Shown: in pieces, positions 1 to 64,000 of the stretch
Layout of the letters: every line of letters begins with the position of its first letter
How positions within the stretch are numbered: position 1 is the first letter of the stretch
NCBI GenBank assembly: GCA_035533015.1
Contig: DATLUQ010000018.1
Span: 1-64,000, forward strand
Origin: Gemmatimonadaceae bacterium
Lineage (GTDB): Bacteria > Gemmatimonadota > Gemmatimonadetes > Gemmatimonadales > Gemmatimonadaceae
DNA length: 64,000 nt
Direction of reading: 5' to 3'
Notes under the pieces: generated by a model
Databases searched by the model: none
Told to the model about the DNA's origin: nothing
The model's input: the letters and a program-made list of their open reading frames with translations, nothing else
Program-made: the position numbers and the translations under genes

Positions 1-83
1 TCGTCGGGGCGCACGTCGCTGAGCGCGCCCCCCAGGTTGCCGATGGGGGTGCGAACGCCGTCGACCAGAAACGCGTCGGTCAT
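1..83 (-). CDS. paaJ: 3-oxoadipyl-CoA / acetyl-CoA thiolase, N-terminal fragment (window edge)
   Basis: Only the first 27 codons are inside the window. They read MTDAFLVDGVRTPIGNLGG and then LSDVRPD, the classic N-terminus of degradative thiolases, with the VDGxRTPIG segment and VRxDD-type ending typical of 3-oxoadipyl-CoA thiolase (PaaJ/PcaF). PaaJ cleaves 3-oxoadipyl-CoA to succinyl-CoA and acetyl-CoA, and the intermediate 3-oxo-5,6-dehydrosuberyl-CoA to a C6 acyl-CoA. The ATG overlaps the TGA of the upstream thioesterase gene in an ATGA junction, so the two are probably translationally coupled. The active-site cysteines lie beyond the edge and cannot be checked, so a general acetyl-CoA acetyltransferase is the alternative. 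Confidence 0.85.
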   Translation of the reverse strand, partial: MTDAFLVDGVRTPIGNLGGALSDVRPD

Positions 84-532
84 GCGGAAGTGTCCGGGGA
101 AAAGTGATCCTGCCGCGTGCGGTAGACCGTGCCGCGGAAGATGGCCACCGTGATGCCGGCCTCGTTACGCACCGTCACCAGGTAGAATGCGATGCGATTC
201 GCGGCACTCAGTTCCTCCGCCGCCGCGGTGAGCACGTTGCCGGGGTGAGCCGCCACCGGGTAGCCGATGCTGTTCTCGATGCTCACCGTCACGCGACCGT
301 TCGTGTTGGAAGCGAAGGCGAGCGCGCTGTCGGCCAGCGAGTATACGATGCCCCCATGGGCGAGGCCGAACCCGTTGACCATCTCGTCGCGCACCATCAT
401 GCGCACCGTGCACCGGCCGGGGGCGAGTGCCACCAACTCCACTCCCAACCACCGGCTGAACGCGTCGCGCTCCAGCATGCCATGGACCACCGACTCGGCG
501 AGCGCCTGCCCGCCCGGCGCCGGCGCCGTCAC
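80..532 (-). CDS. paaI: Hydroxyphenylacetyl-CoA thioesterase PaaI
   Basis: This 150-residue hotdog-fold thioesterase carries the signature HGGIVYSLADSALAFASN at about residues 59-77, where the Asp is the catalytic residue of the PaaI family. PaaI is a housekeeping thioesterase of the phenylacetate pathway: it hydrolyses dead-end ring-hydroxylated phenylacetyl-CoA esters and releases trapped CoA. The GTG start overlaps the paaH stop as GTGA, and the stop overlaps the next thiolase gene as ATGA. Length and position within paaGHIJ agree with the family. Confidence 0.93.
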   Translation of the reverse strand: MTAPAPGGQALAESVVHGMLERDAFSRWLGVELVALAPGRCTVRMMVRDEMVNGFGLAHGGIVYSLADSALAFASNTNGRVTVSIENSIGYPVAAHPGNVLTAAAEELSAANRIAFYLVTVRNEAGITVAIFRGTVYRTRQDHFSPDTSA

Positions 533-1719
533 GCGAGGATCCTCCGCGCTTCCTTGGCCAACCGGCGCAGTTGCGGACTCGGCCGGTAACGATCCTCGCC
601 GTACTCCTCCTGGAGCGCCGTGATGCGCTGCAGCACCGCGCGTACGCCCAGCTCGTCGCCCCAGGCGAGTAGGCCCCGCGGATAGTTCACGCCCTTGGTC
701 ATGGCGAGTTCGATGTCCGCCGCGTCGGCCACGCGCATGTGCAGCGCGTCCACGGCTTCGTTGATCAGCATGGCGACGATGCGATCCACCACCCGCTTGC
801 CCAGTCCGTGGTCCCGCATCGGCGAAGGCGTTCGCGCGCCCTCACGATAGTCGTAGTACCCGCGATGCGCCTTGCGGCCCAGCAGCCCCGCCTCGACCAG
901 GCGTCGCTGGGTGAGCGCCGGCCGGTAGCGCGGATCGTAGTACATCGCCTCGAATACGGAGCAGGTCACGGCGTAGTTCACGTCGTTGCCGATGAAGTCC
1001 ATCAGCTCGAACGGCCCCATCTTGAAGCCGCCGATGTCGCGCATCGCCCAATCGATCGTGGCGTAGTCCGCGATCCCCTCCTCCGCGATCCGCAGCGCTT
1101 CGCCATAGAATGGACGGGCGATGCGATTGACGATGAACCCCGGCGTGTCCGACGCGACGACCGTGGTCTTGCCCCAGCCGTCCACGAACGCGCGGGCCGC
1201 GCTCACCACGCCGGCGTCGGTCGTGATCGCGCCCACGATCTCGACCAGCGGCATGACCGGCGCGGGATTGAAGAAGTGGATGCCCACGACGCGGCCCGGA
1301 TGCTTGCACGCCGCGCCGATGGCGGCCACGGACAGCGACGACGTGTTGGTGGCGAGCACGGCGTCCGCCGGGAGAACGCGATCGAGCGCCGTGAACACCG
1401 CCTTCTTGAGGGTGAGTTCCTCGAGGACGGCCTCGATCACCAGCCCGCACCCGGCGAACGACGCCCACTGGGTTTCGCCAACGCCGGCCACGTAGGTGAT
1501 GCGGCCCTTGGCGTCCCTGGCGTCCGCGGCGGTGAGCTTCCCCTTCTCGACCTGGCGGTCGAGCGCCTGGCCAATGCTCGCCTTCGCCCGATCGAGGGAC
1601 GCGGCGTCGGCGTCGGAGAGCATCACACGGTGGCCGTGCACCGCCGCTACCTGCGCGATTCCCGATCCCATGGAGCCGGCGCCGACCACGCCGACCATGG
1701 TATCCGCGGCGAGAGGCAT
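529..1719 (-). CDS. paaH: 3-hydroxyacyl-CoA dehydrogenase PaaH
   Basis: This 396-residue NAD-dependent 3-hydroxyacyl-CoA dehydrogenase has the Rossmann motif VGVVGAGSMGSGIAQ at residues 9-23. The NTSSLSV segment and the catalytic region GIHFFNPAPVMPLVEIV follow, with the C-terminal dimerisation domain after about residue 190. In the phenylacetate pathway it oxidises 3-hydroxyadipyl-CoA to 3-oxoadipyl-CoA. I chose the ATG at 1719 because it forms an ATGA overlap with the enoyl-CoA isomerase gene and leaves a short leader before the nucleotide-binding strand. The same frame stays open far upstream, but that part runs antisense through paaG and is not protein-like. The downstream junction with paaI is GTGA. 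Confidence 0.92.
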   Translation of the reverse strand: MPLAADTMVGVVGAGSMGSGIAQVAAVHGHRVMLSDADAASLDRAKASIGQALDRQVEKGKLTAADARDAKGRITYVAGVGETQWASFAGCGLVIEAVLEELTLKKAVFTALDRVLPADAVLATNTSSLSVAAIGAACKHPGRVVGIHFFNPAPVMPLVEIVGAITTDAGVVSAARAFVDGWGKTTVVASDTPGFIVNRIARPFYGEALRIAEEGIADYATIDWAMRDIGGFKMGPFELMDFIGNDVNYAVTCSVFEAMYYDPRYRPALTQRRLVEAGLLGRKAHRGYYDYREGARTPSPMRDHGLGKRVVDRIVAMLINEAVDALHMRVADAADIELAMTKGVNYPRGLLAWGDELGVRAVLQRITALQEEYGEDRYRPSPQLRRLAKEARRILA

Positions 1720-2513
1720 CACTGCCCCTTGAATTGGGGTTTGCGCTTTTCCAGAAAGGCGCGCACGCCTTCCTGGTAGTCCTTCGTCTTGCCGGCTTCG
1801 CGCTGCAGCTCCTCCTCGAACTCGAGTTGCGCGTCGAGGTCGCTGCTCAGCGAGCGATTGAGCGCGCGCTTGGTGAGGCCGAACCCGCGCGTCGCCTGTG
1901 AGGCAAGCGACCGCGCGAGGGAGTGCGCGGTCTCTTCGAGCACGGAATGCGGGACCACGTCGTGCACGATACCGAGCTCCTTGGCCCTGGCCGCCGTGAT
2001 CCGTTCGCCGAGCATCATCATCGCCGTGGCGCGGTGCAGGCCCACCAGGCGCGGCAAGAAGAACGTCCCGCCGGTATCTGGGATGAGGCCGATCTTGGCG
2101 AAACTCTGGATGAACGTGGCGTCCTCGGCGGCGATCAGAATGTCGCAGGCCAGCGCGAGGTTGGCGCCGGCGCCGGCAGCCACGCCATTCACGGCGCAGA
2201 TCACCGGTTTCTCGATGCCGCGGATGAGACGGACGATCGGGTTGTAGCCGTCGTGTACGATGTCGCCGAGGTCGGGCAGCGGGCCGGTGGCGGGCACCGC
2301 CTCGCTGAGATCCTGGCCGGCGCAGAAGGCTCTGCCATTGCCCGTGAGCAATACAGCCCGCACGGCGGGATCCTTGGCCACCGCGCCCAGCGTGAGTTGC
2401 AGCTCCAACGCCATGGCCCGGTTGACCGCGTTCAGCACGTCGGGGCGATCGAGCGTGATCGTGGCCACCCCTTCGGTGAGCGCGCAGGTGATGTACTGGT
2501 AGGCCATCCGCAT
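1719..2513 (-). CDS. paaG: 2-(1,2-epoxy-1,2-dihydrophenyl)acetyl-CoA isomerase PaaG
   Basis: This 264-residue crotonase-fold protein contains the oxyanion-hole strands FCAGQDLSE and VAAGAGANLALACD, and the family C-terminus ending in EKRKPQFKG, typical of PaaG. PaaG converts the aromatic-ring epoxide of phenylacetyl-CoA to the oxepin and also shifts double bonds later in the pathway. The ATG at 2513 has an ACGAGG ribosome-binding site directly upstream. A second in-frame ATG lies two codons in. It is the first gene of the paaGHIJ block and is read divergently from the fused E1 gene. A TATCTT box about 34 bases upstream could be its -10 element. The neighbouring genes make PaaG more likely than a generic enoyl-CoA hydratase. 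Confidence 0.9.
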   Translation of the reverse strand: MRMAYQYITCALTEGVATITLDRPDVLNAVNRAMALELQLTLGAVAKDPAVRAVLLTGNGRAFCAGQDLSEAVPATGPLPDLGDIVHDGYNPIVRLIRGIEKPVICAVNGVAAGAGANLALACDILIAAEDATFIQSFAKIGLIPDTGGTFFLPRLVGLHRATAMMMLGERITAARAKELGIVHDVVPHSVLEETAHSLARSLASQATRGFGLTKRALNRSLSSDLDAQLEFEEELQREAGKTKDYQEGVRAFLEKRKPQFKGQ

Positions 2514-2546
2514 CCTCGTGACTGTGGGGGTCCGTCAGCGCCGCTA

Positions 2547-2552
2547 AAGATA
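2547..2552 (-). promoter_or_regulatory. Possible -10 element for paaG
   Basis: TATCTT on the minus strand lies in the 167-bp divergent gap between paaG and the E1 gene, with the paaG start 34 bases downstream. I see no good -35 match at 16-18 bases, so this is only a suggestion. The same TATCTT hexamer recurs before two other genes in the window. The rest of the gap shows nothing else I recognise. Confidence 0.3.
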
Positions 2553-2680
2553 CCCGATCCCGACGGGATTGCGCACCCGGCTCTCCCCTTCCGGGCGCCG
2601 AATGGTCAGATTTGGCGGGAGAAGACGCCGGCGCGTTGCGCCCGTCCGGATCAGCGTGACTCGTCAACGCTCGAGGATCG

Positions 2681-4834
2681 ATGCCCACGAAGTCGTCGTC
2701 CAATTCCGCTGCCCGCTCCCGCCCCGGTTCCGGCGCTGCCACGGCCGCCGATGCGGCGTTCGACTGGCACAAGATCGCGTATGACACCCTCGTGTCGCGC
2801 GCGCTGGACGACGTCGAGGAGACGACGAACAAACATCGCTCGTCGGTGCCCAAGGATCATCTGGTGCTCTACCAGTTTTCGGCGCGCGGACACGACATGG
2901 CGCAGGCCATCCTCGGGTCGCTGCTCACCGGCCGGCGCGACGCGGCGGGGGCATACTACCGGTCGCGGCCGCTGCTGCTTTCGCTCGGCCTCAGCATCGA
3001 GGACGCGCTGGCCAGTCCGCTCGGCCGTTCGGGCGGATTCAGCGATGGCCGCGACATCGGCGTGGTGTGCAACCTGCCCAAGCGCGACGGGGCGATCGTG
3101 CTGCCGATGTCTGGCGACGTGGGCTCCCAGTACACGCCGTCGGCGGGTTGGGCCCAGGCCATCACGTACTACCGTGACACGCTCGAGGACAAGACGTACG
3201 CGGGGTGCATGAGCGTGGCGCTGGGCGGCGAAGGGTCGGTGGCCACCAACGGGTTCTGGTCGGCGCTCACCATGGCCACGACGCTCAAGCTGCCGATGCT
3301 CTTCTATATAGAAGACAACGGGCTGGGCATCTCGGTGCGCGGAGAGTTGCAGACGCCCGCCGGCGACATTGCGCGGAACCTGGCAGGGTTCAGCAATCTG
3401 CTCACCCGCGACGGCGATGGCACCGATCCTGAGCAGGCATCGCGGTTGCTGCGAGAAGTCGTGGACCACGTGCGCGCGGGCAATGGTCCGGCGCTCATCC
3501 GACTTACCGTGCCGCGGCTGTGCAGTCACTCGGGACCCGACAATCAGAAGGGGTACCGGAGCGACGCCGAGATCGCCGAAGACGAGAAGCGCGATCCGCT
3601 CCCGAAACTGCGCCGTTACCTCGTACCGGCATTCATGTCGGAGAAGGAGTGGGCATCGCTGGAAGCCAGGGTGGCGCGCGATGTGGACGCGGCACTCACG
3701 GCGGCGCGGGCGCGCCCGGCACCCGAAGCGGCGACGGTCAAGCGGTTCATCTATGCAGAGCCGCGCGCCGAGGGCGACGCCGAGACGATTGGCGGGTTGT
3801 CCGACGTGGAACTCTCGGCGCTGGGGGGCAGCGAGACTCCCGCTGAGGACGGTGAAATGATGCGGCTCGCCGAGGCCGTGCGCCGCACGTTGAAGGTCGA
3901 ACTGGCGCGCAATCCCAAGGTCCTCGTGTTCGGAGAGGACGTGGGGGTCAAGGGGGGCGTCCATCTCGTAACCGAGGGTCTGCAGAAGGCATTCGGCGCC
4001 GACCGGGTGTTCGACACGAGTCTGTCGGAAGAGGGGATCATCGGCCGCGCCGTGGGCATGGCGATCGCGGGACTGATGCCGGTGGCCGAGATCCAATTTC
4101 GCAAATACGCCGATCCGGCCACCGAGCAGCTCAACAACTGCGGCACCTTGCGGTGGCGCACGGCCAACCAGTTCGCGGCGCCGATCGTGGTGCGCATGCC
4201 CGGCGGATTCGGCAAGGACGTGGGCGATCCGTGGCACAGTCTGAGCGACGAGGTGCGGTTCGCGCACGCCATCGGGTGGCAGCTGGCCATGCCATCGAAC
4301 TCGGCCGACGCGGTGGGGCTGTTGCGCTCGGCCATGCGGGGGCGAAACCCGAGTATTTTCTTCGAGCATCGGTCGTTGCTCATGACGAGCGATGGCAGTG
4401 CGCACTATCCGGGCGACGACTACGTGATCCCGTTCGGGCAGGCGAAGCGGGTGCGCGAGGGGGACCGGATCACGGTCGTGAGCTGGGGCGCGATGGTGTT
4501 GCGGTGCATCGAGGCCGTGGACCGGTTGGGTGCCGGAGCCGGTGTCGATCTATACGACTTGCGGACTGTGGCGCCGTGGGACCGCGCCGCCATATTGGAA
4601 TCCGTGACACGGACCGGACGGTGTCTGATCGTGCACGAAGACACGATCACGGCGGGGTTCGGCGCCGAGATCGCGGCGACGGTGGCGCGTGAGGCGTTCT
4701 GGTATCTGGATGCGCCGGTGGACCGGCTGGCCGTCGAGGACGTGCCGATGCCGTATCATCCGGTGCTGCTGAACGCGGTGCTACCCAGCGTCGATGGGAT
4801 CGCAGCGCGGATCGAGGGAGTGCTGGCCATCTAG
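2681..4834 (+). CDS. Fused alpha/beta E1 component of a 2-oxoacid (branched-chain type) dehydrogenase
   Basis: The 717-residue protein joins an E1 alpha subunit (about residues 25-345, with the HSGPDNQKGYRSDAEI phosphorylation-loop segment) to an E1 beta subunit (about 390-717, with FGEDVG, FDTSLSEEGIIGRAVG and PVAEIQF). Such ThDP enzymes decarboxylate branched-chain 2-oxoacids and pass the acyl group to an E2 lipoyl carrier. The ThDP/Mg motif is unusual: GGEGS replaces the normal GDG, and EDN replaces the paired Asn about 30 residues later. A GAGGA ribosome-binding site precedes the ATG. The gene sits on the opposite strand between the two paa blocks. No E2 or E3 gene is in the window, so its substrate is unknown. 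Confidence 0.88.
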   Translation: MPTKSSSNSAARSRPGSGAATAADAAFDWHKIAYDTLVSRALDDVEETTNKHRSSVPKDHLVLYQFSARGHDMAQAILGSLLTGRRDAAGAYYRSRPLLLSLGLSIEDALASPLGRSGGFSDGRDIGVVCNLPKRDGAIVLPMSGDVGSQYTPSAGWAQAITYYRDTLEDKTYAGCMSVALGGEGSVATNGFWSALTMATTLKLPMLFYIEDNGLGISVRGELQTPAGDIARNLAGFSNLLTRDGDGTDPEQASRLLREVVDHVRAGNGPALIRLTVPRLCSHSGPDNQKGYRSDAEIAEDEKRDPLPKLRRYLVPAFMSEKEWASLEARVARDVDAALTAARARPAPEAATVKRFIYAEPRAEGDAETIGGLSDVELSALGGSETPAEDGEMMRLAEAVRRTLKVELARNPKVLVFGEDVGVKGGVHLVTEGLQKAFGADRVFDTSLSEEGIIGRAVGMAIAGLMPVAEIQFRKYADPATEQLNNCGTLRWRTANQFAAPIVVRMPGGFGKDVGDPWHSLSDEVRFAHAIGWQLAMPSNSADAVGLLRSAMRGRNPSIFFEHRSLLMTSDGSAHYPGDDYVIPFGQAKRVREGDRITVVSWGAMVLRCIEAVDRLGAGAGVDLYDLRTVAPWDRAAILESVTRTGRCLIVHEDTITAGFGAEIAATVAREAFWYLDAPVDRLAVEDVPMPYHPVLLNAVLPSVDGIAARIEGVLAI

Positions 4835-4868
4835 TCCGGCCGCGCATCGGTATAGCTGCAACAGCAAC

Positions 4869-5366
4869 TCAGAACGGCTTGAACTCGTCGAACGGCTGCC
4901 GGCACGCGTTGCAGAAATGGATCGCCTTGCAGGCCGTGGAGCCGAACTCGCTCCGGCGCTCGGTGTTCTCCGACCCACAGTACGGACACGCTACCGGTTT
5001 CGGACGCCGTGCGAGCGTGATCAGCCCCCCCTGCTCGGCCGGCGCCGGAGGTGCGATGCCGAACCGGCGGAGCTTCTCCTTCGCCTCGGCCGGAATCCAG
5101 TCACTCGTCCACGCGGGGGCGTACACCGTCTCGAACTCCACCGCGGTGATGCCGTGGCCCGCGAGCGCTCCGCGCATGTCCGCTTCCATGGTGTGCATGG
5201 CGGGACAGCCTGAATAGGTGGGCGTGATGGTGATCTTCACCCCGTCGCGCACGTCCACGTCGCGGATGATCCCGAGCTCGACCACGCTGAGCACCGGCAC
5301 TTCGGGGTCCATCACCGTGCCGATGATGCGCAGGACGTCGTCGCGATCCGGGCGCGCGGCGTTCAC
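4869..5366 (-). CDS. paaD: Phenylacetyl-CoA epoxidase assembly protein PaaD
   Basis: This 165-residue protein has an N-terminal MIP18/DUF59 domain with the TPTYSGCPAMHTME loop. A C-terminal four-cysteine zinc-ribbon-like part follows (CPYC, a later AC, then CNAC) and the family ending FDEFKPF. PaaD is thought to help assemble metal centres of the PaaABC(E) epoxidase. I place the start at the GTG at 5366, which overlaps the paaC stop as GTGA; the frame remains open upstream only as antisense of paaC. Only 34 bp separate its stop from the stop of the convergent E1 gene. Confidence 0.92.
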   Translation of the reverse strand: MNAARPDRDDVLRIIGTVMDPEVPVLSVVELGIIRDVDVRDGVKITITPTYSGCPAMHTMEADMRGALAGHGITAVEFETVYAPAWTSDWIPAEAKEKLRRFGIAPPAPAEQGGLITLARRPKPVACPYCGSENTERRSEFGSTACKAIHFCNACRQPFDEFKPF

Positions 5367-6154
5367 CAGCTGGCACCGGGATGCGAGCGGGCAATGATCT
5401 GCATCTCGGCGAGCATGTGGCCGAGGTGTTCGCTGTGCCGGCCGCGGCGGCCCCCGGTGGCCATCGGCACGTCGCCGGGGAGCGTGAGCGTGGCGCGCTT
5501 CACCACGTCGGCCACGAGGTCGTGCCACCGCGCTTGGATGGCACCGCGGTCCACGGTAATGCCGTTCGCGGCAACGGCGGCGTCCACGGCATCGGACTCG
5601 AACAGCTCGCCCGTGAACCGCCACAGTTCATCGAGTGCACGTTGCGCGCGGTCGTGGCTCTCGACGGTTCCATCACCGAGTCGAAGCATCCACTCGCTGC
5701 TGTGCCGCAGATGGTAGGTGTCTTCCTTGAGCGACTTGGCGGCGAGAGCGGACAGCTGTTGGTGGCCGCACCTGGCGAGTGCGTCCAGGTAGAGCACGCT
5801 GTAGGCATCGAACAGGAACTGCCGCACGATCGTGTGGCCAAAGTCGCCATTCGGCAGCTCGACGAGCAGGGCGTTGCGGAAGTCGCGCTCGTCGCGGAAA
5901 TAGGCCAGCGCGTCCTCGTCGCGTCCCTTCCCTTCCAGCTGGCCGGCCAGCGCGAGCAAGGCGTTGGCCTGTCCGATGAAGTCGAGCGCAATGTTGGAGA
6001 GCGCGATATCCTCTTCGAGGATCGGGCCGTGCCCGCACCATTCGGAGAGCCGGTGGCCGAGCACGAGGCGGTCGTCGGCAATCCGCAGGACGTACTCGAA
6101 TAGCGGATTGGCGACCGGCGTCTCGCGCGGCGCGGCCACGTTCGCCTCGGTCAC
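5363..6154 (-). CDS. paaC: Phenylacetyl-CoA epoxidase structural subunit PaaC
   Basis: The 263-residue protein shows PaaC family segments: LGHRLSEWCGHGPILEEDIALSN near the N-terminus, the RDERDFRN and LVELPNGDFG strands, and HLGHMLAEMQ near the end. PaaC is the non-catalytic ferritin-like partner of PaaA in the multicomponent 1,2-epoxidase that attacks the ring of phenylacetyl-CoA. It starts at a GTG that overlaps the paaB stop (GTGA) and its own stop overlaps the paaD start (GTGA), so paaBCD look translationally coupled. Confidence 0.94.
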   Translation of the reverse strand: MTEANVAAPRETPVANPLFEYVLRIADDRLVLGHRLSEWCGHGPILEEDIALSNIALDFIGQANALLALAGQLEGKGRDEDALAYFRDERDFRNALLVELPNGDFGHTIVRQFLFDAYSVLYLDALARCGHQQLSALAAKSLKEDTYHLRHSSEWMLRLGDGTVESHDRAQRALDELWRFTGELFESDAVDAAVAANGITVDRGAIQARWHDLVADVVKRATLTLPGDVPMATGGRRGRHSEHLGHMLAEMQIIARSHPGASW

Positions 6155-6462
6155 AACCCGCGCACTCCGCGCGGCACCTTGTAGAACTGCGGGTGCCGGT
6201 ACGCCTTGTCGTTGCCCGGATCGAAGAACGGACCCGCGTCGCCGGGCGTGGAGGCCACGATGGCATCCGAGGGGACCACCCAGAGACTTATCGCCTCACC
6301 GCGGCGCGCGTACACGTCGCGCCCGTTCTGCAGCGCCTGCTCGGCATCGGCCGCGTGCACGCTGCCCGCGTGTTCGTGGGGCGCCCCCTGCTTGCTCTGG
6401 GTGAACACCTCCCAGAGGGGCAACTGGGTGTCGTTGGTTCCGGGCTTGGATTCGTTGGCCAT
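6151..6462 (-). CDS. paaB: Phenylacetyl-CoA epoxidase subunit PaaB
   Basis: The 103-residue protein matches PaaB in length and motifs: WEVFTQSKQGAPHEHAGSVHA at residues 17-37, then ALQNGRDVYARRGE and a C-terminus of the YRHPQFYKVP type. PaaB bridges PaaAC dimers in the epoxidase complex. It lies 19 bp downstream of paaA and overlaps paaC by four bases. I see nothing unusual in it. Confidence 0.95.
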   Translation of the reverse strand: MANESKPGTNDTQLPLWEVFTQSKQGAPHEHAGSVHAADAEQALQNGRDVYARRGEAISLWVVPSDAIVASTPGDAGPFFDPGNDKAYRHPQFYKVPRGVRGL

Positions 6463-6481
6463 GGGAGCGGGGGCGACGCGG

Positions 6482-7453
6482 TTACGCGGCTTCGGTGGCG
6501 GCGGAAGCGCGGTGCTTGGCGGCGTAGGCGGCGGCGGCTTCGCGCACCCAGCGGCCGTTCTCGTGCGCCGAGCGGCGCGCTTCGAGCCGCTCGCGATTGC
6601 ACGGGCCGTTGCCCTTGATCACCTCGTAGAACTCGGCCCAGTCGATCTCGCCGATCTCCCAGTCCTTGGTCGCCTCGTTGTACCTGAGATCGGGATCGGG
6701 GAGCGTGAGGTCGACGGCCTGCGCCTGCGGCACGGTGAGGTTCACGAAGCGCTGGCGGAGTTCGTCGTTGGTCTTGTGCTTGACCTTCCAGCGCAGCAGC
6801 TCGGCCGAGTTGGGCGAGTTCTTGTCGCTGGGGCCGAACATCATGAGCGAGGGCCACCACCAGCGGTTCACGGAATCCTGCACCATCGCCTTCTGTGCCG
6901 GCGTGCCGTTGGCGAGCGTGGCGACGATCTCGTAGCCCTGCCGTTTGTGGAAGTTCTCTTCCTTGCAGATACGGATCATCGCTCGGGCGTACGGCCCGTA
7001 CGACGCCTTGGCGAGGATCGTCTGATTGACGATGGCGGCGCCGTCCACCAGCCAGCCGATCACGCCCATGTCGGCCCAGCTGAGCGTGGGATAGTTGAAG
7101 ATGCTGGAATACTTGGCGCGGCCGTCGAGCAACTGGTCCAGCAGTTCGGCGCGGTCAACGCCCAGCGTTTCGGTGCCGCAGTAGATGTACAGCCCGTGGC
7201 CGGCCTCGTCCTGCACCTTGGCGATGAGCGACATCTTGCGGCGCAGACTCGGGGCGCGGGTGATCCAGTTGCCTTCGGGGAGCATGCCCACCACTTCGGA
7301 GTGGGCGTGCTGCGACATCATGCGCGTGAGCTGCTTGCGGTAGCGCTCCGGCATCCAGTCTTTGGGCTCGATGGACTCGCCGGCGTCGATACGCGCCTGG
7401 AAGTGAGCGAGCTTGGCCGGATCTTCGGCGGTGGCCTGCGGCTTCTGTTCCAT
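6482..7453 (-). CDS. paaA: Phenylacetyl-CoA 1,2-epoxidase catalytic subunit PaaA
   Basis: The 323-residue di-iron oxygenase subunit has the expected carboxylate-histidine ligand motifs: [13 protein letters not shown] near residue 51, KVQDEAGHG (ExxH) at 79-87, and [10 protein letters not shown] (ExxH) near 170. PaaA inserts one oxygen atom into the phenylacetyl-CoA ring. The ATG has a GGAG ribosome-binding site seven bases upstream and is the first gene of paaABCD. A promoter on the minus strand (7484-7512) fits it well. The reductase gene paaE, often next in this operon, is absent here; paaD is followed by a convergent gene. Confidence 0.96.
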
Positions 7454-7483
7454 GCGCTGCTCCGGTTCGCGGGCTGGACGTCA

Positions 7484-7512
7484 AATCTATGGGGCAGCTT
7501 GACATTGGACAA
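7484..7512 (-). promoter_or_regulatory. Predicted sigma-70 type promoter of paaABCD
   Basis: On the minus strand, TTGTCC (7512-7507) is followed after exactly 17 bases by TAGATT (7489-7484). This would start transcription about 25-30 bases before the paaA ATG, leaving room for the GGAG ribosome-binding site. The -35 box overlaps the -35 box of the opposite promoter within the palindromic stretch ATTGGACAAT. The imperfect palindrome around 7499-7512 could also bind a repressor, but this is inference. Confidence 0.6.
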
Positions 7513-7532
7513 TCTGAAGGAAAGGCTATCTT
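7505..7532 (+). promoter_or_regulatory. Predicted promoter of the crotonase gene, possibly leaderless
   Basis: TTGGAC (7505-7510), a 16-base spacer, and TATCTT (7527-7532) form a plausible promoter. The ATG of the crotonase begins eight bases after the -10 box, so the transcript may start at or next to the start codon. A GAAGGAAAGG stretch (7516-7525) resembles a ribosome-binding site for the alternative GTG at 7535, but would be upstream of the predicted transcript start. Confidence 0.5.
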
Positions 7533-7540
7533 CCGTGCCC

Positions 7541-8320
7541 ATGAGGAAACCATCCGGTGCCGTGGGGGCTTCCGGCAACATCGTGCTCCACACCGTACGT
7601 GGGGTGGCGACCATCACGTTCGGCCACCCCAAGGGAAATTCGCTGCCCGGGCCGCTGCTCCGGGGGTTGTCCGAGCGGATCGCCGCCGCCGGCGCCGACC
7701 CCAAGGCACGTGTGATCGTGCTGCGAAGCGAAGGCACCGGGCCATTCTGCGCGGGCGCGTCATTTGACGAGCTCACGGCGATCGATAACGCCCAGCGCGG
7801 AAAGGAGTTTTTCAGCGGCTTCGCCCACGTCATCCTCGCCATGATCCGGGCGCCCAAGTTCATCGTGACGCGGGTGCACGGCAAGGTGGCCGGGGGCGGC
7901 GTGGGGCTCGTGGCGGCGTCGGATTTCAGCGTCGCCGCGGCGGGCGCGTCGGCCAAACTGAGCGAGTTGGCGGTCGGGATCGGTCCGTTCGTGGTCGGCC
8001 CGGCCATCGAGCGCAAGATCGGGCTGGCGGCCTTCAGCGCGATGGCCGTGGACGCCGACTGGCGCGACGCGGCGTGGTGCGAGCGGCATGGCCTGTACTC
8101 GCGCGTCTATGCGGACCCGCCGGCGCTGGATGCCGGCCTCGACACGCTGGTGGCGACTTTAGCAAATTCGAATCCATCGGCGATGGCGCAGCTCAAGCAG
8201 GCGTTCTGGGCGGGCACGGAGGAATGGGACCTGCTGCTCACGGAGCGCGCCGAGATGAGCGGGACGCTGGTGCTGTCGGAGTTCACGCGGAACGCGATCG
8301 CGAGGTTCAAGGGAAAGTAG
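7541..8320 (+). CDS. Enoyl-CoA hydratase/isomerase family protein (paa-linked crotonase)
   Basis: This 259-residue crotonase has FGHPKGNSLPGPLL near the N-terminus, the oxyanion motif FCAGASFDELTAI, HGKVAGGGVGLVAASDF, and KLSELAVGIGPFVVGPAIERKIG carrying a likely catalytic Glu. The family is often encoded beside paa genes in Bacteroidota-like clusters. It may serve as the dehydroadipyl-CoA hydratase (PaaF role), since no other paaF is present, but this is an inference from position. It diverges from paaA. The start is either the ATG at 7541 or the GTG at 7535, which fits a GAAGGAAAGG ribosome-binding site better. The protein is not close to classical PaaF by eye, so I give no symbol. Confidence 0.85.
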   Translation: MRKPSGAVGASGNIVLHTVRGVATITFGHPKGNSLPGPLLRGLSERIAAAGADPKARVIVLRSEGTGPFCAGASFDELTAIDNAQRGKEFFSGFAHVILAMIRAPKFIVTRVHGKVAGGGVGLVAASDFSVAAAGASAKLSELAVGIGPFVVGPAIERKIGLAAFSAMAVDADWRDAAWCERHGLYSRVYADPPALDAGLDTLVATLANSNPSAMAQLKQAFWAGTEEWDLLLTERAEMSGTLVLSEFTRNAIARFKGK

Positions 8321-8321
8321 G

Positions 8322-8345
8322 GGATCCGGCGTCGTCCGCGGATCC
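8322..8345. terminator. Hairpin between convergent crotonase and dehydrogenase genes
   Basis: GGATCCG (8322-8328) pairs with CGGATCC (8339-8345) across a 10-base loop, right after the crotonase TAG and running into the stop of the opposite gene. There is no T-tract, so it would be a pause or mRNA-end hairpin rather than a textbook intrinsic terminator. Confidence 0.4.
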
Positions 8346-9526
8346 TACCCCACGTCCCCGTACACCCCCAGCACCGCATCCTCGAACGACTCCTTGAACC
8401 CGCCCGCCCGCACTCGCGCCGTGGCCTCGTAGCCGGCCGTGTCCAGCCGCTGGGCCGCCTCGAGCAGCACCTGCACGTCGAACGGCTGCCCTTCGAGGTG
8501 CGCCAGATACTCCTCGGCGGCCGTGAGATACCCCATCATGCCGCCGAGTTCGGTGGGGGCGTACACCTTCCCGGCATCGCGAAGGCGATCGGCGTCATGT
8601 GCATCGGGCATGACGAGATTCTCCGAACCGCACACCACGCGCACCCGCGGATTGGCGCAGATCGCGGAGACCGCCGTCGACTCCAGCGTGCCGCCCGCCG
8701 CGTTCACGACCACGGCATCCATCGGCATCGCGAGAAAGGCGGCCTGGTCCGCCGGTGCCCACGTCTTGACGCCCATGGCCTCCAGCTCCCGGCGCCGGTC
8801 GTCCCGCGGCTCCACGACGAGCAGACGCGTTCCATGCTCGCGCAGCCGCGCGATCATGTGGAGCCCGATGTTCCCCGCCCCGATCAACCCGACCGTGGCG
8901 CCCGCGAGATCGATGCCGAGGGCGCGGAGCATGCCCTTGAGCAACTGGTAGTTCCCCTCCCCGGTCGGCCCCGACGTGTCCGCAATTACACTTCCTTTAT
9001 AATGTTGGTTCAGGTAGGCGAGCGACTGCGTCCGGCCGTCGGACATCAGCCCGTGGCCCAGATCCTGCCCCGTCGTGAGGTAGAACCCGCCGCTGGCCTC
9101 GACATCCCGGAAGCACGAGACGGCCCAGTCGAGCAGCGCCACGTCGCGCGGCTGCCCCACCCGGGCGTCGGGCGTGGGTTGGAGCACGCACTTGCCGCCG
9201 CAGATGCGGCCGATGCTCTTGAGCGTGAGCGGCCCGCCCACCTTGATCACGCGCGACCAGTGGACCTTCTCCTCCATCCCCATGGCGAGACCGATGGCCT
9301 CATGGTCGGGCGTGAAGCCGGGCGAACTGACGCGCGACTCGGGGGCGATACGAAAACCGCCCAGCGAGAGCTTCTGGGAGCCCGGCTCGGCGTGCGTCGC
9401 GATGCTGAGCGTCCAGCCGTTGGCATCGTCGTGGTACCGGTAGACCCACACGTTGGGGTGCCGGGTCTGCGACAGCTCGGGCACGATGGCCTGGGCTGCC
9501 GCAGGCTGCAGAATCGTCTTCTTCAT
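8345..9526 (-). CDS. Divergent Glu/Leu/Phe/Val-type amino acid dehydrogenase
   Basis: The 393-residue protein aligns by eye along its length with leucine/phenylalanine dehydrogenases. It has the substrate-domain strand LSLGGFRI, a GGKCVL lysine segment, YLTTGQDLGHG in place of the usual YxTAEDVGT, then GNYQLLKGMLRALG. The NAD site GLIGAGNIG is near residues 215-223, and CGSENLVM and KVYAPTELGGMMGY follow. Such enzymes reversibly deaminate amino acids to 2-oxoacids. Here it is 19 bp downstream of hmgA in the hppD-hmgA operon, so deamination of phenylalanine or tyrosine to the pyruvate used by HPPD is an attractive role. About 20 extra residues lie between the GG and GGK segments, and the substrate cannot be read from sequence. 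Confidence 0.72.
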   Translation of the reverse strand: MKKTILQPAAAQAIVPELSQTRHPNVWVYRYHDDANGWTLSIATHAEPGSQKLSLGGFRIAPESRVSSPGFTPDHEAIGLAMGMEEKVHWSRVIKVGGPLTLKSIGRICGGKCVLQPTPDARVGQPRDVALLDWAVSCFRDVEASGGFYLTTGQDLGHGLMSDGRTQSLAYLNQHYKGSVIADTSGPTGEGNYQLLKGMLRALGIDLAGATVGLIGAGNIGLHMIARLREHGTRLLVVEPRDDRRRELEAMGVKTWAPADQAAFLAMPMDAVVVNAAGGTLESTAVSAICANPRVRVVCGSENLVMPDAHDADRLRDAGKVYAPTELGGMMGYLTAAEEYLAHLEGQPFDVQVLLEAAQRLDTAGYEATARVRAGGFKESFEDAVLGVYGDVG

Positions 9527-9545
9527 GTCTCGACCGTCAGGGCGG

Positions 9546-10736
9546 TCAGGAAGTCGGTGGATTGAAGGCCGCGTGCTGGGCGTCGATCCAGCTCTTGTGG
9601 TACTCCGGATCCTCGATGGGAAGCGCGGCCTTGGCGACGGTGAGCGGACGGAAGCTGTCCATCATCACCGCCAGTTCGTCGGTGTACTTGGCGCCGATCG
9701 AGGCCTCGGCGCGCCCCGGATGCGGCCCGTGCGGGATGCCGTCCGGGTGGTGCGTGATGCTGCCGAACTCGATCCCCTTGCGGCTCATGAACTCGCTCGA
9801 CGCGTAGTACAGCACCTCGTCGGAATCGACATTGCTGTGGTTGTACGGCGCCGGCACCGAGTTGGGATCGAAGTCGTACGGGCGCGGGCAGAACGAGCAG
9901 ATCACGAACCCGTCGCCCTCGAAGGTCTGGTGCACCGGCGGCGGCTGGTGCACGCGTCCCACGATGGGCTCGAAGTCCCGGATGTTGAACGCCCACGGGT
10001 AGAAGTAGCCGTCCCACCCGACGACGTCGAGCGGATGGTGGTCGATGATGTATTCGTTGAGTCCGTTGTACTGCTTGACCAGGAAGCGGAAGTCGCCCTT
10101 CTCGTCATGCGTGCGCAACTCCTCCGGAATGCGGATGTCGCGCTCCGAGTACGGCGCGCCTTCCTTGAGCTGGCCGAACTCGTTGCGGTAGCGCTGGGGC
10201 GTGCGCACGTGCCCGCGGCTCTCGAACACCAGCAGTTTGGGCTGCTCCCCCGCGTTCATCTGATACCGGTGCATGATGCCCCGGTGGATGACGAGATAGT
10301 CTCCCTCGCCGAACGGCAGATCGCCGAACTGCGTTTCCAGCACGCCACTCCCCTTGGCGACGTAAACCACCTCGTCGCCCTGCGCGTTGCGGTAGTAGTG
10401 CTCGTCGCGAACCGTGGGCTCCACGTAGAGCATCGCGATGTCGCGATTGAACAGCAGCGGCGTGCGATCGAGCGTGGGGCTGCCGTGCGGCTTCACCCCC
10501 GACGTGCGGAAGTGCCGGTGCTTGAGCGTCCGATCGGGATCCTTCTCGTACGTCATCTCCCGCAGCCGCTTCACCGACTTCACGGTCGTCGGCGGATACA
10601 CGTGATACAACAGCGCCGACGTGCCGGTGAACCCTTCGTGACCCATCAGCTGTTCGGCGTACAAGCCGCCGTCCGGCTTGCGGAAGACGGTATGCCGCTT
10701 TCGCGGAATCTGCCCCAGCGTGTGGTAGAAGGGCAT
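9546..10736 (-). CDS. hmgA: Homogentisate 1,2-dioxygenase
   Basis: The 396-residue cupin-type dioxygenase opens the ring of homogentisate to maleylacetoacetate. Non-haem iron ligands are visible: His and Glu in YNHSNVDSDEVLYY and His in HHPDGIPHGPHPG. The N-terminal half has the GKxRTxF-like FNRDIAMLYVEPT and VIHRGIMHRYQ cupin strands. It is shorter than the 430-440 residues of animal and Pseudomonas enzymes, as in many bacterial homologues. The ATG at 10736 overlaps the hppD stop as ATGA; open frame upstream of this is antisense to the start of hppD and is ignored. Confidence 0.92.
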   Translation of the reverse strand: MPFYHTLGQIPRKRHTVFRKPDGGLYAEQLMGHEGFTGTSALLYHVYPPTTVKSVKRLREMTYEKDPDRTLKHRHFRTSGVKPHGSPTLDRTPLLFNRDIAMLYVEPTVRDEHYYRNAQGDEVVYVAKGSGVLETQFGDLPFGEGDYLVIHRGIMHRYQMNAGEQPKLLVFESRGHVRTPQRYRNEFGQLKEGAPYSERDIRIPEELRTHDEKGDFRFLVKQYNGLNEYIIDHHPLDVVGWDGYFYPWAFNIRDFEPIVGRVHQPPPVHQTFEGDGFVICSFCPRPYDFDPNSVPAPYNHSNVDSDEVLYYASSEFMSRKGIEFGSITHHPDGIPHGPHPGRAEASIGAKYTDELAVMMDSFRPLTVAKAALPIEDPEYHKSWIDAQHAAFNPPTS

Positions 10737-11860
10737 CAGAGGTTTCCGCGCAGCGCCTGTTCGCGCTCGATCGCTTCGAACAGTGCCTTGAAGTTGCCCG
10801 CGCCGAAGCTCCTGGCACCCTTGCGCTGGATGATCTCGAAGAACACGGTGGGCCGGTCTTCCACGGGCTTGCTGAAGATCTGGAGCAGATACCCCTCGTC
10901 GTCGCGGTCGACGAGGATGCCCAGCTCCTTGAGCGGCGCGATGTCCTCGTCGATGTGGCCCACGCGGTCGAGGACGGTGTCGTAGTACGTGGCGGGCACG
11001 CGCAGGAACTCGACGCCGTTCTTGCGCAGTTTGGTCACGGTCTTGACGATGTCGTTGGTCTCGAGCGCGATGTGCTGCACCCCGGCGCCGCGGTAGAACT
11101 CCAGGTACTCGTCGATCTGCGACTTCTTGCGCCCCACCGCCGGTTCGTTGAGTGGGAACTTGATGCGGCCGTTGCCGTTCGATACGACTTTCGACATGAG
11201 CGCCGAATACTCGGTGCTGATCGCCTTGTCGTCGAACGAGATCAGGTTGTAGAAGCCGAGCACGTCTTCGTAGAACCGGACCCACTGGTTCATGGCGCCG
11301 AGTTCGACGTTGCCCACGCAGTGGTCCACGTATTTGAGGCCCACCGGCTTGCCCTGGAACACCGGATCGACGGCCACGAACCCCGGCAGGAACGCTCCCT
11401 TGTACTTCCGGCGCTCGACCAGCGAATGGATGGTCTCGCCGTACGTCTGGATGGCCGCGATGACCACCTCGCCGTACTTGTCCTGGATGACTTCGGGCTC
11501 GCGGACCGGCACGGCCCCGCGCTTGACCGCCTTGGCGTACGCCGTCCTGGCATTGTTCACCCAGAGCGCCAGATCCTTCACGCCGTCGCCGTGATCGTGG
11601 ACGTGGCGCGCGATATCGCCCTCGGGCGTGACCGCCGTGGTGAACACGAACCGCACCTTGCCCTGCTGCAGCACGTAGCTGGCCCGGTCCCGCGTTCCCG
11701 TCTCCGGCCCCCGATACGCGACCAGTTTGAAGCCGAACGCCGCCCGGTAATAGAGGCTCGCCTGCTTGGCGTTGCCCACATAGAACTCGACGTAGTCGGT
11801 GCCATTGATGGGGAACGCATCATGCGCCTGAGCCGGCGCCGGATGGGTTTGAGTGGCCAT
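10736..11860 (-). CDS. hppD: 4-Hydroxyphenylpyruvate dioxygenase
   Basis: The 374-residue protein converts 4-hydroxyphenylpyruvate to homogentisate. The three iron ligands sit in the expected contexts: YVDHCVGNV, VQHIALETNDI and the Glu of TVFFEIIQRKGA near the C-terminus. Two vicinal-oxygen-chelate domains are evident (about residues 15-160 and 175-350). A GAGG ribosome-binding site lies about eight bases before the ATG. It is the first gene of hppD-hmgA-dehydrogenase and diverges from a Ser/Thr kinase gene. Confidence 0.95.
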   Translation of the reverse strand: MATQTHPAPAQAHDAFPINGTDYVEFYVGNAKQASLYYRAAFGFKLVAYRGPETGTRDRASYVLQQGKVRFVFTTAVTPEGDIARHVHDHGDGVKDLALWVNNARTAYAKAVKRGAVPVREPEVIQDKYGEVVIAAIQTYGETIHSLVERRKYKGAFLPGFVAVDPVFQGKPVGLKYVDHCVGNVELGAMNQWVRFYEDVLGFYNLISFDDKAISTEYSALMSKVVSNGNGRIKFPLNEPAVGRKKSQIDEYLEFYRGAGVQHIALETNDIVKTVTKLRKNGVEFLRVPATYYDTVLDRVGHIDEDIAPLKELGILVDRDDEGYLLQIFSKPVEDRPTVFFEIIQRKGARSFGAGNFKALFEAIEREQALRGNL

Positions 11861-11911
11861 GGTGAGGACCTCGCAATGGAGATGCGGCAGGGCGATGGGC
11901 GGTACGCGTCC

Positions 11912-11940
11912 AATCTAACGGCCTCGCGCGCCGCCGCGAA
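11912..11940 (-). promoter_or_regulatory. Predicted promoter of hppD
   Basis: On the minus strand, TTCGCG (11940-11935), a 17-base spacer and TAGATT (11917-11912) precede hppD and predict a leader of about 45 bases containing the GAGG site. TAGATT is the same -10 hexamer as in front of paaA and acetoacetyl-CoA synthetase. The -35 match is weak. Confidence 0.4.
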
Positions 11941-11996
11941 ACGGGGCATCTTTCCCGGAGCCCGCGCCTTCGCGAAACCCCCACCCGCCGAATCCG

Positions 11997-12002
11997 TATC
12001 TT
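11997..12002 (+). promoter_or_regulatory. Possible leaderless -10 element of the kinase gene
   Basis: TATCTT ends eight bases before the kinase ATG. The string TATCTTCCGTG is identical to that in front of the crotonase gene (7527-7537), including the distance to the ATG. No convincing -35 box is present. Confidence 0.4.
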
Positions 12003-12010
12003 CCGTGACG

Positions 12011-13737
12011 ATGCCAACGGCAGAACTCGCGACCTTCGCCCGGCTCCTCCAGGGCCAGTACGCGCTCGAACGCGAGATCGGCCGCGGCGGGATGGGGATC
12101 GTCTACCTGGGCCGCGACCTCAAGCTGGACCGGCCCGTCGCCATCAAGACGCTTCCACCCCACCTGGCAGCCGATCCGGCCATTCGCGAGCGGTTCCTGC
12201 GCGAGGCCCGCACCGCGGCCAAGCTGTCCCACCCGAACATCGTGCCGATCTACCGGGCCGACGAACTGGACGGCCAGGTGTTCTTCGCCATGGGCTACGT
12301 GGACGGCCAGTCGGTGGCCGAGGCCCTGCGCGACGCGAAACGCCTGGATCCGCGCGCCGTGCTGCGCCAGATGCGCGACGTGGCGGGCGCGCTCGGGTAC
12401 GCGAGCGGGCAGGGCGTGGTGCATCGCGACGTGAAGGCCGAAAATATCCTCGTCGAGCGGACGACGGGGCGCGCGATGGTGACCGATTTCGGCATTGCGC
12501 GGCTGGCCGAGGCGGCGCCGCTCACGGCCACCGGCCAGGTGCTCGGCACGGTCTATTATATGAGTCCGGAGCAGGTCACGGGCGATCGGCTGGACGGCCG
12601 CAGCGATCTCTACTCGCTGGGCGTGGTCGGCTTCTACGCGCTCACCGGCCGGTTTCCGTTCGATGCGACGTTGGCGTCGGCCGTGTTGATCGCGCAGGTG
12701 AACAAGCAGCCGCCGCCCCTGCTGACCGTCGCACCCGATGCGCCGCGCGCGCTGGCCGAGATCATCGATCGCTGCCTCGCCAAGCAGCCGTCGGCGCGGT
12801 TCCAGTCGGGCGAGGAACTGGCCGAGGCGCTCACCCGCGTGGAGGGCGAGGTGGCGCGGGACGCGGTGCGCGCTACCACCCTGCCCCACGCACCGGCCCT
12901 GGTGTCGGAAGACGAAGCGCAGGCCATCTGGGCACGGGCCGCGGCACTCCAGGCCGAGACCGGCATCCAACCGCGGCCGGTCCCGTTCTCCGCCTCACGC
13001 GATTCGGCCGCCGACGCCAACCGCACGTCGGGCTACGACGTCGCATCGGTGCGCGATGCGGCCCTCGAGGCGGGAATACCCGCGCAGTACGTGGACCACG
13101 CGATGGCCGAGCGGGGACTGATGCGCGCTCCTGCCGCGCCGGGTGTGGCGGCGCCGCTCGCGGTGAGCGTGCTGGACCTCAGTCCGAAGCCGTCGCGCCT
13201 GCTGGGCGCCCCGATGAACATAGAATTCGAGGCCGTGGTGGGCGGGGAGATGACCGAAGCGGATTTCGATCTGACCGTCGATACCATCCGCCGTCGCATG
13301 GCGCAGGCCGGCGCCGTATCCGCAGTGGGTCGGTCGGTCACCTGGACGTCGCTCGCGCGCCAGCGGACCGTGCACGTGTCGGTACTGTCGCGCAACGGCA
13401 AGACCACGATCCGCGCGGCGGAGAACATGGAATCGCTGGGCCGCCGGGCCCGGATCATCGGATTGATCGGGGGAGGATACCTCACGGCTGGAACCGTCGG
13501 GATCTCGGCGCACCTGTTCGCAAACGCCGGCAACCTGGGCATTGTAGGCGCGGTCGGACTCGCGGGGCTCACGTTCGGTGCGGTGCTCGCGGCCGCCCGG
13601 TATTCGTACGGGACGAGCGCCCGCAAGCGGCAGGCCCGGCTCCGCAAGCTCACCGAGGAACTCGTCGAACAGGCGCGCCAGTCGATCGAGTCCACGAACG
13701 CTGCGATCGCGTCGGGCGGCCGGCTCAAGCTCACCCC

Positions 13738-13741
<4 letters not shown>
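12011..13741 (+). CDS. Serine/threonine protein kinase with C-terminal membrane region
   Basis: The 576-residue protein starts with a complete Hanks-type kinase domain (about residues 17-275). Visible are the glycine loop GRGGMGIVY (24-32), VAIK with Lys46, HRDVKAEN with catalytic Asp140, DFGIAR (159-164) and YMSPEQ. A roughly 200-residue linker of unrecognised fold follows. Two membrane segments are predicted at about 482-503 and 508-528, and then a basic, likely helical tail. No PASTA, FHA or propeller sensor is present, so the membrane hairpin is near the C-terminus and most of the protein should be cytoplasmic. Its target is unknown. It lies between aromatic catabolic genes, and its TAA overlaps the TAA of the convergent acetoacetyl-CoA synthetase. 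Confidence 0.9.
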
Positions 13742-15738
<1,997 letters not shown>

Positions 15739-15760
15739 GGGAGACAATCTATGAACTGAT

Positions 15761-15858
15761 GGCAGGACGGTAAGACAGTAGGACAGTAGGACGGAAAACT
15801 GCGTGACGCAGTTCTCCCACTACCCTCCTGCTCTCCTACTCTCCTACTCTCCTACTAC
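15761..15858. repeat. Hairpin repeat, copy A, with 8-bp tandem units
   Basis: The left arm carries two ACAGTAGG units followed by ACGG, the middle is a perfect small hairpin AACTGCG-TGA-CGCAGTT, and the right arm ends in three tandem CTCTCCTA units (15831-15854). It fills the gap between acetoacetyl-CoA synthetase and the M28 peptidase gene and supplies the TAG stop of the latter. It shares the GACAGTAGGACGGA block with copy C at 49.8 kb. Confidence 0.75.
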
Positions 15859-17588
15859 TTCAATCTCGGCTTCGTGGATCTCGGCGCCAGCTCGCACGAC
15901 GGCCACACCGGCGGGCCGCCCCGTCCCCGGCCGCCGCCACGCCCGAACCCGCGGCCGCCCCCCGCGCCGCGCCCACGCGCCGCCGCCATCAGCGAGTCCT
16001 CGTGCGCCCTGGCCACGAGGTCGATGCGCTCGCGGGTGATCTGCGTGGGGTCCTGCGCCGCCAGGTAGACAAGCATGGCCGTGAGCGTGGCATTGGCATG
16101 CAGATCGGGGAACACGATCTTGTCGTACGTGTCGCGGTCGGTGTGCCAGGTGTAGTTGCCGTAGTCCCACGAGAGCGCGCCCAGTCCCGTGATCGGCGCG
16201 CCCGAGCAGCTGAACGAGAAATCATCGCTGCCTCCGCCCGCCGGCCCACCCGGGCTGCCGTCGTAGCCCGTCTGGAGCTTGAACTCCACGGGCACGGTGT
16301 TCATCCAGCGCGTGAGGTGCGCCGCCGCGTCTGGCAGGCCGCCGGCATTGAGGCGCACGATGCGCCCGGTGCCGTTGTCCTGGTTGAACAGCATCTGCAG
16401 CCCCTTCATCACGTCCGGGTGATCTTCGGTGAACGCCTTGGAACCGACTTCCCCCTCCTCCTCGCCGCTCCAGTGGCCGGCGATGATCGTCCGGCTCGGA
16501 TGCGGCAGCACCAGCTTGAGGATGCGCATGGCCTCGAGCATGGTCATCGTCCCGGTGCCGTTGTCGGTAGCGCCCGACGACCCGTCCCACGAATCGAAAT
16601 GCGACGACAGCACCACGTACTCGTCCGGGTGCTCCGTGCCGGGAATGGTCGCCACGACGTTGAACACCGGCTGCTCGCCCAGCAGCTTGCCGTCCAGGTT
16701 CAGGCGGAGCTTGGGGTGCTGGTGGTTCTCGGTGAGGCGGAATACGAGCGCGTAGTCCTCGCACGACAGGGTGATGGCCGGCGTCTTGGTATTATAAGTC
16801 TCAAATATCTCGCGGGTGCCCCACCCGTTCTTGGGGCGCGAGGTGATGATGCCGCCCGCACCGCCCGCTTCGAGGCGCACGCCCAATTCGCCGCCGCCCA
16901 GCGCCAGGCTGTACCCCGTGCCCCGGACATTGCGGCCGCCCCACTCGCGCGCCAGCTCCTGGCGCACCGAGTCCATGTGCGCCGCCACCTCAGGAGCCGC
17001 GTTCGCCGCCCAGTCGTCGGTGGGCCGGCAGCTCGCCGGCGGCGCATTGACGAGCACGAGCTTGCCCTTGGCCTGTGGCAGCCAGTTCACGAACTCCGTG
17101 CTGTCGGCGAAGTGCGGCAGGATGACCGGTTCGTAGACCACGTCCTTGCCGCCGGTGCCCGGGCTGTAGCCGACCATCGTCCCTTCGAGCGTGCGCACCC
17201 GCGGCGCGATGAGGTCGATGTGCGACGGACCGCGGATCCAGCCGCGCCACGTGCCGTATTGCTCTTCCTTGGCGCTGATGCCGAGCGACTGATACGTGGC
17301 CACGAGCCAGTCCTGCGCCCGCTTCAGATCGGGCGTGCCCATCAACCGGGGGCCCAGTGAATCGAACAGGACCTGCGAGAACCGTTCGGTGTGCGAGCTG
17401 TCCATGCCGAGCGTCCAGATCCGTCGGATGATCGGATCGGCGGTCGGGAAGGTCGGGGCCGACGGGGCGAACACGGCCGAGTTCTCCGGCGTGGCGCCGC
17501 CACCGCCAAAGCCACCGCCGCGTTGCGCCGCGGCGAGCGTGGGAAGCGCGATCAGGGCACCAACGGCCGCCATCCACTTGCGGGACAT
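15855..17588 (-). CDS. Secreted M28 family zinc aminopeptidase
   Basis: The 577-residue protein has a signal peptide (cut near LAAAQ, residues 18-22), a glycine-rich start, a PA-like insert at about 130-260 and an M28 catalytic domain. Zinc ligands are visible as HFDSWDG (His330, Asp332), TDNGTG (Asp342), the WSGEEEGE pair (general base and ligand), FNQDNG and a late HTDRDTYDK. Such enzymes trim N-terminal residues or dipeptides outside the cytoplasm. The C-terminus (about 525-565) is Gly/Arg-rich low-complexity, and the last codons and stop lie in repeat DNA. An AGGAGGG ribosome-binding site precedes the ATG. Confidence 0.88.
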   Translation of the reverse strand: MSRKWMAAVGALIALPTLAAAQRGGGFGGGGATPENSAVFAPSAPTFPTADPIIRRIWTLGMDSSHTERFSQVLFDSLGPRLMGTPDLKRAQDWLVATYQSLGISAKEEQYGTWRGWIRGPSHIDLIAPRVRTLEGTMVGYSPGTGGKDVVYEPVILPHFADSTEFVNWLPQAKGKLVLVNAPPASCRPTDDWAANAAPEVAAHMDSVRQELAREWGGRNVRGTGYSLALGGGELGVRLEAGGAGGIITSRPKNGWGTREIFETYNTKTPAITLSCEDYALVFRLTENHQHPKLRLNLDGKLLGEQPVFNVVATIPGTEHPDEYVVLSSHFDSWDGSSGATDNGTGTMTMLEAMRILKLVLPHPSRTIIAGHWSGEEEGEVGSKAFTEDHPDVMKGLQMLFNQDNGTGRIVRLNAGGLPDAAAHLTRWMNTVPVEFKLQTGYDGSPGGPAGGGSDDFSFSCSGAPITGLGALSWDYGNYTWHTDRDTYDKIVFPDLHANATLTAMLVYLAAQDPTQITRERIDLVARAHEDSLMAAARGRGAGGGRGFGRGGGRGRGGPPVWPSCELAPRSTKPRLK

Positions 17589-17694
17589 GCGCCCTCCTGG
17601 AGAGCACGGGGGAGGATCGAGATCTCAGGTGAGTGTGACCCGGCGAAGTTGCGGTGGCGCCACGCGCCCGGTCAAGGATGGGGGTGGGAGCGGA

Positions 17695-17742
17695 GGAGCG
17701 TAAACGGCGTTCCGCAGTCATCCGCCCTACCCTCCTACCCTT
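17695..17742. repeat. Hairpin repeat, copy B (partial)
   Basis: This short copy shares the block CGGCGTTCCGCAGT, then ATCCG and CCTAC, with copy C (49.8 kb). It has only degenerate arms (GGAGGAG against CCCTCCTACC). It sits immediately after the stop of the FKBP gene and before the M28 start. The 156-bp gap holds nothing else I recognise. Confidence 0.55.
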
Positions 17743-17743
17743 A

Positions 17744-18196
17744 TCAGTCGATCGCCGTCAGCGTGATCAGAAAGACCAGCGTCGCCTGGCGCGGAACCGA
17801 CGGCAGACTCCCGGCCGAGCCGTACCCCAACGCCGACGGCACCACGAGCTGGCGCCGGCCGCCCACCCGCATGCCGATGATCCCTTCGCGGACGCCCGGG
17901 ACGAGGCTGTTCATGGGGAACGCGGATCCGGTGCCGGAGTCGAACAGTGTGCCATCGGTCAGGTACGCGGTATAGGTCATCGTGACCGTGGTGTCCTTCG
18001 TGACCTGGGCTCCGGCGCCGAACGTCAGGTCGCGATAGTAGAGCCCGTCAGGCGTCTTGGTCATCGCGGCCAGATCCACGCCCAGCGACGAGGCGAAGGT
18101 CTCCGTAGCGGGGTCGCTCGCCGGCCCGAGCCCGGCGATCTGGCCGGTGCACGCCACCGCGGCCAGCGCCACGATCGACAACAGAATGCGTTTCAT
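17744..18196 (-). CDS. FKBP-type peptidyl-prolyl isomerase, probable lipoprotein
   Basis: The 150-residue protein has a lipoprotein-like signal (hydrophobic ILLSIVALAAVAC, Cys16) and an FKBP domain with TMTYTAYLTDGTLFDSG, the VPGVREGIIGMRVGGRRQLVVP segment and a GYGSAG active-site loop. It would catalyse prolyl isomerisation of periplasmic or outer-membrane proteins. The start at 18196 was chosen because the signal peptide begins there; the frame is open further upstream without protein-like sequence. It follows the metallopeptidase lipoprotein gene by 68 bp and may fold its secreted neighbours. Confidence 0.85.
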   Translation of the reverse strand: MKRILLSIVALAAVACTGQIAGLGPASDPATETFASSLGVDLAAMTKTPDGLYYRDLTFGAGAQVTKDTTVTMTYTAYLTDGTLFDSGTGSAFPMNSLVPGVREGIIGMRVGGRRQLVVPSALGYGSAGSLPSVPRQATLVFLITLTAID

Positions 18197-18264
18197 GAAA
18201 AGCGAGTTTCGGCTTGGAGAAGAGGCACGCATCGGAACAAGATCGTTGGTCGGCACCGTCAGCG

Positions 18265-20589
18265 CTACTTGGTCCGCACCAGCGTGAGCTGAATCGCACC
18301 CGGCAGCGCGGCCCCACCCACCCCGCTGACCGTGATCAGACTCATCTGTCCCACCGGCACGGCGAACTGGAAGTATGACACCCCCCACGCCGTGATGTTC
18401 GCGGTAACCGGAATCGCACTCGACAGCGGGTGCGTGAGCAGGCTGAAGCCGCTCGTGCTCGCCACCGGCATGACCGCCCGCCAGTCCCAACTCGGCTGCG
18501 TGAATGCCGCGGAGATCCCGGGCACATAGTCATCGGTGAACACCGAAGTGGCCCATTCGCGGAAGTAGGGCGCCGGATCGGCCCCGATCACGTGCTGCAG
18601 GTTGGCGAGCCCGATGGTGGAATCGTTCACCAGATGGTAGAACGTCGAATCGCCGGCCGGCAGCCGATCGGCAAGGTAGCGCAGGAAATTCTGGATGGCG
18701 CCGCGCAGGTACAGGTTGTCGTCGCCGCTCACCCCCACCGGCGCGTGCGTTTCGGGACTGGTGAGATAGTCCTGGTACCGCAGGAAATCGCCGGCCTCGA
18801 ACTGCTTGAACGCGGCATTCACCAGCGGATCGGCCAGATCGGCCACGCCGATGTTCATCTGCGGCGCCAGCCGCGCCGAGCGATAGAACAGCAGGTCCTC
18901 GGCGGTGTGGCTCAGCCCCTCGTTGAGCCACGTTTCCTCGTTCACGTCGGCCGCCGGCACGTTCAGCACGTACATGCGGCGCGATGCGTTGATCAGGTGT
19001 TGATATTCGTGCCCGATGGTGCTCACCACGTACTGGGCAACGTTCGTCTTGGACCGCGTGATGCCGTTGCCGCCGTTGATGGTGCCGTTCGGGTCTGGCA
19101 CGACGAGGTAGAACATGTTCGAGAAGTTGCTCCCGGGGCAGGTTGCCACCGGCAGCAGATCCCGCTCGTAGTAGAACCCGAGCACGACGCCCTGGGTCGG
19201 ATCGGTGGTCAACTGATTCACGGCTCGTGTGAAGAAGATGACCGTGCGCTTGTTGCCGCCCAACGGGTAGGGGGCGCCGAACGCCGTCGTATCCACCGGG
19301 TTCACCAGCGTGTCCATCGCCATGGCGAATTGCAGGTATTCCGCGTCGGTGAATCCGCCGGCCGGGTTGGCCGTGTCGGCCACGACCGTCGCCGAATTGC
19401 TGATCGCGGCCACGCGCCCCGTGGTCATCGTAGGATTGTCGCAATAGGCACTGGAGTTGCTATTGAGCTGCACGAGGTCGTTCAGGTGCACCGAGTCCGA
19501 GATCGTCTGCGCCCGGATCGTGGTTCCCTGCCCCGTCGCCTGGGCGGAGAGTCCGGCCGAGCGCTGCTGCTGCATCCGATGGATCCAGGCGCGCGCACTG
19601 GCCACGTACGGCGGAGTCTCACGCCGCTCGCGCTCGCGAAGGGCGTACTCGAACGCGGTGTTGATCTTCACCGCCGCCACGGCCCGTGGAATTCGCGCCG
19701 TCGCCACGCCGGCCGGTACGAGATTCGCGCCCGACCCCAGCGCCGCCAGGCCGTTGCCCTGGACCTGGATGCTGGCGGAGGTCCCGAGTGCCTGTGAGTT
19801 ATTGAAGGCCACGAGCGCGAACTCCGAACCGGCCTGCGTCGACTGCACGCAGAACGTGGTCGAGGGCAGGTTCTCGTTCACGCCAGCCACCGCCGACGTC
19901 AGCGTCGGGGCCGACGAGACGAAGGCGCTGTCGGCCGCCGCCGTGCCGGAGCTCGCCACGACGTAGCCCCCACCGGTCGAGCTCAGCAGCTGCACGTCGC
20001 CCGACGCGTCGACGGTCACCACGGACGGATTCCGGGACACCCACGCCACGGTGCCGGGCACGGCGTTCCCGTATAGATCCGTGGTCGAAGCGTTGAGACG
20101 GACCGACTGACCGTTGTTGCAGAGCGGCAAGGAGTGCGACGACACCACGACCTTGGCGAGCGGACCTGGCGTCCCCGTGGCCTGGAAGACGGTCCCCGAG
20201 GCTACACCTGCCACCGACGCCGATACCTGATTCGCGCCGGCAACCGTGCCAATGGAAAGAACGGCCTGCGTCGTCCCGTCAGCGCCCGTGGTGGTCGAGG
20301 AAGGAGTGATCACGCCGGTCCCCGAAACCACGCTCCACGTCACCACGACACCGGGCACCGGCCGCGCGCTGGCGTCGGTGACCACGACGACGAACGGATT
20401 GGGCAGCACCGAGGCAACCTGGGCGGTCTGCTGATCGCCCGACACGGCCCGAATGGCGGCGGCCGGACCATGCGCGTCCGCGGGGCTGGTGGCGCCCCCG
20501 CACGCACCGAGGGTGGCGACCGCGAGGAGGAGAATCCGCCGCGTAGGGAAGGCCAGACGTCTTGAGAGAGGCAGGGTCGATACAGGCAA
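18265..20589 (-). CDS. Lipoprotein with Ig-like domain and gluzincin-type metallopeptidase domain
   Basis: This protein of about 774 residues starts with a lipoprotein signal ending in the lipobox LGAC. An invasin/Big_1-like Ig domain follows at about 50-140 (VVTWSVVSGTGVITPSSTTT) and a second beta domain. The C-terminal peptidase domain shows HEYQH at 527-531 and NEETWLNEGLSH about 35 residues later, a zinc-binding HExxH with a downstream Glu. This resembles hyicolysin-like (M30) peptidases. It would act on the cell surface or in the periplasm. The start is TTG at 20589 and is uncertain. A TAATAT box (20632-20627) overlapping the upstream gene's stop may be its own -10 element. Confidence 0.78.
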   Translation of the reverse strand: MPVSTLPLSRRLAFPTRRILLLAVATLGACGGATSPADAHGPAAAIRAVSGDQQTAQVASVLPNPFVVVVTDASARPVPGVVVTWSVVSGTGVITPSSTTTGADGTTQAVLSIGTVAGANQVSASVAGVASGTVFQATGTPGPLAKVVVSSHSLPLCNNGQSVRLNASTTDLYGNAVPGTVAWVSRNPSVVTVDASGDVQLLSSTGGGYVVASSGTAAADSAFVSSAPTLTSAVAGVNENLPSTTFCVQSTQAGSEFALVAFNNSQALGTSASIQVQGNGLAALGSGANLVPAGVATARIPRAVAAVKINTAFEYALRERERRETPPYVASARAWIHRMQQQRSAGLSAQATGQGTTIRAQTISDSVHLNDLVQLNSNSSAYCDNPTMTTGRVAAISNSATVVADTANPAGGFTDAEYLQFAMAMDTLVNPVDTTAFGAPYPLGGNKRTVIFFTRAVNQLTTDPTQGVVLGFYYERDLLPVATCPGSNFSNMFYLVVPDPNGTINGGNGITRSKTNVAQYVVSTIGHEYQHLINASRRMYVLNVPAADVNEETWLNEGLSHTAEDLLFYRSARLAPQMNIGVADLADPLVNAAFKQFEAGDFLRYQDYLTSPETHAPVGVSGDDNLYLRGAIQNFLRYLADRLPAGDSTFYHLVNDSTIGLANLQHVIGADPAPYFREWATSVFTDDYVPGISAAFTQPSWDWRAVMPVASTSGFSLLTHPLSSAIPVTANITAWGVSYFQFAVPVGQMSLITVSGVGGAALPGAIQLTLVRTK

Positions 20590-20629
20590 TCAGAACCCAC
20601 TGAGGCCGGGGAAATTCAACCCTGGAATA

Positions 20630-21856
20630 TTACCCTTGCGAGGACGTGCTTTCCATGGCGCGCGCCAGGTGGGTTCCCGCCTCGCGCGCGCACTCGGCCA
20701 GAATGGCGGCACCGCAAAAGATGGCCTCTTCCGCCGGCGCAAACCGCGGGGAATGGGCCGCCGTGGCCTCGCCCCCTCGTTCGCGAGCCCCGATGCGCAG
20801 AAAGCAACCGTCCATGCGATCGAGATAGTACGCGAAGTCCTCGCCGCCGAGGTTCATGAATCCCAATGGGACGACGGCGTCCTCCCCGATCACCCGTGCC
20901 GCTGCGCTCCGCGCCCACGCGGCGGCGCGGGCAGGGTTCACCAGCGGCGGGGTGCCCAACTCCAACTCGACGCGCGCGCTCAAGCGGTGGCTGGCCGCCA
21001 CGGACTCGGCGAGCCGCCGCACCTCGTCGAGCATCATCTGGCGCGACTGCGGCTCCACGGCCCGCACGGTGCCTGTGAGCGCTGCGCGGTCGGGAATCAC
21101 GTTGGGCGCCGTGCCGGCGTGGATCGTGCCCACGGTCACGACGCCCGGGGTGGCCGGGTTCAGTCGCCGCGATACGATCGTCTGGAGCGCCGAGATCACG
21201 GCCGCCGCGCCAACGATCGGATCGGCGGATTCGTGCGGCCGCGCCGCGTGTGCTCCCTGCCCCACCAGTTCGATGGTGAACGTGTCGGCGGACGCCGCGA
21301 GCGGGCCGGCGTCGGCCACCGCCTGGCCAACCTCGAAGCGGCGATCGACGTGCCCGCCGAAGATGCAGGCCACGTCGTCCAGCGCCCCGCTGGCGAGCAT
21401 CGCCAGCGCGCCCTTGCCCACCTCCTCGGCCGGCTGCAGCACGATGAGGACGTCGCCGGGCGCGGGGTCGCGGGCCAGCAGGCGCGCGGCGCCCACCGTC
21501 CACGCGGCATGCACGTCGTGGCCGCAGGCGTGCATCACGCCGTCGTGCTCCGACGCGAACGGCAGTCCGGTCCGTTCGCGAATCGGCAGCGCATCGATGT
21601 CGCCGCGCACCGCAACCAGGGGCACGCGCCGGTCGCGGCCGGGCACGCGGGCCACGAGTCCGGTGCCCGCCACGCGGCGCACGTCCACCCCCGGGATCGT
21701 GGCGAGCGCGTCGGCCAGGCGGCGCGACGTCTCGTGCTCCTGCAGCGCCAACTCGGGATGGGCATGGATGTCGCGCCTAAGGGCGACGAGGACGTCCACG
21801 TCCGCCGGAGTGAAGAGCGCGGCCACGCCGAGGGGAAGGACGAGGGCGGACGTCAC
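20630..21856 (-). CDS. M20 family N-acyl-amino acid deacylase / amidohydrolase
   Basis: The 408-residue zinc amidohydrolase has the M20D motifs HAHPELALQEHETS, the metal segment HDGVMHACGHDVHAA, VLQPAEEVGKGA, and the dimerisation-domain His in GQGAHAARPHESAD. It hydrolyses N-acyl amino acids such as hippurate or N-succinyl amino acids. It starts at a GTG overlapping the racemase stop (GTGA), so it is coupled to the GNAT-racemase pair. In this setting removal of the N-acyl (succinyl) group from L-amino acids is the likely job. Confidence 0.85.
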   Translation of the reverse strand: MTSALVLPLGVAALFTPADVDVLVALRRDIHAHPELALQEHETSRRLADALATIPGVDVRRVAGTGLVARVPGRDRRVPLVAVRGDIDALPIRERTGLPFASEHDGVMHACGHDVHAAWTVGAARLLARDPAPGDVLIVLQPAEEVGKGALAMLASGALDDVACIFGGHVDRRFEVGQAVADAGPLAASADTFTIELVGQGAHAARPHESADPIVGAAAVISALQTIVSRRLNPATPGVVTVGTIHAGTAPNVIPDRAALTGTVRAVEPQSRQMMLDEVRRLAESVAASHRLSARVELELGTPPLVNPARAAAWARSAAARVIGEDAVVPLGFMNLGGEDFAYYLDRMDGCFLRIGARERGGEATAAHSPRFAPAEEAIFCGAAILAECAREAGTHLARAMESTSSQG

Positions 21857-22977
21857 GCCGCGAACTCCTCGCGCCGCACGGTGAGGGCGTCCACGCGATC
21901 CATGTCCACCGTGACGCCGATGCCGGGAACCTGCCGCGGCACGTGCACCATGCCGTCGCCGTCCATCGTCCATTCGGGCGTGACGATGTCGCGCTCCCAG
22001 TACCGCGCGCTGGGCGACACGTCGCCGGGCAGCGAGAAGTTGGGCAGCGACGCGAGCGCCACGTTGTGGGCGCGCCCCACACCGCTCTCGAACATGCCGC
22101 CGCACCAGACCGGCACGCCGTGGCGTTGGCAGAGGTCGTGAATGGCTTTCGACACCGCGAATCCGCCCACGCGGCCCGGCTTGATGTTGATGATGCGGCC
22201 GGCTCCCAACTCGATCATGTCGGCCGCGCGGTCCACGCTGGTGATCGATTCGTCGAGGCAGATGGGTGTCGTGAGCAGTTTCTGCAGCTTGGCGTGGCGC
22301 ACGAGGTCCTCGCGGTCCAACGGCTGCTCGATCATGATCAGCCCGAACCGGTCGAGCTGTTTGAGGTGGGCGGCATCGGCCAGTGTATAGGCCGAGTTCG
22401 CGTCGGCCATCAAGTGCAGGGCCGGGCCCAGGGCCTCGCGTACCGCGGCCACGTACGCCAGATCGGACCCCGGCTCGATCTTCATCTTGATTTTCTGATA
22501 ACCCTGCGCCACGGCCTGCTTGGCCCGCGCCACGAGAGCCTCGGGGTCGCGCTGGATGCCGATCGAGATGCCGGTGGGCACCCGGTCGCGCGTGCCGCCG
22601 AGCAGCGTGGCCAGCGACAGGCCGCGTTGCCGCGCCGCCACGTCCCAGCATCCCATTTCGATGGCCGCTTTGGCCATGTGGTGACCGCGGATGTTGCGGT
22701 CGAGCGCCGCGAACACGTCGCCCGGCCCGGCGAACTCCACGCCGAGCACACGCCTGCTGAGCCACTCGCGCATCGCGTGCCAGGCGGTGTCGATGGTCTC
22801 CGGGCTGTAGTTCGGCTGCTCGCCGGCCACGCACTCGCTCCATCCGGTCGTGCCGTCGGCTGCGCGGAGTTCGAGCAGGCACACGCGCCGTTCGGCGATC
22901 GTTCCGGACGAGATGCGAAAGGGCTCCTTGAGCGCGAGCCGGATTTCGCGTACCGCGATGGAGGAGATGGCGAACAC
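21853..22977 (-). CDS. N-acylamino acid racemase / o-succinylbenzoate synthase family enolase
   Basis: The 374-residue enolase-superfamily enzyme aligns closely with Amycolatopsis-type N-acylamino acid racemase/OSBS. It has GWSECVAGEQPNYSPE, the catalytic KIKMKIEPG (Lys164, Lys166), metal ligands Asp192 (MADANSAY), Glu217 (MIEQPL) and Asp242 (CLDESI), and Lys266 in INIKPGRVGG. All catalytic residues are present. The family can make o-succinylbenzoate for menaquinone or racemise N-succinyl amino acids. No men genes are nearby, but GNAT and M20 genes flank it, which favours the racemase role. The start is a GTG at 22977 without a clear ribosome-binding site, 10 bp after the GNAT stop. Confidence 0.88.
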   Translation of the reverse strand: MFAISSIAVREIRLALKEPFRISSGTIAERRVCLLELRAADGTTGWSECVAGEQPNYSPETIDTAWHAMREWLSRRVLGVEFAGPGDVFAALDRNIRGHHMAKAAIEMGCWDVAARQRGLSLATLLGGTRDRVPTGISIGIQRDPEALVARAKQAVAQGYQKIKMKIEPGSDLAYVAAVREALGPALHLMADANSAYTLADAAHLKQLDRFGLIMIEQPLDREDLVRHAKLQKLLTTPICLDESITSVDRAADMIELGAGRIINIKPGRVGGFAVSKAIHDLCQRHGVPVWCGGMFESGVGRAHNVALASLPNFSLPGDVSPSARYWERDIVTPEWTMDGDGMVHVPRQVPGIGVTVDMDRVDALTVRREEFAA

Positions 22978-22987
22978 GGTGTGGGCG

Positions 22988-23809
22988 TCAGAGGGTGAAG
23001 AGATAGTGGCCGTTGGCGGGTCCGCGGTCGGCCGCGAAGCCGACCAGCCGGTACCCGGCGGCCAGCAGAAGTTCGAACGCGGCGCGTGTGTCCGCGCGCC
23101 ACTGCGCGGCCGCCGCCAGGTCGTGGGCCTGCAGCGCGCCGATGTCGCCGGGAATGCGCACGCGCACTCTCGGGGCTCCGGCGGCCGGAGCCGCCGCCAG
23201 GATGTCACCGCCCAATACGGGATTCAGTACGGGCGCGGCGTCGAACGCCGTGTCGGCGCGCGCCGCCGCGACCTCGGCCCGCCGCGCCGCCAGTTCCACC
23301 GGATCCACGGGCCAGGCGAGCACGAACCGGTCGGTGCCGATGCCCCGCGCGAGCGCGCTCCCCATGTCGCCGTACATGTCGCGGGCGTATTCCACGACGC
23401 GGGCCCCGAGCACGTTGAAGTTGAGATGGGCATTGCGGGCCACGAGCGGGTCGTACGTCCAATAGATGAGGTGCGCACCGAGACGGGCAACGGCGGCGAG
23501 TTGGAATTCCTTGAGCCGGCGGCCGATACCGGCGTTCTGCGCCTCGGCGCGCACGGCGAGCATGTGCGACCAGTGCACCACGCGACCGTGTTCCACGCCG
23601 GTGAGTCCGAACACGAATCCGAGCAGACGCCCGTCGCCGGCAAAGGCCCCCGCCGAGACGCCCCCCACGCGCTGCGCGATCTTGAGCACGGTGGCGGACG
23701 TGACGTCGGTGAGGCCGCGCCCCCAGGTGTCGTATTGGAGATCGACCGCGGCGCGATAGTCGGCGAGCGTGGCGAGGGGGCGGATGACGATGGGCGACTG
23801 ATCTGGCAT
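22988..23809 (-). CDS. GNAT family acyltransferase (COG3375-like), probable amino acid N-acyltransferase
   Basis: The 273-residue protein has a GNAT core at residues 6-165 with SHMLAVRAEAQNAGIGRRLKEFQ as the acetyl-CoA loop and YWTYDPLVARNAHLNFNVLGA after it. This pattern is seen in the predicted GNAT family that accompanies N-succinylamino acid racemases. It is expected to transfer a succinyl or acetyl group to the amino group of (D-)amino acids. The ATG at 23809 begins the recognisable domain; no clear ribosome-binding site is visible. It is first in a three-gene minus-strand cassette with the racemase and M20 deacylase. Confidence 0.82.
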   Translation of the reverse strand: MPDQSPIVIRPLATLADYRAAVDLQYDTWGRGLTDVTSATVLKIAQRVGGVSAGAFAGDGRLLGFVFGLTGVEHGRVVHWSHMLAVRAEAQNAGIGRRLKEFQLAAVARLGAHLIYWTYDPLVARNAHLNFNVLGARVVEYARDMYGDMGSALARGIGTDRFVLAWPVDPVELAARRAEVAAARADTAFDAAPVLNPVLGGDILAAAPAAGAPRVRVRIPGDIGALQAHDLAAAAQWRADTRAAFELLLAAGYRLVGFAADRGPANGHYLFTL

Positions 23810-23881
23810 GGCGGGCCGGTGAGTGGAGCGCTGGGATGAAGCTACGGCCAGGGGAGCCGGGAAACCACGCCGCGGCGAGGG

Positions 23882-23926
23882 CGGGCCCGCCGCCCGGTTG
23901 GCGGGCGGCGGCCCGTCGACTATTAT
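23882..23926 (+). promoter_or_regulatory. Leaderless promoter overlapped by a strong GC hairpin
   Basis: TTGGCG (23898-23903), a 17-base spacer and TATTAT (23921-23926) precede the ATG at 23933 by six bases, so the transcript should begin at the start codon. The -35 box lies at the tip of a near-perfect GC inverted repeat (arms about 14 bp, 23882-23915, one bulge). The hairpin is upstream of the predicted transcript and so would act, if at all, as DNA structure or as a protein site. Confidence 0.6.
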
Positions 23927-23932
23927 GCGCGA

Positions 23933-24274
23933 ATGCTGCGCACCCGGCGGCCGTTCCGATCCATTGCCCTGTTCGCGGCGGCGTTCCAGTTGGTGCTGCC
24001 GCCGGCCGTGGCATTCGCCGACGCGATCGCGCAGCGCACCGACGGCAGTCCGTCGGCGGTCCACATCGAGGACCACGGGCACAAGGGGTGTCATCCGGGC
24101 CACCCGGACGACTGCGTGCTGTGCCAGACGCTGAGCCACTGGTCGGCCCCGTTGCCGCACGAAGTGGCGTCGGTTCCGGCGGCGCGTTGCGACGCGATGC
24201 CGCCGAACGCCGTGGGCACGCCCGCGCCGCGCGTCGCCTATCGCACTCCGCATTCGCGGGGCCCGCCCGCGTGA
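23933..24274 (+). CDS. Small exported DUF2946-like putative metal-binding protein
   Basis: The 113-residue protein has an N-terminal signal sequence (SIALFAAAFQLVLPPAVAFA). A short His/Cys-rich part follows, HIEDHGHKGCHPGHPDDCVLCQ, then TLSHWSAPLP. The CxxC followed by LxHxxxxLP resembles DUF2946 proteins, which are often encoded with copper-responsive TonB receptors. It lies 74 bp upstream of a TonB-dependent receptor in the same direction. A periplasmic copper- or other metal-binding role is inferred, not shown. No ribosome-binding site is present, matching a leaderless start. Confidence 0.65.
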   Translation: MLRTRRPFRSIALFAAAFQLVLPPAVAFADAIAQRTDGSPSAVHIEDHGHKGCHPGHPDDCVLCQTLSHWSAPLPHEVASVPAARCDAMPPNAVGTPAPRVAYRTPHSRGPPA

Positions 24275-24280
24275 GTTGAC

Positions 24281-24300
24281 GCCGAAGCCAACGCTTCGGC
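24281..24300. other. Perfect 8-bp hairpin between the small protein gene and the TonB receptor
   Basis: GCCGAAGC pairs with GCTTCGGC around a CAAC loop. A short GTTTTA run comes 16 bases later. It may be an attenuator or processing site that separates expression of the two genes; the T-run is too far for a typical intrinsic terminator. Confidence 0.4.
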
Positions 24301-24348
24301 CCGCGTCGGTTCGCGTTTTAACAACTCACACTCATTCCAGGGCCTCTC

Positions 24349-26733
24349 ATGTCCAGGTTCTTCGCACGCACGCGTCCCCGATGGGGCGGGGCGGTGGCCG
24401 CCGCGTTCGCGCTGGCGGCGTTCGCCGCCCCCGCCCGAGCGCTCCTTCCCGAGTCCACCCACACGCTGGCCCCGTCCGACGTCATCGGCACGGTGACCGA
24501 CAGCGCCTCGGGCCAGCCGCTCGCCAACGCCGCGATTTCGGTGATGCAGGGAACGACGGTGATCGCCAACAGCTCAAGCGACGAGTTCGGCCGGTTCACC
24601 GTGCACAACCTCAATCCGGGCGCGTACGTGGTGGCGGTGCACTTCATCGGGTTCCGCCCAGCCACGCAGCCGATCACGGTCACGGGAGACGGCGCGCCGA
24701 TGCGCGTGACGTTCGCGATGGTGGCCGCGGCGATCACGCTGCAGGCCGTCCAGGTGCAGAGCTCGGTGCCGGTGGCCGTCAACACGCGGACCGGCGACCA
24801 GACGTTTCAGCAGGACAACTACCACGGGGCGCCGACCAACACGACGTCGGAGATCCTGCAGCAGTCCATCGTCGGCGCCGCTCGCGCGCCGACGGGCGAG
24901 GTGCACATTCGCGGCCAGCACGCCGAGTACACGTATTACGTGGACGGCGTGCCGGTGCCGCCGGGCATCTCGGGCAGTCTCAACGAGCTGTTCGACCCGC
25001 AGGTGGTGAACAACATCGACTTCCAGACCGGCGGGTGGGACGCCGAGTACGGGGGGCGCAACGCCGCCATCATCAAGGTTCACACCAAGATCCCCTCCGG
25101 CGGGTTCCACTCCGACATGTCGGCCTACACCGGCTCGTTCGCCAGTCAGGGGGGCAGCCTGAACCTGAGCGCGAACAGCGGCAAGTGGGGGGCGTTCCTG
25201 TCCGGAGAGTACCAGTCCACCAACATGCGGCAGGACCCGGTGATGGGGAATGCGACCACCGACGCGCCATATAATTTTCATAATAGCGGCACCGATGGCT
25301 TCAGCTTCGGGAAGATCGAGTACCGGGCCAGCCCCACCGACGTGATGGATCTCGACCTCAACTGGTCGCGGACGAAGTTCGCCGTGCCCTACGACACGGC
25401 GGGCGGTACGTCGCTCGACGATCACCAGACGGACCTCAACGGCTTCGCCAACCTGAGCTGGCACCACCTGTTCTCGCCGCCCGATTCGGCGGCTGACGCC
25501 GCCGCCCCGGCCGAGCTGTTCGCCGGCCTCTTCTACCGGTCGGGCAGCCTGCGCTACGTGCCCGGCGCCACCGACCAGCCGAGCTTCATCTTCTACCCCG
25601 ATACCACGCTGCCGTACAATCTGAGCGAATACCGGCAGTTCACCTCGTCGGGGATCAAGACCGATCTCACGGTCAATCTGCGGCGCGAGCTGACCTGGAA
25701 GAGCGGCGTGCTCGCCCAGTTCACCACCGGCCACGAAGACTTCCAGACCGTGGACGCGGCGGGCAACCTGGGGCCGGCCTCCAATTCCGGCCTCACCGGC
25801 AACGACGTCGGCGCCTACACGCAGGTCGCGTACTCGCCGATCGAACAGTTCGAGATCCGCACCGGCATCCGCTACGACTCGCACACCGCGCCGTTCGCCG
25901 GCACGGCCTCGCAGTGGAGTCCGCGCATCCGGTTCAACTTCTACCCGGACCCGGCCACCACGGTGTACGCCTACTACGGCCGGATGTTCATGCCGACCAA
26001 CATCGAAGACCTGCGGTCGATCACGAGCGTGGCGCAGGGGGGCGTGGCGACCGTGCCGACGCTGCCCGAGCGCGACGACTTCTACGAGGCGGGGATCATC
26101 CACCGGTTTCCGGTGGCGGGGCTGGTCACCAAGTTCTCATGGTACCACAAGCACAGCACGCCCGGGGTGGACGACAACACCGTGCCCGGCTCGTCGATCA
26201 CCACCGACGTCAACATCGCCCAGGTCTGGGTCACCGGCCTCGAGGGCGTGATCAACGTGCGCCCCGACGGGCCGTTCTCGGGGTACATCAACGCGGCGTT
26301 GAACCACGCCTACGGGATCGGTCCGATCACCGGCGGCTTCTTCCCGACCGCCAACCCGACGGGGTACTTTGACCTCGACCACGACCAGCGGCTCTCGATC
26401 GTGGCCAGCGGCACGTACTCGGCCGACCGGATGTTCGTGAGCGCCACCGAGACGATCGGTTCCGGGCTCACCAACGGCGTCGATCCGTCGGACTGCGGCT
26501 GCCACTACGGCACGGGGCTGTTCGACTTCAACCCCGGCATCAAGGTCGCCCCGAGCGCGATCACGAGCGTCAGCGTCGGATACACGTTCGTCACCGGGTC
26601 CACGATCCTGCGGCCCGAACTGTACGTCGACAACCTGTTCAACGATCAGTACATCCTGAAGGGTGCGTTCTTCAGCGGCGCGTCGTACGGACGGCCGCGG
26701 TCCATTCAGCTGCGGGTGAGCGTGGGGATCTAG
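24349..26733 (+). CDS. TonB-dependent outer-membrane receptor with carboxypeptidase-regulatory domain
   Basis: The 794-residue protein has a signal peptide (residues 1-33) and a CarboxypepD_reg domain at about 45-125 (VIGTVTDSASGQPLANAAISV). A plug domain follows with the EVHIRGQHAEYTYYVDGVPV segment near 185, and then a beta-barrel to the C-terminus. It imports a chelate or oligomer across the outer membrane with TonB. No SusD partner is present. The preceding DUF2946-like gene suggests a metal such as copper; the hydrolase gene downstream is convergent and so not co-transcribed. Its TAG overlaps the opposite stop in a CTAG junction. Confidence 0.87.
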   Translation: MSRFFARTRPRWGGAVAAAFALAAFAAPARALLPESTHTLAPSDVIGTVTDSASGQPLANAAISVMQGTTVIANSSSDEFGRFTVHNLNPGAYVVAVHFIGFRPATQPITVTGDGAPMRVTFAMVAAAITLQAVQVQSSVPVAVNTRTGDQTFQQDNYHGAPTNTTSEILQQSIVGAARAPTGEVHIRGQHAEYTYYVDGVPVPPGISGSLNELFDPQVVNNIDFQTGGWDAEYGGRNAAIIKVHTKIPSGGFHSDMSAYTGSFASQGGSLNLSANSGKWGAFLSGEYQSTNMRQDPVMGNATTDAPYNFHNSGTDGFSFGKIEYRASPTDVMDLDLNWSRTKFAVPYDTAGGTSLDDHQTDLNGFANLSWHHLFSPPDSAADAAAPAELFAGLFYRSGSLRYVPGATDQPSFIFYPDTTLPYNLSEYRQFTSSGIKTDLTVNLRRELTWKSGVLAQFTTGHEDFQTVDAAGNLGPASNSGLTGNDVGAYTQVAYSPIEQFEIRTGIRYDSHTAPFAGTASQWSPRIRFNFYPDPATTVYAYYGRMFMPTNIEDLRSITSVAQGGVATVPTLPERDDFYEAGIIHRFPVAGLVTKFSWYHKHSTPGVDDNTVPGSSITTDVNIAQVWVTGLEGVINVRPDGPFSGYINAALNHAYGIGPITGGFFPTANPTGYFDLDHDQRLSIVASGTYSADRMFVSATETIGSGLTNGVDPSDCGCHYGTGLFDFNPGIKVAPSAITSVSVGYTFVTGSTILRPELYVDNLFNDQYILKGAFFSGASYGRPRSIQLRVSVGI

Positions 26734-28826
26734 CCGGCCGAACGGCCGGACACCGGCGTGACGTCCAGGTTGAGGACCTGGAACGGCGCCAGTCGGAACG
26801 CATGCTCGCGGCCAGCCGTCAGTTCGATCGGCGGCTGGTCGCGATCGGCCCGCCACGGGCTTTGCGCCGTGAACCGTCGCGCCGCGCCATCGGGCAATTC
26901 GAACGCCGCCGCGGGGTCGATGCCAATCGTCTGCCAGCGATCGCTCGGATTGCGCAGCGTGAGCGTGGCCTTGGCGGGCGACCACGCCGCCCATCCGTAT
27001 GGTTCGAGCGCGGCCGGATCGCCCCCCACCCAGTGCGTGTCGCGCAGCACGTCGGCGTTGCGCCGCGACCAGTTGGCGCTCTCGGCCAGCGTGTTCCAGT
27101 TGTCGTCGCTGAGGTTGGACGGCGTCACGTACATCTCCTGCAACTGCGTGCCGTTGCCGAAGTACACGCGGATCTCGCTGTTGAAGTCGCCCCCCGGATC
27201 GTCGCTCAGGTGGTTGGCGTGGCGCGCGTAGATCATGCCGTGCAGCATCAGCGAGTTGAGCGGATACAGGGGACCACGGCGCACCACGTGTTCGTGCGTG
27301 TCGGCATCGCGGTAGGTCATCCATTGCTGCCGGTAAGTCCCGATGCCCGCGAACGAGTGGTCTTCCCCGCCCCGCCAGATGGAATCCGCGTAGCGCAGCC
27401 AGAAGGGCGACGGATACGTGCCCGTGGTGAGATTCACGAACAGGTCGGGCTTGATCTGGCGCAGATCGCCGATGAGCGCGATCGCGGCATCGAAGTCGCT
27501 GTCGAACTGGCTGCCCGGAATCACCGTCGAGGCATTGCCCGTGCCGTCGATCTTGAACTGGTTGACGCCGTACTCGCGGATGAAGTTGACGCACGTATCG
27601 TGGAAGCGCTTGTAGTACTTGGGCCCCGACAGGGCGAACCCGCCCTCGTTGGTCTCGAACCCCTGGGCCCGTCCGTACTCGAGGCGGTCCTTCTGCGGCT
27701 GGCCGTACCCGCCCCACGGGGACAGCCACACGCCGGGCTCCGCGCCGTACCGCTCCGCGGCCCGCCGCACGTTGGTGAACCCGTGCGGGAATCCGGGCCC
27801 GAACCCCCACAGCGTCTTGGGGTCGTCCCACCCGTCGTCGAACAGGAACGACGACAGGACCACGCGCCGCTTGCGCTGCAGCTCCTGGCCGAAAGCCCGG
27901 ATCACGTTCAGCGCATCGGCCTCGGTGTATTTGGAGAAGTAGCCGATGTCGTACCACGAGTTGTAGTGCAGGAACGTGCGGTACGGATGGGCCCGCTCGC
28001 GTTCCAGGTAGCCAAGGAAGTCCCGGCGCAGTTGGCCCGGGCGCGCCACCCCGATCACCGACGATGCCGTGAACGGCGCGTCGGGCCGCAGCGGCAGCTC
28101 GCGCGGCAGCGCGCAGGTCGCCCGGTCGCCGTCCACGGCGCTCGCCGACAGCGGGTGTTCGAAGCCGCAATACCAGTTATCGAATACCACCGGACTGCCC
28201 TTCACGGTGCCGTTCACGGCGGCGCGCGGCGCGTGCAGGTCGACCAGGGTGATGGTCCGCACCGGCACCTCCGCCCCGATGGCGCGCAGCGCAATCTCTT
28301 GGCGCAGATACCGCGAGCCGTCGCGCAGCACCGCCCGCCAGGTCACCTCGAGCGTACCGCTCGGATCGCGGAGCACCACGGTCAGGGCCCGCCCGCCCAC
28401 GCGTTCGGACAGCCGCGATGCGCCGGGGTCGGCGTGCAACGTCGTCACCGCCGGCGCCCGGACCACCCGGAACGTCTCGGCCGGCCACACCGCGCCGTCG
28501 GCCATGGCCAGCGAGAACGCGCTCGCCGGAAGCGACAGCGAGCCCCCATTCACCCGATCGTCCACCCGCACCGCACGCAGCCGCGCATCGGCCACCTGCC
28601 ACACCCCCGCGATCGCCGCGTTGCCGAGCGTCAGGTCTCCCGACCGGATGCCGGCATGCGCCGGCAGCGCCAGCGCATCGAGCGCCGCGGCGCGTTCCCA
28701 TCGGAGCAGCGACGCCAGGCGCGGCGAGGCGAGGGCGACGCCGAGGCCCATCACGGCACTGCGTGCAAGAAAGTCGCGCCGCGACAGTTCGTCGGCGGCG
28801 GGGAGATCGGAGCGAGAGTTCGGCAT
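26730..28826 (-). CDS. Tat-exported alpha-galactosidase-like glycoside hydrolase (clan GH-D type)
   Basis: The protein of about 698 residues has a Tat signal (SRRDFLARSAVMGLGVALAS). A beta-sandwich domain follows, then a TIM-barrel with FHYNSWYD-like LHYNSWYDIGYF, SSFLFDDGWDD, WLSPWGGYG and QFKIDGTGN. Asp427 of the last motif is the probable nucleophile, as in GH27/GH36. A small C-terminal beta domain ends the protein. It should cleave alpha-galactosides or related sugars outside the cytoplasm. I prefer the ATG at 28826, which puts the twin arginines near the N-terminus; a GTG or ATG-type start at 28862 is possible. No ribosome-binding site is clear. Exact CAZy family is uncertain. Confidence 0.75.
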   Translation of the reverse strand: MPNSRSDLPAADELSRRDFLARSAVMGLGVALASPRLASLLRWERAAALDALALPAHAGIRSGDLTLGNAAIAGVWQVADARLRAVRVDDRVNGGSLSLPASAFSLAMADGAVWPAETFRVVRAPAVTTLHADPGASRLSERVGGRALTVVLRDPSGTLEVTWRAVLRDGSRYLRQEIALRAIGAEVPVRTITLVDLHAPRAAVNGTVKGSPVVFDNWYCGFEHPLSASAVDGDRATCALPRELPLRPDAPFTASSVIGVARPGQLRRDFLGYLERERAHPYRTFLHYNSWYDIGYFSKYTEADALNVIRAFGQELQRKRRVVLSSFLFDDGWDDPKTLWGFGPGFPHGFTNVRRAAERYGAEPGVWLSPWGGYGQPQKDRLEYGRAQGFETNEGGFALSGPKYYKRFHDTCVNFIREYGVNQFKIDGTGNASTVIPGSQFDSDFDAAIALIGDLRQIKPDLFVNLTTGTYPSPFWLRYADSIWRGGEDHSFAGIGTYRQQWMTYRDADTHEHVVRRGPLYPLNSLMLHGMIYARHANHLSDDPGGDFNSEIRVYFGNGTQLQEMYVTPSNLSDDNWNTLAESANWSRRNADVLRDTHWVGGDPAALEPYGWAAWSPAKATLTLRNPSDRWQTIGIDPAAAFELPDGAARRFTAQSPWRADRDQPPIELTAGREHAFRLAPFQVLNLDVTPVSGRSAG

Positions 28827-28975
28827 CGTGCGCGGACGAAGGAGGAGACGAGGCGGCGGCACCCGGCCCGCGATCGGCCGCCTGCCCCGGCTTCGTCAGT
28901 GTAGCCGGGCGGCCGCCGGATGCGCAATCCGGGGCGCGGTTCCGCCGCCGCCCTCAGGCATTAGTTTGCGAAGGC

Positions 28976-31225
28976 ATGGAGCGTGATTCCCTCCCCCGTG
29001 CCGGAACGGAGTCGGTCGCGGAGACCGACCGCCTCGTCCTGGTCAGCAACCGGCTGCCGTTCTGCGCCGAGCGGCAGGGGAGCGCCCTCACGTTCACCCG
29101 GGCGGTGGGCGGGCTGGTGAGCGCCCTGGAGCCGGTGCTCCGCACGCGCGGCGGTGTGTGGATCGGGTGGCCCGGCATCACCCGCGAAGAGGCCGACGTC
29201 GCCGGCGGCCTCGACCTGCCGCACGACCCTGACATCCGTTACGAACCGGTGCCGCTCACCGAACGCGAAGTCTCGCTCTACTACGCCGGCTTCTCCAACC
29301 GCACGCTCTGGCCCCTGTTCCACTATTTCGTCGGGCGCACGCACATCGACGCCGCCACGTGGCAGGCGTACGACGCGGTCAACCAGCGGTTCGCCAAGCG
29401 CGCGGCGCCGTTCGCGCGCCAGGGCGCGCTGGTGTGGGTGCAGGACTATCAGCTTCTTCGTATGCCCCATCATCTACGGGAGTTGGTACCCGGTGCGCGG
29501 ATCGCGTCGTTCCTGCACATCCCCTTTCCCGGGTCCGACCTGTTGCGGGTGCTCCCCTGGTCGCGCCACCTCATGCGCGGGATGCTCGCCGCCGACGTCG
29601 TCGGGTTTCACGTCGACAGCTACGCGGATCACTTCCTCGACAGCGCCGCGCGCCTGCTCGGCTGCGACGTGGACCGCGCCGCCGGCGTCGTGCAGTTCGA
29701 CGGCCGGGCCGTGTCGGTGGTGGTCGACCCGATCAGCATCGACGCCGGATTCGTTTCGACGGTGGCGCGGTCGGCCGGCGCGCGCACGCGCCCGGCCGAC
29801 CGCGTACGGGAGATCCTCGGCGTCGACCGCCTGGATTACACCAAGGGCATCTACGAGCGGATGCTGGCCATCGAGCGTCTGCTCGAACGGTGGCCCACCT
29901 ACCGCGGTCGCGTGGTGTTCACGCAGCTGCTCGTGCCGAGCCGCGAGCACGTGGCCGAGTACTCGGACCTCAAACGGCAGATCGACGAGACCGTGGGGCG
30001 CATCAACGGCCGATTCTCCGAGGCCGGATGGACGCCCATCCGCTACCTCGTGCGGTCGCTCCCCCAGGACGAATTGATCCCCCTCTATCGAGGCGCCGAC
30101 GTGGCGCTCGTCACCCCGCTCCGCGACGGCATGAATCTCGTCGCCAAGGAGTACGTGATGGCGCAGGCGACGCTCAGCGGCGTGCTCGTGCTGTCGGAGA
30201 TGGCCGGCGCCGCCGAGGAACTGCCGGAAGCGGTGATCGTGAATCCCTTCGATATCGGTGCGGTGGCCGCCGGCTTGCACCGCGCGCTCTCGATGCCGGC
30301 CGACGAACGCCGCGCGCGCATGTCGGCGCTCCGCGACCGCGTGCGCACGCATGACGTGCACGCCTGGGTGCGCGACTTTCTTGCGGCGGCTCACCGGGCG
30401 TTCGCGCACCCGGCCCCGCCGGCATCACCCGTGGATCAGGTGCGCCGCCGGCTCACGCCGTGGTTGGCCGCCCGGCCCAGCGCCATGGTGTTCCTCGACT
30501 TTGACGGAACGTTGACCCCGATCGTCGAGCGCCCCGAAGACGCCCGCCTCGCCGCGCGTACCCGCGCCGTACTCGTGCAGGCGGCGCGCCACTCGGCGCT
30601 GGACGTCGTGATCGTCTCGGGCCGAGCCCTCGACGATGTGCGCCGGCGCGTGGGCGTGCCGGGAATCACGTACGTGGGCGACCACGGCTTCGAGATCGAG
30701 GGACCCGGTGTGTCGTTGCGGCACGACGGGGTCGCGCACTACCGCGCCGCGATCGAACGCGCCGCGGACGAGCTCGAGGCACTCGGCGTCCCGGGCGCCC
30801 AGGTCGAACGGAAGCCGGCGACGGTCTCCTACCACCTGCGGCGCGTGCCCGCCGAGCGGCGCGCCGAAGCCGAACTGGCCGCTGAGGAGATCTTCCGACG
30901 CCTTCAGCTGCGGATGAACCGCGGCAAGATGGTGCTCGAAGGGCGACCGCCGCTCGACTGGCACAAGGGCCAGGCCGTGCTCCACGTCCTCGTGCAACGC
31001 CACGGCGTCGACTGGCCTTCGCGCGCCCGAGCACTGTACATCGGCGACGACGTTACCGACGAGGGGGCGTTCGAGTCGCTGCGCGGCATCGGCCGTTCCA
31101 TCCAGATATCGGCCACTGGCTCCGACGCGGCCACCGCTGCCGACTACCGGCTCCCCGACCCGGCCTCGGTCGTGAAGCTGCTGCGCTGGCTCGCCGCCGG
31201 CGGCTCCGCCGGCACCGGCAGCTAG
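28976..31225 (+). CDS. otsA-otsB: Fused trehalose-6-phosphate synthase / trehalose-6-phosphate phosphatase
   Basis: The 749-residue bifunctional enzyme joins a GT20 synthase (about residues 18-465; VSNRLPF, VWVQDYQL, LGVDRLDYTKGI, TPLRDGMNLVAKEY) to a HAD phosphatase (about 490-745). The HAD part has FLDFDGTLTP with nucleophile Asp508 and Asp510, and IGDDVTDEGAF. It makes trehalose from UDP-glucose and glucose-6-phosphate through the phosphate ester. Each half keeps its catalytic motifs. The ATG follows a TAGTTT box by eight bases and has no good ribosome-binding site, so it may be leaderless. A GH15 gene follows after 12 bp. Confidence 0.93.
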   Translation: MERDSLPRAGTESVAETDRLVLVSNRLPFCAERQGSALTFTRAVGGLVSALEPVLRTRGGVWIGWPGITREEADVAGGLDLPHDPDIRYEPVPLTEREVSLYYAGFSNRTLWPLFHYFVGRTHIDAATWQAYDAVNQRFAKRAAPFARQGALVWVQDYQLLRMPHHLRELVPGARIASFLHIPFPGSDLLRVLPWSRHLMRGMLAADVVGFHVDSYADHFLDSAARLLGCDVDRAAGVVQFDGRAVSVVVDPISIDAGFVSTVARSAGARTRPADRVREILGVDRLDYTKGIYERMLAIERLLERWPTYRGRVVFTQLLVPSREHVAEYSDLKRQIDETVGRINGRFSEAGWTPIRYLVRSLPQDELIPLYRGADVALVTPLRDGMNLVAKEYVMAQATLSGVLVLSEMAGAAEELPEAVIVNPFDIGAVAAGLHRALSMPADERRARMSALRDRVRTHDVHAWVRDFLAAAHRAFAHPAPPASPVDQVRRRLTPWLAARPSAMVFLDFDGTLTPIVERPEDARLAARTRAVLVQAARHSALDVVIVSGRALDDVRRRVGVPGITYVGDHGFEIEGPGVSLRHDGVAHYRAAIERAADELEALGVPGAQVERKPATVSYHLRRVPAERRAEAELAAEEIFRRLQLRMNRGKMVLEGRPPLDWHKGQAVLHVLVQRHGVDWPSRARALYIGDDVTDEGAFESLRGIGRSIQISATGSDAATAADYRLPDPASVVKLLRWLAAGGSAGTGS

Positions 31226-31237
31226 CGGGCGCGCGCC

Positions 31238-33115
31238 ATGACCGAAATCAGCATCGCCGACCATGGCCTGATCGGCGACCTCCACACGGCGGCGCTCGTC
31301 GGCATCGAAGGCACCATCGATTGGTGGTGCACGCCGCGCTTCGACTCGCCAAGCGTGTTCGCGGCGCTGCTCGACGCCGAGCGCGGCGGCCACTGGCGCA
31401 TCGCTCCCCTCGATACCGGTGTGCCCTGGACAAGCACCCAGCAGTACGTGCCGCACACGAACGTGCTGGTGACCACCTTCGAATCGACGGCCGGCGCGGT
31501 GGAGGTCACCGACTTCATGCCCGTGGGCCCGGCCCGCGGGGCGCGCGCCGAGATCTTTCGGCGCGTGCGATGCACGGCCGGTGCGGCGCAGGTGGAGGTG
31601 AGTTTCGCCCCATGCTTCGGCTACGGCCAGCGCGCGCCCGTGTTCGTGCGCCGCCGCCATGGCCTCATGGCGTGGGACCGGTACGATGACGTGCTCTCGC
31701 TGGCCGGGCCGCCGGGGGTGGAGTGGATGATCGAGCCGGGAGCCGCACGCGCCGTGCTGCCGGCCCGGGCCGGCACCAGCGCATGGTTCGTGGTCCGGGC
31801 GGATGACGACGAAGTGCACGCGGTGGATGACTACCGACCGGCGCAGAAGCTCGACGCGGCCAAGCACTGGTGGAACCAGTGGGTCGGGCAGCTCCGATAC
31901 GATGGGCCGCATCGCGAGGCCGTGGAGCGGAGCGCCCTGGCCCTGAAGTTGTGCTCCTATCTCCCGTCGGGCGCGATCGTGGCCGCGCCCACCACGTCGC
32001 TTCCGGAATCCCACGGAGGCAGCCGGAACTGGGACTACCGGTACGCGTGGCTCCGCGATGCGGCCTTCGTGGTCTACGCCCTCGACCGCATGGGCTTCGA
32101 CGGCGAGGTGGTCGGATTCCTGGACTTCGTCAAACGCGTATCGCGGCGCGGCGCCAGCCAACACATCCAGATCATGTACGGCATCGACGGGCGTCGCGAC
32201 CTGCCGGAGAGCACGCTCGACAACCTGCGCGGATACCGCGGTGCCTATCCGGTGCGCATTGGCAACGCCGCCGCCACCCAGTTTCAGCTGGACGTATACG
32301 GCGAACTGCTCGAGACGGTATCCATCTGGGCCCGCCGGCATCCCATGAGCGAAGGCCTCTGGAAGGTGCTGCAAGACCTGCTCGACTGGACCGCCCACCA
32401 CTGGCGCGAACCCGACTACAGCATCTGGGAGGCCCGGCAGACGCCCAAGCACTACGTGTTCAGCAAAGTGATGGCGTGGGCGGCGCTCGACCGCGGCGTC
32501 CGCATCGCCCAACGCGGCGACCTGCCCGGCAACATCGAGGGCTGGCGCCGCGCCGCCGACGACATCCACGCCGACGTCCTCGCCAACGGCTGGGATGCGG
32601 ACCGGCAGACGTTCGTCCAGGCGTACGGCGAACCCCAGCTCGACGCGGCGCTGCTCGTCATCCCGAAACTGCGCTTTCTCCCCGCCGACGATCCCCGCGT
32701 CATGAGCACGGTGCGCGCAGTGTGGCGCGAACTCAGCGCCGGCCCGGAAGATCTGGTGTTCCGGTATCGCTCGGCCGACGGCCTGTCCGGCGACGAGGGC
32801 GCGTTCATCGTCTGCACGTTCTGGTTGGCCCAGGACCTCGCCCTGGCCGGCGACCTCGAGACCGCCGAGCGGTTGTTCCTGAAGATGGTCGGCCGCGCCA
32901 ACCACGTCGGGCTCCTGGCCGAAGAGATCGATCCGCACTCCGGCGCCCAGGTCGGCAACTTCCCACAAGCGCTGTCCCACGCCGCGCTGCTCAATACGGC
33001 GTACATCCTGGAATGGCGCCGTCGTCGCGACGCGACGGCTGCTGCAGGGATCCCGTCCGGATCGCGAAGGGAATCTGGATCCCCGCCGTCCGAAAGCCCG
33101 CGGGAAGACGCTTGA
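31238..33115 (+). CDS. Glycoside hydrolase family 15 enzyme (trehalase or glucoamylase-like)
   Basis: The 625-residue protein has the N-terminal super-beta-sandwich (IADHGLIGDLHTAALVG, IDWWCTPRFDSPSVF) and an alpha/alpha-barrel with NWDYRYAWLRDAAF. The two catalytic Glu are visible in DYSIWEAR and LLAEEIDPHSG. Bacterial GH15 members of this type include trehalases and oligosaccharide glucohydrolases. No signal peptide is seen, so it is cytoplasmic. It is probably co-transcribed with the trehalose synthase/phosphatase, making trehalose hydrolysis the leading guess. The C-terminal 25 residues are low-complexity. Confidence 0.88.
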   Translation: MTEISIADHGLIGDLHTAALVGIEGTIDWWCTPRFDSPSVFAALLDAERGGHWRIAPLDTGVPWTSTQQYVPHTNVLVTTFESTAGAVEVTDFMPVGPARGARAEIFRRVRCTAGAAQVEVSFAPCFGYGQRAPVFVRRRHGLMAWDRYDDVLSLAGPPGVEWMIEPGAARAVLPARAGTSAWFVVRADDDEVHAVDDYRPAQKLDAAKHWWNQWVGQLRYDGPHREAVERSALALKLCSYLPSGAIVAAPTTSLPESHGGSRNWDYRYAWLRDAAFVVYALDRMGFDGEVVGFLDFVKRVSRRGASQHIQIMYGIDGRRDLPESTLDNLRGYRGAYPVRIGNAAATQFQLDVYGELLETVSIWARRHPMSEGLWKVLQDLLDWTAHHWREPDYSIWEARQTPKHYVFSKVMAWAALDRGVRIAQRGDLPGNIEGWRRAADDIHADVLANGWDADRQTFVQAYGEPQLDAALLVIPKLRFLPADDPRVMSTVRAVWRELSAGPEDLVFRYRSADGLSGDEGAFIVCTFWLAQDLALAGDLETAERLFLKMVGRANHVGLLAEEIDPHSGAQVGNFPQALSHAALLNTAYILEWRRRRDATAAAGIPSGSRRESGSPPSESPREDA

Positions 33116-33246
33116 CGAAATCGTGGATGGTTGGATACGGCGACGTGTAGTCCCGCCCGCGCATGATCACCAACGCGCGGCTGCCGCATGCAGGCCTCTG
33201 CGATTGCGGCCCCACCGCACGGTACGGCCCACTCGGTCGGGACGGG

Positions 33247-33275
33247 TTGTCGCGGCCGCCGCCTTTCGCTATACC
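33247..33275 (+). promoter_or_regulatory. Predicted promoter of the GH2 gene
   Basis: TTGTCG (33247-33252), a 17-base spacer and TATACC (33270-33275) lie in the 231-bp gap between the GH15 and GH2 genes. They predict a leader of about 65 bases with an AGAGGA ribosome-binding site before the ATG at 33347. Confidence 0.55.
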
Positions 33276-33346
33276 ATGAACGCCGTGGCACAGAACGGTT
33301 CGAGGCGACGCAGCAGCCGACGATTCCCCGCGCGCAGAGGACGACC

Positions 33347-35869
33347 ATGCGAAAGTTCACCAGACGCGATGCCCTGAAGAGCGGCCTGATCGTTGCCGGC
33401 GGTGCGTTGCTCGGCAAGACGGTAGGACGGTTGGATGGGATGACGGTCGAGGACGCTTCTCAAGCATCGGAAGTGCCGTCCTACTCGCCTGCCGTCCTGC
33501 CGCCCTACTCTTCAAGCCCCAGAGATCGCCTGTTATTGGACTTCGACTGGCGCTTCCACTTGGGCCACGCCGCCGATCCCGCACTGGACTTCGGCTTCGG
33601 GCGCGGCAACGACGGCGCGTTCGCCAAGACGGGGTGGTTCTTTGCCCCGGGCCGCCCCGACTTCGACGCGAGCGCCTGGCGCGCGGTCGATCTGCCGCAC
33701 GACTGGGCGGTGGAGCTGCCGTTCGTGGACGACCGCGAACTCACCTCGCACGGCTTCAAGCCCATCGGCCGCGCATACCCCGCGACGAGCATCGGCTGGT
33801 ACCGCAAGGTATTCGCCATACCCGCCGCCGACGCCGGCCGCCGGCTGTGGCTCGAGTTCGACGGCGTGTACCGGAACGCGATCGTCACCTTCAACGACGC
33901 CTACCTCACCACCGCGGTCAGCGGCTATGCGCCGTTCCGGCTGGACGTCACCGACCTCGTGCGGTACGGCGGCGACAACGTGCTCGCGCTCCGCGTGGAC
34001 GCCACGGAGGAGGAAGGATGGTTCTACGAGGGCGCCGGCATCTACCGCCACGTGTGGCTGGTCAAGACTGCCCCGCTCCACGTGCCGCAGTGGGGCCAGT
34101 ACGTGACCGCCGACGTGAACGGCCGCCAGGCGCGCGTGCATCTGCGCACCGACGTGGTCAATGACGACGACCACGACGCGCGGTGCACCGTGGTGTCGCG
34201 CATCATGGATGCCGACGGCGTCGTGCGAGCCACGGCCAGCACCGCGTCGCACGTGCCGGCCTGGGGACGCGTGACCGTCGATCAGCAGGCCGTGCTCGCC
34301 GACGCCCACCGGTGGTCGCTGGAGTCGCCCTATCTCTACCGCGTGCGGACGACGATCGCGGTCGGCGGCACTCCGGTGGACGAATACGAGACACCGTTCG
34401 GGGTTCGAACCATGCGCTTCGACGCCGACCACGGCTTCTTTCTCAACGACCGGCACGTCGAGATCAAAGGCACGTGCAACCACCAGGATCACGCCGGCGT
34501 GGGGTCCGCCCTGCCCGACCGCCTGCAGTACTACCGCATTGCTCGACTCAAGGAGATGGGGTGCAATGCCTATCGCACGTCGCACAACCCGCCCACGCCC
34601 GAGTTGCTCGACGCCTGCGACCAACTCGGCATGCTCGTGCTCGACGAGACGCGCATGTTCTCGTCAGGCCCCGAGGCACTGAGCGAATTCGAACGCATGA
34701 TCCGCCGGGATCGCAATCACCCGAGCATCTTCTGCTGGTCCATCGGCAATGAGGAGCCCACCCAGGGCACCGACGAAGGCGCCCGCATCGCGCGAACCAT
34801 GAAGCGCGTGGCCCGCCGCCTCGATCCCATGCGCCCCATCACCGAAGCCATGAATGGATCGTGGGGCACGGGCCTTTCCGCCGTGGTCGACGTGCAGGGG
34901 TTCAACTACGGCGACGGCCCGCGAATCGATGCGTTCCACTCCAAGTTTCCCAAACAGTGGTCCATGGGCACCGAGGTCGCGAGCACCGTGTCCACCCGCG
35001 GCATCTACGCCAACGACAAGGCGCGCGGCTACGTCGAAGCGTACGACACGCAGAAGCCCGGCTGGGGCGCCACCGCCGAAGCATGGTGGACGACGTATGC
35101 GGCGCGGCCGTTCCTGGCCGGCGGATTCGTCTGGACCGGCTTCGACTATCGCGGCGAGCCGACGCCCTACGCGTGGCCGTGCATCAACTCCCACTTCGGC
35201 ATCATGGACACGTGCGGGTTCGCCAAGGACAACTTCTACTATTACCAGGCGTGGTGGGGCACGAAGCCGGTCGTGCATCTCTTCCCGCACTGGAACTGGT
35301 CCGGCGAGGAGGGGCACGAGATCGAGGTCTGGGTGCACAGCAACGCCGAGCAGGTGGAGCTGTTCCTCAATGGGGCGAGCCTCAGCCGCCAGACCGTGCA
35401 GCCCAACACGCACCTGGCATGGCGCGTGCCCTACCAGCCCGGCACACTCGAAGCGCGCGGCTACGTGAAGGGAAGAGTCGTGGCGAGCGACACGCGCGCG
35501 ACGACCGGCGCTCCGACGGCCATCCAACTCGTGCCCGACCGAACCTCCATCGCGGCCGACGGCGAGGACCTGTCGGTGGTCGAGGTGCGCGTCGTGGACG
35601 CCCAGGGACGCATGGTCCCGACCGCCGACGACAAGATCACTTTTGTGATTTCGGGAGCCGGGCGCCTGCTCGGCGTGGGCAACGGCGATCCGAGCTGCCA
35701 CGAATCGGACAAGCAGCCGGTGCGCAGTGCGTTCAACGGCAAGTGCGTGGCGATCGTGCAGGCGTCAAAGTCTCCGGGCGACCTGCGGATCACGGCGTCC
35801 GCGTCCGGACTCGCGTCGGGGTCCGCCGTCGTCACCTCCACCGCGGCGGTTCCGCGTCCTTCGGCCTGA
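33347..35869 (+). CDS. Tat-exported GH2 beta-galactosidase-like hydrolase
   Basis: The 840-residue protein has a Tat signal (FTRRDALKSGLIVAGGALL) and an unusual 30-residue segment encoded by repeat DNA. GH2 sugar-binding and Ig domains follow (DLPHDWAVE, SIGWYRKVF, EGAGIYRHVW) and then a TIM barrel. The acid/base is Glu469 in SIGNEE and the nucleophile Glu543 in SMGTEVAS. Bacterial Ig-type domains end the protein (DUF4982-like then Big_1-like near 735-830). It probably removes terminal beta-galactose in the periplasm. The ATG at 33347 has AGAGGA five bases upstream. Confidence 0.9.
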   Translation: MRKFTRRDALKSGLIVAGGALLGKTVGRLDGMTVEDASQASEVPSYSPAVLPPYSSSPRDRLLLDFDWRFHLGHAADPALDFGFGRGNDGAFAKTGWFFAPGRPDFDASAWRAVDLPHDWAVELPFVDDRELTSHGFKPIGRAYPATSIGWYRKVFAIPAADAGRRLWLEFDGVYRNAIVTFNDAYLTTAVSGYAPFRLDVTDLVRYGGDNVLALRVDATEEEGWFYEGAGIYRHVWLVKTAPLHVPQWGQYVTADVNGRQARVHLRTDVVNDDDHDARCTVVSRIMDADGVVRATASTASHVPAWGRVTVDQQAVLADAHRWSLESPYLYRVRTTIAVGGTPVDEYETPFGVRTMRFDADHGFFLNDRHVEIKGTCNHQDHAGVGSALPDRLQYYRIARLKEMGCNAYRTSHNPPTPELLDACDQLGMLVLDETRMFSSGPEALSEFERMIRRDRNHPSIFCWSIGNEEPTQGTDEGARIARTMKRVARRLDPMRPITEAMNGSWGTGLSAVVDVQGFNYGDGPRIDAFHSKFPKQWSMGTEVASTVSTRGIYANDKARGYVEAYDTQKPGWGATAEAWWTTYAARPFLAGGFVWTGFDYRGEPTPYAWPCINSHFGIMDTCGFAKDNFYYYQAWWGTKPVVHLFPHWNWSGEEGHEIEVWVHSNAEQVELFLNGASLSRQTVQPNTHLAWRVPYQPGTLEARGYVKGRVVASDTRATTGAPTAIQLVPDRTSIAADGEDLSVVEVRVVDAQGRMVPTADDKITFVISGAGRLLGVGNGDPSCHESDKQPVRSAFNGKCVAIVQASKSPGDLRITASASGLASGSAVVTSTAAVPRPSA
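33415..33512. repeat. Hairpin repeat, copy D, inside the GH2 coding sequence
   Basis: AGACGGTAGGACGG on the left and CCGTCCTACT, then CCGTCCTG and CCGCCCTACTCTT on the right, form the same type of inverted arms as the intergenic copies. The core stem is TAGGACGG with CCGTCCTA. The copy is in frame and encodes about residues 24-56 of the exported enzyme, between the Tat signal and the first GH2 domain. Confidence 0.6.
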
Positions 35870-35880
35870 CGAACGCACGA

Positions 35881-35915
35881 CGGGCCGGGCGGCGCGACGT
35901 TCGCTGCCCGGCCCG
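35881..35915. terminator. GC-rich hairpin downstream of the GH2 gene
   Basis: CGGGCCGGGC (35881-35890) pairs perfectly with GCCCGGCCCG (35906-35915) over a 15-base loop, eleven bases after the GH2 stop. It could end transcription from both sides. No T-tract follows. Confidence 0.5.
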
Positions 35916-35942
35916 CGCGCTCCGTGGGGGTGGCGCGAATCG

Positions 35943-36218
35943 TTACGCGGCCGCCCCCGGCTCCGAGTACATCTGGCACCCGACGTAGGCGCCGATCACG
36001 AATTCCACGAGCGCGGTCACGGCGGCGACGCACATGAATTCGGACGACACCAGCCGGTACAGATAGAGAGACGAGTAGGCCAACGTGCCCACGAACCAGA
36101 CGAAAGCTCCCGCGCACATCGCGGTCTTCGCGCCCGCGCCGAACCGCGGCCGGATGGCGGCGTAGCACCAACCATAAGGGAGAACGGTCCGGCGGGGCCA
36201 GAGGGAACTGGCAAGGGG
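35943..36218 (-). pseudogene. Remnant of a small membrane protein gene lacking its start
   Basis: The open frame before the TAA at 35943 encodes a coherent membrane-protein end: [20 protein letters not shown], then two hydrophobic helices ([19 protein letters not shown] and [20 protein letters not shown]). It stays open to a TAG at 36219-36221 with no ATG, GTG or TTG before the conserved-looking part. The first Met would cut off the RPRFG segment. I read it as the 3' part of a gene of about 130-150 codons, truncated when the region next to the decarboxylase gene was rearranged. This and the hairpin account for the 363-bp gap. Confidence 0.5.
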
Positions 36219-36232
36219 CTACCCGGCGCGGA

Positions 36233-37645
36233 TCAGCTGCCAGCCGTCTCGCGCATCAGCGTCCACAGGCGGGCCACGTGCTCGCGCTCCGTGGCCTCGG
36301 CGCCGATCGACACCCGCACCATCCAACGCCCGTCGAGCGTCGACGGCGTCAGATAGGCGTCCCCCGAGCGGTTGATCCGGTCCACCCAGTCGAGCGTGTG
36401 GCGGTCGAGGGCCTCGCCGCCCAACCCCGGCGGCTCGTGGCGCGCGCACACGGTCTGCAGCCCGACGGGGGCCAACACGCGCCAGTGCGGCTCGGCGCGC
36501 ACCTGCGCCTCCAGCCACTTCGCGTTCTCGAGGTCGCGCCGGATGCGTGCCTGGAGTCTCACCACTCCCTGTTCGCGGATCAGGAACCAGAGCTTGAGCG
36601 CGCGGAACCGCCGGCCCAGCGGAATGCCCCAATCGCGATAGTTCGTCACGCGTCCGTCGGCGGCGCTCTGCAGATAGCTGGGATTGGTGGACATCACGCG
36701 CACGAGATGCTCGGGCTCGCGCACGTAGTACAGCGAGCAGTCGAACACCGCGCCCAGCCACTTGTGCGGATTGAGCACCAGTGAGTCGGCCGCTTCCACG
36801 CCCTCCCACATCCAGCGCAGCTCGGGCACGATCATGGCCGAGCCCGCCATGGCGGCGTCCACGTGCAGCCAGAGGCCGTATTCGCGCGCCACCGCGGCGA
36901 TCTCCCGCACCGGATCGATCGCCGTGGTGCCGGTCGTGCCGGTGGTGGCGACCACGGCGCAGGGATTCCGCCCCGCGGCCGCGTCGGCTGTAATCAACTC
37001 GCGGAGCGCGTCGGCGCGCATGGCGTACCCGCCGTCGTGGGGTACGAGGCGCACGTGGTCGCGGCCGAAGCCGGCGAGCAGCGCCGCCTTGTCCACCGAA
37101 CTGTGGGCATGAGCGGACACATATACGGTCAGCGGCCGTCGCTCCGCCTGGAGCCCCCCGTGGACCAGCGAGTAGCCGGTGGCCCGCTCGCGCGCGCAGA
37201 TGAGGGCCACGAGGGTGCTCGTCGACGCCGTGTCCTGGATGACGCCGCTCCACGCATCGGAGAGCCCGACCATCTGGCGCATCCAGTCGGTGACCACCTC
37301 TTCGAGTTCGGTGAGCGCGGGGCACGCCTGCCACGACAGGCCCACCGCGCCGATGCCGCTGCTGAGGTAGTCGCCGAGCACGCTGGCCAGCGAGGCGCCG
37401 CTGGGAAAGTACCCGAAGAAGTCGGGCGACTGCCAGTGCGTGATGCCCGGCGCGATGATCGTGTCGAAGTCGCGGAGCATGGCGTCGAACGGCTCGCCTT
37501 GCTCCGGCGGCGACGGCGGCAACTGGGCCCTGATCTCGCCCGGCGTGGTGCGCGCCATGACCGGCCGCTCGGCGATGTGCGCCCGATACTCGGCCACCCA
37601 GTCCACCACGGCGCGTGCGTGTTTGCTGAAGTCCGAAGGGTTCAT
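36233..37645 (-). CDS. Group II PLP-dependent decarboxylase (aromatic L-amino acid decarboxylase-like)
   Basis: The 470-residue enzyme has GVIQDTASTSTLVAL, SAHAHSSVDKAALLAG, the TTGTTGTTAIDP loop, HVDAAMAGSAMIVPE (Asp pairing with the pyridine nitrogen) and the PLP lysine in NPHKWLGAVFDCS. This pattern is that of aromatic amino acid decarboxylases (DOPA, tryptophan or tyrosine). It would make an aromatic amine and CO2. I start at the ATG at 37645 (MNPSDFSKHA) since the 17 residues upstream look non-conserved. It is transcribed alone. Substrate is not certain; phenylethylamine or tyramine would feed the aromatic routes at the other end of the window. Confidence 0.88.
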   Translation of the reverse strand: MNPSDFSKHARAVVDWVAEYRAHIAERPVMARTTPGEIRAQLPPSPPEQGEPFDAMLRDFDTIIAPGITHWQSPDFFGYFPSGASLASVLGDYLSSGIGAVGLSWQACPALTELEEVVTDWMRQMVGLSDAWSGVIQDTASTSTLVALICARERATGYSLVHGGLQAERRPLTVYVSAHAHSSVDKAALLAGFGRDHVRLVPHDGGYAMRADALRELITADAAAGRNPCAVVATTGTTGTTAIDPVREIAAVAREYGLWLHVDAAMAGSAMIVPELRWMWEGVEAADSLVLNPHKWLGAVFDCSLYYVREPEHLVRVMSTNPSYLQSAADGRVTNYRDWGIPLGRRFRALKLWFLIREQGVVRLQARIRRDLENAKWLEAQVRAEPHWRVLAPVGLQTVCARHEPPGLGGEALDRHTLDWVDRINRSGDAYLTPSTLDGRWMVRVSIGAEATEREHVARLWTLMRETAGS

Positions 37646-37734
37646 GCCGGGACCCGATGATGCCACGGATTGGCGCCGACGGCACATCGTGGTCACGTGC
37701 CCACTTGCCCACTCGGCGCCGAGGGAAACATAGT

Positions 37735-38310
37735 ATGGGTATGTCTGCGACGACGACCCACTGGACCGTGGAGATGCGCAATGCGCTGCCGGACGACGGC
37801 CAGCGCTACGAGGTCATTGACGGCGAGCTGTTCGCGACCGCGGCACCGCGCATGGTGCACCAGGTGGCGTTGGGCGCGTTGCACCTCATCCTCGCGCCAT
37901 ACCTCCGCGAGCGAAAGGTGGGGTTCGCCATCCTCTCGCCGGCCGACGTCGAATTCTCCGATGACACCGTGGTCGAGCCCGACCTGTTCGTGATTCCACC
38001 GGTGAACGGCCATCGCCCCAAGGATTGGCGCACGGCGGGCCACATGATGCTCGCCATCGAGATCCTGTCGCCAAGCACGGCGCGCCTCGACCGCGTGCGC
38101 AAGCGAGCCCTGTATCGGCGCGAAGGGGTAGACGAGTACTGGATTGTGGACGTGGATGCGCGCGAGGTGCACCGCTGGCGCCCGGGGGACGAGCGGCCGG
38201 AGGTACTGAGCAAGCAACTGGTGTGGCGGCCGGCGGGGGTGGCAGACGACGCGACGGCGTTGACGATTGATCTGGAATCGCTGTTCGCGGAAATCACTGA
38301 CGAATCGTGA
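37735..38310 (+). CDS. Uma2 family (DUF820) PD-(D/E)xK nuclease-fold protein
   Basis: The 191-residue protein shows the Uma2 pattern: RYEVIDGELFATAAP, a VEPDLFVIPP acidic strand, AIEILSPSTARLDRVRKRALY and GVDEYWIVDVDAREV. The fold is that of restriction-like endonucleases, but cellular roles of Uma2 proteins are not established. GAGGGA eight bases before the ATG at 37735 decides the start over the ATG at 37741. It is a lone gene with a hairpin after its stop. Confidence 0.88.
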   Translation: MGMSATTTHWTVEMRNALPDDGQRYEVIDGELFATAAPRMVHQVALGALHLILAPYLRERKVGFAILSPADVEFSDDTVVEPDLFVIPPVNGHRPKDWRTAGHMMLAIEILSPSTARLDRVRKRALYRREGVDEYWIVDVDAREVHRWRPGDERPEVLSKQLVWRPAGVADDATALTIDLESLFAEITDES

Positions 38311-38318
38311 TTCCGCTG

Positions 38319-38355
38319 TCCGGCTGTCCGACTTCCCAACGGTCAGACAGCCGGA
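38319..38355. terminator. Inverted repeat between convergent Uma2 and RCC1 genes
   Basis: TCCGGCTGTCCGAC (38319-38332) pairs with GTCAGACAGCCGGA (38342-38355), 13 of 14 positions, over a nine-base loop. It begins nine bases after the Uma2 stop and 18 bases from the RCC1 stop. It looks like a bidirectional terminator or a second, shorter repeat type. Confidence 0.5.
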
Positions 38356-38373
38356 TGGTCAACCCGCCTCCCC

Positions 38374-39870
38374 CTACGTATTCGGAACCACCACTTCCTG
38401 CGGCGTCACGCTGTAGCCCCCCGCCGTGCCGTCGCCGAGTTCGCCGCTGTCGTCGTAGCCCCAGCAGTAGGCGGTTCCATTCGTCGACAGACTGCACGCG
38501 TGGAACGAGATCCCTGCGCTCACCGAGGTGAGCGTCTGCGTGCTGGCCACCGGCTGCGGCGTGCTGCTCCCGGTCGTGGACCCGTTGCCCAGTGCGCCGA
38601 AGCTCCCCGAACCCCAGCAGAATACCGCCCCGGCCGCCGTCGCGGCGCAGCTGCTGAGCTCGCCCGTGGTCACGGACGCGAACGTGTTGCCGCCAGCCAC
38701 GGCGAGCGGCGTCGCACTACCCAGCGACGTGAAACCTGTACCGAGTTGCCCATTGGCCGAATTGCCCCAACAATACGCGGCGCCGCTGGTCGTGAGGGCG
38801 CACGTGTGGTACACACCGGCGCTGATCGACGCCAACTGAAGTCCACCGGCAACCGCCACGGGCACGTCGCTGTCCGCGGTGCCGCCGTTGCCGAGCACCC
38901 CGTACCCGCCCGAGCCCCAGCAGTAGCCCGCGCCGGCGGTCGTGACGCCGCACGTGAACACGCCCCCCGCGCTCACCGACGCGAATGTCAGCCCGCCCGC
39001 CACGAGTGCCGGCGTGGTGGTGTTCTGACCGACGGTGCCATTGCCCAATTCCCCGCTTTCGTTGGCCCCCCAACAATAGGCCTGGCCCGCCGTGGTCACT
39101 CCACACGTGTGCGAGTAGCCGGCGCTCAACATCGCGAAGCTCAGCCCGCCCGCGACTGCCACCGGCGTTCCGCTCATGGTGGTGGCCGTGACGTTGCCCA
39201 GCTCGCCCTGCGCGTTGTCACCCCAGCAATACGCGCTGCCGCCGGACGTGAGACCGCACGTATGCGCGTACCCTGCGGCGAGCGATACGAAGCTCAACCC
39301 GCCTGACACGGGCAGCGGAAACGGCGAAACCGCGTTGGCACTGTCGTTGCCCAGTTGGCCTTGCGCGTTGCTCCCCCAGCAATACGCGCTCCCGCCCGAC
39401 ACCAACGCGCAGCTGTGTTCGAACCCGGATACGACGGCGGTCACCGACGTCAGCGGTTTGGTGGAGGGCAGCGTGACGGTGATCGCCGACGTCGCCGAGA
39501 TGGAGTCGACCTTCGCCGTGATCGTCGCCGTACCCGCCACCAGCGCCCGTACGACGCCGGAGTCGGACACCGTCGCCACCGACGAATCGCTGCTCGACCA
39601 ATGCACCGTATCGGTGGTGATGATGTTACTGGACTTGTCGTAGGCCACGGTGGTCAGGCGGACCGTATCGCCGATCGCCATCGTGAACGACGTCGGAGTG
39701 ACGGCCACCGTCGTCACCGGTCCCACACCCGGCAAGGTGGAGGAGGAGTGCGAGCTGCACGCCGCGAGCGCAGCAGCGACGACGGCGGCGAGCAGGCGGA
39801 GAGACGCCGGCGAGAGCACGCGCGGGCAAGGGGAGCGACGGTGGGGGCGAATAGCGGCAAGGGTGGACAT
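38374..39870 (-). CDS. RCC1-repeat lipoprotein with Big_2 Ig-like domain
   Basis: The 498-residue protein has a lipoprotein signal ending in LAAC, then a Big_2 domain at about 52-135 (TVAVTPTSFTMAIGDTVRL, HWSSSDSSVATVSDSG). Seven or so RCC1-type blades of about 48 residues follow, each with CALTSGGSAYCWGDNAQGELG-like sequence and two cysteines. It should form a surface-exposed seven-bladed propeller, perhaps disulphide-stabilised. RCC1 blades in bacteria usually bind proteins; the ligand is unknown. A TAATAT box at 39922-39917 is a likely -10 element. It is convergent with the Uma2 gene. Confidence 0.85.
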   Translation of the reverse strand: MSTLAAIRPHRRSPCPRVLSPASLRLLAAVVAAALAACSSHSSSTLPGVGPVTTVAVTPTSFTMAIGDTVRLTTVAYDKSSNIITTDTVHWSSSDSSVATVSDSGVVRALVAGTATITAKVDSISATSAITVTLPSTKPLTSVTAVVSGFEHSCALVSGGSAYCWGSNAQGQLGNDSANAVSPFPLPVSGGLSFVSLAAGYAHTCGLTSGGSAYCWGDNAQGELGNVTATTMSGTPVAVAGGLSFAMLSAGYSHTCGVTTAGQAYCWGANESGELGNGTVGQNTTTPALVAGGLTFASVSAGGVFTCGVTTAGAGYCWGSGGYGVLGNGGTADSDVPVAVAGGLQLASISAGVYHTCALTTSGAAYCWGNSANGQLGTGFTSLGSATPLAVAGGNTFASVTTGELSSCAATAAGAVFCWGSGSFGALGNGSTTGSSTPQPVASTQTLTSVSAGISFHACSLSTNGTAYCWGYDDSGELGDGTAGGYSVTPQEVVVPNT

Positions 39871-39916
39871 GTGGGCAGTGAGGGTCGGGAGGCAGCACGT
39901 CCGGGGAGGGACCCGA

Positions 39917-39922
39917 ATATTA
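39917..39922 (-). promoter_or_regulatory. Possible -10 element of the RCC1 lipoprotein gene
   Basis: TAATAT in the context GTAATATTC on the minus strand lies 47 bases before the start. The same nine bases precede the other Ig-domain lipoprotein gene (20632-20627 region). No clear -35 box is seen. Confidence 0.35.
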
Positions 39923-39969
39923 CACGATGTACAGGCGCGCGTTCCGGACTGGGCGCGACCCGCGCCCCA

Positions 39970-41355
39970 TCACTCGGCCAGGTTCCCCAGCACCTCGAGG
40001 GCCCGCGCGACGTCGGCGGCCGTGGTCGCCATGCCCACTGAAGCGCGCACGGCGCCCACTGCCACGTCGGGGCCCATGCATGCCGCGAACCGCTCCAGCG
40101 TGAACCGCTCGGCCGTCTCGCTCAGGCAGCGGTCGGCCTCCGGCGCCCGGAGCCCGAACGCCCGCTCGCTGGCCCCCGGATTGCAGAAGCACCCGCCGCG
40201 CACCGCCACCCCGCCCTCGCTCGCGCGGTCCTCCACCACCGCAAACGGAATGGGCCGCCCCCTCACGTCGACCAGGTTGAAGGCCACGGTGCCACCCCGC
40301 GCGTCGAGAGTGCGTGGCCCGTAGATCACGGCCTGCGGCCGCCCGTTACGGTGGGCCAGCGCCTGCAGCCCCTCCAGCAACTCTCCCGTCCGGCGGCGAA
40401 CGTGCGCCGAGAGTCGCGCCATGCCCAGGCCCTCCATGAACCTGATCCCGGGCGCCACCGCGGCCAGGCTCAGAAAGTCCGGGGTCCCGTCCTCGAATCG
40501 TTCAGGCACGGCCGCCAGTTGGTGCCGGCGGTTCTGCACCGACACGAAATCCACGGTGCCGCCCGCGAACCACGGACGGCGCAGCCGCGCCAACGCTTCG
40601 CGCCGGGCCACGAGCGCGCCCACTCCGGTGGGGTATCCGAAAATCTTGTAGAACGACAGGGCGACGAAGTCCGCCGGGTGGTCGCGCAGACTGAGCGGGT
40701 TGGTGGGGGCGAACGCGGCGGCATCGAGCAGGACGTCGAACCCAAGCCCCTTGGCCACGCTCACCAGTTCCAGGGGGTGCTTGGCCCCCGAGAAGTTGGA
40801 CTGCGCCGGAAACGCGAACAGGCGGGGCGACCGCCCCGAGGCCGCAGCCCCCGCGGCGACTGCGGCCGGCGCGTCCGCCAGGCGCAGCTCGTCGTCCAAA
40901 CCCAGGTACGACACGCGAGCGCCTGCACGCGCGGCAAATTCGCGAATGCCGTTCACGGAGTTGTGATTGTCGGCCGTGAGCAGGCACGCCCCGCCCTCGG
41001 CGAATGGATAGCTCTCCGCCACCAGTTTGATCGCCGCGCTCGCGTTGGCCGCGAAGATCACGGTGTACTCCGACGCGTCGGCATCGAGGAACCCGAGAAC
41101 CGTCGAGCGCGCGTCCTGCATCACCTCGGTGCTGGCGCGGGAGGGCGCATGCCCGGAATGCGGGTTGCCGAACACGCCATCGCGGAGCACGCGCGCGTGG
41201 CCCTCCACGAGGCTCGCGGGGTAGAGCCCGCTCCCAGTGTAGTCGAGATAGGCGAGGCCCTGGGTGTCCAGCCGCGCGAATTCGCGCCGCCGCAGGTCGG
41301 CGAAATCCGCGTCGAGCGATGTTTCCGGCGTCAGACCAGCGGTCGTCGATTTCAT
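39970..41355 (-). CDS. Class V aminotransferase resembling the Moco sulfurase N-terminal domain
   Basis: The 461-residue PLP protein matches the cysteine-desulfurase half of eukaryotic molybdenum cofactor sulfurase: AYLDYTGSGLYP, GNPHSGHAPS, EYTVIFAANASAAIKLVAESYPF, PAQSNFSGAKHPL, LSFYKIFGYPTGVGAL with the PLP lysine, RFEDGTPDFL, and RGGCFCNPGASE with the persulfide-type cysteine. There is no C-terminal MOSC domain and no molybdoenzyme in the window. It may mobilise sulfur from cysteine. The gene stands alone on the minus strand. The function in bacteria is not established. Confidence 0.8.
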   Translation of the reverse strand: MKSTTAGLTPETSLDADFADLRRREFARLDTQGLAYLDYTGSGLYPASLVEGHARVLRDGVFGNPHSGHAPSRASTEVMQDARSTVLGFLDADASEYTVIFAANASAAIKLVAESYPFAEGGACLLTADNHNSVNGIREFAARAGARVSYLGLDDELRLADAPAAVAAGAAASGRSPRLFAFPAQSNFSGAKHPLELVSVAKGLGFDVLLDAAAFAPTNPLSLRDHPADFVALSFYKIFGYPTGVGALVARREALARLRRPWFAGGTVDFVSVQNRRHQLAAVPERFEDGTPDFLSLAAVAPGIRFMEGLGMARLSAHVRRRTGELLEGLQALAHRNGRPQAVIYGPRTLDARGGTVAFNLVDVRGRPIPFAVVEDRASEGGVAVRGGCFCNPGASERAFGLRAPEADRCLSETAERFTLERFAACMGPDVAVGAVRASVGMATTAADVARALEVLGNLAE

Positions 41356-41530
41356 CAGCGCACCAACCCGCGCATCCTACGCTCCCGTGTCGCGTTTCGC
41401 TCGGCGGGGCCCACGCCGTCGGACGGAGCCCGGTCCCGCGCTCCGCGCCCTGAATCAAGCAGCGGCGACGGCCCGCGGTCAATTCCGCCGTCCCCGCGGC
41501 GCGCCGACGCTCGGGCTCGTCCCGCTGCGT

Positions 41531-43012
41531 TCACGCGCCCTCGCGCGCCAACGCGCCCAGCGCGTCGTGCAGCCGTACCATCGCCAGCGTATCCACCTTG
41601 CAGTAGGCCAGCAGCTGCACCCGATAGCGTTCCCACTCCTCGTCGGTCACCTGTCCCATCGCGCGCAGACCGATCACACCGGTCGCGGCCTCACCGTCGC
41701 CAATGGCCAGTGTGGCGTAGCTGAGATCGGGCACCAGCACGGGCAGCACCTTCTTGATCGACAGGCTGCCGTGAAAGTCGGGGTGCGCCACTGCACTCTG
41801 CACCACCGGCAGCAGATCGAACAGGCGCCCCACCGCGTGCTCCAGATCGCTGGCCAGCGCCGGCACCTGCCGGCCCAGCCAATTCAGGCGCTGGCGCTCG
41901 AACGACGAGTACACGACGATCGAGCCCGCGCCGCTCAGGGCTCCCAGCAGGTTCCGCGCGAACTCCTCGACATCCGGCGCCGCCGGATCCACCAGCAGTT
42001 CCCGGTGATCCACGTTTCCGCCGGACGCGCGCCGGTGCACCGAGTACTGAATGGGGATCACGTCAAACGGCGCGATGCCGCGAAAGGGCGGCAGGGCCAG
42101 CGACAGCGTTTCAAAGTCGAGGTAGACGGCCGGTTCCCGGATGTCCGACAGGCGGCTCAACGCCTCGCGTACCGCTATCAACCCGCCGGCCACCACGGCG
42201 CGCCGGTGCAGCTGCTGGACGGGCGTGAGCTTGGCGGTGGCGGGCACCTCCGGAATGCGCGTGATGCCGTCGGCGATCCACTCGTCCACCTTCTTGGAGC
42301 GGATGCTCGGCAGTTCGAACACCGGGTCGTGCGGACCGTCCGTGAAGCAGCGCACGCCGCGAAATTCGCACTGCCGGCAGGCGGCCTGGAGCACCGCGTC
42401 GGGCGCCCCGGACGCGGCCACGATCGCGTACGCGGGCTCGAGCAACGGCGCGAACTCGGCAGCACGCGCCAGCACCGGTTCGGTCACGGTCAGTCGGACG
42501 AGCGGTTCCTGTCCATTGTCCACCCGCCAGTCGGCGTTGACGAGCAGCAGTTCCGCCGCCGTCACCCGCTCGCCGGCCGCCGCGACGACGGCCACGGTGT
42601 ACGCGAGATCGTCTAGGTAGGCCGGCCGGTCGCGGATGCCGGACTTCACTTCGATCACGCGCCATCCGTCGCCGTCGCGGATGAGGGCGTCGGGACGCGC
42701 CATGGCGTGCGCGGCGACCACCGGCACCTCGAATGCCGTGCGGACCGTCCGGTTCGCCAGCACCGACCGGCCTTCGTCGACCCAGTCGGGCGTCGCCGGC
42801 CCGCGCAGGTCCACGCCTGGTCCGAGCATCTCGCGCGCCAGCGCGCCGATGGCATTGCCCTGGGCGAAGCGGAACTGCTCGCCGGGACCGGGCGCGGTGG
42901 TGTGGGGGTCGGCGTGGTGCAGCAGCCAGCCGCGGCGGGGGCAGACCAGCGATTCGAGAAACACCCGCTTGGTGAGCCGCCGGCCGGGTTCCTCGTGGAC
43001 CGCGTCAGTCAT
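41531..43012 (-). CDS. DUF2779 protein: Cas4-like iron-sulfur nuclease fused to a DnaQ-like exonuclease
   Basis: The 493-residue protein has an N-terminal PD-(D/E)xK part with Asp108, then Glu121-x-Lys123 in VIEVKSG. Cysteines lie at 24 (SLVCPRRGW), 212, 215 and 222 (CRQCEFRGVRC), the spacing of Cas4/AddB-type 4Fe-4S nucleases. The C-terminal half is an RNase H-fold exonuclease, with VYLDFETL (Asp299, Glu301), YSSFERQRL and a final YCKVDTLAM. It likely degrades or processes DNA ends, but the pathway is unknown. No CRISPR or repair genes surround it. The mannosyltransferase gene lies 12 bp upstream on the same strand. Confidence 0.82.
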   Translation of the reverse strand: MTDAVHEEPGRRLTKRVFLESLVCPRRGWLLHHADPHTTAPGPGEQFRFAQGNAIGALAREMLGPGVDLRGPATPDWVDEGRSVLANRTVRTAFEVPVVAAHAMARPDALIRDGDGWRVIEVKSGIRDRPAYLDDLAYTVAVVAAAGERVTAAELLLVNADWRVDNGQEPLVRLTVTEPVLARAAEFAPLLEPAYAIVAASGAPDAVLQAACRQCEFRGVRCFTDGPHDPVFELPSIRSKKVDEWIADGITRIPEVPATAKLTPVQQLHRRAVVAGGLIAVREALSRLSDIREPAVYLDFETLSLALPPFRGIAPFDVIPIQYSVHRRASGGNVDHRELLVDPAAPDVEEFARNLLGALSGAGSIVVYSSFERQRLNWLGRQVPALASDLEHAVGRLFDLLPVVQSAVAHPDFHGSLSIKKVLPVLVPDLSYATLAIGDGEAATGVIGLRAMGQVTDEEWERYRVQLLAYCKVDTLAMVRLHDALGALAREGA

Positions 43013-43024
43013 CGACCGCTCCGG

Positions 43025-44461
43025 TCAGAAGTGCCGTTCGACGAGCGCGAAGCGCGCCCGGAACGCCTGGGGCGACAGGGGCCACCCGTAGGTCACGGGA
43101 GCGAACCACACGAATCCGGCCAGCGCCGCAATAAGTATACCATAATAGATCGCGGCCCGCGGCCCGCGCGGAAACCGCCAGCTGCCGGCGGCCGTGGCCG
43201 CCCCGTCCGGTGGCGCCACCCGGGGCTCCAGCTCTCCCGCCCAGGCCCCCACCGCGATCACGGCCAGCCCCAGACTGTACACGAACGCCATGAAATACGA
43301 ATACTGGTACATGAGCCGGTGGATCAGGACGAACGGCAGGAAGTTGAACAGGTAGGCTGCGCCCAGGATGATCAGCGGTTCGCGCCACGCGCGCGCCCGC
43401 GCGCGGCGCAGCGCCAGCCCGATTCCGCCCAGGAGCAGCGCCACCGGAATGCCGTACCACACCACCGGATTGCCTTCCAGAAAGATCGTGGCCCGCCGGC
43501 CGTCGGGCAGCACCGGCCCCGCCCAGAACGTGATCGCGTGCTGGATCAGGGGCCAGCTGTACCACGGGGACGCCGACGAATTGGAGACGCCGACCAGCGC
43601 CGCGTCTTCCTGCCGCATCGCCACGTTCAACTCGAGGAACTTGTCGGCGAACGACAGGCGCGCATCGGCCCGGTAGTTCGGCGACCCGATCAGCGTGGCC
43701 TTGAATGGCCCCGACATGAACATGTTCCCCGGGCCGCTGCGGTCCATCCATGCGAAGTGCACGGCGAACACCGACGTGTAGATGGCCACCGGGATGGCCA
43801 CCAACACGGCACCCTCCCACACCGTGCGCCGCCAACCGCCGCGTGCGCGCCAGGCATCGTACAGCCAGATCACCCCGATCAATCCGAGGGCCGAGAGTCC
43901 CGTCCATTTCATGGTCACGGCAAGCCCGGCCAACGCGGCCGTGGCCGCCAGTCGCCATAGACGTGCCCGCCCCGTGCAGCGGCGCGCCCCCAGGAAGACC
44001 GTCACCGCGCTCAGACCGAACAGCACCAGCATGCTGTCGGGCACGAGCACCCGCGACTCCACGAGCAGCGCGTTGTCGAGCAGCAGCAGCGCGCCCCCCA
44101 ACGTGGCCAGGCGGCGCGATGCCCCGAGCCGCCGCAGCAGTACGTAGAACACCGGAATGATGAGCGTGCCGGCCAGAGCCGGCACGACGCGCAGCACCGG
44201 CGCCGGATGCGGCCCGGCGAGCGTGGCGATGGGCACCCCGAACAGCTTGGCGGCCAGAGCGAAAATCTGGTTGGCGAGCGGCGGGTGCACGTCCACGTAG
44301 AAGACCCGGGCGAGATAGTCGGCCACGTACTTCTCGTAATGCACCTCGTCGAACACCACGGCGTGCGGGCTGAACAGCCCCCAGAATCGGGTGAGCGCCG
44401 CACAGGCGGTGAGCAGCAGGAGTTCCGGCCGCCGGGGCCAGGAGCGTGACGACGCGGGCAT
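43025..44461 (-). CDS. GT39-type dolichyl-phosphate-mannose--protein mannosyltransferase family protein
   Basis: The protein of about 478 residues has around ten membrane segments. The first periplasmic loop carries the PMT signature FDEVHYEKYVADYLARVFYVD and HPPLANQ, where DE binds the substrate. It would transfer mannose from a polyprenyl phosphate to exported proteins. I start at the ATG at 44461, since upstream sequence is not conserved-looking and a TAGAAT box lies five bases before this ATG (possible leaderless start). It likely shares a transcript with the DUF2779 gene, without obvious functional link. Confidence 0.85.
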   Translation of the reverse strand: MPASSRSWPRRPELLLLTACAALTRFWGLFSPHAVVFDEVHYEKYVADYLARVFYVDVHPPLANQIFALAAKLFGVPIATLAGPHPAPVLRVVPALAGTLIIPVFYVLLRRLGASRRLATLGGALLLLDNALLVESRVLVPDSMLVLFGLSAVTVFLGARRCTGRARLWRLAATAALAGLAVTMKWTGLSALGLIGVIWLYDAWRARGGWRRTVWEGAVLVAIPVAIYTSVFAVHFAWMDRSGPGNMFMSGPFKATLIGSPNYRADARLSFADKFLELNVAMRQEDAALVGVSNSSASPWYSWPLIQHAITFWAGPVLPDGRRATIFLEGNPVVWYGIPVALLLGGIGLALRRARARAWREPLIILGAAYLFNFLPFVLIHRLMYQYSYFMAFVYSLGLAVIAVGAWAGELEPRVAPPDGAATAAGSWRFPRGPRAAIYYGILIAALAGFVWFAPVTYGWPLSPQAFRARFALVERHF

Positions 44462-44573
44462 GCCCAATTCTAGCGGCGCCGGCGGCGGGCCACACGCCCC
44501 CGCGCTCCGACTGGCGCTCCGGACGGAGAAAAACGAGAATTGAACAGCCAATTCCGCCACCCGGAGTCACCGC

Positions 44574-46724
<2,151 letters not shown>

Positions 46725-46738
46725 CCTATCCTTGCGCC

Positions 46739-46760
46739 CGGCCCCCGCTGGCCGCTTTTT
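46739..46760 (+). terminator. Small intrinsic terminator after the prolyl oligopeptidase gene
   Basis: CGGCC (46739-46743) pairs with GGCCG (46750-46754) and is followed by CTTTTT. It sits 15 bases after the peptidase stop. The T-run ends six bases before the ATG of the histidine kinase, leaving no space for a ribosome-binding site. Confidence 0.55.
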
Positions 46761-46766
46761 CCTTCA

Positions 46767-49700
46767 ATGCCATCCGGCAGCAAACACCCGCACCGGCTCC
46801 ACACGCCGACCCGCCGCCGCGGCCTGTCGCTCGGCGTGAAGCTGCCGCTGTTCATCGGTGGCCTGGTGGCGCTGGTCATCGTCGTCAACACGTGGAGCGG
46901 GTTTCGCGTCCAACGGCAGACCGAGACCGCTGAGGCCGAACGCCGGCTGACCAACGTGGCGGCCGAGTTGGTGCGGGAACTCCAGACGTCGAGCACGGCG
47001 AGGGCCGCCGAATTGCAGCTCGCGGCGCAGCGCCCTGCCATCCGGGCCTACCTCGCGGCGCTCCCTGCGGCGCGAGACCGCCTCGCCGACGCCGCAATGA
47101 TCCCGCTCCTCACGGTGGGCGCTCCGGTCCAGAGCGTGGCCGTGGAGCTGTGGAGCGCCGACGGGCGCGTGCTGCTGAGCACCGGCACGGCCGCGAACTT
47201 TCACGATCGCGCACGCGACGAGGGGCTCATGCGACGGGCGCACGACACCGACGAAGCCGTGATCGGCGGCCTGCGAATGGCGAACGACTCGGTGGCGTAC
47301 GTCGCGGCCGTCCGTGTGACCGTCGACGGGCGCGTGGCGGGGTACGTCGTCCACTGGCGCCGCCTCACCACGCAGCCGGTGAGCCGACAGGACGTGGACA
47401 GGCTCATCGGCACCGGCGGCCGGATCTTCGTGGGCGACGTGCGGGACAGCGTGTGGACGAATCTCGCCACGAGCGCGACGCCGCCTCCCATCGACGTCGC
47501 GAAGGTGACCGGCGTGATGAAGTACCACCGCCGGGCCGGCGACATGCTGGCGGTGGCGCGCCTCGTGCCGGCCACGCCCTGGGCGGTGGTGGTCGAGTTC
47601 CCGGCCGATTCCGTGAACGCCACCGCGCGGGAGACCGTGCGGCGGCTGCTCGCCGTCGACGCGCTCGTGCTGCTGCTCGGGCTCGCCGGCGCGTGGTGGC
47701 TGAGCCGCCGGATCACCACACGACTCAGGCGCTTGACCGCCGGCGTCGGGTCCGTGGTCTCGAACGACCCCGGCGGCTCGACGGCGGCGCCCCACATCGA
47801 CCTCGCGGCAGGCGACGAGATCACGCGTCTCGGCGCGGCCTTCGACTCCATGGGGCGCCGTGTATCCGAAGCCCTGACGGCGCGCGAACTGTCGGAAGCG
47901 TATTACCGGGATCTGTTCGAGTCCATTCCGCTGCCGGTGTACCTCGTGGCGTTGGACACGCTCGCGTTCCTGGCGGTCAACGCCGCGGCCGTGGACTACT
48001 ATGGCTACAGCCGCGACGAATTCCTCGCGCTGTCGCTTCGCGACATCCGTCCGCCGGAGGAGGTAGCGCGCATGGAGGCGGATCTCCTCAAGCTCGGTCC
48101 GCGCCCGGAATCGCGCGGCACCTGGCGCCACCTCAAGCGCGACGGCACGGTCACCGAGGTCGAGATCGTGTCCCACGAAATCCCCTTCCGGGGCCAGCGC
48201 GCCGCGCTGACCGTCGTCACCGACGTCACCGAACGCCACCGCGCCCAGCAGGCGCTGCGCCGGTCCGAGGAACGGTACCGGACGCTCATTCGCGAATCGC
48301 CCTACGGCATCGCGTTGTCGACGCCCGAAGGCGTGATCGTCGAAGCGAACCCGGCGCTCGTCGGCATGCTCGGCTACACGTCGGGCGACGAACTGGTCGG
48401 CAAGTCGGTGGCCGAATTGTACCAGGACCCCGCGGAGCGCGACGTGATCTCCCGGGCGCTGAATGCCACGGGCTACTGCCGGCGCGAGGCGCTCCAGTGG
48501 AAGCGGCGCGACGGCGGCCTGATCACCGCCCGGCTCACCGCGCGCCTCGTGGCCGCGACGCGCGAATCGGACGCGTACGTCGAGGCGATCGTGGAGGACG
48601 TCACGGAACGCGTGCGCCTGGAGGAGCAGTTCCAGCTGGCCCAGCGCATGGAAGCGGTGGGCCGCCTGGCCGGTGGCATCGCGCACGACTTCAACAATCT
48701 GTTGACCGTGATCATGACCACCACCGAACTGCTGCTCGACAGCGAGTCCGCGCAGGGGCCGCAGCATGCCGAACTGCAGGACGTGTACCGCAGCGCGCAA
48801 CGGGGCGCCGAACTGACGCGCCAACTCCTCGCCTTCAGCCGGCGGCAGGTGCTCTCCATCCAACCGATGAGCGTGAACAAGCTGGTCGCGGACGTCGAGA
48901 GCCTGCTCGGACGCCTGCTCGGCGAGGATGTGCAGCTGAAATCGGTGCTCACGACCGGGCCCGATATCGTGCGCGCCGACCCGAACCAGGTGGAGCAGGT
49001 GCTGCTCAACCTGGCGGTGAATGCCCGCGATGCGATGCCGGAAGGTGGCCAGCTCGTCATCGAGACCGAGGCGATCGAGCTCGCGGTCGGCCAAGGGATG
49101 GCCGGCGAGCCCATGGCGCCCGGCGCTTACGTGCGGATCGTGGTATCCGACAACGGCGAGGGCATGCCGCCGGACGTGCGCGAGCACGCGTTCGAGCCCT
49201 TCTTCACCACCAAGGGAAAGGACAAGGGCACGGGGCTCGGACTCGCCACGGTCTACGGCGTCGTCAAGCAGCTGGGCGGCTACGTGTGGTTGTACAGCGA
49301 GGTGGGCCTCGGCACGACGTTCAAGATCTATCTGCCACGGGTGGAGGACGCCCCCCGCCAGCGGGCCCCGGAGCCGTCGCGCCGCCAGGCCACCGAGGGC
49401 TCCGAGACGATCCTGATCGCCGAGGACGAGGACGCCATCCGCACCCTCCTGAGCCGGGTGCTCACGAGCCGCGGCTACACCGTGATCGCCGAGGCGAGCG
49501 GCGAGGACGCGCTCCGCCGCGCCGCCGAGCACCGCGGCGCCATCGACCTGCTGGTGACCGACGTCGTGATGGCCGGCATGACCGGCCCGCAACTCGCAGC
49601 CCGCCTGGCCGACCTCCACCCCGAGACCATTCCACTCTTCTTATCCGGCTACACCGACGAAGCCGTACTCAAATTCGGCGTCGCCACGGGCCGCATGGCC

Positions 49701-49781
49701 TTCCTGCAGAAGCCGTTCACCCACACGGTGTTCCTGGCAAAAGTGCGGGATGTGCTGACGGGTAGGAGCGAAGGACAGTAA
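46767..49781 (+). CDS. Hybrid sensor histidine kinase with two PAS domains and a receiver
   Basis: The 1004-residue protein contains TM1 (about 24-44), a periplasmic sensor region, TM2 (about 293-313), HAMP, PAS (about 375-490) and a second PAS (500-615). HisKA follows with phospho-acceptor His640 in GGIAHDFNNLL. HATPase motifs VNARDAMP, DNGEGMP and GTGLGLATVYG are present, and a receiver with Asp932 in LLVTDVVMAG. A phosphorelay from membrane sensing to an unknown response regulator is expected. The final codons (GRSEGQ) and the TAA lie in hairpin repeat C. The start abuts a terminator T-run, so a downstream start is conceivable. Confidence 0.93.
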   Translation: MPSGSKHPHRLHTPTRRRGLSLGVKLPLFIGGLVALVIVVNTWSGFRVQRQTETAEAERRLTNVAAELVRELQTSSTARAAELQLAAQRPAIRAYLAALPAARDRLADAAMIPLLTVGAPVQSVAVELWSADGRVLLSTGTAANFHDRARDEGLMRRAHDTDEAVIGGLRMANDSVAYVAAVRVTVDGRVAGYVVHWRRLTTQPVSRQDVDRLIGTGGRIFVGDVRDSVWTNLATSATPPPIDVAKVTGVMKYHRRAGDMLAVARLVPATPWAVVVEFPADSVNATARETVRRLLAVDALVLLLGLAGAWWLSRRITTRLRRLTAGVGSVVSNDPGGSTAAPHIDLAAGDEITRLGAAFDSMGRRVSEALTARELSEAYYRDLFESIPLPVYLVALDTLAFLAVNAAAVDYYGYSRDEFLALSLRDIRPPEEVARMEADLLKLGPRPESRGTWRHLKRDGTVTEVEIVSHEIPFRGQRAALTVVTDVTERHRAQQALRRSEERYRTLIRESPYGIALSTPEGVIVEANPALVGMLGYTSGDELVGKSVAELYQDPAERDVISRALNATGYCRREALQWKRRDGGLITARLTARLVAATRESDAYVEAIVEDVTERVRLEEQFQLAQRMEAVGRLAGGIAHDFNNLLTVIMTTTELLLDSESAQGPQHAELQDVYRSAQRGAELTRQLLAFSRRQVLSIQPMSVNKLVADVESLLGRLLGEDVQLKSVLTTGPDIVRADPNQVEQVLLNLAVNARDAMPEGGQLVIETEAIELAVGQGMAGEPMAPGAYVRIVVSDNGEGMPPDVREHAFEPFFTTKGKDKGTGLGLATVYGVVKQLGGYVWLYSEVGLGTTFKIYLPRVEDAPRQRAPEPSRRQATEGSETILIAEDEDAIRTLLSRVLTSRGYTVIAEASGEDALRRAAEHRGAIDLLVTDVVMAGMTGPQLAARLADLHPETIPLFLSGYTDEAVLKFGVATGRMAFLQKPFTHTVFLAKVRDVLTGRSEGQ

Positions 49782-49850
49782 GACAGTAGGACGGAAGCCG
49801 GCGTTCCGCAGTTATCCGTCCTACTGTCCTACCCTCCTCCCGTCCTACTT
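49761..49850. repeat. Hairpin repeat, copy C, supplying stop codons to both convergent genes
   Basis: GACAGTAGGACGGA (49782-49795) and TCCGTCCTACTGTC (49815-49828) form a perfect 14-bp stem around a 19-base loop. The outer arms hold further 8-bp units (ACAGTAAG, CCTACCCT). The histidine kinase TAA lies in the left arm and the CHRD gene's TAG in the right arm. It can serve as a bidirectional terminator. Confidence 0.8.
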
Positions 49851-50318
49851 CTTCACCTCCACCTGCCCCCGGATCTCCCCGCCCGGATGCGCCGCCGTGT
49901 GCACGTTCACGTACGCGTCGCCGTTCGCGAGCAGCGTCTTGAGCGAATCGCCCGAGACCCCTTTGCTCACGTCCTTGGCCAGATCGATGTAGCCCCTGGC
50001 GAGCGTGCCGCGCGCCTCATGCTTGATCTCGAAGCTGTAGACCGGCGGCCCCGACGCACCGACCTTGCCCACGTGGATGTGCGCCATCGTGGCCGGTCCG
50101 CTCAGGCCGGCCACGGTGAGCGTGTACCGCAGCCGCGTCCCTTCGAGCACCAGTGTTGCGGTCCCCGTGCCGGTCACCGTGGTCGCGGGCGTCTCGCTGG
50201 CGCCGGTCATGTGCGCGACGTAGGTGACGGGGGGGGCCGGCCGCACCGGGTGCGTGGGCGTGGCCCATCCCGACACGGCGAGGGCGGACGCGGCGATGGC
50301 GAGCAGACGAACGTTCAT
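49845..50318 (-). CDS. Exported CHRD-domain protein
   Basis: The 157-residue protein has a signal peptide (LLAIAASALAVSGWA) and a CHRD domain: VTYVAHMTGASETPA, LRYTLTVAGLSGPATMAHIHVG, and NVHTAAHPGGEIRGQV at the end. CHRD domains were defined in animal chordin and occur in many exported bacterial proteins; the function is unknown. The start at 50318 is fixed by an AGGAGA site about nine bases upstream. The stop lies in repeat copy C. The 206-bp divergent gap to the UbiB-like gene shows nothing distinctive. Confidence 0.88.
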   Translation of the reverse strand: MNVRLLAIAASALAVSGWATPTHPVRPAPPVTYVAHMTGASETPATTVTGTGTATLVLEGTRLRYTLTVAGLSGPATMAHIHVGKVGASGPPVYSFEIKHEARGTLARGYIDLAKDVSKGVSGDSLKTLLANGDAYVNVHTAAHPGGEIRGQVEVKK

Positions 50319-50524
50319 GGCATGTTCTCCTGGAAATGGGACCGGGCCCCCCACGGCGCGCGGGGATCGCCCACAACGAGATCGGTGAAAGGCTCACGGG
50401 GATGGGAGGCCGGCCCGACAGACGGCCCCGATCGCACGCGCTACGCTGCGGCATAGGTGGCGTGCGCCCACCCCAATGGAACCACGCGAGGGGGGGACAC
50501 GTTCCATCAATCTTGGGGGGCCGG

Positions 50525-52201
50525 ATGCCGAACGCCACACCAACCAGTACTGCGCCCGGAGCACCGGCCACCGAACGGGCCCAATTGACGGCCCCACGGC
50601 ACGTGCTGGCCTTCGGTCCGGCCGCCGTCGCCCGCAGCACGCCGCGCATGTGGGCCATCCTCCGCGTTCTCCGGCGGCACGGCATTCTGGGCGCCGTCCG
50701 CGGCCGCCGGCACTGGCCCGACCCGGTGGCCGTCCGCACGGCGCTCGAGGAACTCGGCGTGGTGTTCCTCAAGTTCGGCCAGGTGCTCGCCGTGCGGCGC
50801 GACCTCTTGCCCGACGAGTACACCGGCGAACTGGAGCGGCTGCACGACGCCCTCTCGCCCATGCCGTTCGCCGACGTGGCGGCGGCGGTGGAGCACGACC
50901 TGGGAGGCCGGCTGCGCGACCACTTCGCGACGGTGGACGAGCGGCCCCTGGCGGCGGCGACCATCGCCCAGGTTCACCGCGCCACGCTGCCCGACGGGCG
51001 CGAGATCGTGCTCAAGGTGCGCCGCCCGGGGCTCGAGAGCCGCGTGGCCGAGGACGTGTCCATTCTCGCCTATCTCGCCGCGCTCGCCGAGCGCTACGTG
51101 CCGCGGCTGCAGACGTTCGACCTGGTGGGGCTTATTCAGGAATTCCGATACAGCCTGCAGCGCGAGCTGGACTTCCGTCTGGAAGCGCGCACCATCCGCC
51201 GTTTCCGCGATGCGTTGCGCGACGTGGACGGCGTGTGGACGCCGGACATCGTGCCGGCCTATTGCGGCCAGGGCGTGATCGCCATGGAATTCTTTCGCGG
51301 CGTGCGGGTGGACCGCTACGCCGAAACGCACCCCGAGGCGCGCGCCCACCTCGCGCGCACGATCGCTTCGCTGCTCCTCCATCAGATCTTCGAAGCCGGG
51401 CTCTTCCAGGCCGATCCGCATCCCGGGAACCTGGCCGTACTCGCCGACGGGCGCCTCTGCCTGCACGACTTCGGCATGGTGGGCGAACTCGACGCGGCCA
51501 TGCGCGACAGCCTCACGGCCCTGCTCGATGCCGTCGTGCGCGGCGACGTGCGCGACACGGCCGACGCGTATCTCGACGTCGGCCTCGTCGGGGCCGACGT
51601 CGACCGGCCGGCACTGGAAGCCGATCTCAGCACCCTCCTGCGCCGCATCCACGAGCAGGACCTGGCCGAGGTCTCGGTGGGCGACGCACTCCAGTCGCTA
51701 TTGCGCGTGGGCACGAACCACCGCATTCGCAATCCGGGCCCCATCCTGCTCCTCACGCGCGCCTTCCTGCTCGCCGAAGCCGTGATGCGCGATCTCGACC
51801 CATCGCTGAGCGTCGCCCAGGCCTTCCAGGACGAGTTGCGCCGGGTGGCCGTGCGGCGCTTCGCCCCCGCCCGGCTGATCGACGACGCGCGCCACGTGAG
51901 CCGGGACCTGGAACGGCTGCTCGGCACCGGGCCCGCCGACGTCCGGCGCACGCTGCGCCGGCTGGCCGACGGGGACCTGGGGCAGGTCCACATTCCGGCG
52001 TTGGAGCGCACCGAACGGCGCGCCACCCGCGGCATCGAGCGCCTGGCCGGCGCCGTGGCGTCGGCGGCGCTGCTCGTCTCGGGGAGCCTGCTGGTGGTGG
52101 CCGGCGGCTGGTACCGCTACGCCGGCGATCCGTTGCTCGTCATGGGCGCCGTCGGCACCGCCGTGGTCGGGCTCGGCGCGTGGCGGGCACGCGCCCGCTA
52201 G
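50525..52201 (+). CDS. ABC1/UbiB family atypical kinase
   Basis: The 558-residue protein has the UbiB signature: the KxGQ motif LKFGQVLAVRRDLLP, the alanine-rich loop AAATIAQVHRA, KVRRPG with the catalytic lysine, DFRLEARTI, QADPHPGN and DFGMVGE. Two hydrophobic helices end the protein (about 505-550). UbiB-like ATPases support coenzyme Q or other isoprenoid lipid metabolism. No quinone genes are adjacent. A GGGGGG run precedes the ATG. The TAG overlaps the convergent gene's stop (CTAG). Confidence 0.9.
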   Translation: MPNATPTSTAPGAPATERAQLTAPRHVLAFGPAAVARSTPRMWAILRVLRRHGILGAVRGRRHWPDPVAVRTALEELGVVFLKFGQVLAVRRDLLPDEYTGELERLHDALSPMPFADVAAAVEHDLGGRLRDHFATVDERPLAAATIAQVHRATLPDGREIVLKVRRPGLESRVAEDVSILAYLAALAERYVPRLQTFDLVGLIQEFRYSLQRELDFRLEARTIRRFRDALRDVDGVWTPDIVPAYCGQGVIAMEFFRGVRVDRYAETHPEARAHLARTIASLLLHQIFEAGLFQADPHPGNLAVLADGRLCLHDFGMVGELDAAMRDSLTALLDAVVRGDVRDTADAYLDVGLVGADVDRPALEADLSTLLRRIHEQDLAEVSVGDALQSLLRVGTNHRIRNPGPILLLTRAFLLAEAVMRDLDPSLSVAQAFQDELRRVAVRRFAPARLIDDARHVSRDLERLLGTGPADVRRTLRRLADGDLGQVHIPALERTERRATRGIERLAGAVASAALLVSGSLLVVAGGWYRYAGDPLLVMGAVGTAVVGLGAWRARAR

Positions 52202-52878
52202 CCGACCGACCGAGCAGCGCGTTCTGCGCGCGGGCCGAGCGGCAGATCGCGGAACCGCACCAGGTAGAGCACGGCGAGCAGCACCGCGGCCACCAGAACC
52301 GCCCACGAGCGCTGCTCCGGCGCGGTTTCGATCGTGACCGATACCACGTCCCCGGCCGCGAGCCCACCGACCGACAGCCGCACGGCCCGCCGATCGTCCG
52401 CCGTGTCGGGTGACATCGGCCACACCCCGGCGCGCCGGTCCGACGGCGGTATCGTGTAGCTCACGTTCCGCGCCAGCCGCCCCGGCGGCAGTTCGATGAC
52501 CAGATGGTACTCGTCGATCGTGGTGCCGGTGGCGTTGGCGAACCGGTACGCGAACACGTCGCCGAGCGCGCGCCCCGCGAACTCGGCGCGAATGCGAGCC
52601 GCGCCGCCGCCGGCCAACCGCACCAACAGCCGCGACACGGACGCGCCCGATTGGACCTCCGCCGACGCGCCGGGGGGCAGTTCCAGGCGAGTGGCGCCGC
52701 CGAGCGGCCACGCCACCGGGATCTCCACCACGCCCGCGTGGGCGCCGGCGACGACCACGTCCAACGCGATCGCCGCGCGGTCACCGGTGAGCACGATCCG
52801 TTCGCCGTACGACGTGATGGTATCGGCCGGCCCCGCCGCCTGGAGCAGCGCCGCCGCTACGAGCGCGGCCAGCATCAT
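52198..52878 (-). CDS. Membrane-anchored exported protein of unknown function
   Basis: The 226-residue protein has a signal peptide (MLAALVAAALLQAAG) and a beta-rich extracytoplasmic domain with many paired strands. It has one C-terminal membrane helix (WAVLVAAVLLAVLYLVRF) and a short basic tail. I do not recognise a family. The ATG at 52878 overlaps the transporter's stop (ATGATG/TGA), so it is coupled to the DASS gene and is the last gene of the CYTH-porin cluster. It may be an accessory protein for the transporter; this is guesswork. Confidence 0.7.
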   Translation of the reverse strand: MMLAALVAAALLQAAGPADTITSYGERIVLTGDRAAIALDVVVAGAHAGVVEIPVAWPLGGATRLELPPGASAEVQSGASVSRLLVRLAGGGAARIRAEFAGRALGDVFAYRFANATGTTIDEYHLVIELPPGRLARNVSYTIPPSDRRAGVWPMSPDTADDRRAVRLSVGGLAAGDVVSVTIETAPEQRSWAVLVAAVLLAVLYLVRFRDLPLGPRAERAARSVG

Positions 52879-54440
52879 ACGCGGGCCCCGAATGACGGCG
52901 TGAGCCCCAGCCAGTGGAAGTAGGTGGCCCCGGCGATCAGCAATAGCAGATAGCCGACGGTGCACACGGTGAGCCCGTAGCGAAGGTTGTCACGCGCCGA
53001 GTACTGGTTGGTGGCGTAGAGGATGACGTTGGGCTTGCCGCTGATCGGCAGCCCGATCACCCAGTCGATGGTGAACGCCGCGGGCAGCGCCAGGCTCGCC
53101 GGGTCCCAGCCCAGGCCGCGGGCCAGCAGGATGATCACGGGAATCATGATCACCGTGCGCACCGTCTTGGACGTGGAGAGGAGGTGGCTGTACAGCATCA
53201 CGGCGATGACGACGGCGTAGGTGTAGCCGAACGCCACGTGCTGGAGCCGGAGACCGCCGAAGATGCGCTGCACGGCCCATGCGGCGGCGCCGGTGCTGTC
53301 CAGGGCCAGTCCGCCGGCGTAGGCGCCGGCACTGAACACCATCAGATGCCAGGGAATGTCGGTGTCCTGCCACTCGAGCAGGCCGACGCGTGGCATGAGG
53401 GCGATGGCGGCGCCGACCATGGCCGAGATCGGGGCGCCGAGTTCGAGGCCGAACCAGCGCTGCTGGTACCGGTCGGTGGCCCAGAGAAAGATGACGAGGA
53501 AGAAGATGGCCAGGGCCCGCCATTCCCTGGCGCTGATCGGGCCCATCGCGGCCTTCTCGCGGGCCACGACGTCCAGTCCGCCGGCAATGACGGGCCGCCG
53601 CTCGGCGGGCGGGATGCGAAAGATCACGCGCGGCCCGAGCCACCAGGCGAAGAACACGGTGAGCACGGCCACCGGCGCCGAGGCGATCAGCCAGTCCGTG
53701 TAGTAGACCCGGTGCCCGCCCAGGCTCTGGACGAACCCCACCGCGAGGATGTTGGCGGCACTCCCCGTCATCACCGTCGATGACAGAATACTAATGCCCG
53801 TGAGGTTGAGCAGGAACAGGTTCCGCCCGAAATTCGTGGGATGCTCGGACGTCGAGCCGTAGATGGCGGCCACGGCGATCATCAGCGGGAGCGTGAGCGC
53901 GGCCCGCGCCGCCGTGGCCGGAATGAGCGGCGCCAGGGCAAGTTGCAGCACCACGAACGCCCCCAGCGCCCACGACGCCCGGGCGCCGAACCGGAGAATC
54001 AGGGTCAGCGCCAGCCGCTTGGCGAGCCGCGTCTTGACCAGCATGGCGCTGAGAATGAACGCCAGGATGTTGAGCCAGATGACGTCCAGCCCGAACACGC
54101 CCATGACATCGGTGGCCCCCCACCCGCGCAGGGTGACGAGCAGCAGCATCAGCACCAGCGACGTGAGATACGTGGGCACCGGCTCGGTCACCCACCAGAC
54201 CAGCGCGAGGGCGAACGCGGCCGCCGAGACCTGGCCCGCGGCGGTCAGCCCGGGGGGGGTCGGGGCATAGTAGAGCCACAGGAAGACGAGGATCCCCGCC
54301 GGAAATCCCAGGTAGCGCGCCCATCGGTCGAACGCGCCGGCGGGGGGGTGCTGCTTGGGCGACAGCGCGAACCGGTCGAGCGCCAGCAGGTGCGCCAACT
54401 CGGCGTCGCGCGCCGGGAGCGACAGGACGTCAGCCGGCAT
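52875..54440 (-). CDS. DASS/SLC13 family anion symporter
   Basis: The 521-residue membrane protein has about 11-12 helices. The DASS features are MTGSAANILAVGF in one half and the SGKPNVILYATNQYSARDNLRYG segment in the other, matching the two substrate-binding hairpin motifs. Members move dicarboxylates, sulfate or phosphate with sodium. The start at 54440 overlaps the CYTH gene by 11 bp. Its neighbours (porin of the phosphate-selective type, two CYTH-type proteins) suggest an inorganic or organic phosphate-like anion, by inference only. Confidence 0.85.
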   Translation of the reverse strand: MPADVLSLPARDAELAHLLALDRFALSPKQHPPAGAFDRWARYLGFPAGILVFLWLYYAPTPPGLTAAGQVSAAAFALALVWWVTEPVPTYLTSLVLMLLLVTLRGWGATDVMGVFGLDVIWLNILAFILSAMLVKTRLAKRLALTLILRFGARASWALGAFVVLQLALAPLIPATAARAALTLPLMIAVAAIYGSTSEHPTNFGRNLFLLNLTGISILSSTVMTGSAANILAVGFVQSLGGHRVYYTDWLIASAPVAVLTVFFAWWLGPRVIFRIPPAERRPVIAGGLDVVAREKAAMGPISAREWRALAIFFLVIFLWATDRYQQRWFGLELGAPISAMVGAAIALMPRVGLLEWQDTDIPWHLMVFSAGAYAGGLALDSTGAAAWAVQRIFGGLRLQHVAFGYTYAVVIAVMLYSHLLSTSKTVRTVIMIPVIILLARGLGWDPASLALPAAFTIDWVIGLPISGKPNVILYATNQYSARDNLRYGLTVCTVGYLLLLIAGATYFHWLGLTPSFGARV

Positions 54441-54909
54441 CGCGCCAGCGGGCGTAGGGGTGGCGCGTGAGATTCGAGTTGTAATATCGCGGGTCGGCCG
54501 ACACCTCGGCACCGGCCCACGGCGGGAGGGCCACCACGGCGCCGACCGCCGGGAGTTCCACTTCGGCAATGATCAGCCCCGCGTTCTCGCCCTCGAACAC
54601 GTCCACTTCCCACACCCGGCCTTCGAACGGCACCCGGTACCGCGTCTTCTCGATCAGCGGGCGCGCGCACAGACGGTCCAGCATCGCGTCGGCGTCGGCA
54701 ACGGGAATCGGGTACTCGAATTCGAGCCGCTCGATCCCCGTCGTCGCGCCCTTGATCGTCAGGAAACCCTGATCGCCCACGGTGCGGACGCGCACCACCC
54801 GGTCGGCGTCGGTGGACAGGTAGCCCTGCCGGTACCGTTTGCCCTGCGCCGGGTCGGCGCGCCACACGTCGTGCTTGACCAGGTACTTCCGTTCGATCTC
54901 GATGGCCAA
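54430..54909 (-). CDS. CYTH domain protein (triphosphate tunnel metalloenzyme)
   Basis: The 159-residue protein begins AIEIERKYLV, the ExExK signature of CYTH enzymes. It continues with RVRTVGDQGFLTIKG, KTRYRVPFEGRVWEVDVFEG and IIAEVELP, giving the alternating charged strands of the tunnel. It likely hydrolyses inorganic triphosphate or thiamine triphosphate using a divalent metal. The start is TTG at 54909, fixed by a GAGGG site and the motif position, seven bp after the porin stop. The length is close to bacterial YgiF-less CYTH proteins. Confidence 0.88.
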   Translation of the reverse strand: MAIEIERKYLVKHDVWRADPAQGKRYRQGYLSTDADRVVRVRTVGDQGFLTIKGATTGIERLEFEYPIPVADADAMLDRLCARPLIEKTRYRVPFEGRVWEVDVFEGENAGLIIAEVELPAVGAVVALPPWAGAEVSADPRYYNSNLTRHPYARWRDAG

Positions 54910-54916
54910 AGAACCC

Positions 54917-56176
54917 TCAGAGTGCCAGTCCGAACCGCATCTGCAAGATGTTGAACTTGTCGCCGGTGAGGAATGGCGCGACCCCAAGATCGGGCTTGGC
55001 ATACTGGTCGTTCACCACCCGCACGTAGTTCAACATCCACTTGAAGTTTGGATTGATGTACCAGGTGACGCCCAACGTGTAGTTGTTCGCCTTGCCGCCC
55101 GTGATGTTCACGCCGGGCGAGAAGTCGTTGAGGATCATCGTGCTGGCCCGCGCCGCCACCTCCCACGCCCCGCGATCGGACTTCGGGAAGATGCGGTCGA
55201 ACTCGCCCTCCTGCGGCAGGTACGGCCGACTCTCGCCGGTGATGAAGTAGCTCACGAAGGCGTACCCCCCGCCGAACCGCGCCGTGGCGAGCGCAGGATC
55301 GAGGCGGTGCACGTCCACGATCGTGTATTCGCTCTGCACCGACCACGGCCCGCGCACCGCCGCGAACTCGCCGTTGAAGTAGTTGGTATAGTCCACGTTC
55401 TTGATCTTGCCCGTGGTCAGGAACCGCACCTGGCTCACGTTGGTCTCGGGACGGGCCCGGAACCGCACCTGGTTGGCATCGGCGGGAAGACCGCCGTCGG
55501 GAGTGCGGCGGCTGGCGGACACGCCCAGGTGGACCAGGCTGCGGTCGGTGTGGATCGGGGCGATGGTGAACCGCCCGGTGAAGGCGTACCCCTCGGAATA
55601 CCCGGATTCGTCCACGTCACCGGCGGCCTGGCCGAACGCGCCGACCGACGCCTGCCAGTTGGACCCCCAGCGCGACACGCCCACGCCGATGTGCCGGTCG
55701 GGCGAGAAGTTGTCGGCGTACGACCGCTCCATGAACGTGATGTACTTGGACGAGGTCAGCGTCTCGAGACTGAACGGTTCCTTGTAGTTGCCCACCCGGA
55801 TCAGCGTGTTGGCGAACCCCTGATACCCGAGCCACATGTCCTTCATCTCGACGGCATTGCCCGCGAAGTCGACGTCGAATTCGCCCAGCCAGTCCTTGTA
55901 CAGGGTGGTCTTGACGCCGAGCCGGGCCCGGCGGACTTCCGAGCCGTTGGCCAGATGGTTCTTCTGCCCGTCGTACACCGCGCCGTCCACCTGGATGCGC
56001 CCGTCGAGCCAGTACTTGAACGCGCTGTCCGGGGTCTGGAACACCAGATACCCCCCGTCGTAGGCGCCGGGGAGCGGGATCGGGGCGCCGCCCGTCTGCG
56101 CGCCCACGGGTACGGCGACGGCCGTCGCCGCAGCCACGCCGGTCGTCAATATGAGTTTGCGAATAGTTCCTAGCAT
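54917..56176 (-). CDS. OprP/OprO-family (phosphate-selective type) outer-membrane porin
   Basis: The 419-residue protein has a signal peptide (ILTTGVAAATAVAVPVGA) and the Porin_O_P pattern: YWLDGRIQVDGAVYDG, EVRRARLGVKTTLYKDWLGEFDVDF, DMWLGYQGFANTLIRVGNYKEPF, MERSYADNFSPDRHIG, and a final strand INPNFKWMLNYVRV to FGLAL. OprP transports phosphate and OprO polyphosphate in Pseudomonas. A perfect AAGGAGGT site lies before the ATG, so it is probably strongly expressed. The start overlaps the upstream CYTH-like gene by seven bases. Confidence 0.88.
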   Translation of the reverse strand: MLGTIRKLILTTGVAAATAVAVPVGAQTGGAPIPLPGAYDGGYLVFQTPDSAFKYWLDGRIQVDGAVYDGQKNHLANGSEVRRARLGVKTTLYKDWLGEFDVDFAGNAVEMKDMWLGYQGFANTLIRVGNYKEPFSLETLTSSKYITFMERSYADNFSPDRHIGVGVSRWGSNWQASVGAFGQAAGDVDESGYSEGYAFTGRFTIAPIHTDRSLVHLGVSASRRTPDGGLPADANQVRFRARPETNVSQVRFLTTGKIKNVDYTNYFNGEFAAVRGPWSVQSEYTIVDVHRLDPALATARFGGGYAFVSYFITGESRPYLPQEGEFDRIFPKSDRGAWEVAARASTMILNDFSPGVNITGGKANNYTLGVTWYINPNFKWMLNYVRVVNDQYAKPDLGVAPFLTGDKFNILQMRFGLAL

Positions 56177-56844
56177 CGCACCTCCTTGGGGGGGACGGAG
56201 GAATGATCGGGGAGCCCGAGAATGCGCTTGAGCGCCCTCGGATAATTCTCATTGGCCGCCGGATCGAGTTTCAGCTCCCGGAGCGCCGCCAGCACGCGCG
56301 CCGGATCGGCGTCCTCGAACGACACGGTGTTCCAGCGATGGCCGGCCACCGTGATCTGCCCTCGTTCCCCGTGGCACCCGGCCACCGTCACCGGAATCCG
56401 CCGCTTGGCCATCGTGACGATCCGCAACTGCCGGTGCGGCACGACGACCGTCTGCAGCAGTTCGGCCAGGGAACGAATCGGCCTCCCGTCAGCAGGCGCC
56501 GGAAGGCCCCACGCCTCGCACGCCGCCGTCAGCGCATCCACCCCGATCGGGAATGGCCGCTTGAGCAGCGGGCACCACTGCTCCAGCCCGGACGCATCGG
56601 CCCGCACAAGTCGCTTGATCTCGAGTTGCCCATCGCGGATCTTCACGTTGTGGGGCGAGAGCAGCGAGAGGAGATACGTCTCCTCCCGCTCCCCGGCGAC
56701 CTGGGACCCCGTGGCACCCTCCACGGGCGGCGGCGCGGCGAACGTCCGTTCGAAGGCGCGCCACTCCCACCGGGGGACGACCGTGGCGCCGACCACGGCC
56801 GGGCCCGGTACTACCGTGTCGCTGGTCCTTTCCATCGTGGCCAC
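56170..56844 (-). CDS. CYTH/VTC-like domain protein
   Basis: The 224-residue protein shows charged strands suggestive of a CYTH-like tunnel: EWRAFERTF, NVKIRDGQLEIKRLV, WCPLLKRPFPI, MAKRRIPVTVAG, and NTVSFEDADPARVLAALREL. It is diverged from the standard family and could act on polyphosphate chains as VTC-type or CYTH enzymes do. I start at the GTG at 56844 with AGGAG seven bases upstream; ATG at 56835 and GTG at 56919 are alternatives. It leads the porin-CYTH-DASS gene run. The assignment rests on motif reading only. Confidence 0.6.
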   Translation of the reverse strand: MATMERTSDTVVPGPAVVGATVVPRWEWRAFERTFAAPPPVEGATGSQVAGEREETYLLSLLSPHNVKIRDGQLEIKRLVRADASGLEQWCPLLKRPFPIGVDALTAACEAWGLPAPADGRPIRSLAELLQTVVVPHRQLRIVTMAKRRIPVTVAGCHGERGQITVAGHRWNTVSFEDADPARVLAALRELKLDPAANENYPRALKRILGLPDHSSVPPKEVRC

Positions 56845-56988
56845 GCGCTCGCTCCTCGGATCGTTCGAGAAACGTTCGCGTACCCGGGCCACCTCCCCTA
56901 TCGGGCAAACCTCCAGCACCGGTCAGGCAAACGCACGGGTTTCGACGGCTTTTCTCCGACGCACCCCGGCACTACGCCCGCCCAGCGA

Positions 56989-58290
56989 TCAGATTCGCCC
57001 ACCCAGCCAGAAACCGAGCACCACGGCCCCGGCCAGCATGGCGAATCCGGGCGCTACCGCCCGCCGGAACTTCGACGACCCGAGCCCCATCGCCACCCCG
57101 AACTTGAGCACCGTGTTGGCGAGAATCCCGATCGTGATGCCCTGCGCAGCAAGCACCGAGGACGTGCCGTTGGCGACCGACCGGCACATGGACACGGTGA
57201 GTGCGTCCACGTCGGTGAGCCCGAGTACCGCGGCCGACGTCAGCACCCCTGCCGACCCCCACAACTCCCGCGCGAGCGAGAGCAGCATCATCGCAAGCTG
57301 GAACGCTACCGCCAACTGGATGGCCGACCACAGTTTGAGCGGGCTCTGCGTCTCGGGCTCGGTCGCCTCCGACGCCGCCGGCCACGGGCGTCGCAGCGCA
57401 ATCGCCACGAGGCCTGCGCCCACCACCGCCGACGGCAACAGGTACACGAGCAGCTGCCGCGCCACGTCGGCATTGAGCACCGCCGCCGCAGTCACCACCC
57501 GCGCCACGAGCACGGTGCACGCCCCCATCACGCCCAGCGCGAGCGGCCCGCTCAGCCCCTCGTCCCGTCGGCTCAGCCTCGAGAATTGCAGCGTCACCGC
57601 CGTCGACGACACCAGCCCGCCGAGCATGCCCATGATGCCGTAGCCGCGCCTCGCGCCCACCGCGTGCCGCGCGATGTGCCCGGCAAAGTTGAGCCCGGAG
57701 AACAGCAGCACGATCGCCCAGAGCGTGCGCGGGCGGATGCCGCCCAACGGACCGTACGGACCCGGCGGCAGCATCGGCAACACGACGAGCGCGAGCACGG
57801 CGAACTGCAGGGCGGCCCGCATCTCGCGCTCGCCGATCTTGCCCACCAGCCAGTGCAGCCGCTCCTTCTCACCGAGCGCGAGCACCACCACGGCCACGGC
57901 CCCCGCAGCGAGCCCCATCTCGCCGACGCCGGCAAGGACGGCGAGCGCCAGCACCACCAACGCCGCGGCCTCCGTGGTGCCGTCGAGATCGGCATCGGGC
58001 CGCCGCACCGCCATCGCGTACGCCACGGCCGCGAACCCCACCCCAGCGCCCAGCAGCACGCCGCCCGCCACCGCGTAACCCCACGTGAACAGCAGGCCGG
58101 CCGCGCCGCCCAGGAGCCCGAGCAGGAAAAAGGTGCGCATGCCGGCAAAGCGCCCCCGGGGCCCGGACGCGTGACCGGACCATTCGCGCTCCGTCCCTAC
58201 GGCCAGCCCGATCAGTGCGGCGAGACTCAACCGCATGGCCGCATCGAGCACGGAACCGTCAATCGCGAGCACTGCGGCGAGCGCCGTCAT
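56989..58290 (-). CDS. MgtC/DUF4010 family membrane protein
   Basis: The 433-residue protein has about 12 helices. The N-terminal half carries an MgtC/SapB-like segment (LSLAALIGLAVGTERE, GMRTFFLLGLLGG) and the rest matches DUF4010, with GGLVSSTAVTLQFSRLS and VDALTVSMCRSVANG. The function is not established; MgtC relatives affect magnesium, phosphate or ATP-synthase control. It lies upstream of the CYTH-like gene on the same strand with a gap of about 144 bp, so a shared transcript is possible but not shown. Confidence 0.85.
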   Translation of the reverse strand: MTALAAVLAIDGSVLDAAMRLSLAALIGLAVGTEREWSGHASGPRGRFAGMRTFFLLGLLGGAAGLLFTWGYAVAGGVLLGAGVGFAAVAYAMAVRRPDADLDGTTEAAALVVLALAVLAGVGEMGLAAGAVAVVVLALGEKERLHWLVGKIGEREMRAALQFAVLALVVLPMLPPGPYGPLGGIRPRTLWAIVLLFSGLNFAGHIARHAVGARRGYGIMGMLGGLVSSTAVTLQFSRLSRRDEGLSGPLALGVMGACTVLVARVVTAAAVLNADVARQLLVYLLPSAVVGAGLVAIALRRPWPAASEATEPETQSPLKLWSAIQLAVAFQLAMMLLSLARELWGSAGVLTSAAVLGLTDVDALTVSMCRSVANGTSSVLAAQGITIGILANTVLKFGVAMGLGSSKFRRAVAPGFAMLAGAVVLGFWLGGRI

Positions 58291-58501
58291 GACTCAGTAT
58301 GCGCTGGTCGATGCCGAGACCGCTACGGCCCGAATATCGTGCCCCCACCAACACCCGGAAAACCACGGTCGCTCGAAGCCTTGCCGCCCTGCGCGCCATG
58401 GAGCACTTTCCCGCACTCGGTTCGCGCCGGCCATCCCTTCCCCGCCCAACCGTACCGAGCATCCCCCCCAGCTTTCCCGCCCCCCCCAATCGAGGCGAGT
58501 C

Positions 58502-61500
58502 ATGCGCCGTCTCCGCATATCCTCTCCGTCCCGCATCGCGCTCGCCATTGCGCTGCTCGCGGTCGCGTCCCCGGCCCGCGCCCAGCGCGGTGAAACGGCC
58601 GCCGACTCCAGCGGCGGCCCCGGCTACAACCTCCCACTGCGACCCGCCAGGCCGCTGCGCTTCACCACCGACGAAGGCACCTGGATGTCGCTCGACGTCT
58701 CCAACGACGGCCAGTGGATCGTCTTCGACCTGCTCGGCGACATCTACAAAATGCCGATCGCCGGCGGCAAGGCCACGCGCCTCACCAGCGGACAGGCGTT
58801 CGACGGACAGCCGAACTTCAGTCCCGACGGCAAGACGATCGTATTCGTGAGCGACCGCAGTGAGTCGGACAACCTCTGGCTGATGGACGCCGACGGCCGC
58901 CACGTGCGCGCGCTCACCAAGGAGACCGACCACAGCTACGTCTCGCCCACGTGGACGCCCGACGGCAAGTACGTCGTCGCCTCCAAGAGCAACAGCTTCT
59001 CGGGCGGGGCGTTCAACGTCTTCATGTACTTCGGCGGCGGCGGCACCGGCCTGCAGCTCACGGGAACCGACTCGGCCGCGGCCGGCGGTCGCGGAGGTGG
59101 CGGCGGACGCGGCGGTGCGGCCGTACTGAACAACTTCGTGGGCCCGGCCTTCGGACCGGACGGCCGCTACATGTACGTGGCCGCGCGCAACGGCGGCGGC
59201 GGATACAACCAGACCTCCCTCGGCTGGCAGATCGCCGTCTACGACCGCGAGACGGGCCGCACGTTCATCCGCACCGACGCGCCCGGCTCGGCCATGCGCC
59301 CCGAGGTGAGCCCCGACGGCAAGTGGCTCGTATACGCCACCCGCGAGGACTCGGTCACGTCGCTGCGCATTCGCGAACTCTCAAGCGGCGACGAGCACTG
59401 GCTCGTGCATCGCGTCCAGCGCGACGATCAGGAATCGCGATTCACGCGGGACCTCGAACCGCCATTCGCGTTCACGCCCGACGGCAAGTCCATCGTCGCG
59501 GCGTATCTCGGCCACTTCTGGCGGGTGAGCGTGCCCGACGGCAAGGCGACGATGATCCCGTTCAGCGCCGACTACGACGAGATGATCGGCGGCGCCATCA
59601 AGGAGCAGTACCCGTTCGACGATTCGACGATCACGGTGCACCAGATCCGGGACCTGGCGCCGTCGCCCGATGGCCGGCGGATGGCGTTCACGGCGCTCGA
59701 CCGGATATGGGTGATGGACCTGCCCGACGGCGCGCCGCACCGGCTCGTCGCGTCGAGCACCGACGGCGAGTACTCGCCGGCCTGGTCGCCCGACGGCCGC
59801 TCCATTGCCTACGTGACGTGGAGCGACATCAGCGGCGGCGACATCTACCGGATGAACGCCGATGGATCGGGCGCGCCACAGAAGCTCACGACACAGTCGG
59901 CATTCTACGAGAATCTCACCTACGCCCCCGATGGACGCCGGCTCGTATTCGGGCGCGGCCCGCGTGACATGCGTCGGGACCGCGACGAGCTGGAGCGCCC
60001 CAACGCGCAGGCCACGGGCGTCGAACTGGCCTGGATGCCCGCCGCCGGCGGCGCGGCGACGATGATCGCTCCGCTCACGACCTTCGGCCAGCCGCATTTC
60101 GGACCCGACACGTCGCGCATCTACGTCTCGCAGGGCAGCGTGCTCACGTCCATGCGCTGGGACGGTACCGACGTCAAGGACATCATCCGCTTGGGCGGCG
60201 GTGGACGCGGGGCCGGTGGCGGGGGCGGCGGCGCGAGCAACATCCTCCTCTCCCCCGACGGCTCCCGGGTGCTCGTGCAGTCGGGTGTTCAGGCGTACGT
60301 GATCGACGACGTGCCCGTGAAGGGGGGCGATGCCCCGGTCGTCAACACGTCGAGCCCCGCGCAGTCGTCGGTGCCCGTGCACAAGCTCACCACGGTGGGC
60401 GGCGAATTCGCGACGTGGACTGCCGACAGCAAGAAGATCTACTTCTCCCTCGCCCATACGCTGTTCACCTACGACCTCGCCGCCTCGGCGACGGCGATCG
60501 CCGATTCCACCGAACGCGCCGACTCCATCGCGGGGGCTCGTGGCGCCGGCGGGCGCGATAGCGCCGGAGGCCGTGGAGGCCGCGGCGGGCGCGGGGCCAA
60601 CGGCGCCGCGAACAAGCCGGCCTACGAAGCCGTACAGCACGACGTGGTGATCACCGTGGCGCGCGACGTCCCGCGCGGCACGGTCGTGCTCCGCGGCGCG
60701 CGGATCATCACCATGAAGGGCAGCGAGGTCATCGCCGACGGCGACATCGTGGTCAAGGACAATCGCATCGTCGCCGTGGGCCCGCGCGGAAAGGTCAGCA
60801 TCCCGCCGGGCGCGCGGGCGATCGACGTATCGGGCAAGACGATCATTCCCGGGTATGTCGATATCCACGCCCACATCTGGCCGGCATTCGGCGTGCACCG
60901 GTCGCAGCCGTTCGAGTACATGGTCAATCTGGCCTACGGGGTGACCACCATCCGCGACCCGCAGACCTCGAGCACCGACGTGCTGTCGTACGAGGACATG
61001 GTGGCCACGGGCCAGTTCATTGGCCCGCGCATCCACTCCACGGGTCCCGGCGTGTTCGCCGCCGAGAACATCAAGTCGCTGGCCGACGCGCAGTTGGTGC
61101 TCTCGCGTTATTCGAAATACTACCAGACCAACACCATCAAGCAGTACATGACGGGAGACCGCCGCGTGCGGCAGTTCGTCGTGATGGCGGCGCGCGAACA
61201 GCACCTGATGCCGACGCTCGAAGGCGGGCTCGACTTCAAGAAGAACCTCACCGAGGCGATGGACGGCTATTCGGGCAGCGAGCACACGCTGCCCATCGCG
61301 CCGTTGTACAAGGACGTGATCGAACTCTATGCCACCGCCGGCATCACGTGGACGCCCACGCTGATCGTGGAGTACGGCGGGCCGTGGGCCGAGAATTACT
61401 GGTACGAGCACAGCGACGTGCTCAACGACAAGAAGCTGAACCATTTCACGCCGCGCGACGTGGTGGAGACCAAGGCGTCGCGCCGGCCGGGCTGGTGGGC

Positions 61501-61909
61501 GCCCACGCAGTGGTCGTTCCCGCTGTTCGCCGCACAGGCAGCCAAGGTCGTGGCGGCGGGCGGCCGCGTGGGCTTGGGCAGCCACGGCCAACTCCAGGGG
61601 CTCGGCGCCCAGTGGGAGATCTGGAACATCGCGTCGGGCGGCATGCCGCGTATGGACGTGCTCCGCGTGGCGACGATCTTCGGCGCCGAGGCGATAGGGA
61701 TGGAGAAGGACGTGGGATCGATCGAAGCCGGCAAGCTTGCCGACCTGCAGGTGCTCGACCGGAATCCGCTGGACGACATCAGGAACACCAACACCATCAA
61801 ATACGTCATGAAGAACGGCCGCCTCTACGACGGCAATACGCTGGACGAGATCTGGCCTCGCCAGAAAGCCGCGCCGCGGCTCTGGTGGTGGACCCCGACC
61901 GACCAGTAG
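58502..61909 (+). CDS. Exported amidohydrolase fused to TolB-type beta-propeller repeats
   Basis: The 1135-residue protein has a signal peptide (SRIALAIALLAVASPARAQ), many TolB/PD40 repeats (PNFSPDGKTIVFVSDRS, SPAWSPDGRSIAYVTW) over residues 50-680, Gly/Arg-rich linkers, and an M38-type amidohydrolase domain from about 735. The domain has VDIHAHIWP (HxH metal site), and GSHGQLQG where many relatives have GTD. It is likely periplasmic, hydrolysing peptides or other amides. The propeller may hold the substrate. The ATG follows a GAGG site. A strong hairpin terminator comes after the stop. Confidence 0.87.
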   Translation: MRRLRISSPSRIALAIALLAVASPARAQRGETAADSSGGPGYNLPLRPARPLRFTTDEGTWMSLDVSNDGQWIVFDLLGDIYKMPIAGGKATRLTSGQAFDGQPNFSPDGKTIVFVSDRSESDNLWLMDADGRHVRALTKETDHSYVSPTWTPDGKYVVASKSNSFSGGAFNVFMYFGGGGTGLQLTGTDSAAAGGRGGGGGRGGAAVLNNFVGPAFGPDGRYMYVAARNGGGGYNQTSLGWQIAVYDRETGRTFIRTDAPGSAMRPEVSPDGKWLVYATREDSVTSLRIRELSSGDEHWLVHRVQRDDQESRFTRDLEPPFAFTPDGKSIVAAYLGHFWRVSVPDGKATMIPFSADYDEMIGGAIKEQYPFDDSTITVHQIRDLAPSPDGRRMAFTALDRIWVMDLPDGAPHRLVASSTDGEYSPAWSPDGRSIAYVTWSDISGGDIYRMNADGSGAPQKLTTQSAFYENLTYAPDGRRLVFGRGPRDMRRDRDELERPNAQATGVELAWMPAAGGAATMIAPLTTFGQPHFGPDTSRIYVSQGSVLTSMRWDGTDVKDIIRLGGGGRGAGGGGGGASNILLSPDGSRVLVQSGVQAYVIDDVPVKGGDAPVVNTSSPAQSSVPVHKLTTVGGEFATWTADSKKIYFSLAHTLFTYDLAASATAIADSTERADSIAGARGAGGRDSAGGRGGRGGRGANGAANKPAYEAVQHDVVITVARDVPRGTVVLRGARIITMKGSEVIADGDIVVKDNRIVAVGPRGKVSIPPGARAIDVSGKTIIPGYVDIHAHIWPAFGVHRSQPFEYMVNLAYGVTTIRDPQTSSTDVLSYEDMVATGQFIGPRIHSTGPGVFAAENIKSLADAQLVLSRYSKYYQTNTIKQYMTGDRRVRQFVVMAAREQHLMPTLEGGLDFKKNLTEAMDGYSGSEHTLPIAPLYKDVIELYATAGITWTPTLIVEYGGPWAENYWYEHSDVLNDKKLNHFTPRDVVETKASRRPGWWAPTQWSFPLFAAQAAKVVAAGGRVGLGSHGQLQGLGAQWEIWNIASGGMPRMDVLRVATIFGAEAIGMEKDVGSIEAGKLADLQVLDRNPLDDIRNTNTIKYVMKNGRLYDGNTLDEIWPRQKAAPRLWWWTPTDQ

Positions 61910-61928
61910 CGACGTGGACCATGGCCAA

Positions 61929-61970
61929 CGAAGAGGCCCGGCGCCGTGTGTTCGGCGCCGGGCCTTCTTC
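61929..61970. terminator. Bidirectional hairpin terminator
   Basis: GAAGAGGCCCGGCGCCG and CGGCGCCGGGCCTTCTTC pair over at least 12 perfect bp plus a bulged A/T-rich base, with a TGTGTT loop. Read from either side the stem ends in TTCTTC. It separates the amidohydrolase and the convergent MacB-type permease gene. Confidence 0.75.
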
Positions 61971-62014
61971 AATTCCGCGCAGCGAACGCGGTGCGCGTCG
62001 CGCCGGCCGCCCCG

Positions 62015-63232
62015 CTACTCGTACCGCAGCGCTTGAATGGGATCGAGGGCCGCCGCCTTGCGCGCCGGATAGAATCCGAAGAAGATGCCCACCGCCGCCG
62101 AGAACCCGATGGCGATGCCCACCATCGGCGCGGCGATGGCCGTCTGCCAGCCCGTGGTGCGCTGCAGGATCGCGGCGCCGGCATAGCCGAGCGCCACCCC
62201 GATCATCCCGCCGATCACGCTCATCACGATCGCTTCCACCAGGAACTGCGTCAGCACGTCGCTCCCCCGCGCGCCGATCGCCATCCGGATCCCGATCTCA
62301 CGCGTCCGCTCGGTGACCGACACGAGCATGATGTTCATGATGCCGATGCCGCCCACGAGCAGCGAGATGCTGGCGATCGCCGCAAGCAGCAGGGTCATGA
62401 CCTCGGTCGTGCCCGACGCCGCCTGCGCCAGATCGGTCTGATTCTTGACCGTGAAATCGTTGGAATCGTACGGCGCCAGCCGGTGGGTATCGCGCAGGAT
62501 CTGCGTGATCTCCTGCTCGGCGGCGGGAATCTCTTCTTTCGTGGCGGTGCTGGCCAGGATCTGCGCAATGAACTGGTGGCCCGAGAGGCGCGTCTGGACG
62601 GTCGTGTACGGCGCCAGGATGATGTCGTCCTGATCGTTGCCCTCGGCGGTCTGCCCCTTGGCTTCGAGCACGCCGATCACCTGGAACGGCACGTTGCGCA
62701 GCCGGACCTCCTGGCCCACCGGATCCTGGTCGGGCCACAGGTTGGTCGCGACCGTCTTGCCGATCACCGCCACGCGACTGTCGGAGCGCACGTCGGTGGC
62801 GTCGAAGAACCGCCCCGAACTCGTCTTCCAGTTGCGGATGATCGCGTAGTCGGGAGACACGCCGTCCGTCGCCGTCCGCCAGTTGCCGGCCCCGCCCACC
62901 ACCTGCCCGAACGCGATGATCACCGGCGACGTCGCCGTGAGCAGCAGCCCCTGATTGGCGAGCGTCGTGTAGTCCTTGATCGTCAGCCGGTTGGACGTGC
63001 CCGCTCCCTGGCTCACGCCGCCGGTGCGGAACGCCCCCTGCGTGATCACGATCATGTTGGTGCCGAGATTGTCGATGCGGCGCTGGATCTCGGACTTGGC
63101 GCCCTGCCCCACCGCCACCATCACGATCACCGCGCCCACGCCGATGATGATGCCGAGCATCGTGAGCAGCGTGCGCAGCTTGTTCTTCGTGATGCTCTTG
63201 GTGGCGATCTTGATCAGTCTTGTCGATTGCAT
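62015..63232 (-). CDS. MacB-type ABC transporter permease (FtsX family)
   Basis: The 405-residue protein has an N-terminal membrane helix (LRTLLTMLGIIIGVGAVIVM), a large periplasmic MacB_PCD domain (about 45-250) and three C-terminal FtsX helices with the EIGIRMAIGARGSDVLTQFL coupling segment. It is the permease of a mechanotransmission-type exporter for lipoproteins, peptides or macrolides. It starts one base after the ATPase stop, so the two form an operon whose adaptor gene is likely beyond the window edge. Confidence 0.92.
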   Translation of the reverse strand: MQSTRLIKIATKSITKNKLRTLLTMLGIIIGVGAVIVMVAVGQGAKSEIQRRIDNLGTNMIVITQGAFRTGGVSQGAGTSNRLTIKDYTTLANQGLLLTATSPVIIAFGQVVGGAGNWRTATDGVSPDYAIIRNWKTSSGRFFDATDVRSDSRVAVIGKTVATNLWPDQDPVGQEVRLRNVPFQVIGVLEAKGQTAEGNDQDDIILAPYTTVQTRLSGHQFIAQILASTATKEEIPAAEQEITQILRDTHRLAPYDSNDFTVKNQTDLAQAASGTTEVMTLLLAAIASISLLVGGIGIMNIMLVSVTERTREIGIRMAIGARGSDVLTQFLVEAIVMSVIGGMIGVALGYAGAAILQRTTGWQTAIAAPMVGIAIGFSAAVGIFFGFYPARKAAALDPIQALRYE

Positions 63233-63233
63233 G

Positions 63234-63992
63234 TCACGCGTCCGCTTCGATGGGTTCGAGGTGCTGCAGATCTTCGGATGCCGTGTGCCGATCCGCCACC
63301 GCCTCGTCTCGGATGATGTGCCCGTCGCGCAGCTCGACCACCCGCTTGGTGTACATGGCGATGTCGTGTTCGTGGGTGACGAGCACCACCGTGATGCCCT
63401 GCTCGTTCAACTCCTGAAATAGCGCCAGCACTTCCACGGACGTCTGGGAGTCCAGGTTGCCCGTGGGCTCGTCGGCCAGGACGAGAGCAGGATGCGTGAC
63501 CAGCGCCCGCGCGATGGCGACGCGCTGCTGCTGGCCGCCCGACAGCTCGCTCGGCTCATGGTCCAGCCGCTCGCCCAGCCCCACCCGCTCCAGCGCCTCC
63601 CGGGCCAGCTTCTTCGAGTCCAGCTTGCGATTGCTGCGGTCGTAGAGCAGCGGCAGCTCCACGTTCTCCAGCGCCGACGTGCGCGCCAGCAGGTTGAACC
63701 CCTGGAACACGAACCCGATCTTCTCGTTGCGGATGTCGGCCAGTTGGTTCTTGGACAGCTTGTCCACGTGCACGCCGTCCAACCAGTAGTTGCCCGAAGT
63801 CGGTTGGTCCAGGCACCCGATGATGTTCATCAACGTGGACTTGCCGGAACCCGATGCGCCCATGATGGCGATCATCTCGCCCGGCTCGACGGTGAAATTC
63901 ACGCCGCGCAGCGCGTGCACCTCGGTCTTGCCCGTGACGTAGGTCTTTTTCAGGTCCTGGACCTTGATGACGGCCTGTTTGGTTGTCGCCAT
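63234..63992 (-). CDS. MacB/LolD-type ABC transporter ATP-binding protein
   Basis: The 252-residue ATPase has Walker [10 protein letters not shown] (about residues 45-53), the Q-loop FVFQGFNLL, signature [15 protein letters not shown], Walker [14 protein letters not shown] and the switch His in [10 protein letters not shown]. The sequence [19 protein letters not shown] is typical of MacB/LolD. The ATG at 63992 is eight bases from the window end and a possible upstream stop codon (63995-63997) is seen, suggesting a close upstream gene, probably the membrane-fusion protein. Confidence 0.94.
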
Positions 63993-64000
63993 GCTCAGAA

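Follow-up and report, generated by a model that had tools for sequence, protein, structure and literature searches.

Five genes on the minus strand of the window—the whole 64,000-nucleotide stretch of Gemmatimonadaceae DNA that was analysed—carry what we read tentatively, as something short of an even call, as a conserved, transferable module that acquires and cuts short inorganic phosphate chains: tri- or pyrophosphate, or short polyphosphate. The gene set, its linkage, three family memberships, the catalytic residues and the recurrence of a core across phyla are established by this analysis. A triphosphatase in every copy, a fusion to an exopolyphosphatase (Ppx) domain, a PiT transporter with a DUF47 protein in three copies, and a porin of the phosphate type together point to inorganic phosphate or its chains. 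Of the polyphosphate or triphosphate uptake system that a sequence-only reading had proposed, the conserved set and the phosphate link stand, by virtue of the fusion, the DUF47/PiT genes and the porin residues; these give a phosphate or short-polyphosphate role firmer ground than the sequence-only argument had offered, although all functional links are by association. The features of the locus are these:

56989-58290, minus strand: MgtC/DUF4010 membrane protein, neighbour gene (PF13194 5.5e-47, PF02308 4.8e-14)
56170-56844, minus strand: P1, 224 aa, an orphan cytosolic family with no Pfam, NCBIfam or PDB match
56187-56180, minus strand: AAGGAGGT, ribosome-binding site of the porin gene, read from the sequence, within the 3' end of P1
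54917-56176, minus strand: OprP/OprO-type porin (Porin_O_P) with signal peptide (PF07396 2.1e-66)
54430-54909, minus strand: CYTH/TTM inorganic triphosphatase of the NeuTTM type, cytosolic (PF01928 4.7e-17; PDB 3TYP/2FBL 6e-18)
52875-54440, minus strand: DASS-family inner-membrane anion transporter with an exchanger-like signature (PF00939, Na_sulph_symp, 3.9e-63)
52198-52878, minus strand: secreted protein with a C-terminal membrane anchor and no family (no Pfam or NCBIfam match)

The five open reading frames at 52198-56844 had been described as overlapping or touching, and so they are: all are intact, and overlaps or a 7-nt gap join them throughout. P1 and the porin gene overlap by 7 nt, the porin and CYTH genes are separated by 7 nt (the latter starting with TTG), CYTH and DASS overlap by 11 nt, and DASS and the fifth gene by 4 nt. 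The ribosome-binding site reported ahead of the porin gene is likewise present, 3 nt from the ATG. The GTG start of P1 is uncertain, and a second in-frame GTG lies at 56919. The fifth gene had been counted in the cluster as a coupled gene for a membrane-anchored protein; its translational coupling to DASS and the anchor are borne out, but its place in the system is not, because tblastn found no relative of its product in any other cluster. The MgtC/DUF4010 gene, for its part, adjoins P1 or DASS in two other lineages (L012 and L107).

Conservation was assessed in 395 genomes of the phylum, with the DASS subtype of the window defined by E <= 1e-60. The subtype occurs in seven of them, each time beside the same CYTH type, the same porin type and P1, so the arrangement is far beyond chance. 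The module spans three families and two DASS subtypes, and comparison of the neighbourhoods shows its gene order to be kept in one relative and varied in others, so that the sequence-only proposal is not refuted on the count of gene order. G056 has the order of the window, with one small YgaP-like membrane gene inserted; G054, G305 and G329 have the variant porin-lipoprotein-P1-CYTH-DASS-DUF47-PiT, whose last two products are, by Pfam, a PhoU-like protein and a PiT phosphate transporter. In G311 and G139 the order is porin-lipoprotein-CYTH-DASS-DUF47-like-P1-SulP, and the operons are headed by genes for a PhnD-like binding protein, a histidine kinase and a sigma-54 response regulator. The window's DASS protein is 72% identical to that of G056, which belongs to another family, versus about 40% to those of G139 and G311, which belong to its own, and for this reason transfer or old duplication is likely.

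Three genus mates (G001–G003) possess P1-CYTH only, without porin or DASS, and with the same MgtC gene upstream. In G003, 34 porin codons remain between P1 and CYTH (59% identity, 3e-7), and the transporter part has therefore been lost there; the survival of P1-CYTH alone in all three implies that the pair is useful by itself. A scan for Pho boxes found none upstream of any module copy. Sigma-54-like sites with one mismatch lie upstream of three copies (shuffle p 0.02–0.04). The genome that contains the window also has, at another site, adjacent genes for PPK1 and a further PiT.

Beyond the phylum, a plasmid of Citrobacter freundii carries the order LysR-CYTH-P1-DASS, with no porin gene attached. 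Its CYTH protein is 57% identical to that of the window, and its DASS protein, 43% identical to that of G054, has the same S-K-T-x-R signature. Cupriavidus pMTS1 encodes P1 and a Ppx/GppA exopolyphosphatase domain (8.5e-47) as one fusion protein, whose gene follows one that is weakly CYTH-like (E 0.017, below the cut-off). Searches for the Citrobacter cluster in E. coli genomes and for the Citrobacter P1 in phages gave no match. The CYTH-P1-DASS core recurs across phyla, then, and the module is apparently transferable.

The CYTH domain of the enzyme, which had been called together with its ExExK motif, scores 62.8 bits against a curated Pfam cut-off of 23.2, and the best PDB match of the protein is the Nitrosomonas europaea TTM (NeuTTM; 2FBL/3TYP, 6e-18). 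ExExK takes the form E-I-E-R-K, invariant across 11 sequences, as are Y30, R40, R42, K53, R61, E63, E65, K88, R90, E101, D103, E116 and E118. Y30 and K53 are the equivalents of the dyad, and the tunnel arginines and lysines and the metal-site glutamates are all kept (PMC3440374, PMC4641920), so that the catalytic residues are complete. NeuTTM is a specific tripolyphosphatase (PMC3440374), and cleavage of tripolyphosphate to PPi and Pi by the window's enzyme is a well supported prediction. The protein has neither a signal peptide nor an N-terminal membrane segment and should therefore act in the cytosol. CYTH proteins of this type (>130 bits) occur 25 times in the phylum sample, many standing alone. 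Matches below 92 bits were excluded as module members; they lie mostly in reading frames of ~500 aa, which are probably CHAD fusions.

For the porin, a profile built from all seven module sequences matches OprP (2O4V) at 1e-31 and OprO at 2e-26; the signal peptide of the window's porin was read from its hydrophobic N-terminus only. PMC5877670 lists eight central phosphate-site residues for OprP; five of these are kept—R34, S124, S125, K126 and R133, here R60, S142, S143, K144 and R151—and three are replaced (Y62 by R, K121 by T, D94 by K). The [ST]-S-[KR] triad at OprP 124–126 sets the module porins apart, being present in 7/7 of them versus 0/13 of the other Porin_O_P relatives of the phylum, and the R34 equivalent is found in 7/7 versus 3/13. 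R62 and K114 are common to most of the porins compared and are uninformative about the module. Membership of Porin_O_P is by itself no proof of phosphate selectivity, and one member has been linked to selenite and tellurite (PMC5877670).

Assignment of the transporter to the DASS family holds, at 3.9e-63 for PF00939; its score with TIGR00785, 179.8 bits, is under the DASS subfamily cut-off of 198.6. Known DASS substrates are di- and tricarboxylates or sulfate, and we know of no bacterial DASS protein that carries polyphosphate. Among solved structures, the LaINDY exchanger and plant DiT1 come closest. The protein had been called a symporter, which is doubtful given the loss of the two SNT motifs and the presence of basic residues at exchanger-type positions (PMC7553777). 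In place of the motifs stand A-T-A and S-K-T in the window, and S-A-T and S-K-T in the other module subtype. The window signature comprises R179 and S424-K425-T426-x-R428; with LaINDY numbering inferred from alignment, R179 falls at Arg159 (the Na1 surrogate), H419 at His392 and R428 at His401 (PMC7553777). The other subtype has K, A and R at these three sites, so that the window/G056 type alone has the full set of exchanger-type basic residues. Both K425 and R428 are invariant. Judging by these residues, the protein would be a sodium-independent, charge-compensated transporter, probably an exchanger, and the extra lysine, K425, could, we speculate, suit a more highly charged anion.

P1 had been labelled CYTH- or VTC-like by motif, and no significant match bears the label out: Pfam and NCBIfam contain no family that matches it, sequence and profile comparisons with the PDB gave chance matches only, and none of 14 P1 family members has a CYTH domain by Pfam. 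Against a CYTH profile, hhalign returned P of about 0.03, with 2/60 column-shuffled decoys scoring higher, and a separate profile–profile alignment aligned the KxRxR patch alone. By eye the P1 motifs EWR, ETY, VKIR...LEIK and KxR run in an order that resembles CYTH, and a low-threshold hhalign path follows the same order. Single-sequence AlphaFold models of the whole protein and of its core, with pLDDT of 41 and 44, are too low for use. Common to the relatives, with exceptions, are P-R-[WFA]-E-x-R-x-F, [ED]-x-Y, [VT]-[KR]-[IV]-R and [DE]-[IV]-K, and further F-P, K-x-R and N-x-N-Y. If the by-eye alignment is correct, the site-1 metal glutamate is missing from the P1 copies of G003, G232 and G163, which would suggest a binding rather than a catalytic role. 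Strong relatives number 12 in the 395 phylum genomes, 10 of them with CYTH, and viral and phage collections yielded none. Two weak matches, in G233 (L110) and G260 (L112), have no module genes around them, and one from a scan of contigs (L008, an Acetobacteraceae contig) is a false positive, since the matched stretch is not itself a coding frame. As a guess, P1 has an accessory role linked to polyphosphate enzymes, probably as a module that binds or guides chains in the manner of CHAD, or else as a CYTH protein that has diverged and may be inactive.

How might these parts work together? The OprP-like porin, by its homology and its kept phosphate-site residues, would pass anions through the outer membrane; the DASS protein, as a likely sodium-independent exchanger, would move the chains across the inner membrane, perhaps in exchange for Pi leaving the cell; and the CYTH enzyme would then cut tripolyphosphate to PPi and Pi in the cytosol, perhaps assisted by P1, with PiT and DUF47, where attached, recovering Pi. 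The sequence-only reading had cleavage precede inner-membrane transport. That order must be reversed, because P1, like the CYTH enzyme, lacks both a signal peptide and an N-terminal membrane segment, which places cleavage in the cytosol, after transport. In its strongest form—import of intact tripolyphosphate or short polyphosphate through the porin and a sodium-independent DASS oligophosphate/Pi antiporter, cleavage by the cytosolic CYTH enzyme, and P1 as a new polyphosphate-handling family, the whole being transferable and spread across phyla—the proposal is distinctly doubtful. Against phosphate-chain import count the known substrates of the DASS family, the P1-CYTH pair without porin or DASS in the genus mates, the lack of a Pho box upstream of the copies, the fact that Porin_O_P membership does not by itself establish phosphate selectivity, and the SulP sulfate-type permease gene that follows P1 in G311 and G139, which would fit a role in sulfate uptake too.

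The main rival to chain import, possible if rather unlikely, is Pi/dicarboxylate exchange plus PPPi clean-up. Here the operon serves Pi and organic-anion homeostasis: DASS exchanges dicarboxylate or Pi, CYTH and P1 clear internal PPPi as a form of metabolite repair, genes needed when phosphate status changes are grouped together, and no oligophosphate crosses the inner membrane. The closest solved DASS proteins are dicarboxylate exchangers, NeuTTM has been suggested to act as a clean-up PPPase (PMC3440374), P1-CYTH occurs alone in the genus mates, and DUF47 and PiT are attached in three genomes. Such an arrangement leaves unexplained, however, why the DASS subtype never occurs without CYTH and P1, and why its second substrate motif has gained K425. 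Uptake of sulfate or another oxyanion (selenite, arsenate or phosphite), with the CYTH enzyme incidental, we consider improbable. In its favour, sulfate carriers are known in both the DASS and the SulP families, two of the module copies contain SulP and have operons headed by the PhnD-like binding protein, and a Porin_O_P member has been linked to selenite and tellurite (PMC5877670). Against it stand the triphosphatase that no copy lacks, the fusion of P1 with Ppx, the three copies that include PiT and DUF47, and the phosphate-site residues kept by the porin. Accidental joining of two unrelated units, one enzymatic (P1-CYTH) and one for transport (porin-DASS), is very improbable. The genus does have P1-CYTH free of the transporter, and the porin of G003 is down to 34 codons, but the same linkage in three families, with two DASS subtypes and in different orders, plus Citrobacter CYTH-P1-DASS, needs either repeated independent joining or selection for linkage.

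The sequence-only reading knew of no system with this gene set, and our search agrees: no published system with porin, CYTH, DASS and P1 was found in the open-access papers that it covered. All component families except P1 are known; P1 itself is new to us, as are the combination of genes and the recurrence of that combination across phyla. Intact import, if true, would to our knowledge provide the first bacterial inner-membrane oligophosphate transporter. Should the DASS protein move oligophosphates, SLC13-type transporters would gain a new substrate class, and phosphorus could be acquired by this route from condensed phosphates in soil and water. The existence of PPPi in cells is debated, and the in vivo role of NeuTTM-type tripolyphosphatases is an open question (PMC3440374); with such an enzyme encoded in a conserved operon alongside a porin and a transporter of the inner membrane, that role can be put to direct test. 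The orphan family P1, too, can now be placed: its genes neighbour TTM genes in two phyla, and in Cupriavidus it is joined to an exopolyphosphatase domain.

Several known systems invite comparison. NeuTTM is likewise a stand-alone CYTH protein without CHAD, with ExExK and with a Y28/K52 dyad that corresponds to Y30/K53 here (PMC3440374), whereas the window's enzyme, a predicted triphosphatase, shares its operon with P1, a porin and DASS. The DASS protein shares with LaINDY and DiT1, its closest solved structures, a basic residue at the Na1-surrogate site (R179 or K; R159 in LaINDY), and differs by the invariant extra lysine, which gives S-K-T in place of S-N-T or S-G-T; the Na2-site histidine is kept only in the window/G056 type. 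The porin belongs to the same Porin_O_P family as OprP and OprO of Pseudomonas aeruginosa, from which it departs at the three replaced phosphate-site positions, and its B-type relatives have an extra N-terminal domain. We know of no case in Pseudomonas in which OprP or OprO genes adjoin CYTH. In the yeast vacuole, VTC4, a TTM-fold enzyme, works with a Pi transporter, Pho91, which presumably belongs to a DASS-related group. Pho91 is a Pi exporter (PMC12668673); the parallel is functional only, the yeast system being located in a eukaryotic organelle, SPX-controlled, and built on a polymerase, not a hydrolase. CHAD domains, finally, are polyphosphate-binding partners of TTM enzymes, and P1 resembles them in occurring either as a separate protein encoded next to a TTM gene or as part of a fusion with a polyphosphate enzyme (PMC6537752). 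By analogy P1 may act in a CHAD-like way as an unrelated protein; no sequence relation between the two was detected.

The P1 gene, which specifies an orphan cytosolic protein family, is adjoined by an MgtC/DUF4010 membrane protein gene in the window's genus and in genome G163; in G056 this gene lies next to that of DASS, the inner-membrane anion transporter, instead. MgtC/DUF4010 with P1 or DASS is a recurring association.

Window 56989-58290, L012 3908-5149, L107 10173-11453: MgtC/DUF4010 genes

Genus mate G003 has lost the transporter part of the module (porin and DASS), as we read from a porin 3' remnant in its P1/CYTH interval (CYTH being the triphosphatase gene). PiT and PPK1 genes stand side by side in the window's own genome, outside the window.

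L009 9395-9496: porin 3' remnant
G000:C50 5307-7310: PiT and PPK1

In every B-type copy the porin is followed by a lipoprotein gene, whose product weakly matches Reelin-subrepeat. Two module copies (L108, L109) are immediately preceded by genes for a PhnD-like binding protein, a histidine kinase and a sigma-54 response regulator, with sigma-54-like sites, one mismatch each, ahead of the porin. Both genomes also have a SulP anion permease beside P1; Pfam, run on the L108 copy, finds STAS and cyclic-nucleotide-binding domains, and nucleotide control is possible.

L013 10182-10823 (also in L103, L104, L108, L109): lipoprotein
L108 22-3739, L109 15434-19001: PhnD-like phosphonate/phosphate-binding protein, histidine kinase, sigma-54 response regulator
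L108 10047-12263, L109 6953-9100: SulP permease

Outside the phylum, a mobilizable plasmid from a human isolate of Citrobacter freundii carries a LysR-CYTH-P1-DASS cluster, followed by a 486-aa protein without family; it was the only such cluster in a DNA-level search of 72,556 plasmids. On Cupriavidus sp. P-10 pMTS1, P1 is fused to a Ppx/GppA phosphatase domain, behind a weakly CYTH-like gene. On the Klebsiella sp. pmk2 plasmid (L149, 5920-8056), a histidine phosphatase gene adjoins a related DASS, the signature of which is S-K-T-x-K.

L147 (NZ_CP026058.1) 7097-12616: LysR-CYTH-P1-DASS
L148 (pMTS1) 8231-8938: weakly CYTH-like gene
L148 8986-10479: P1-Ppx/GppA fusion
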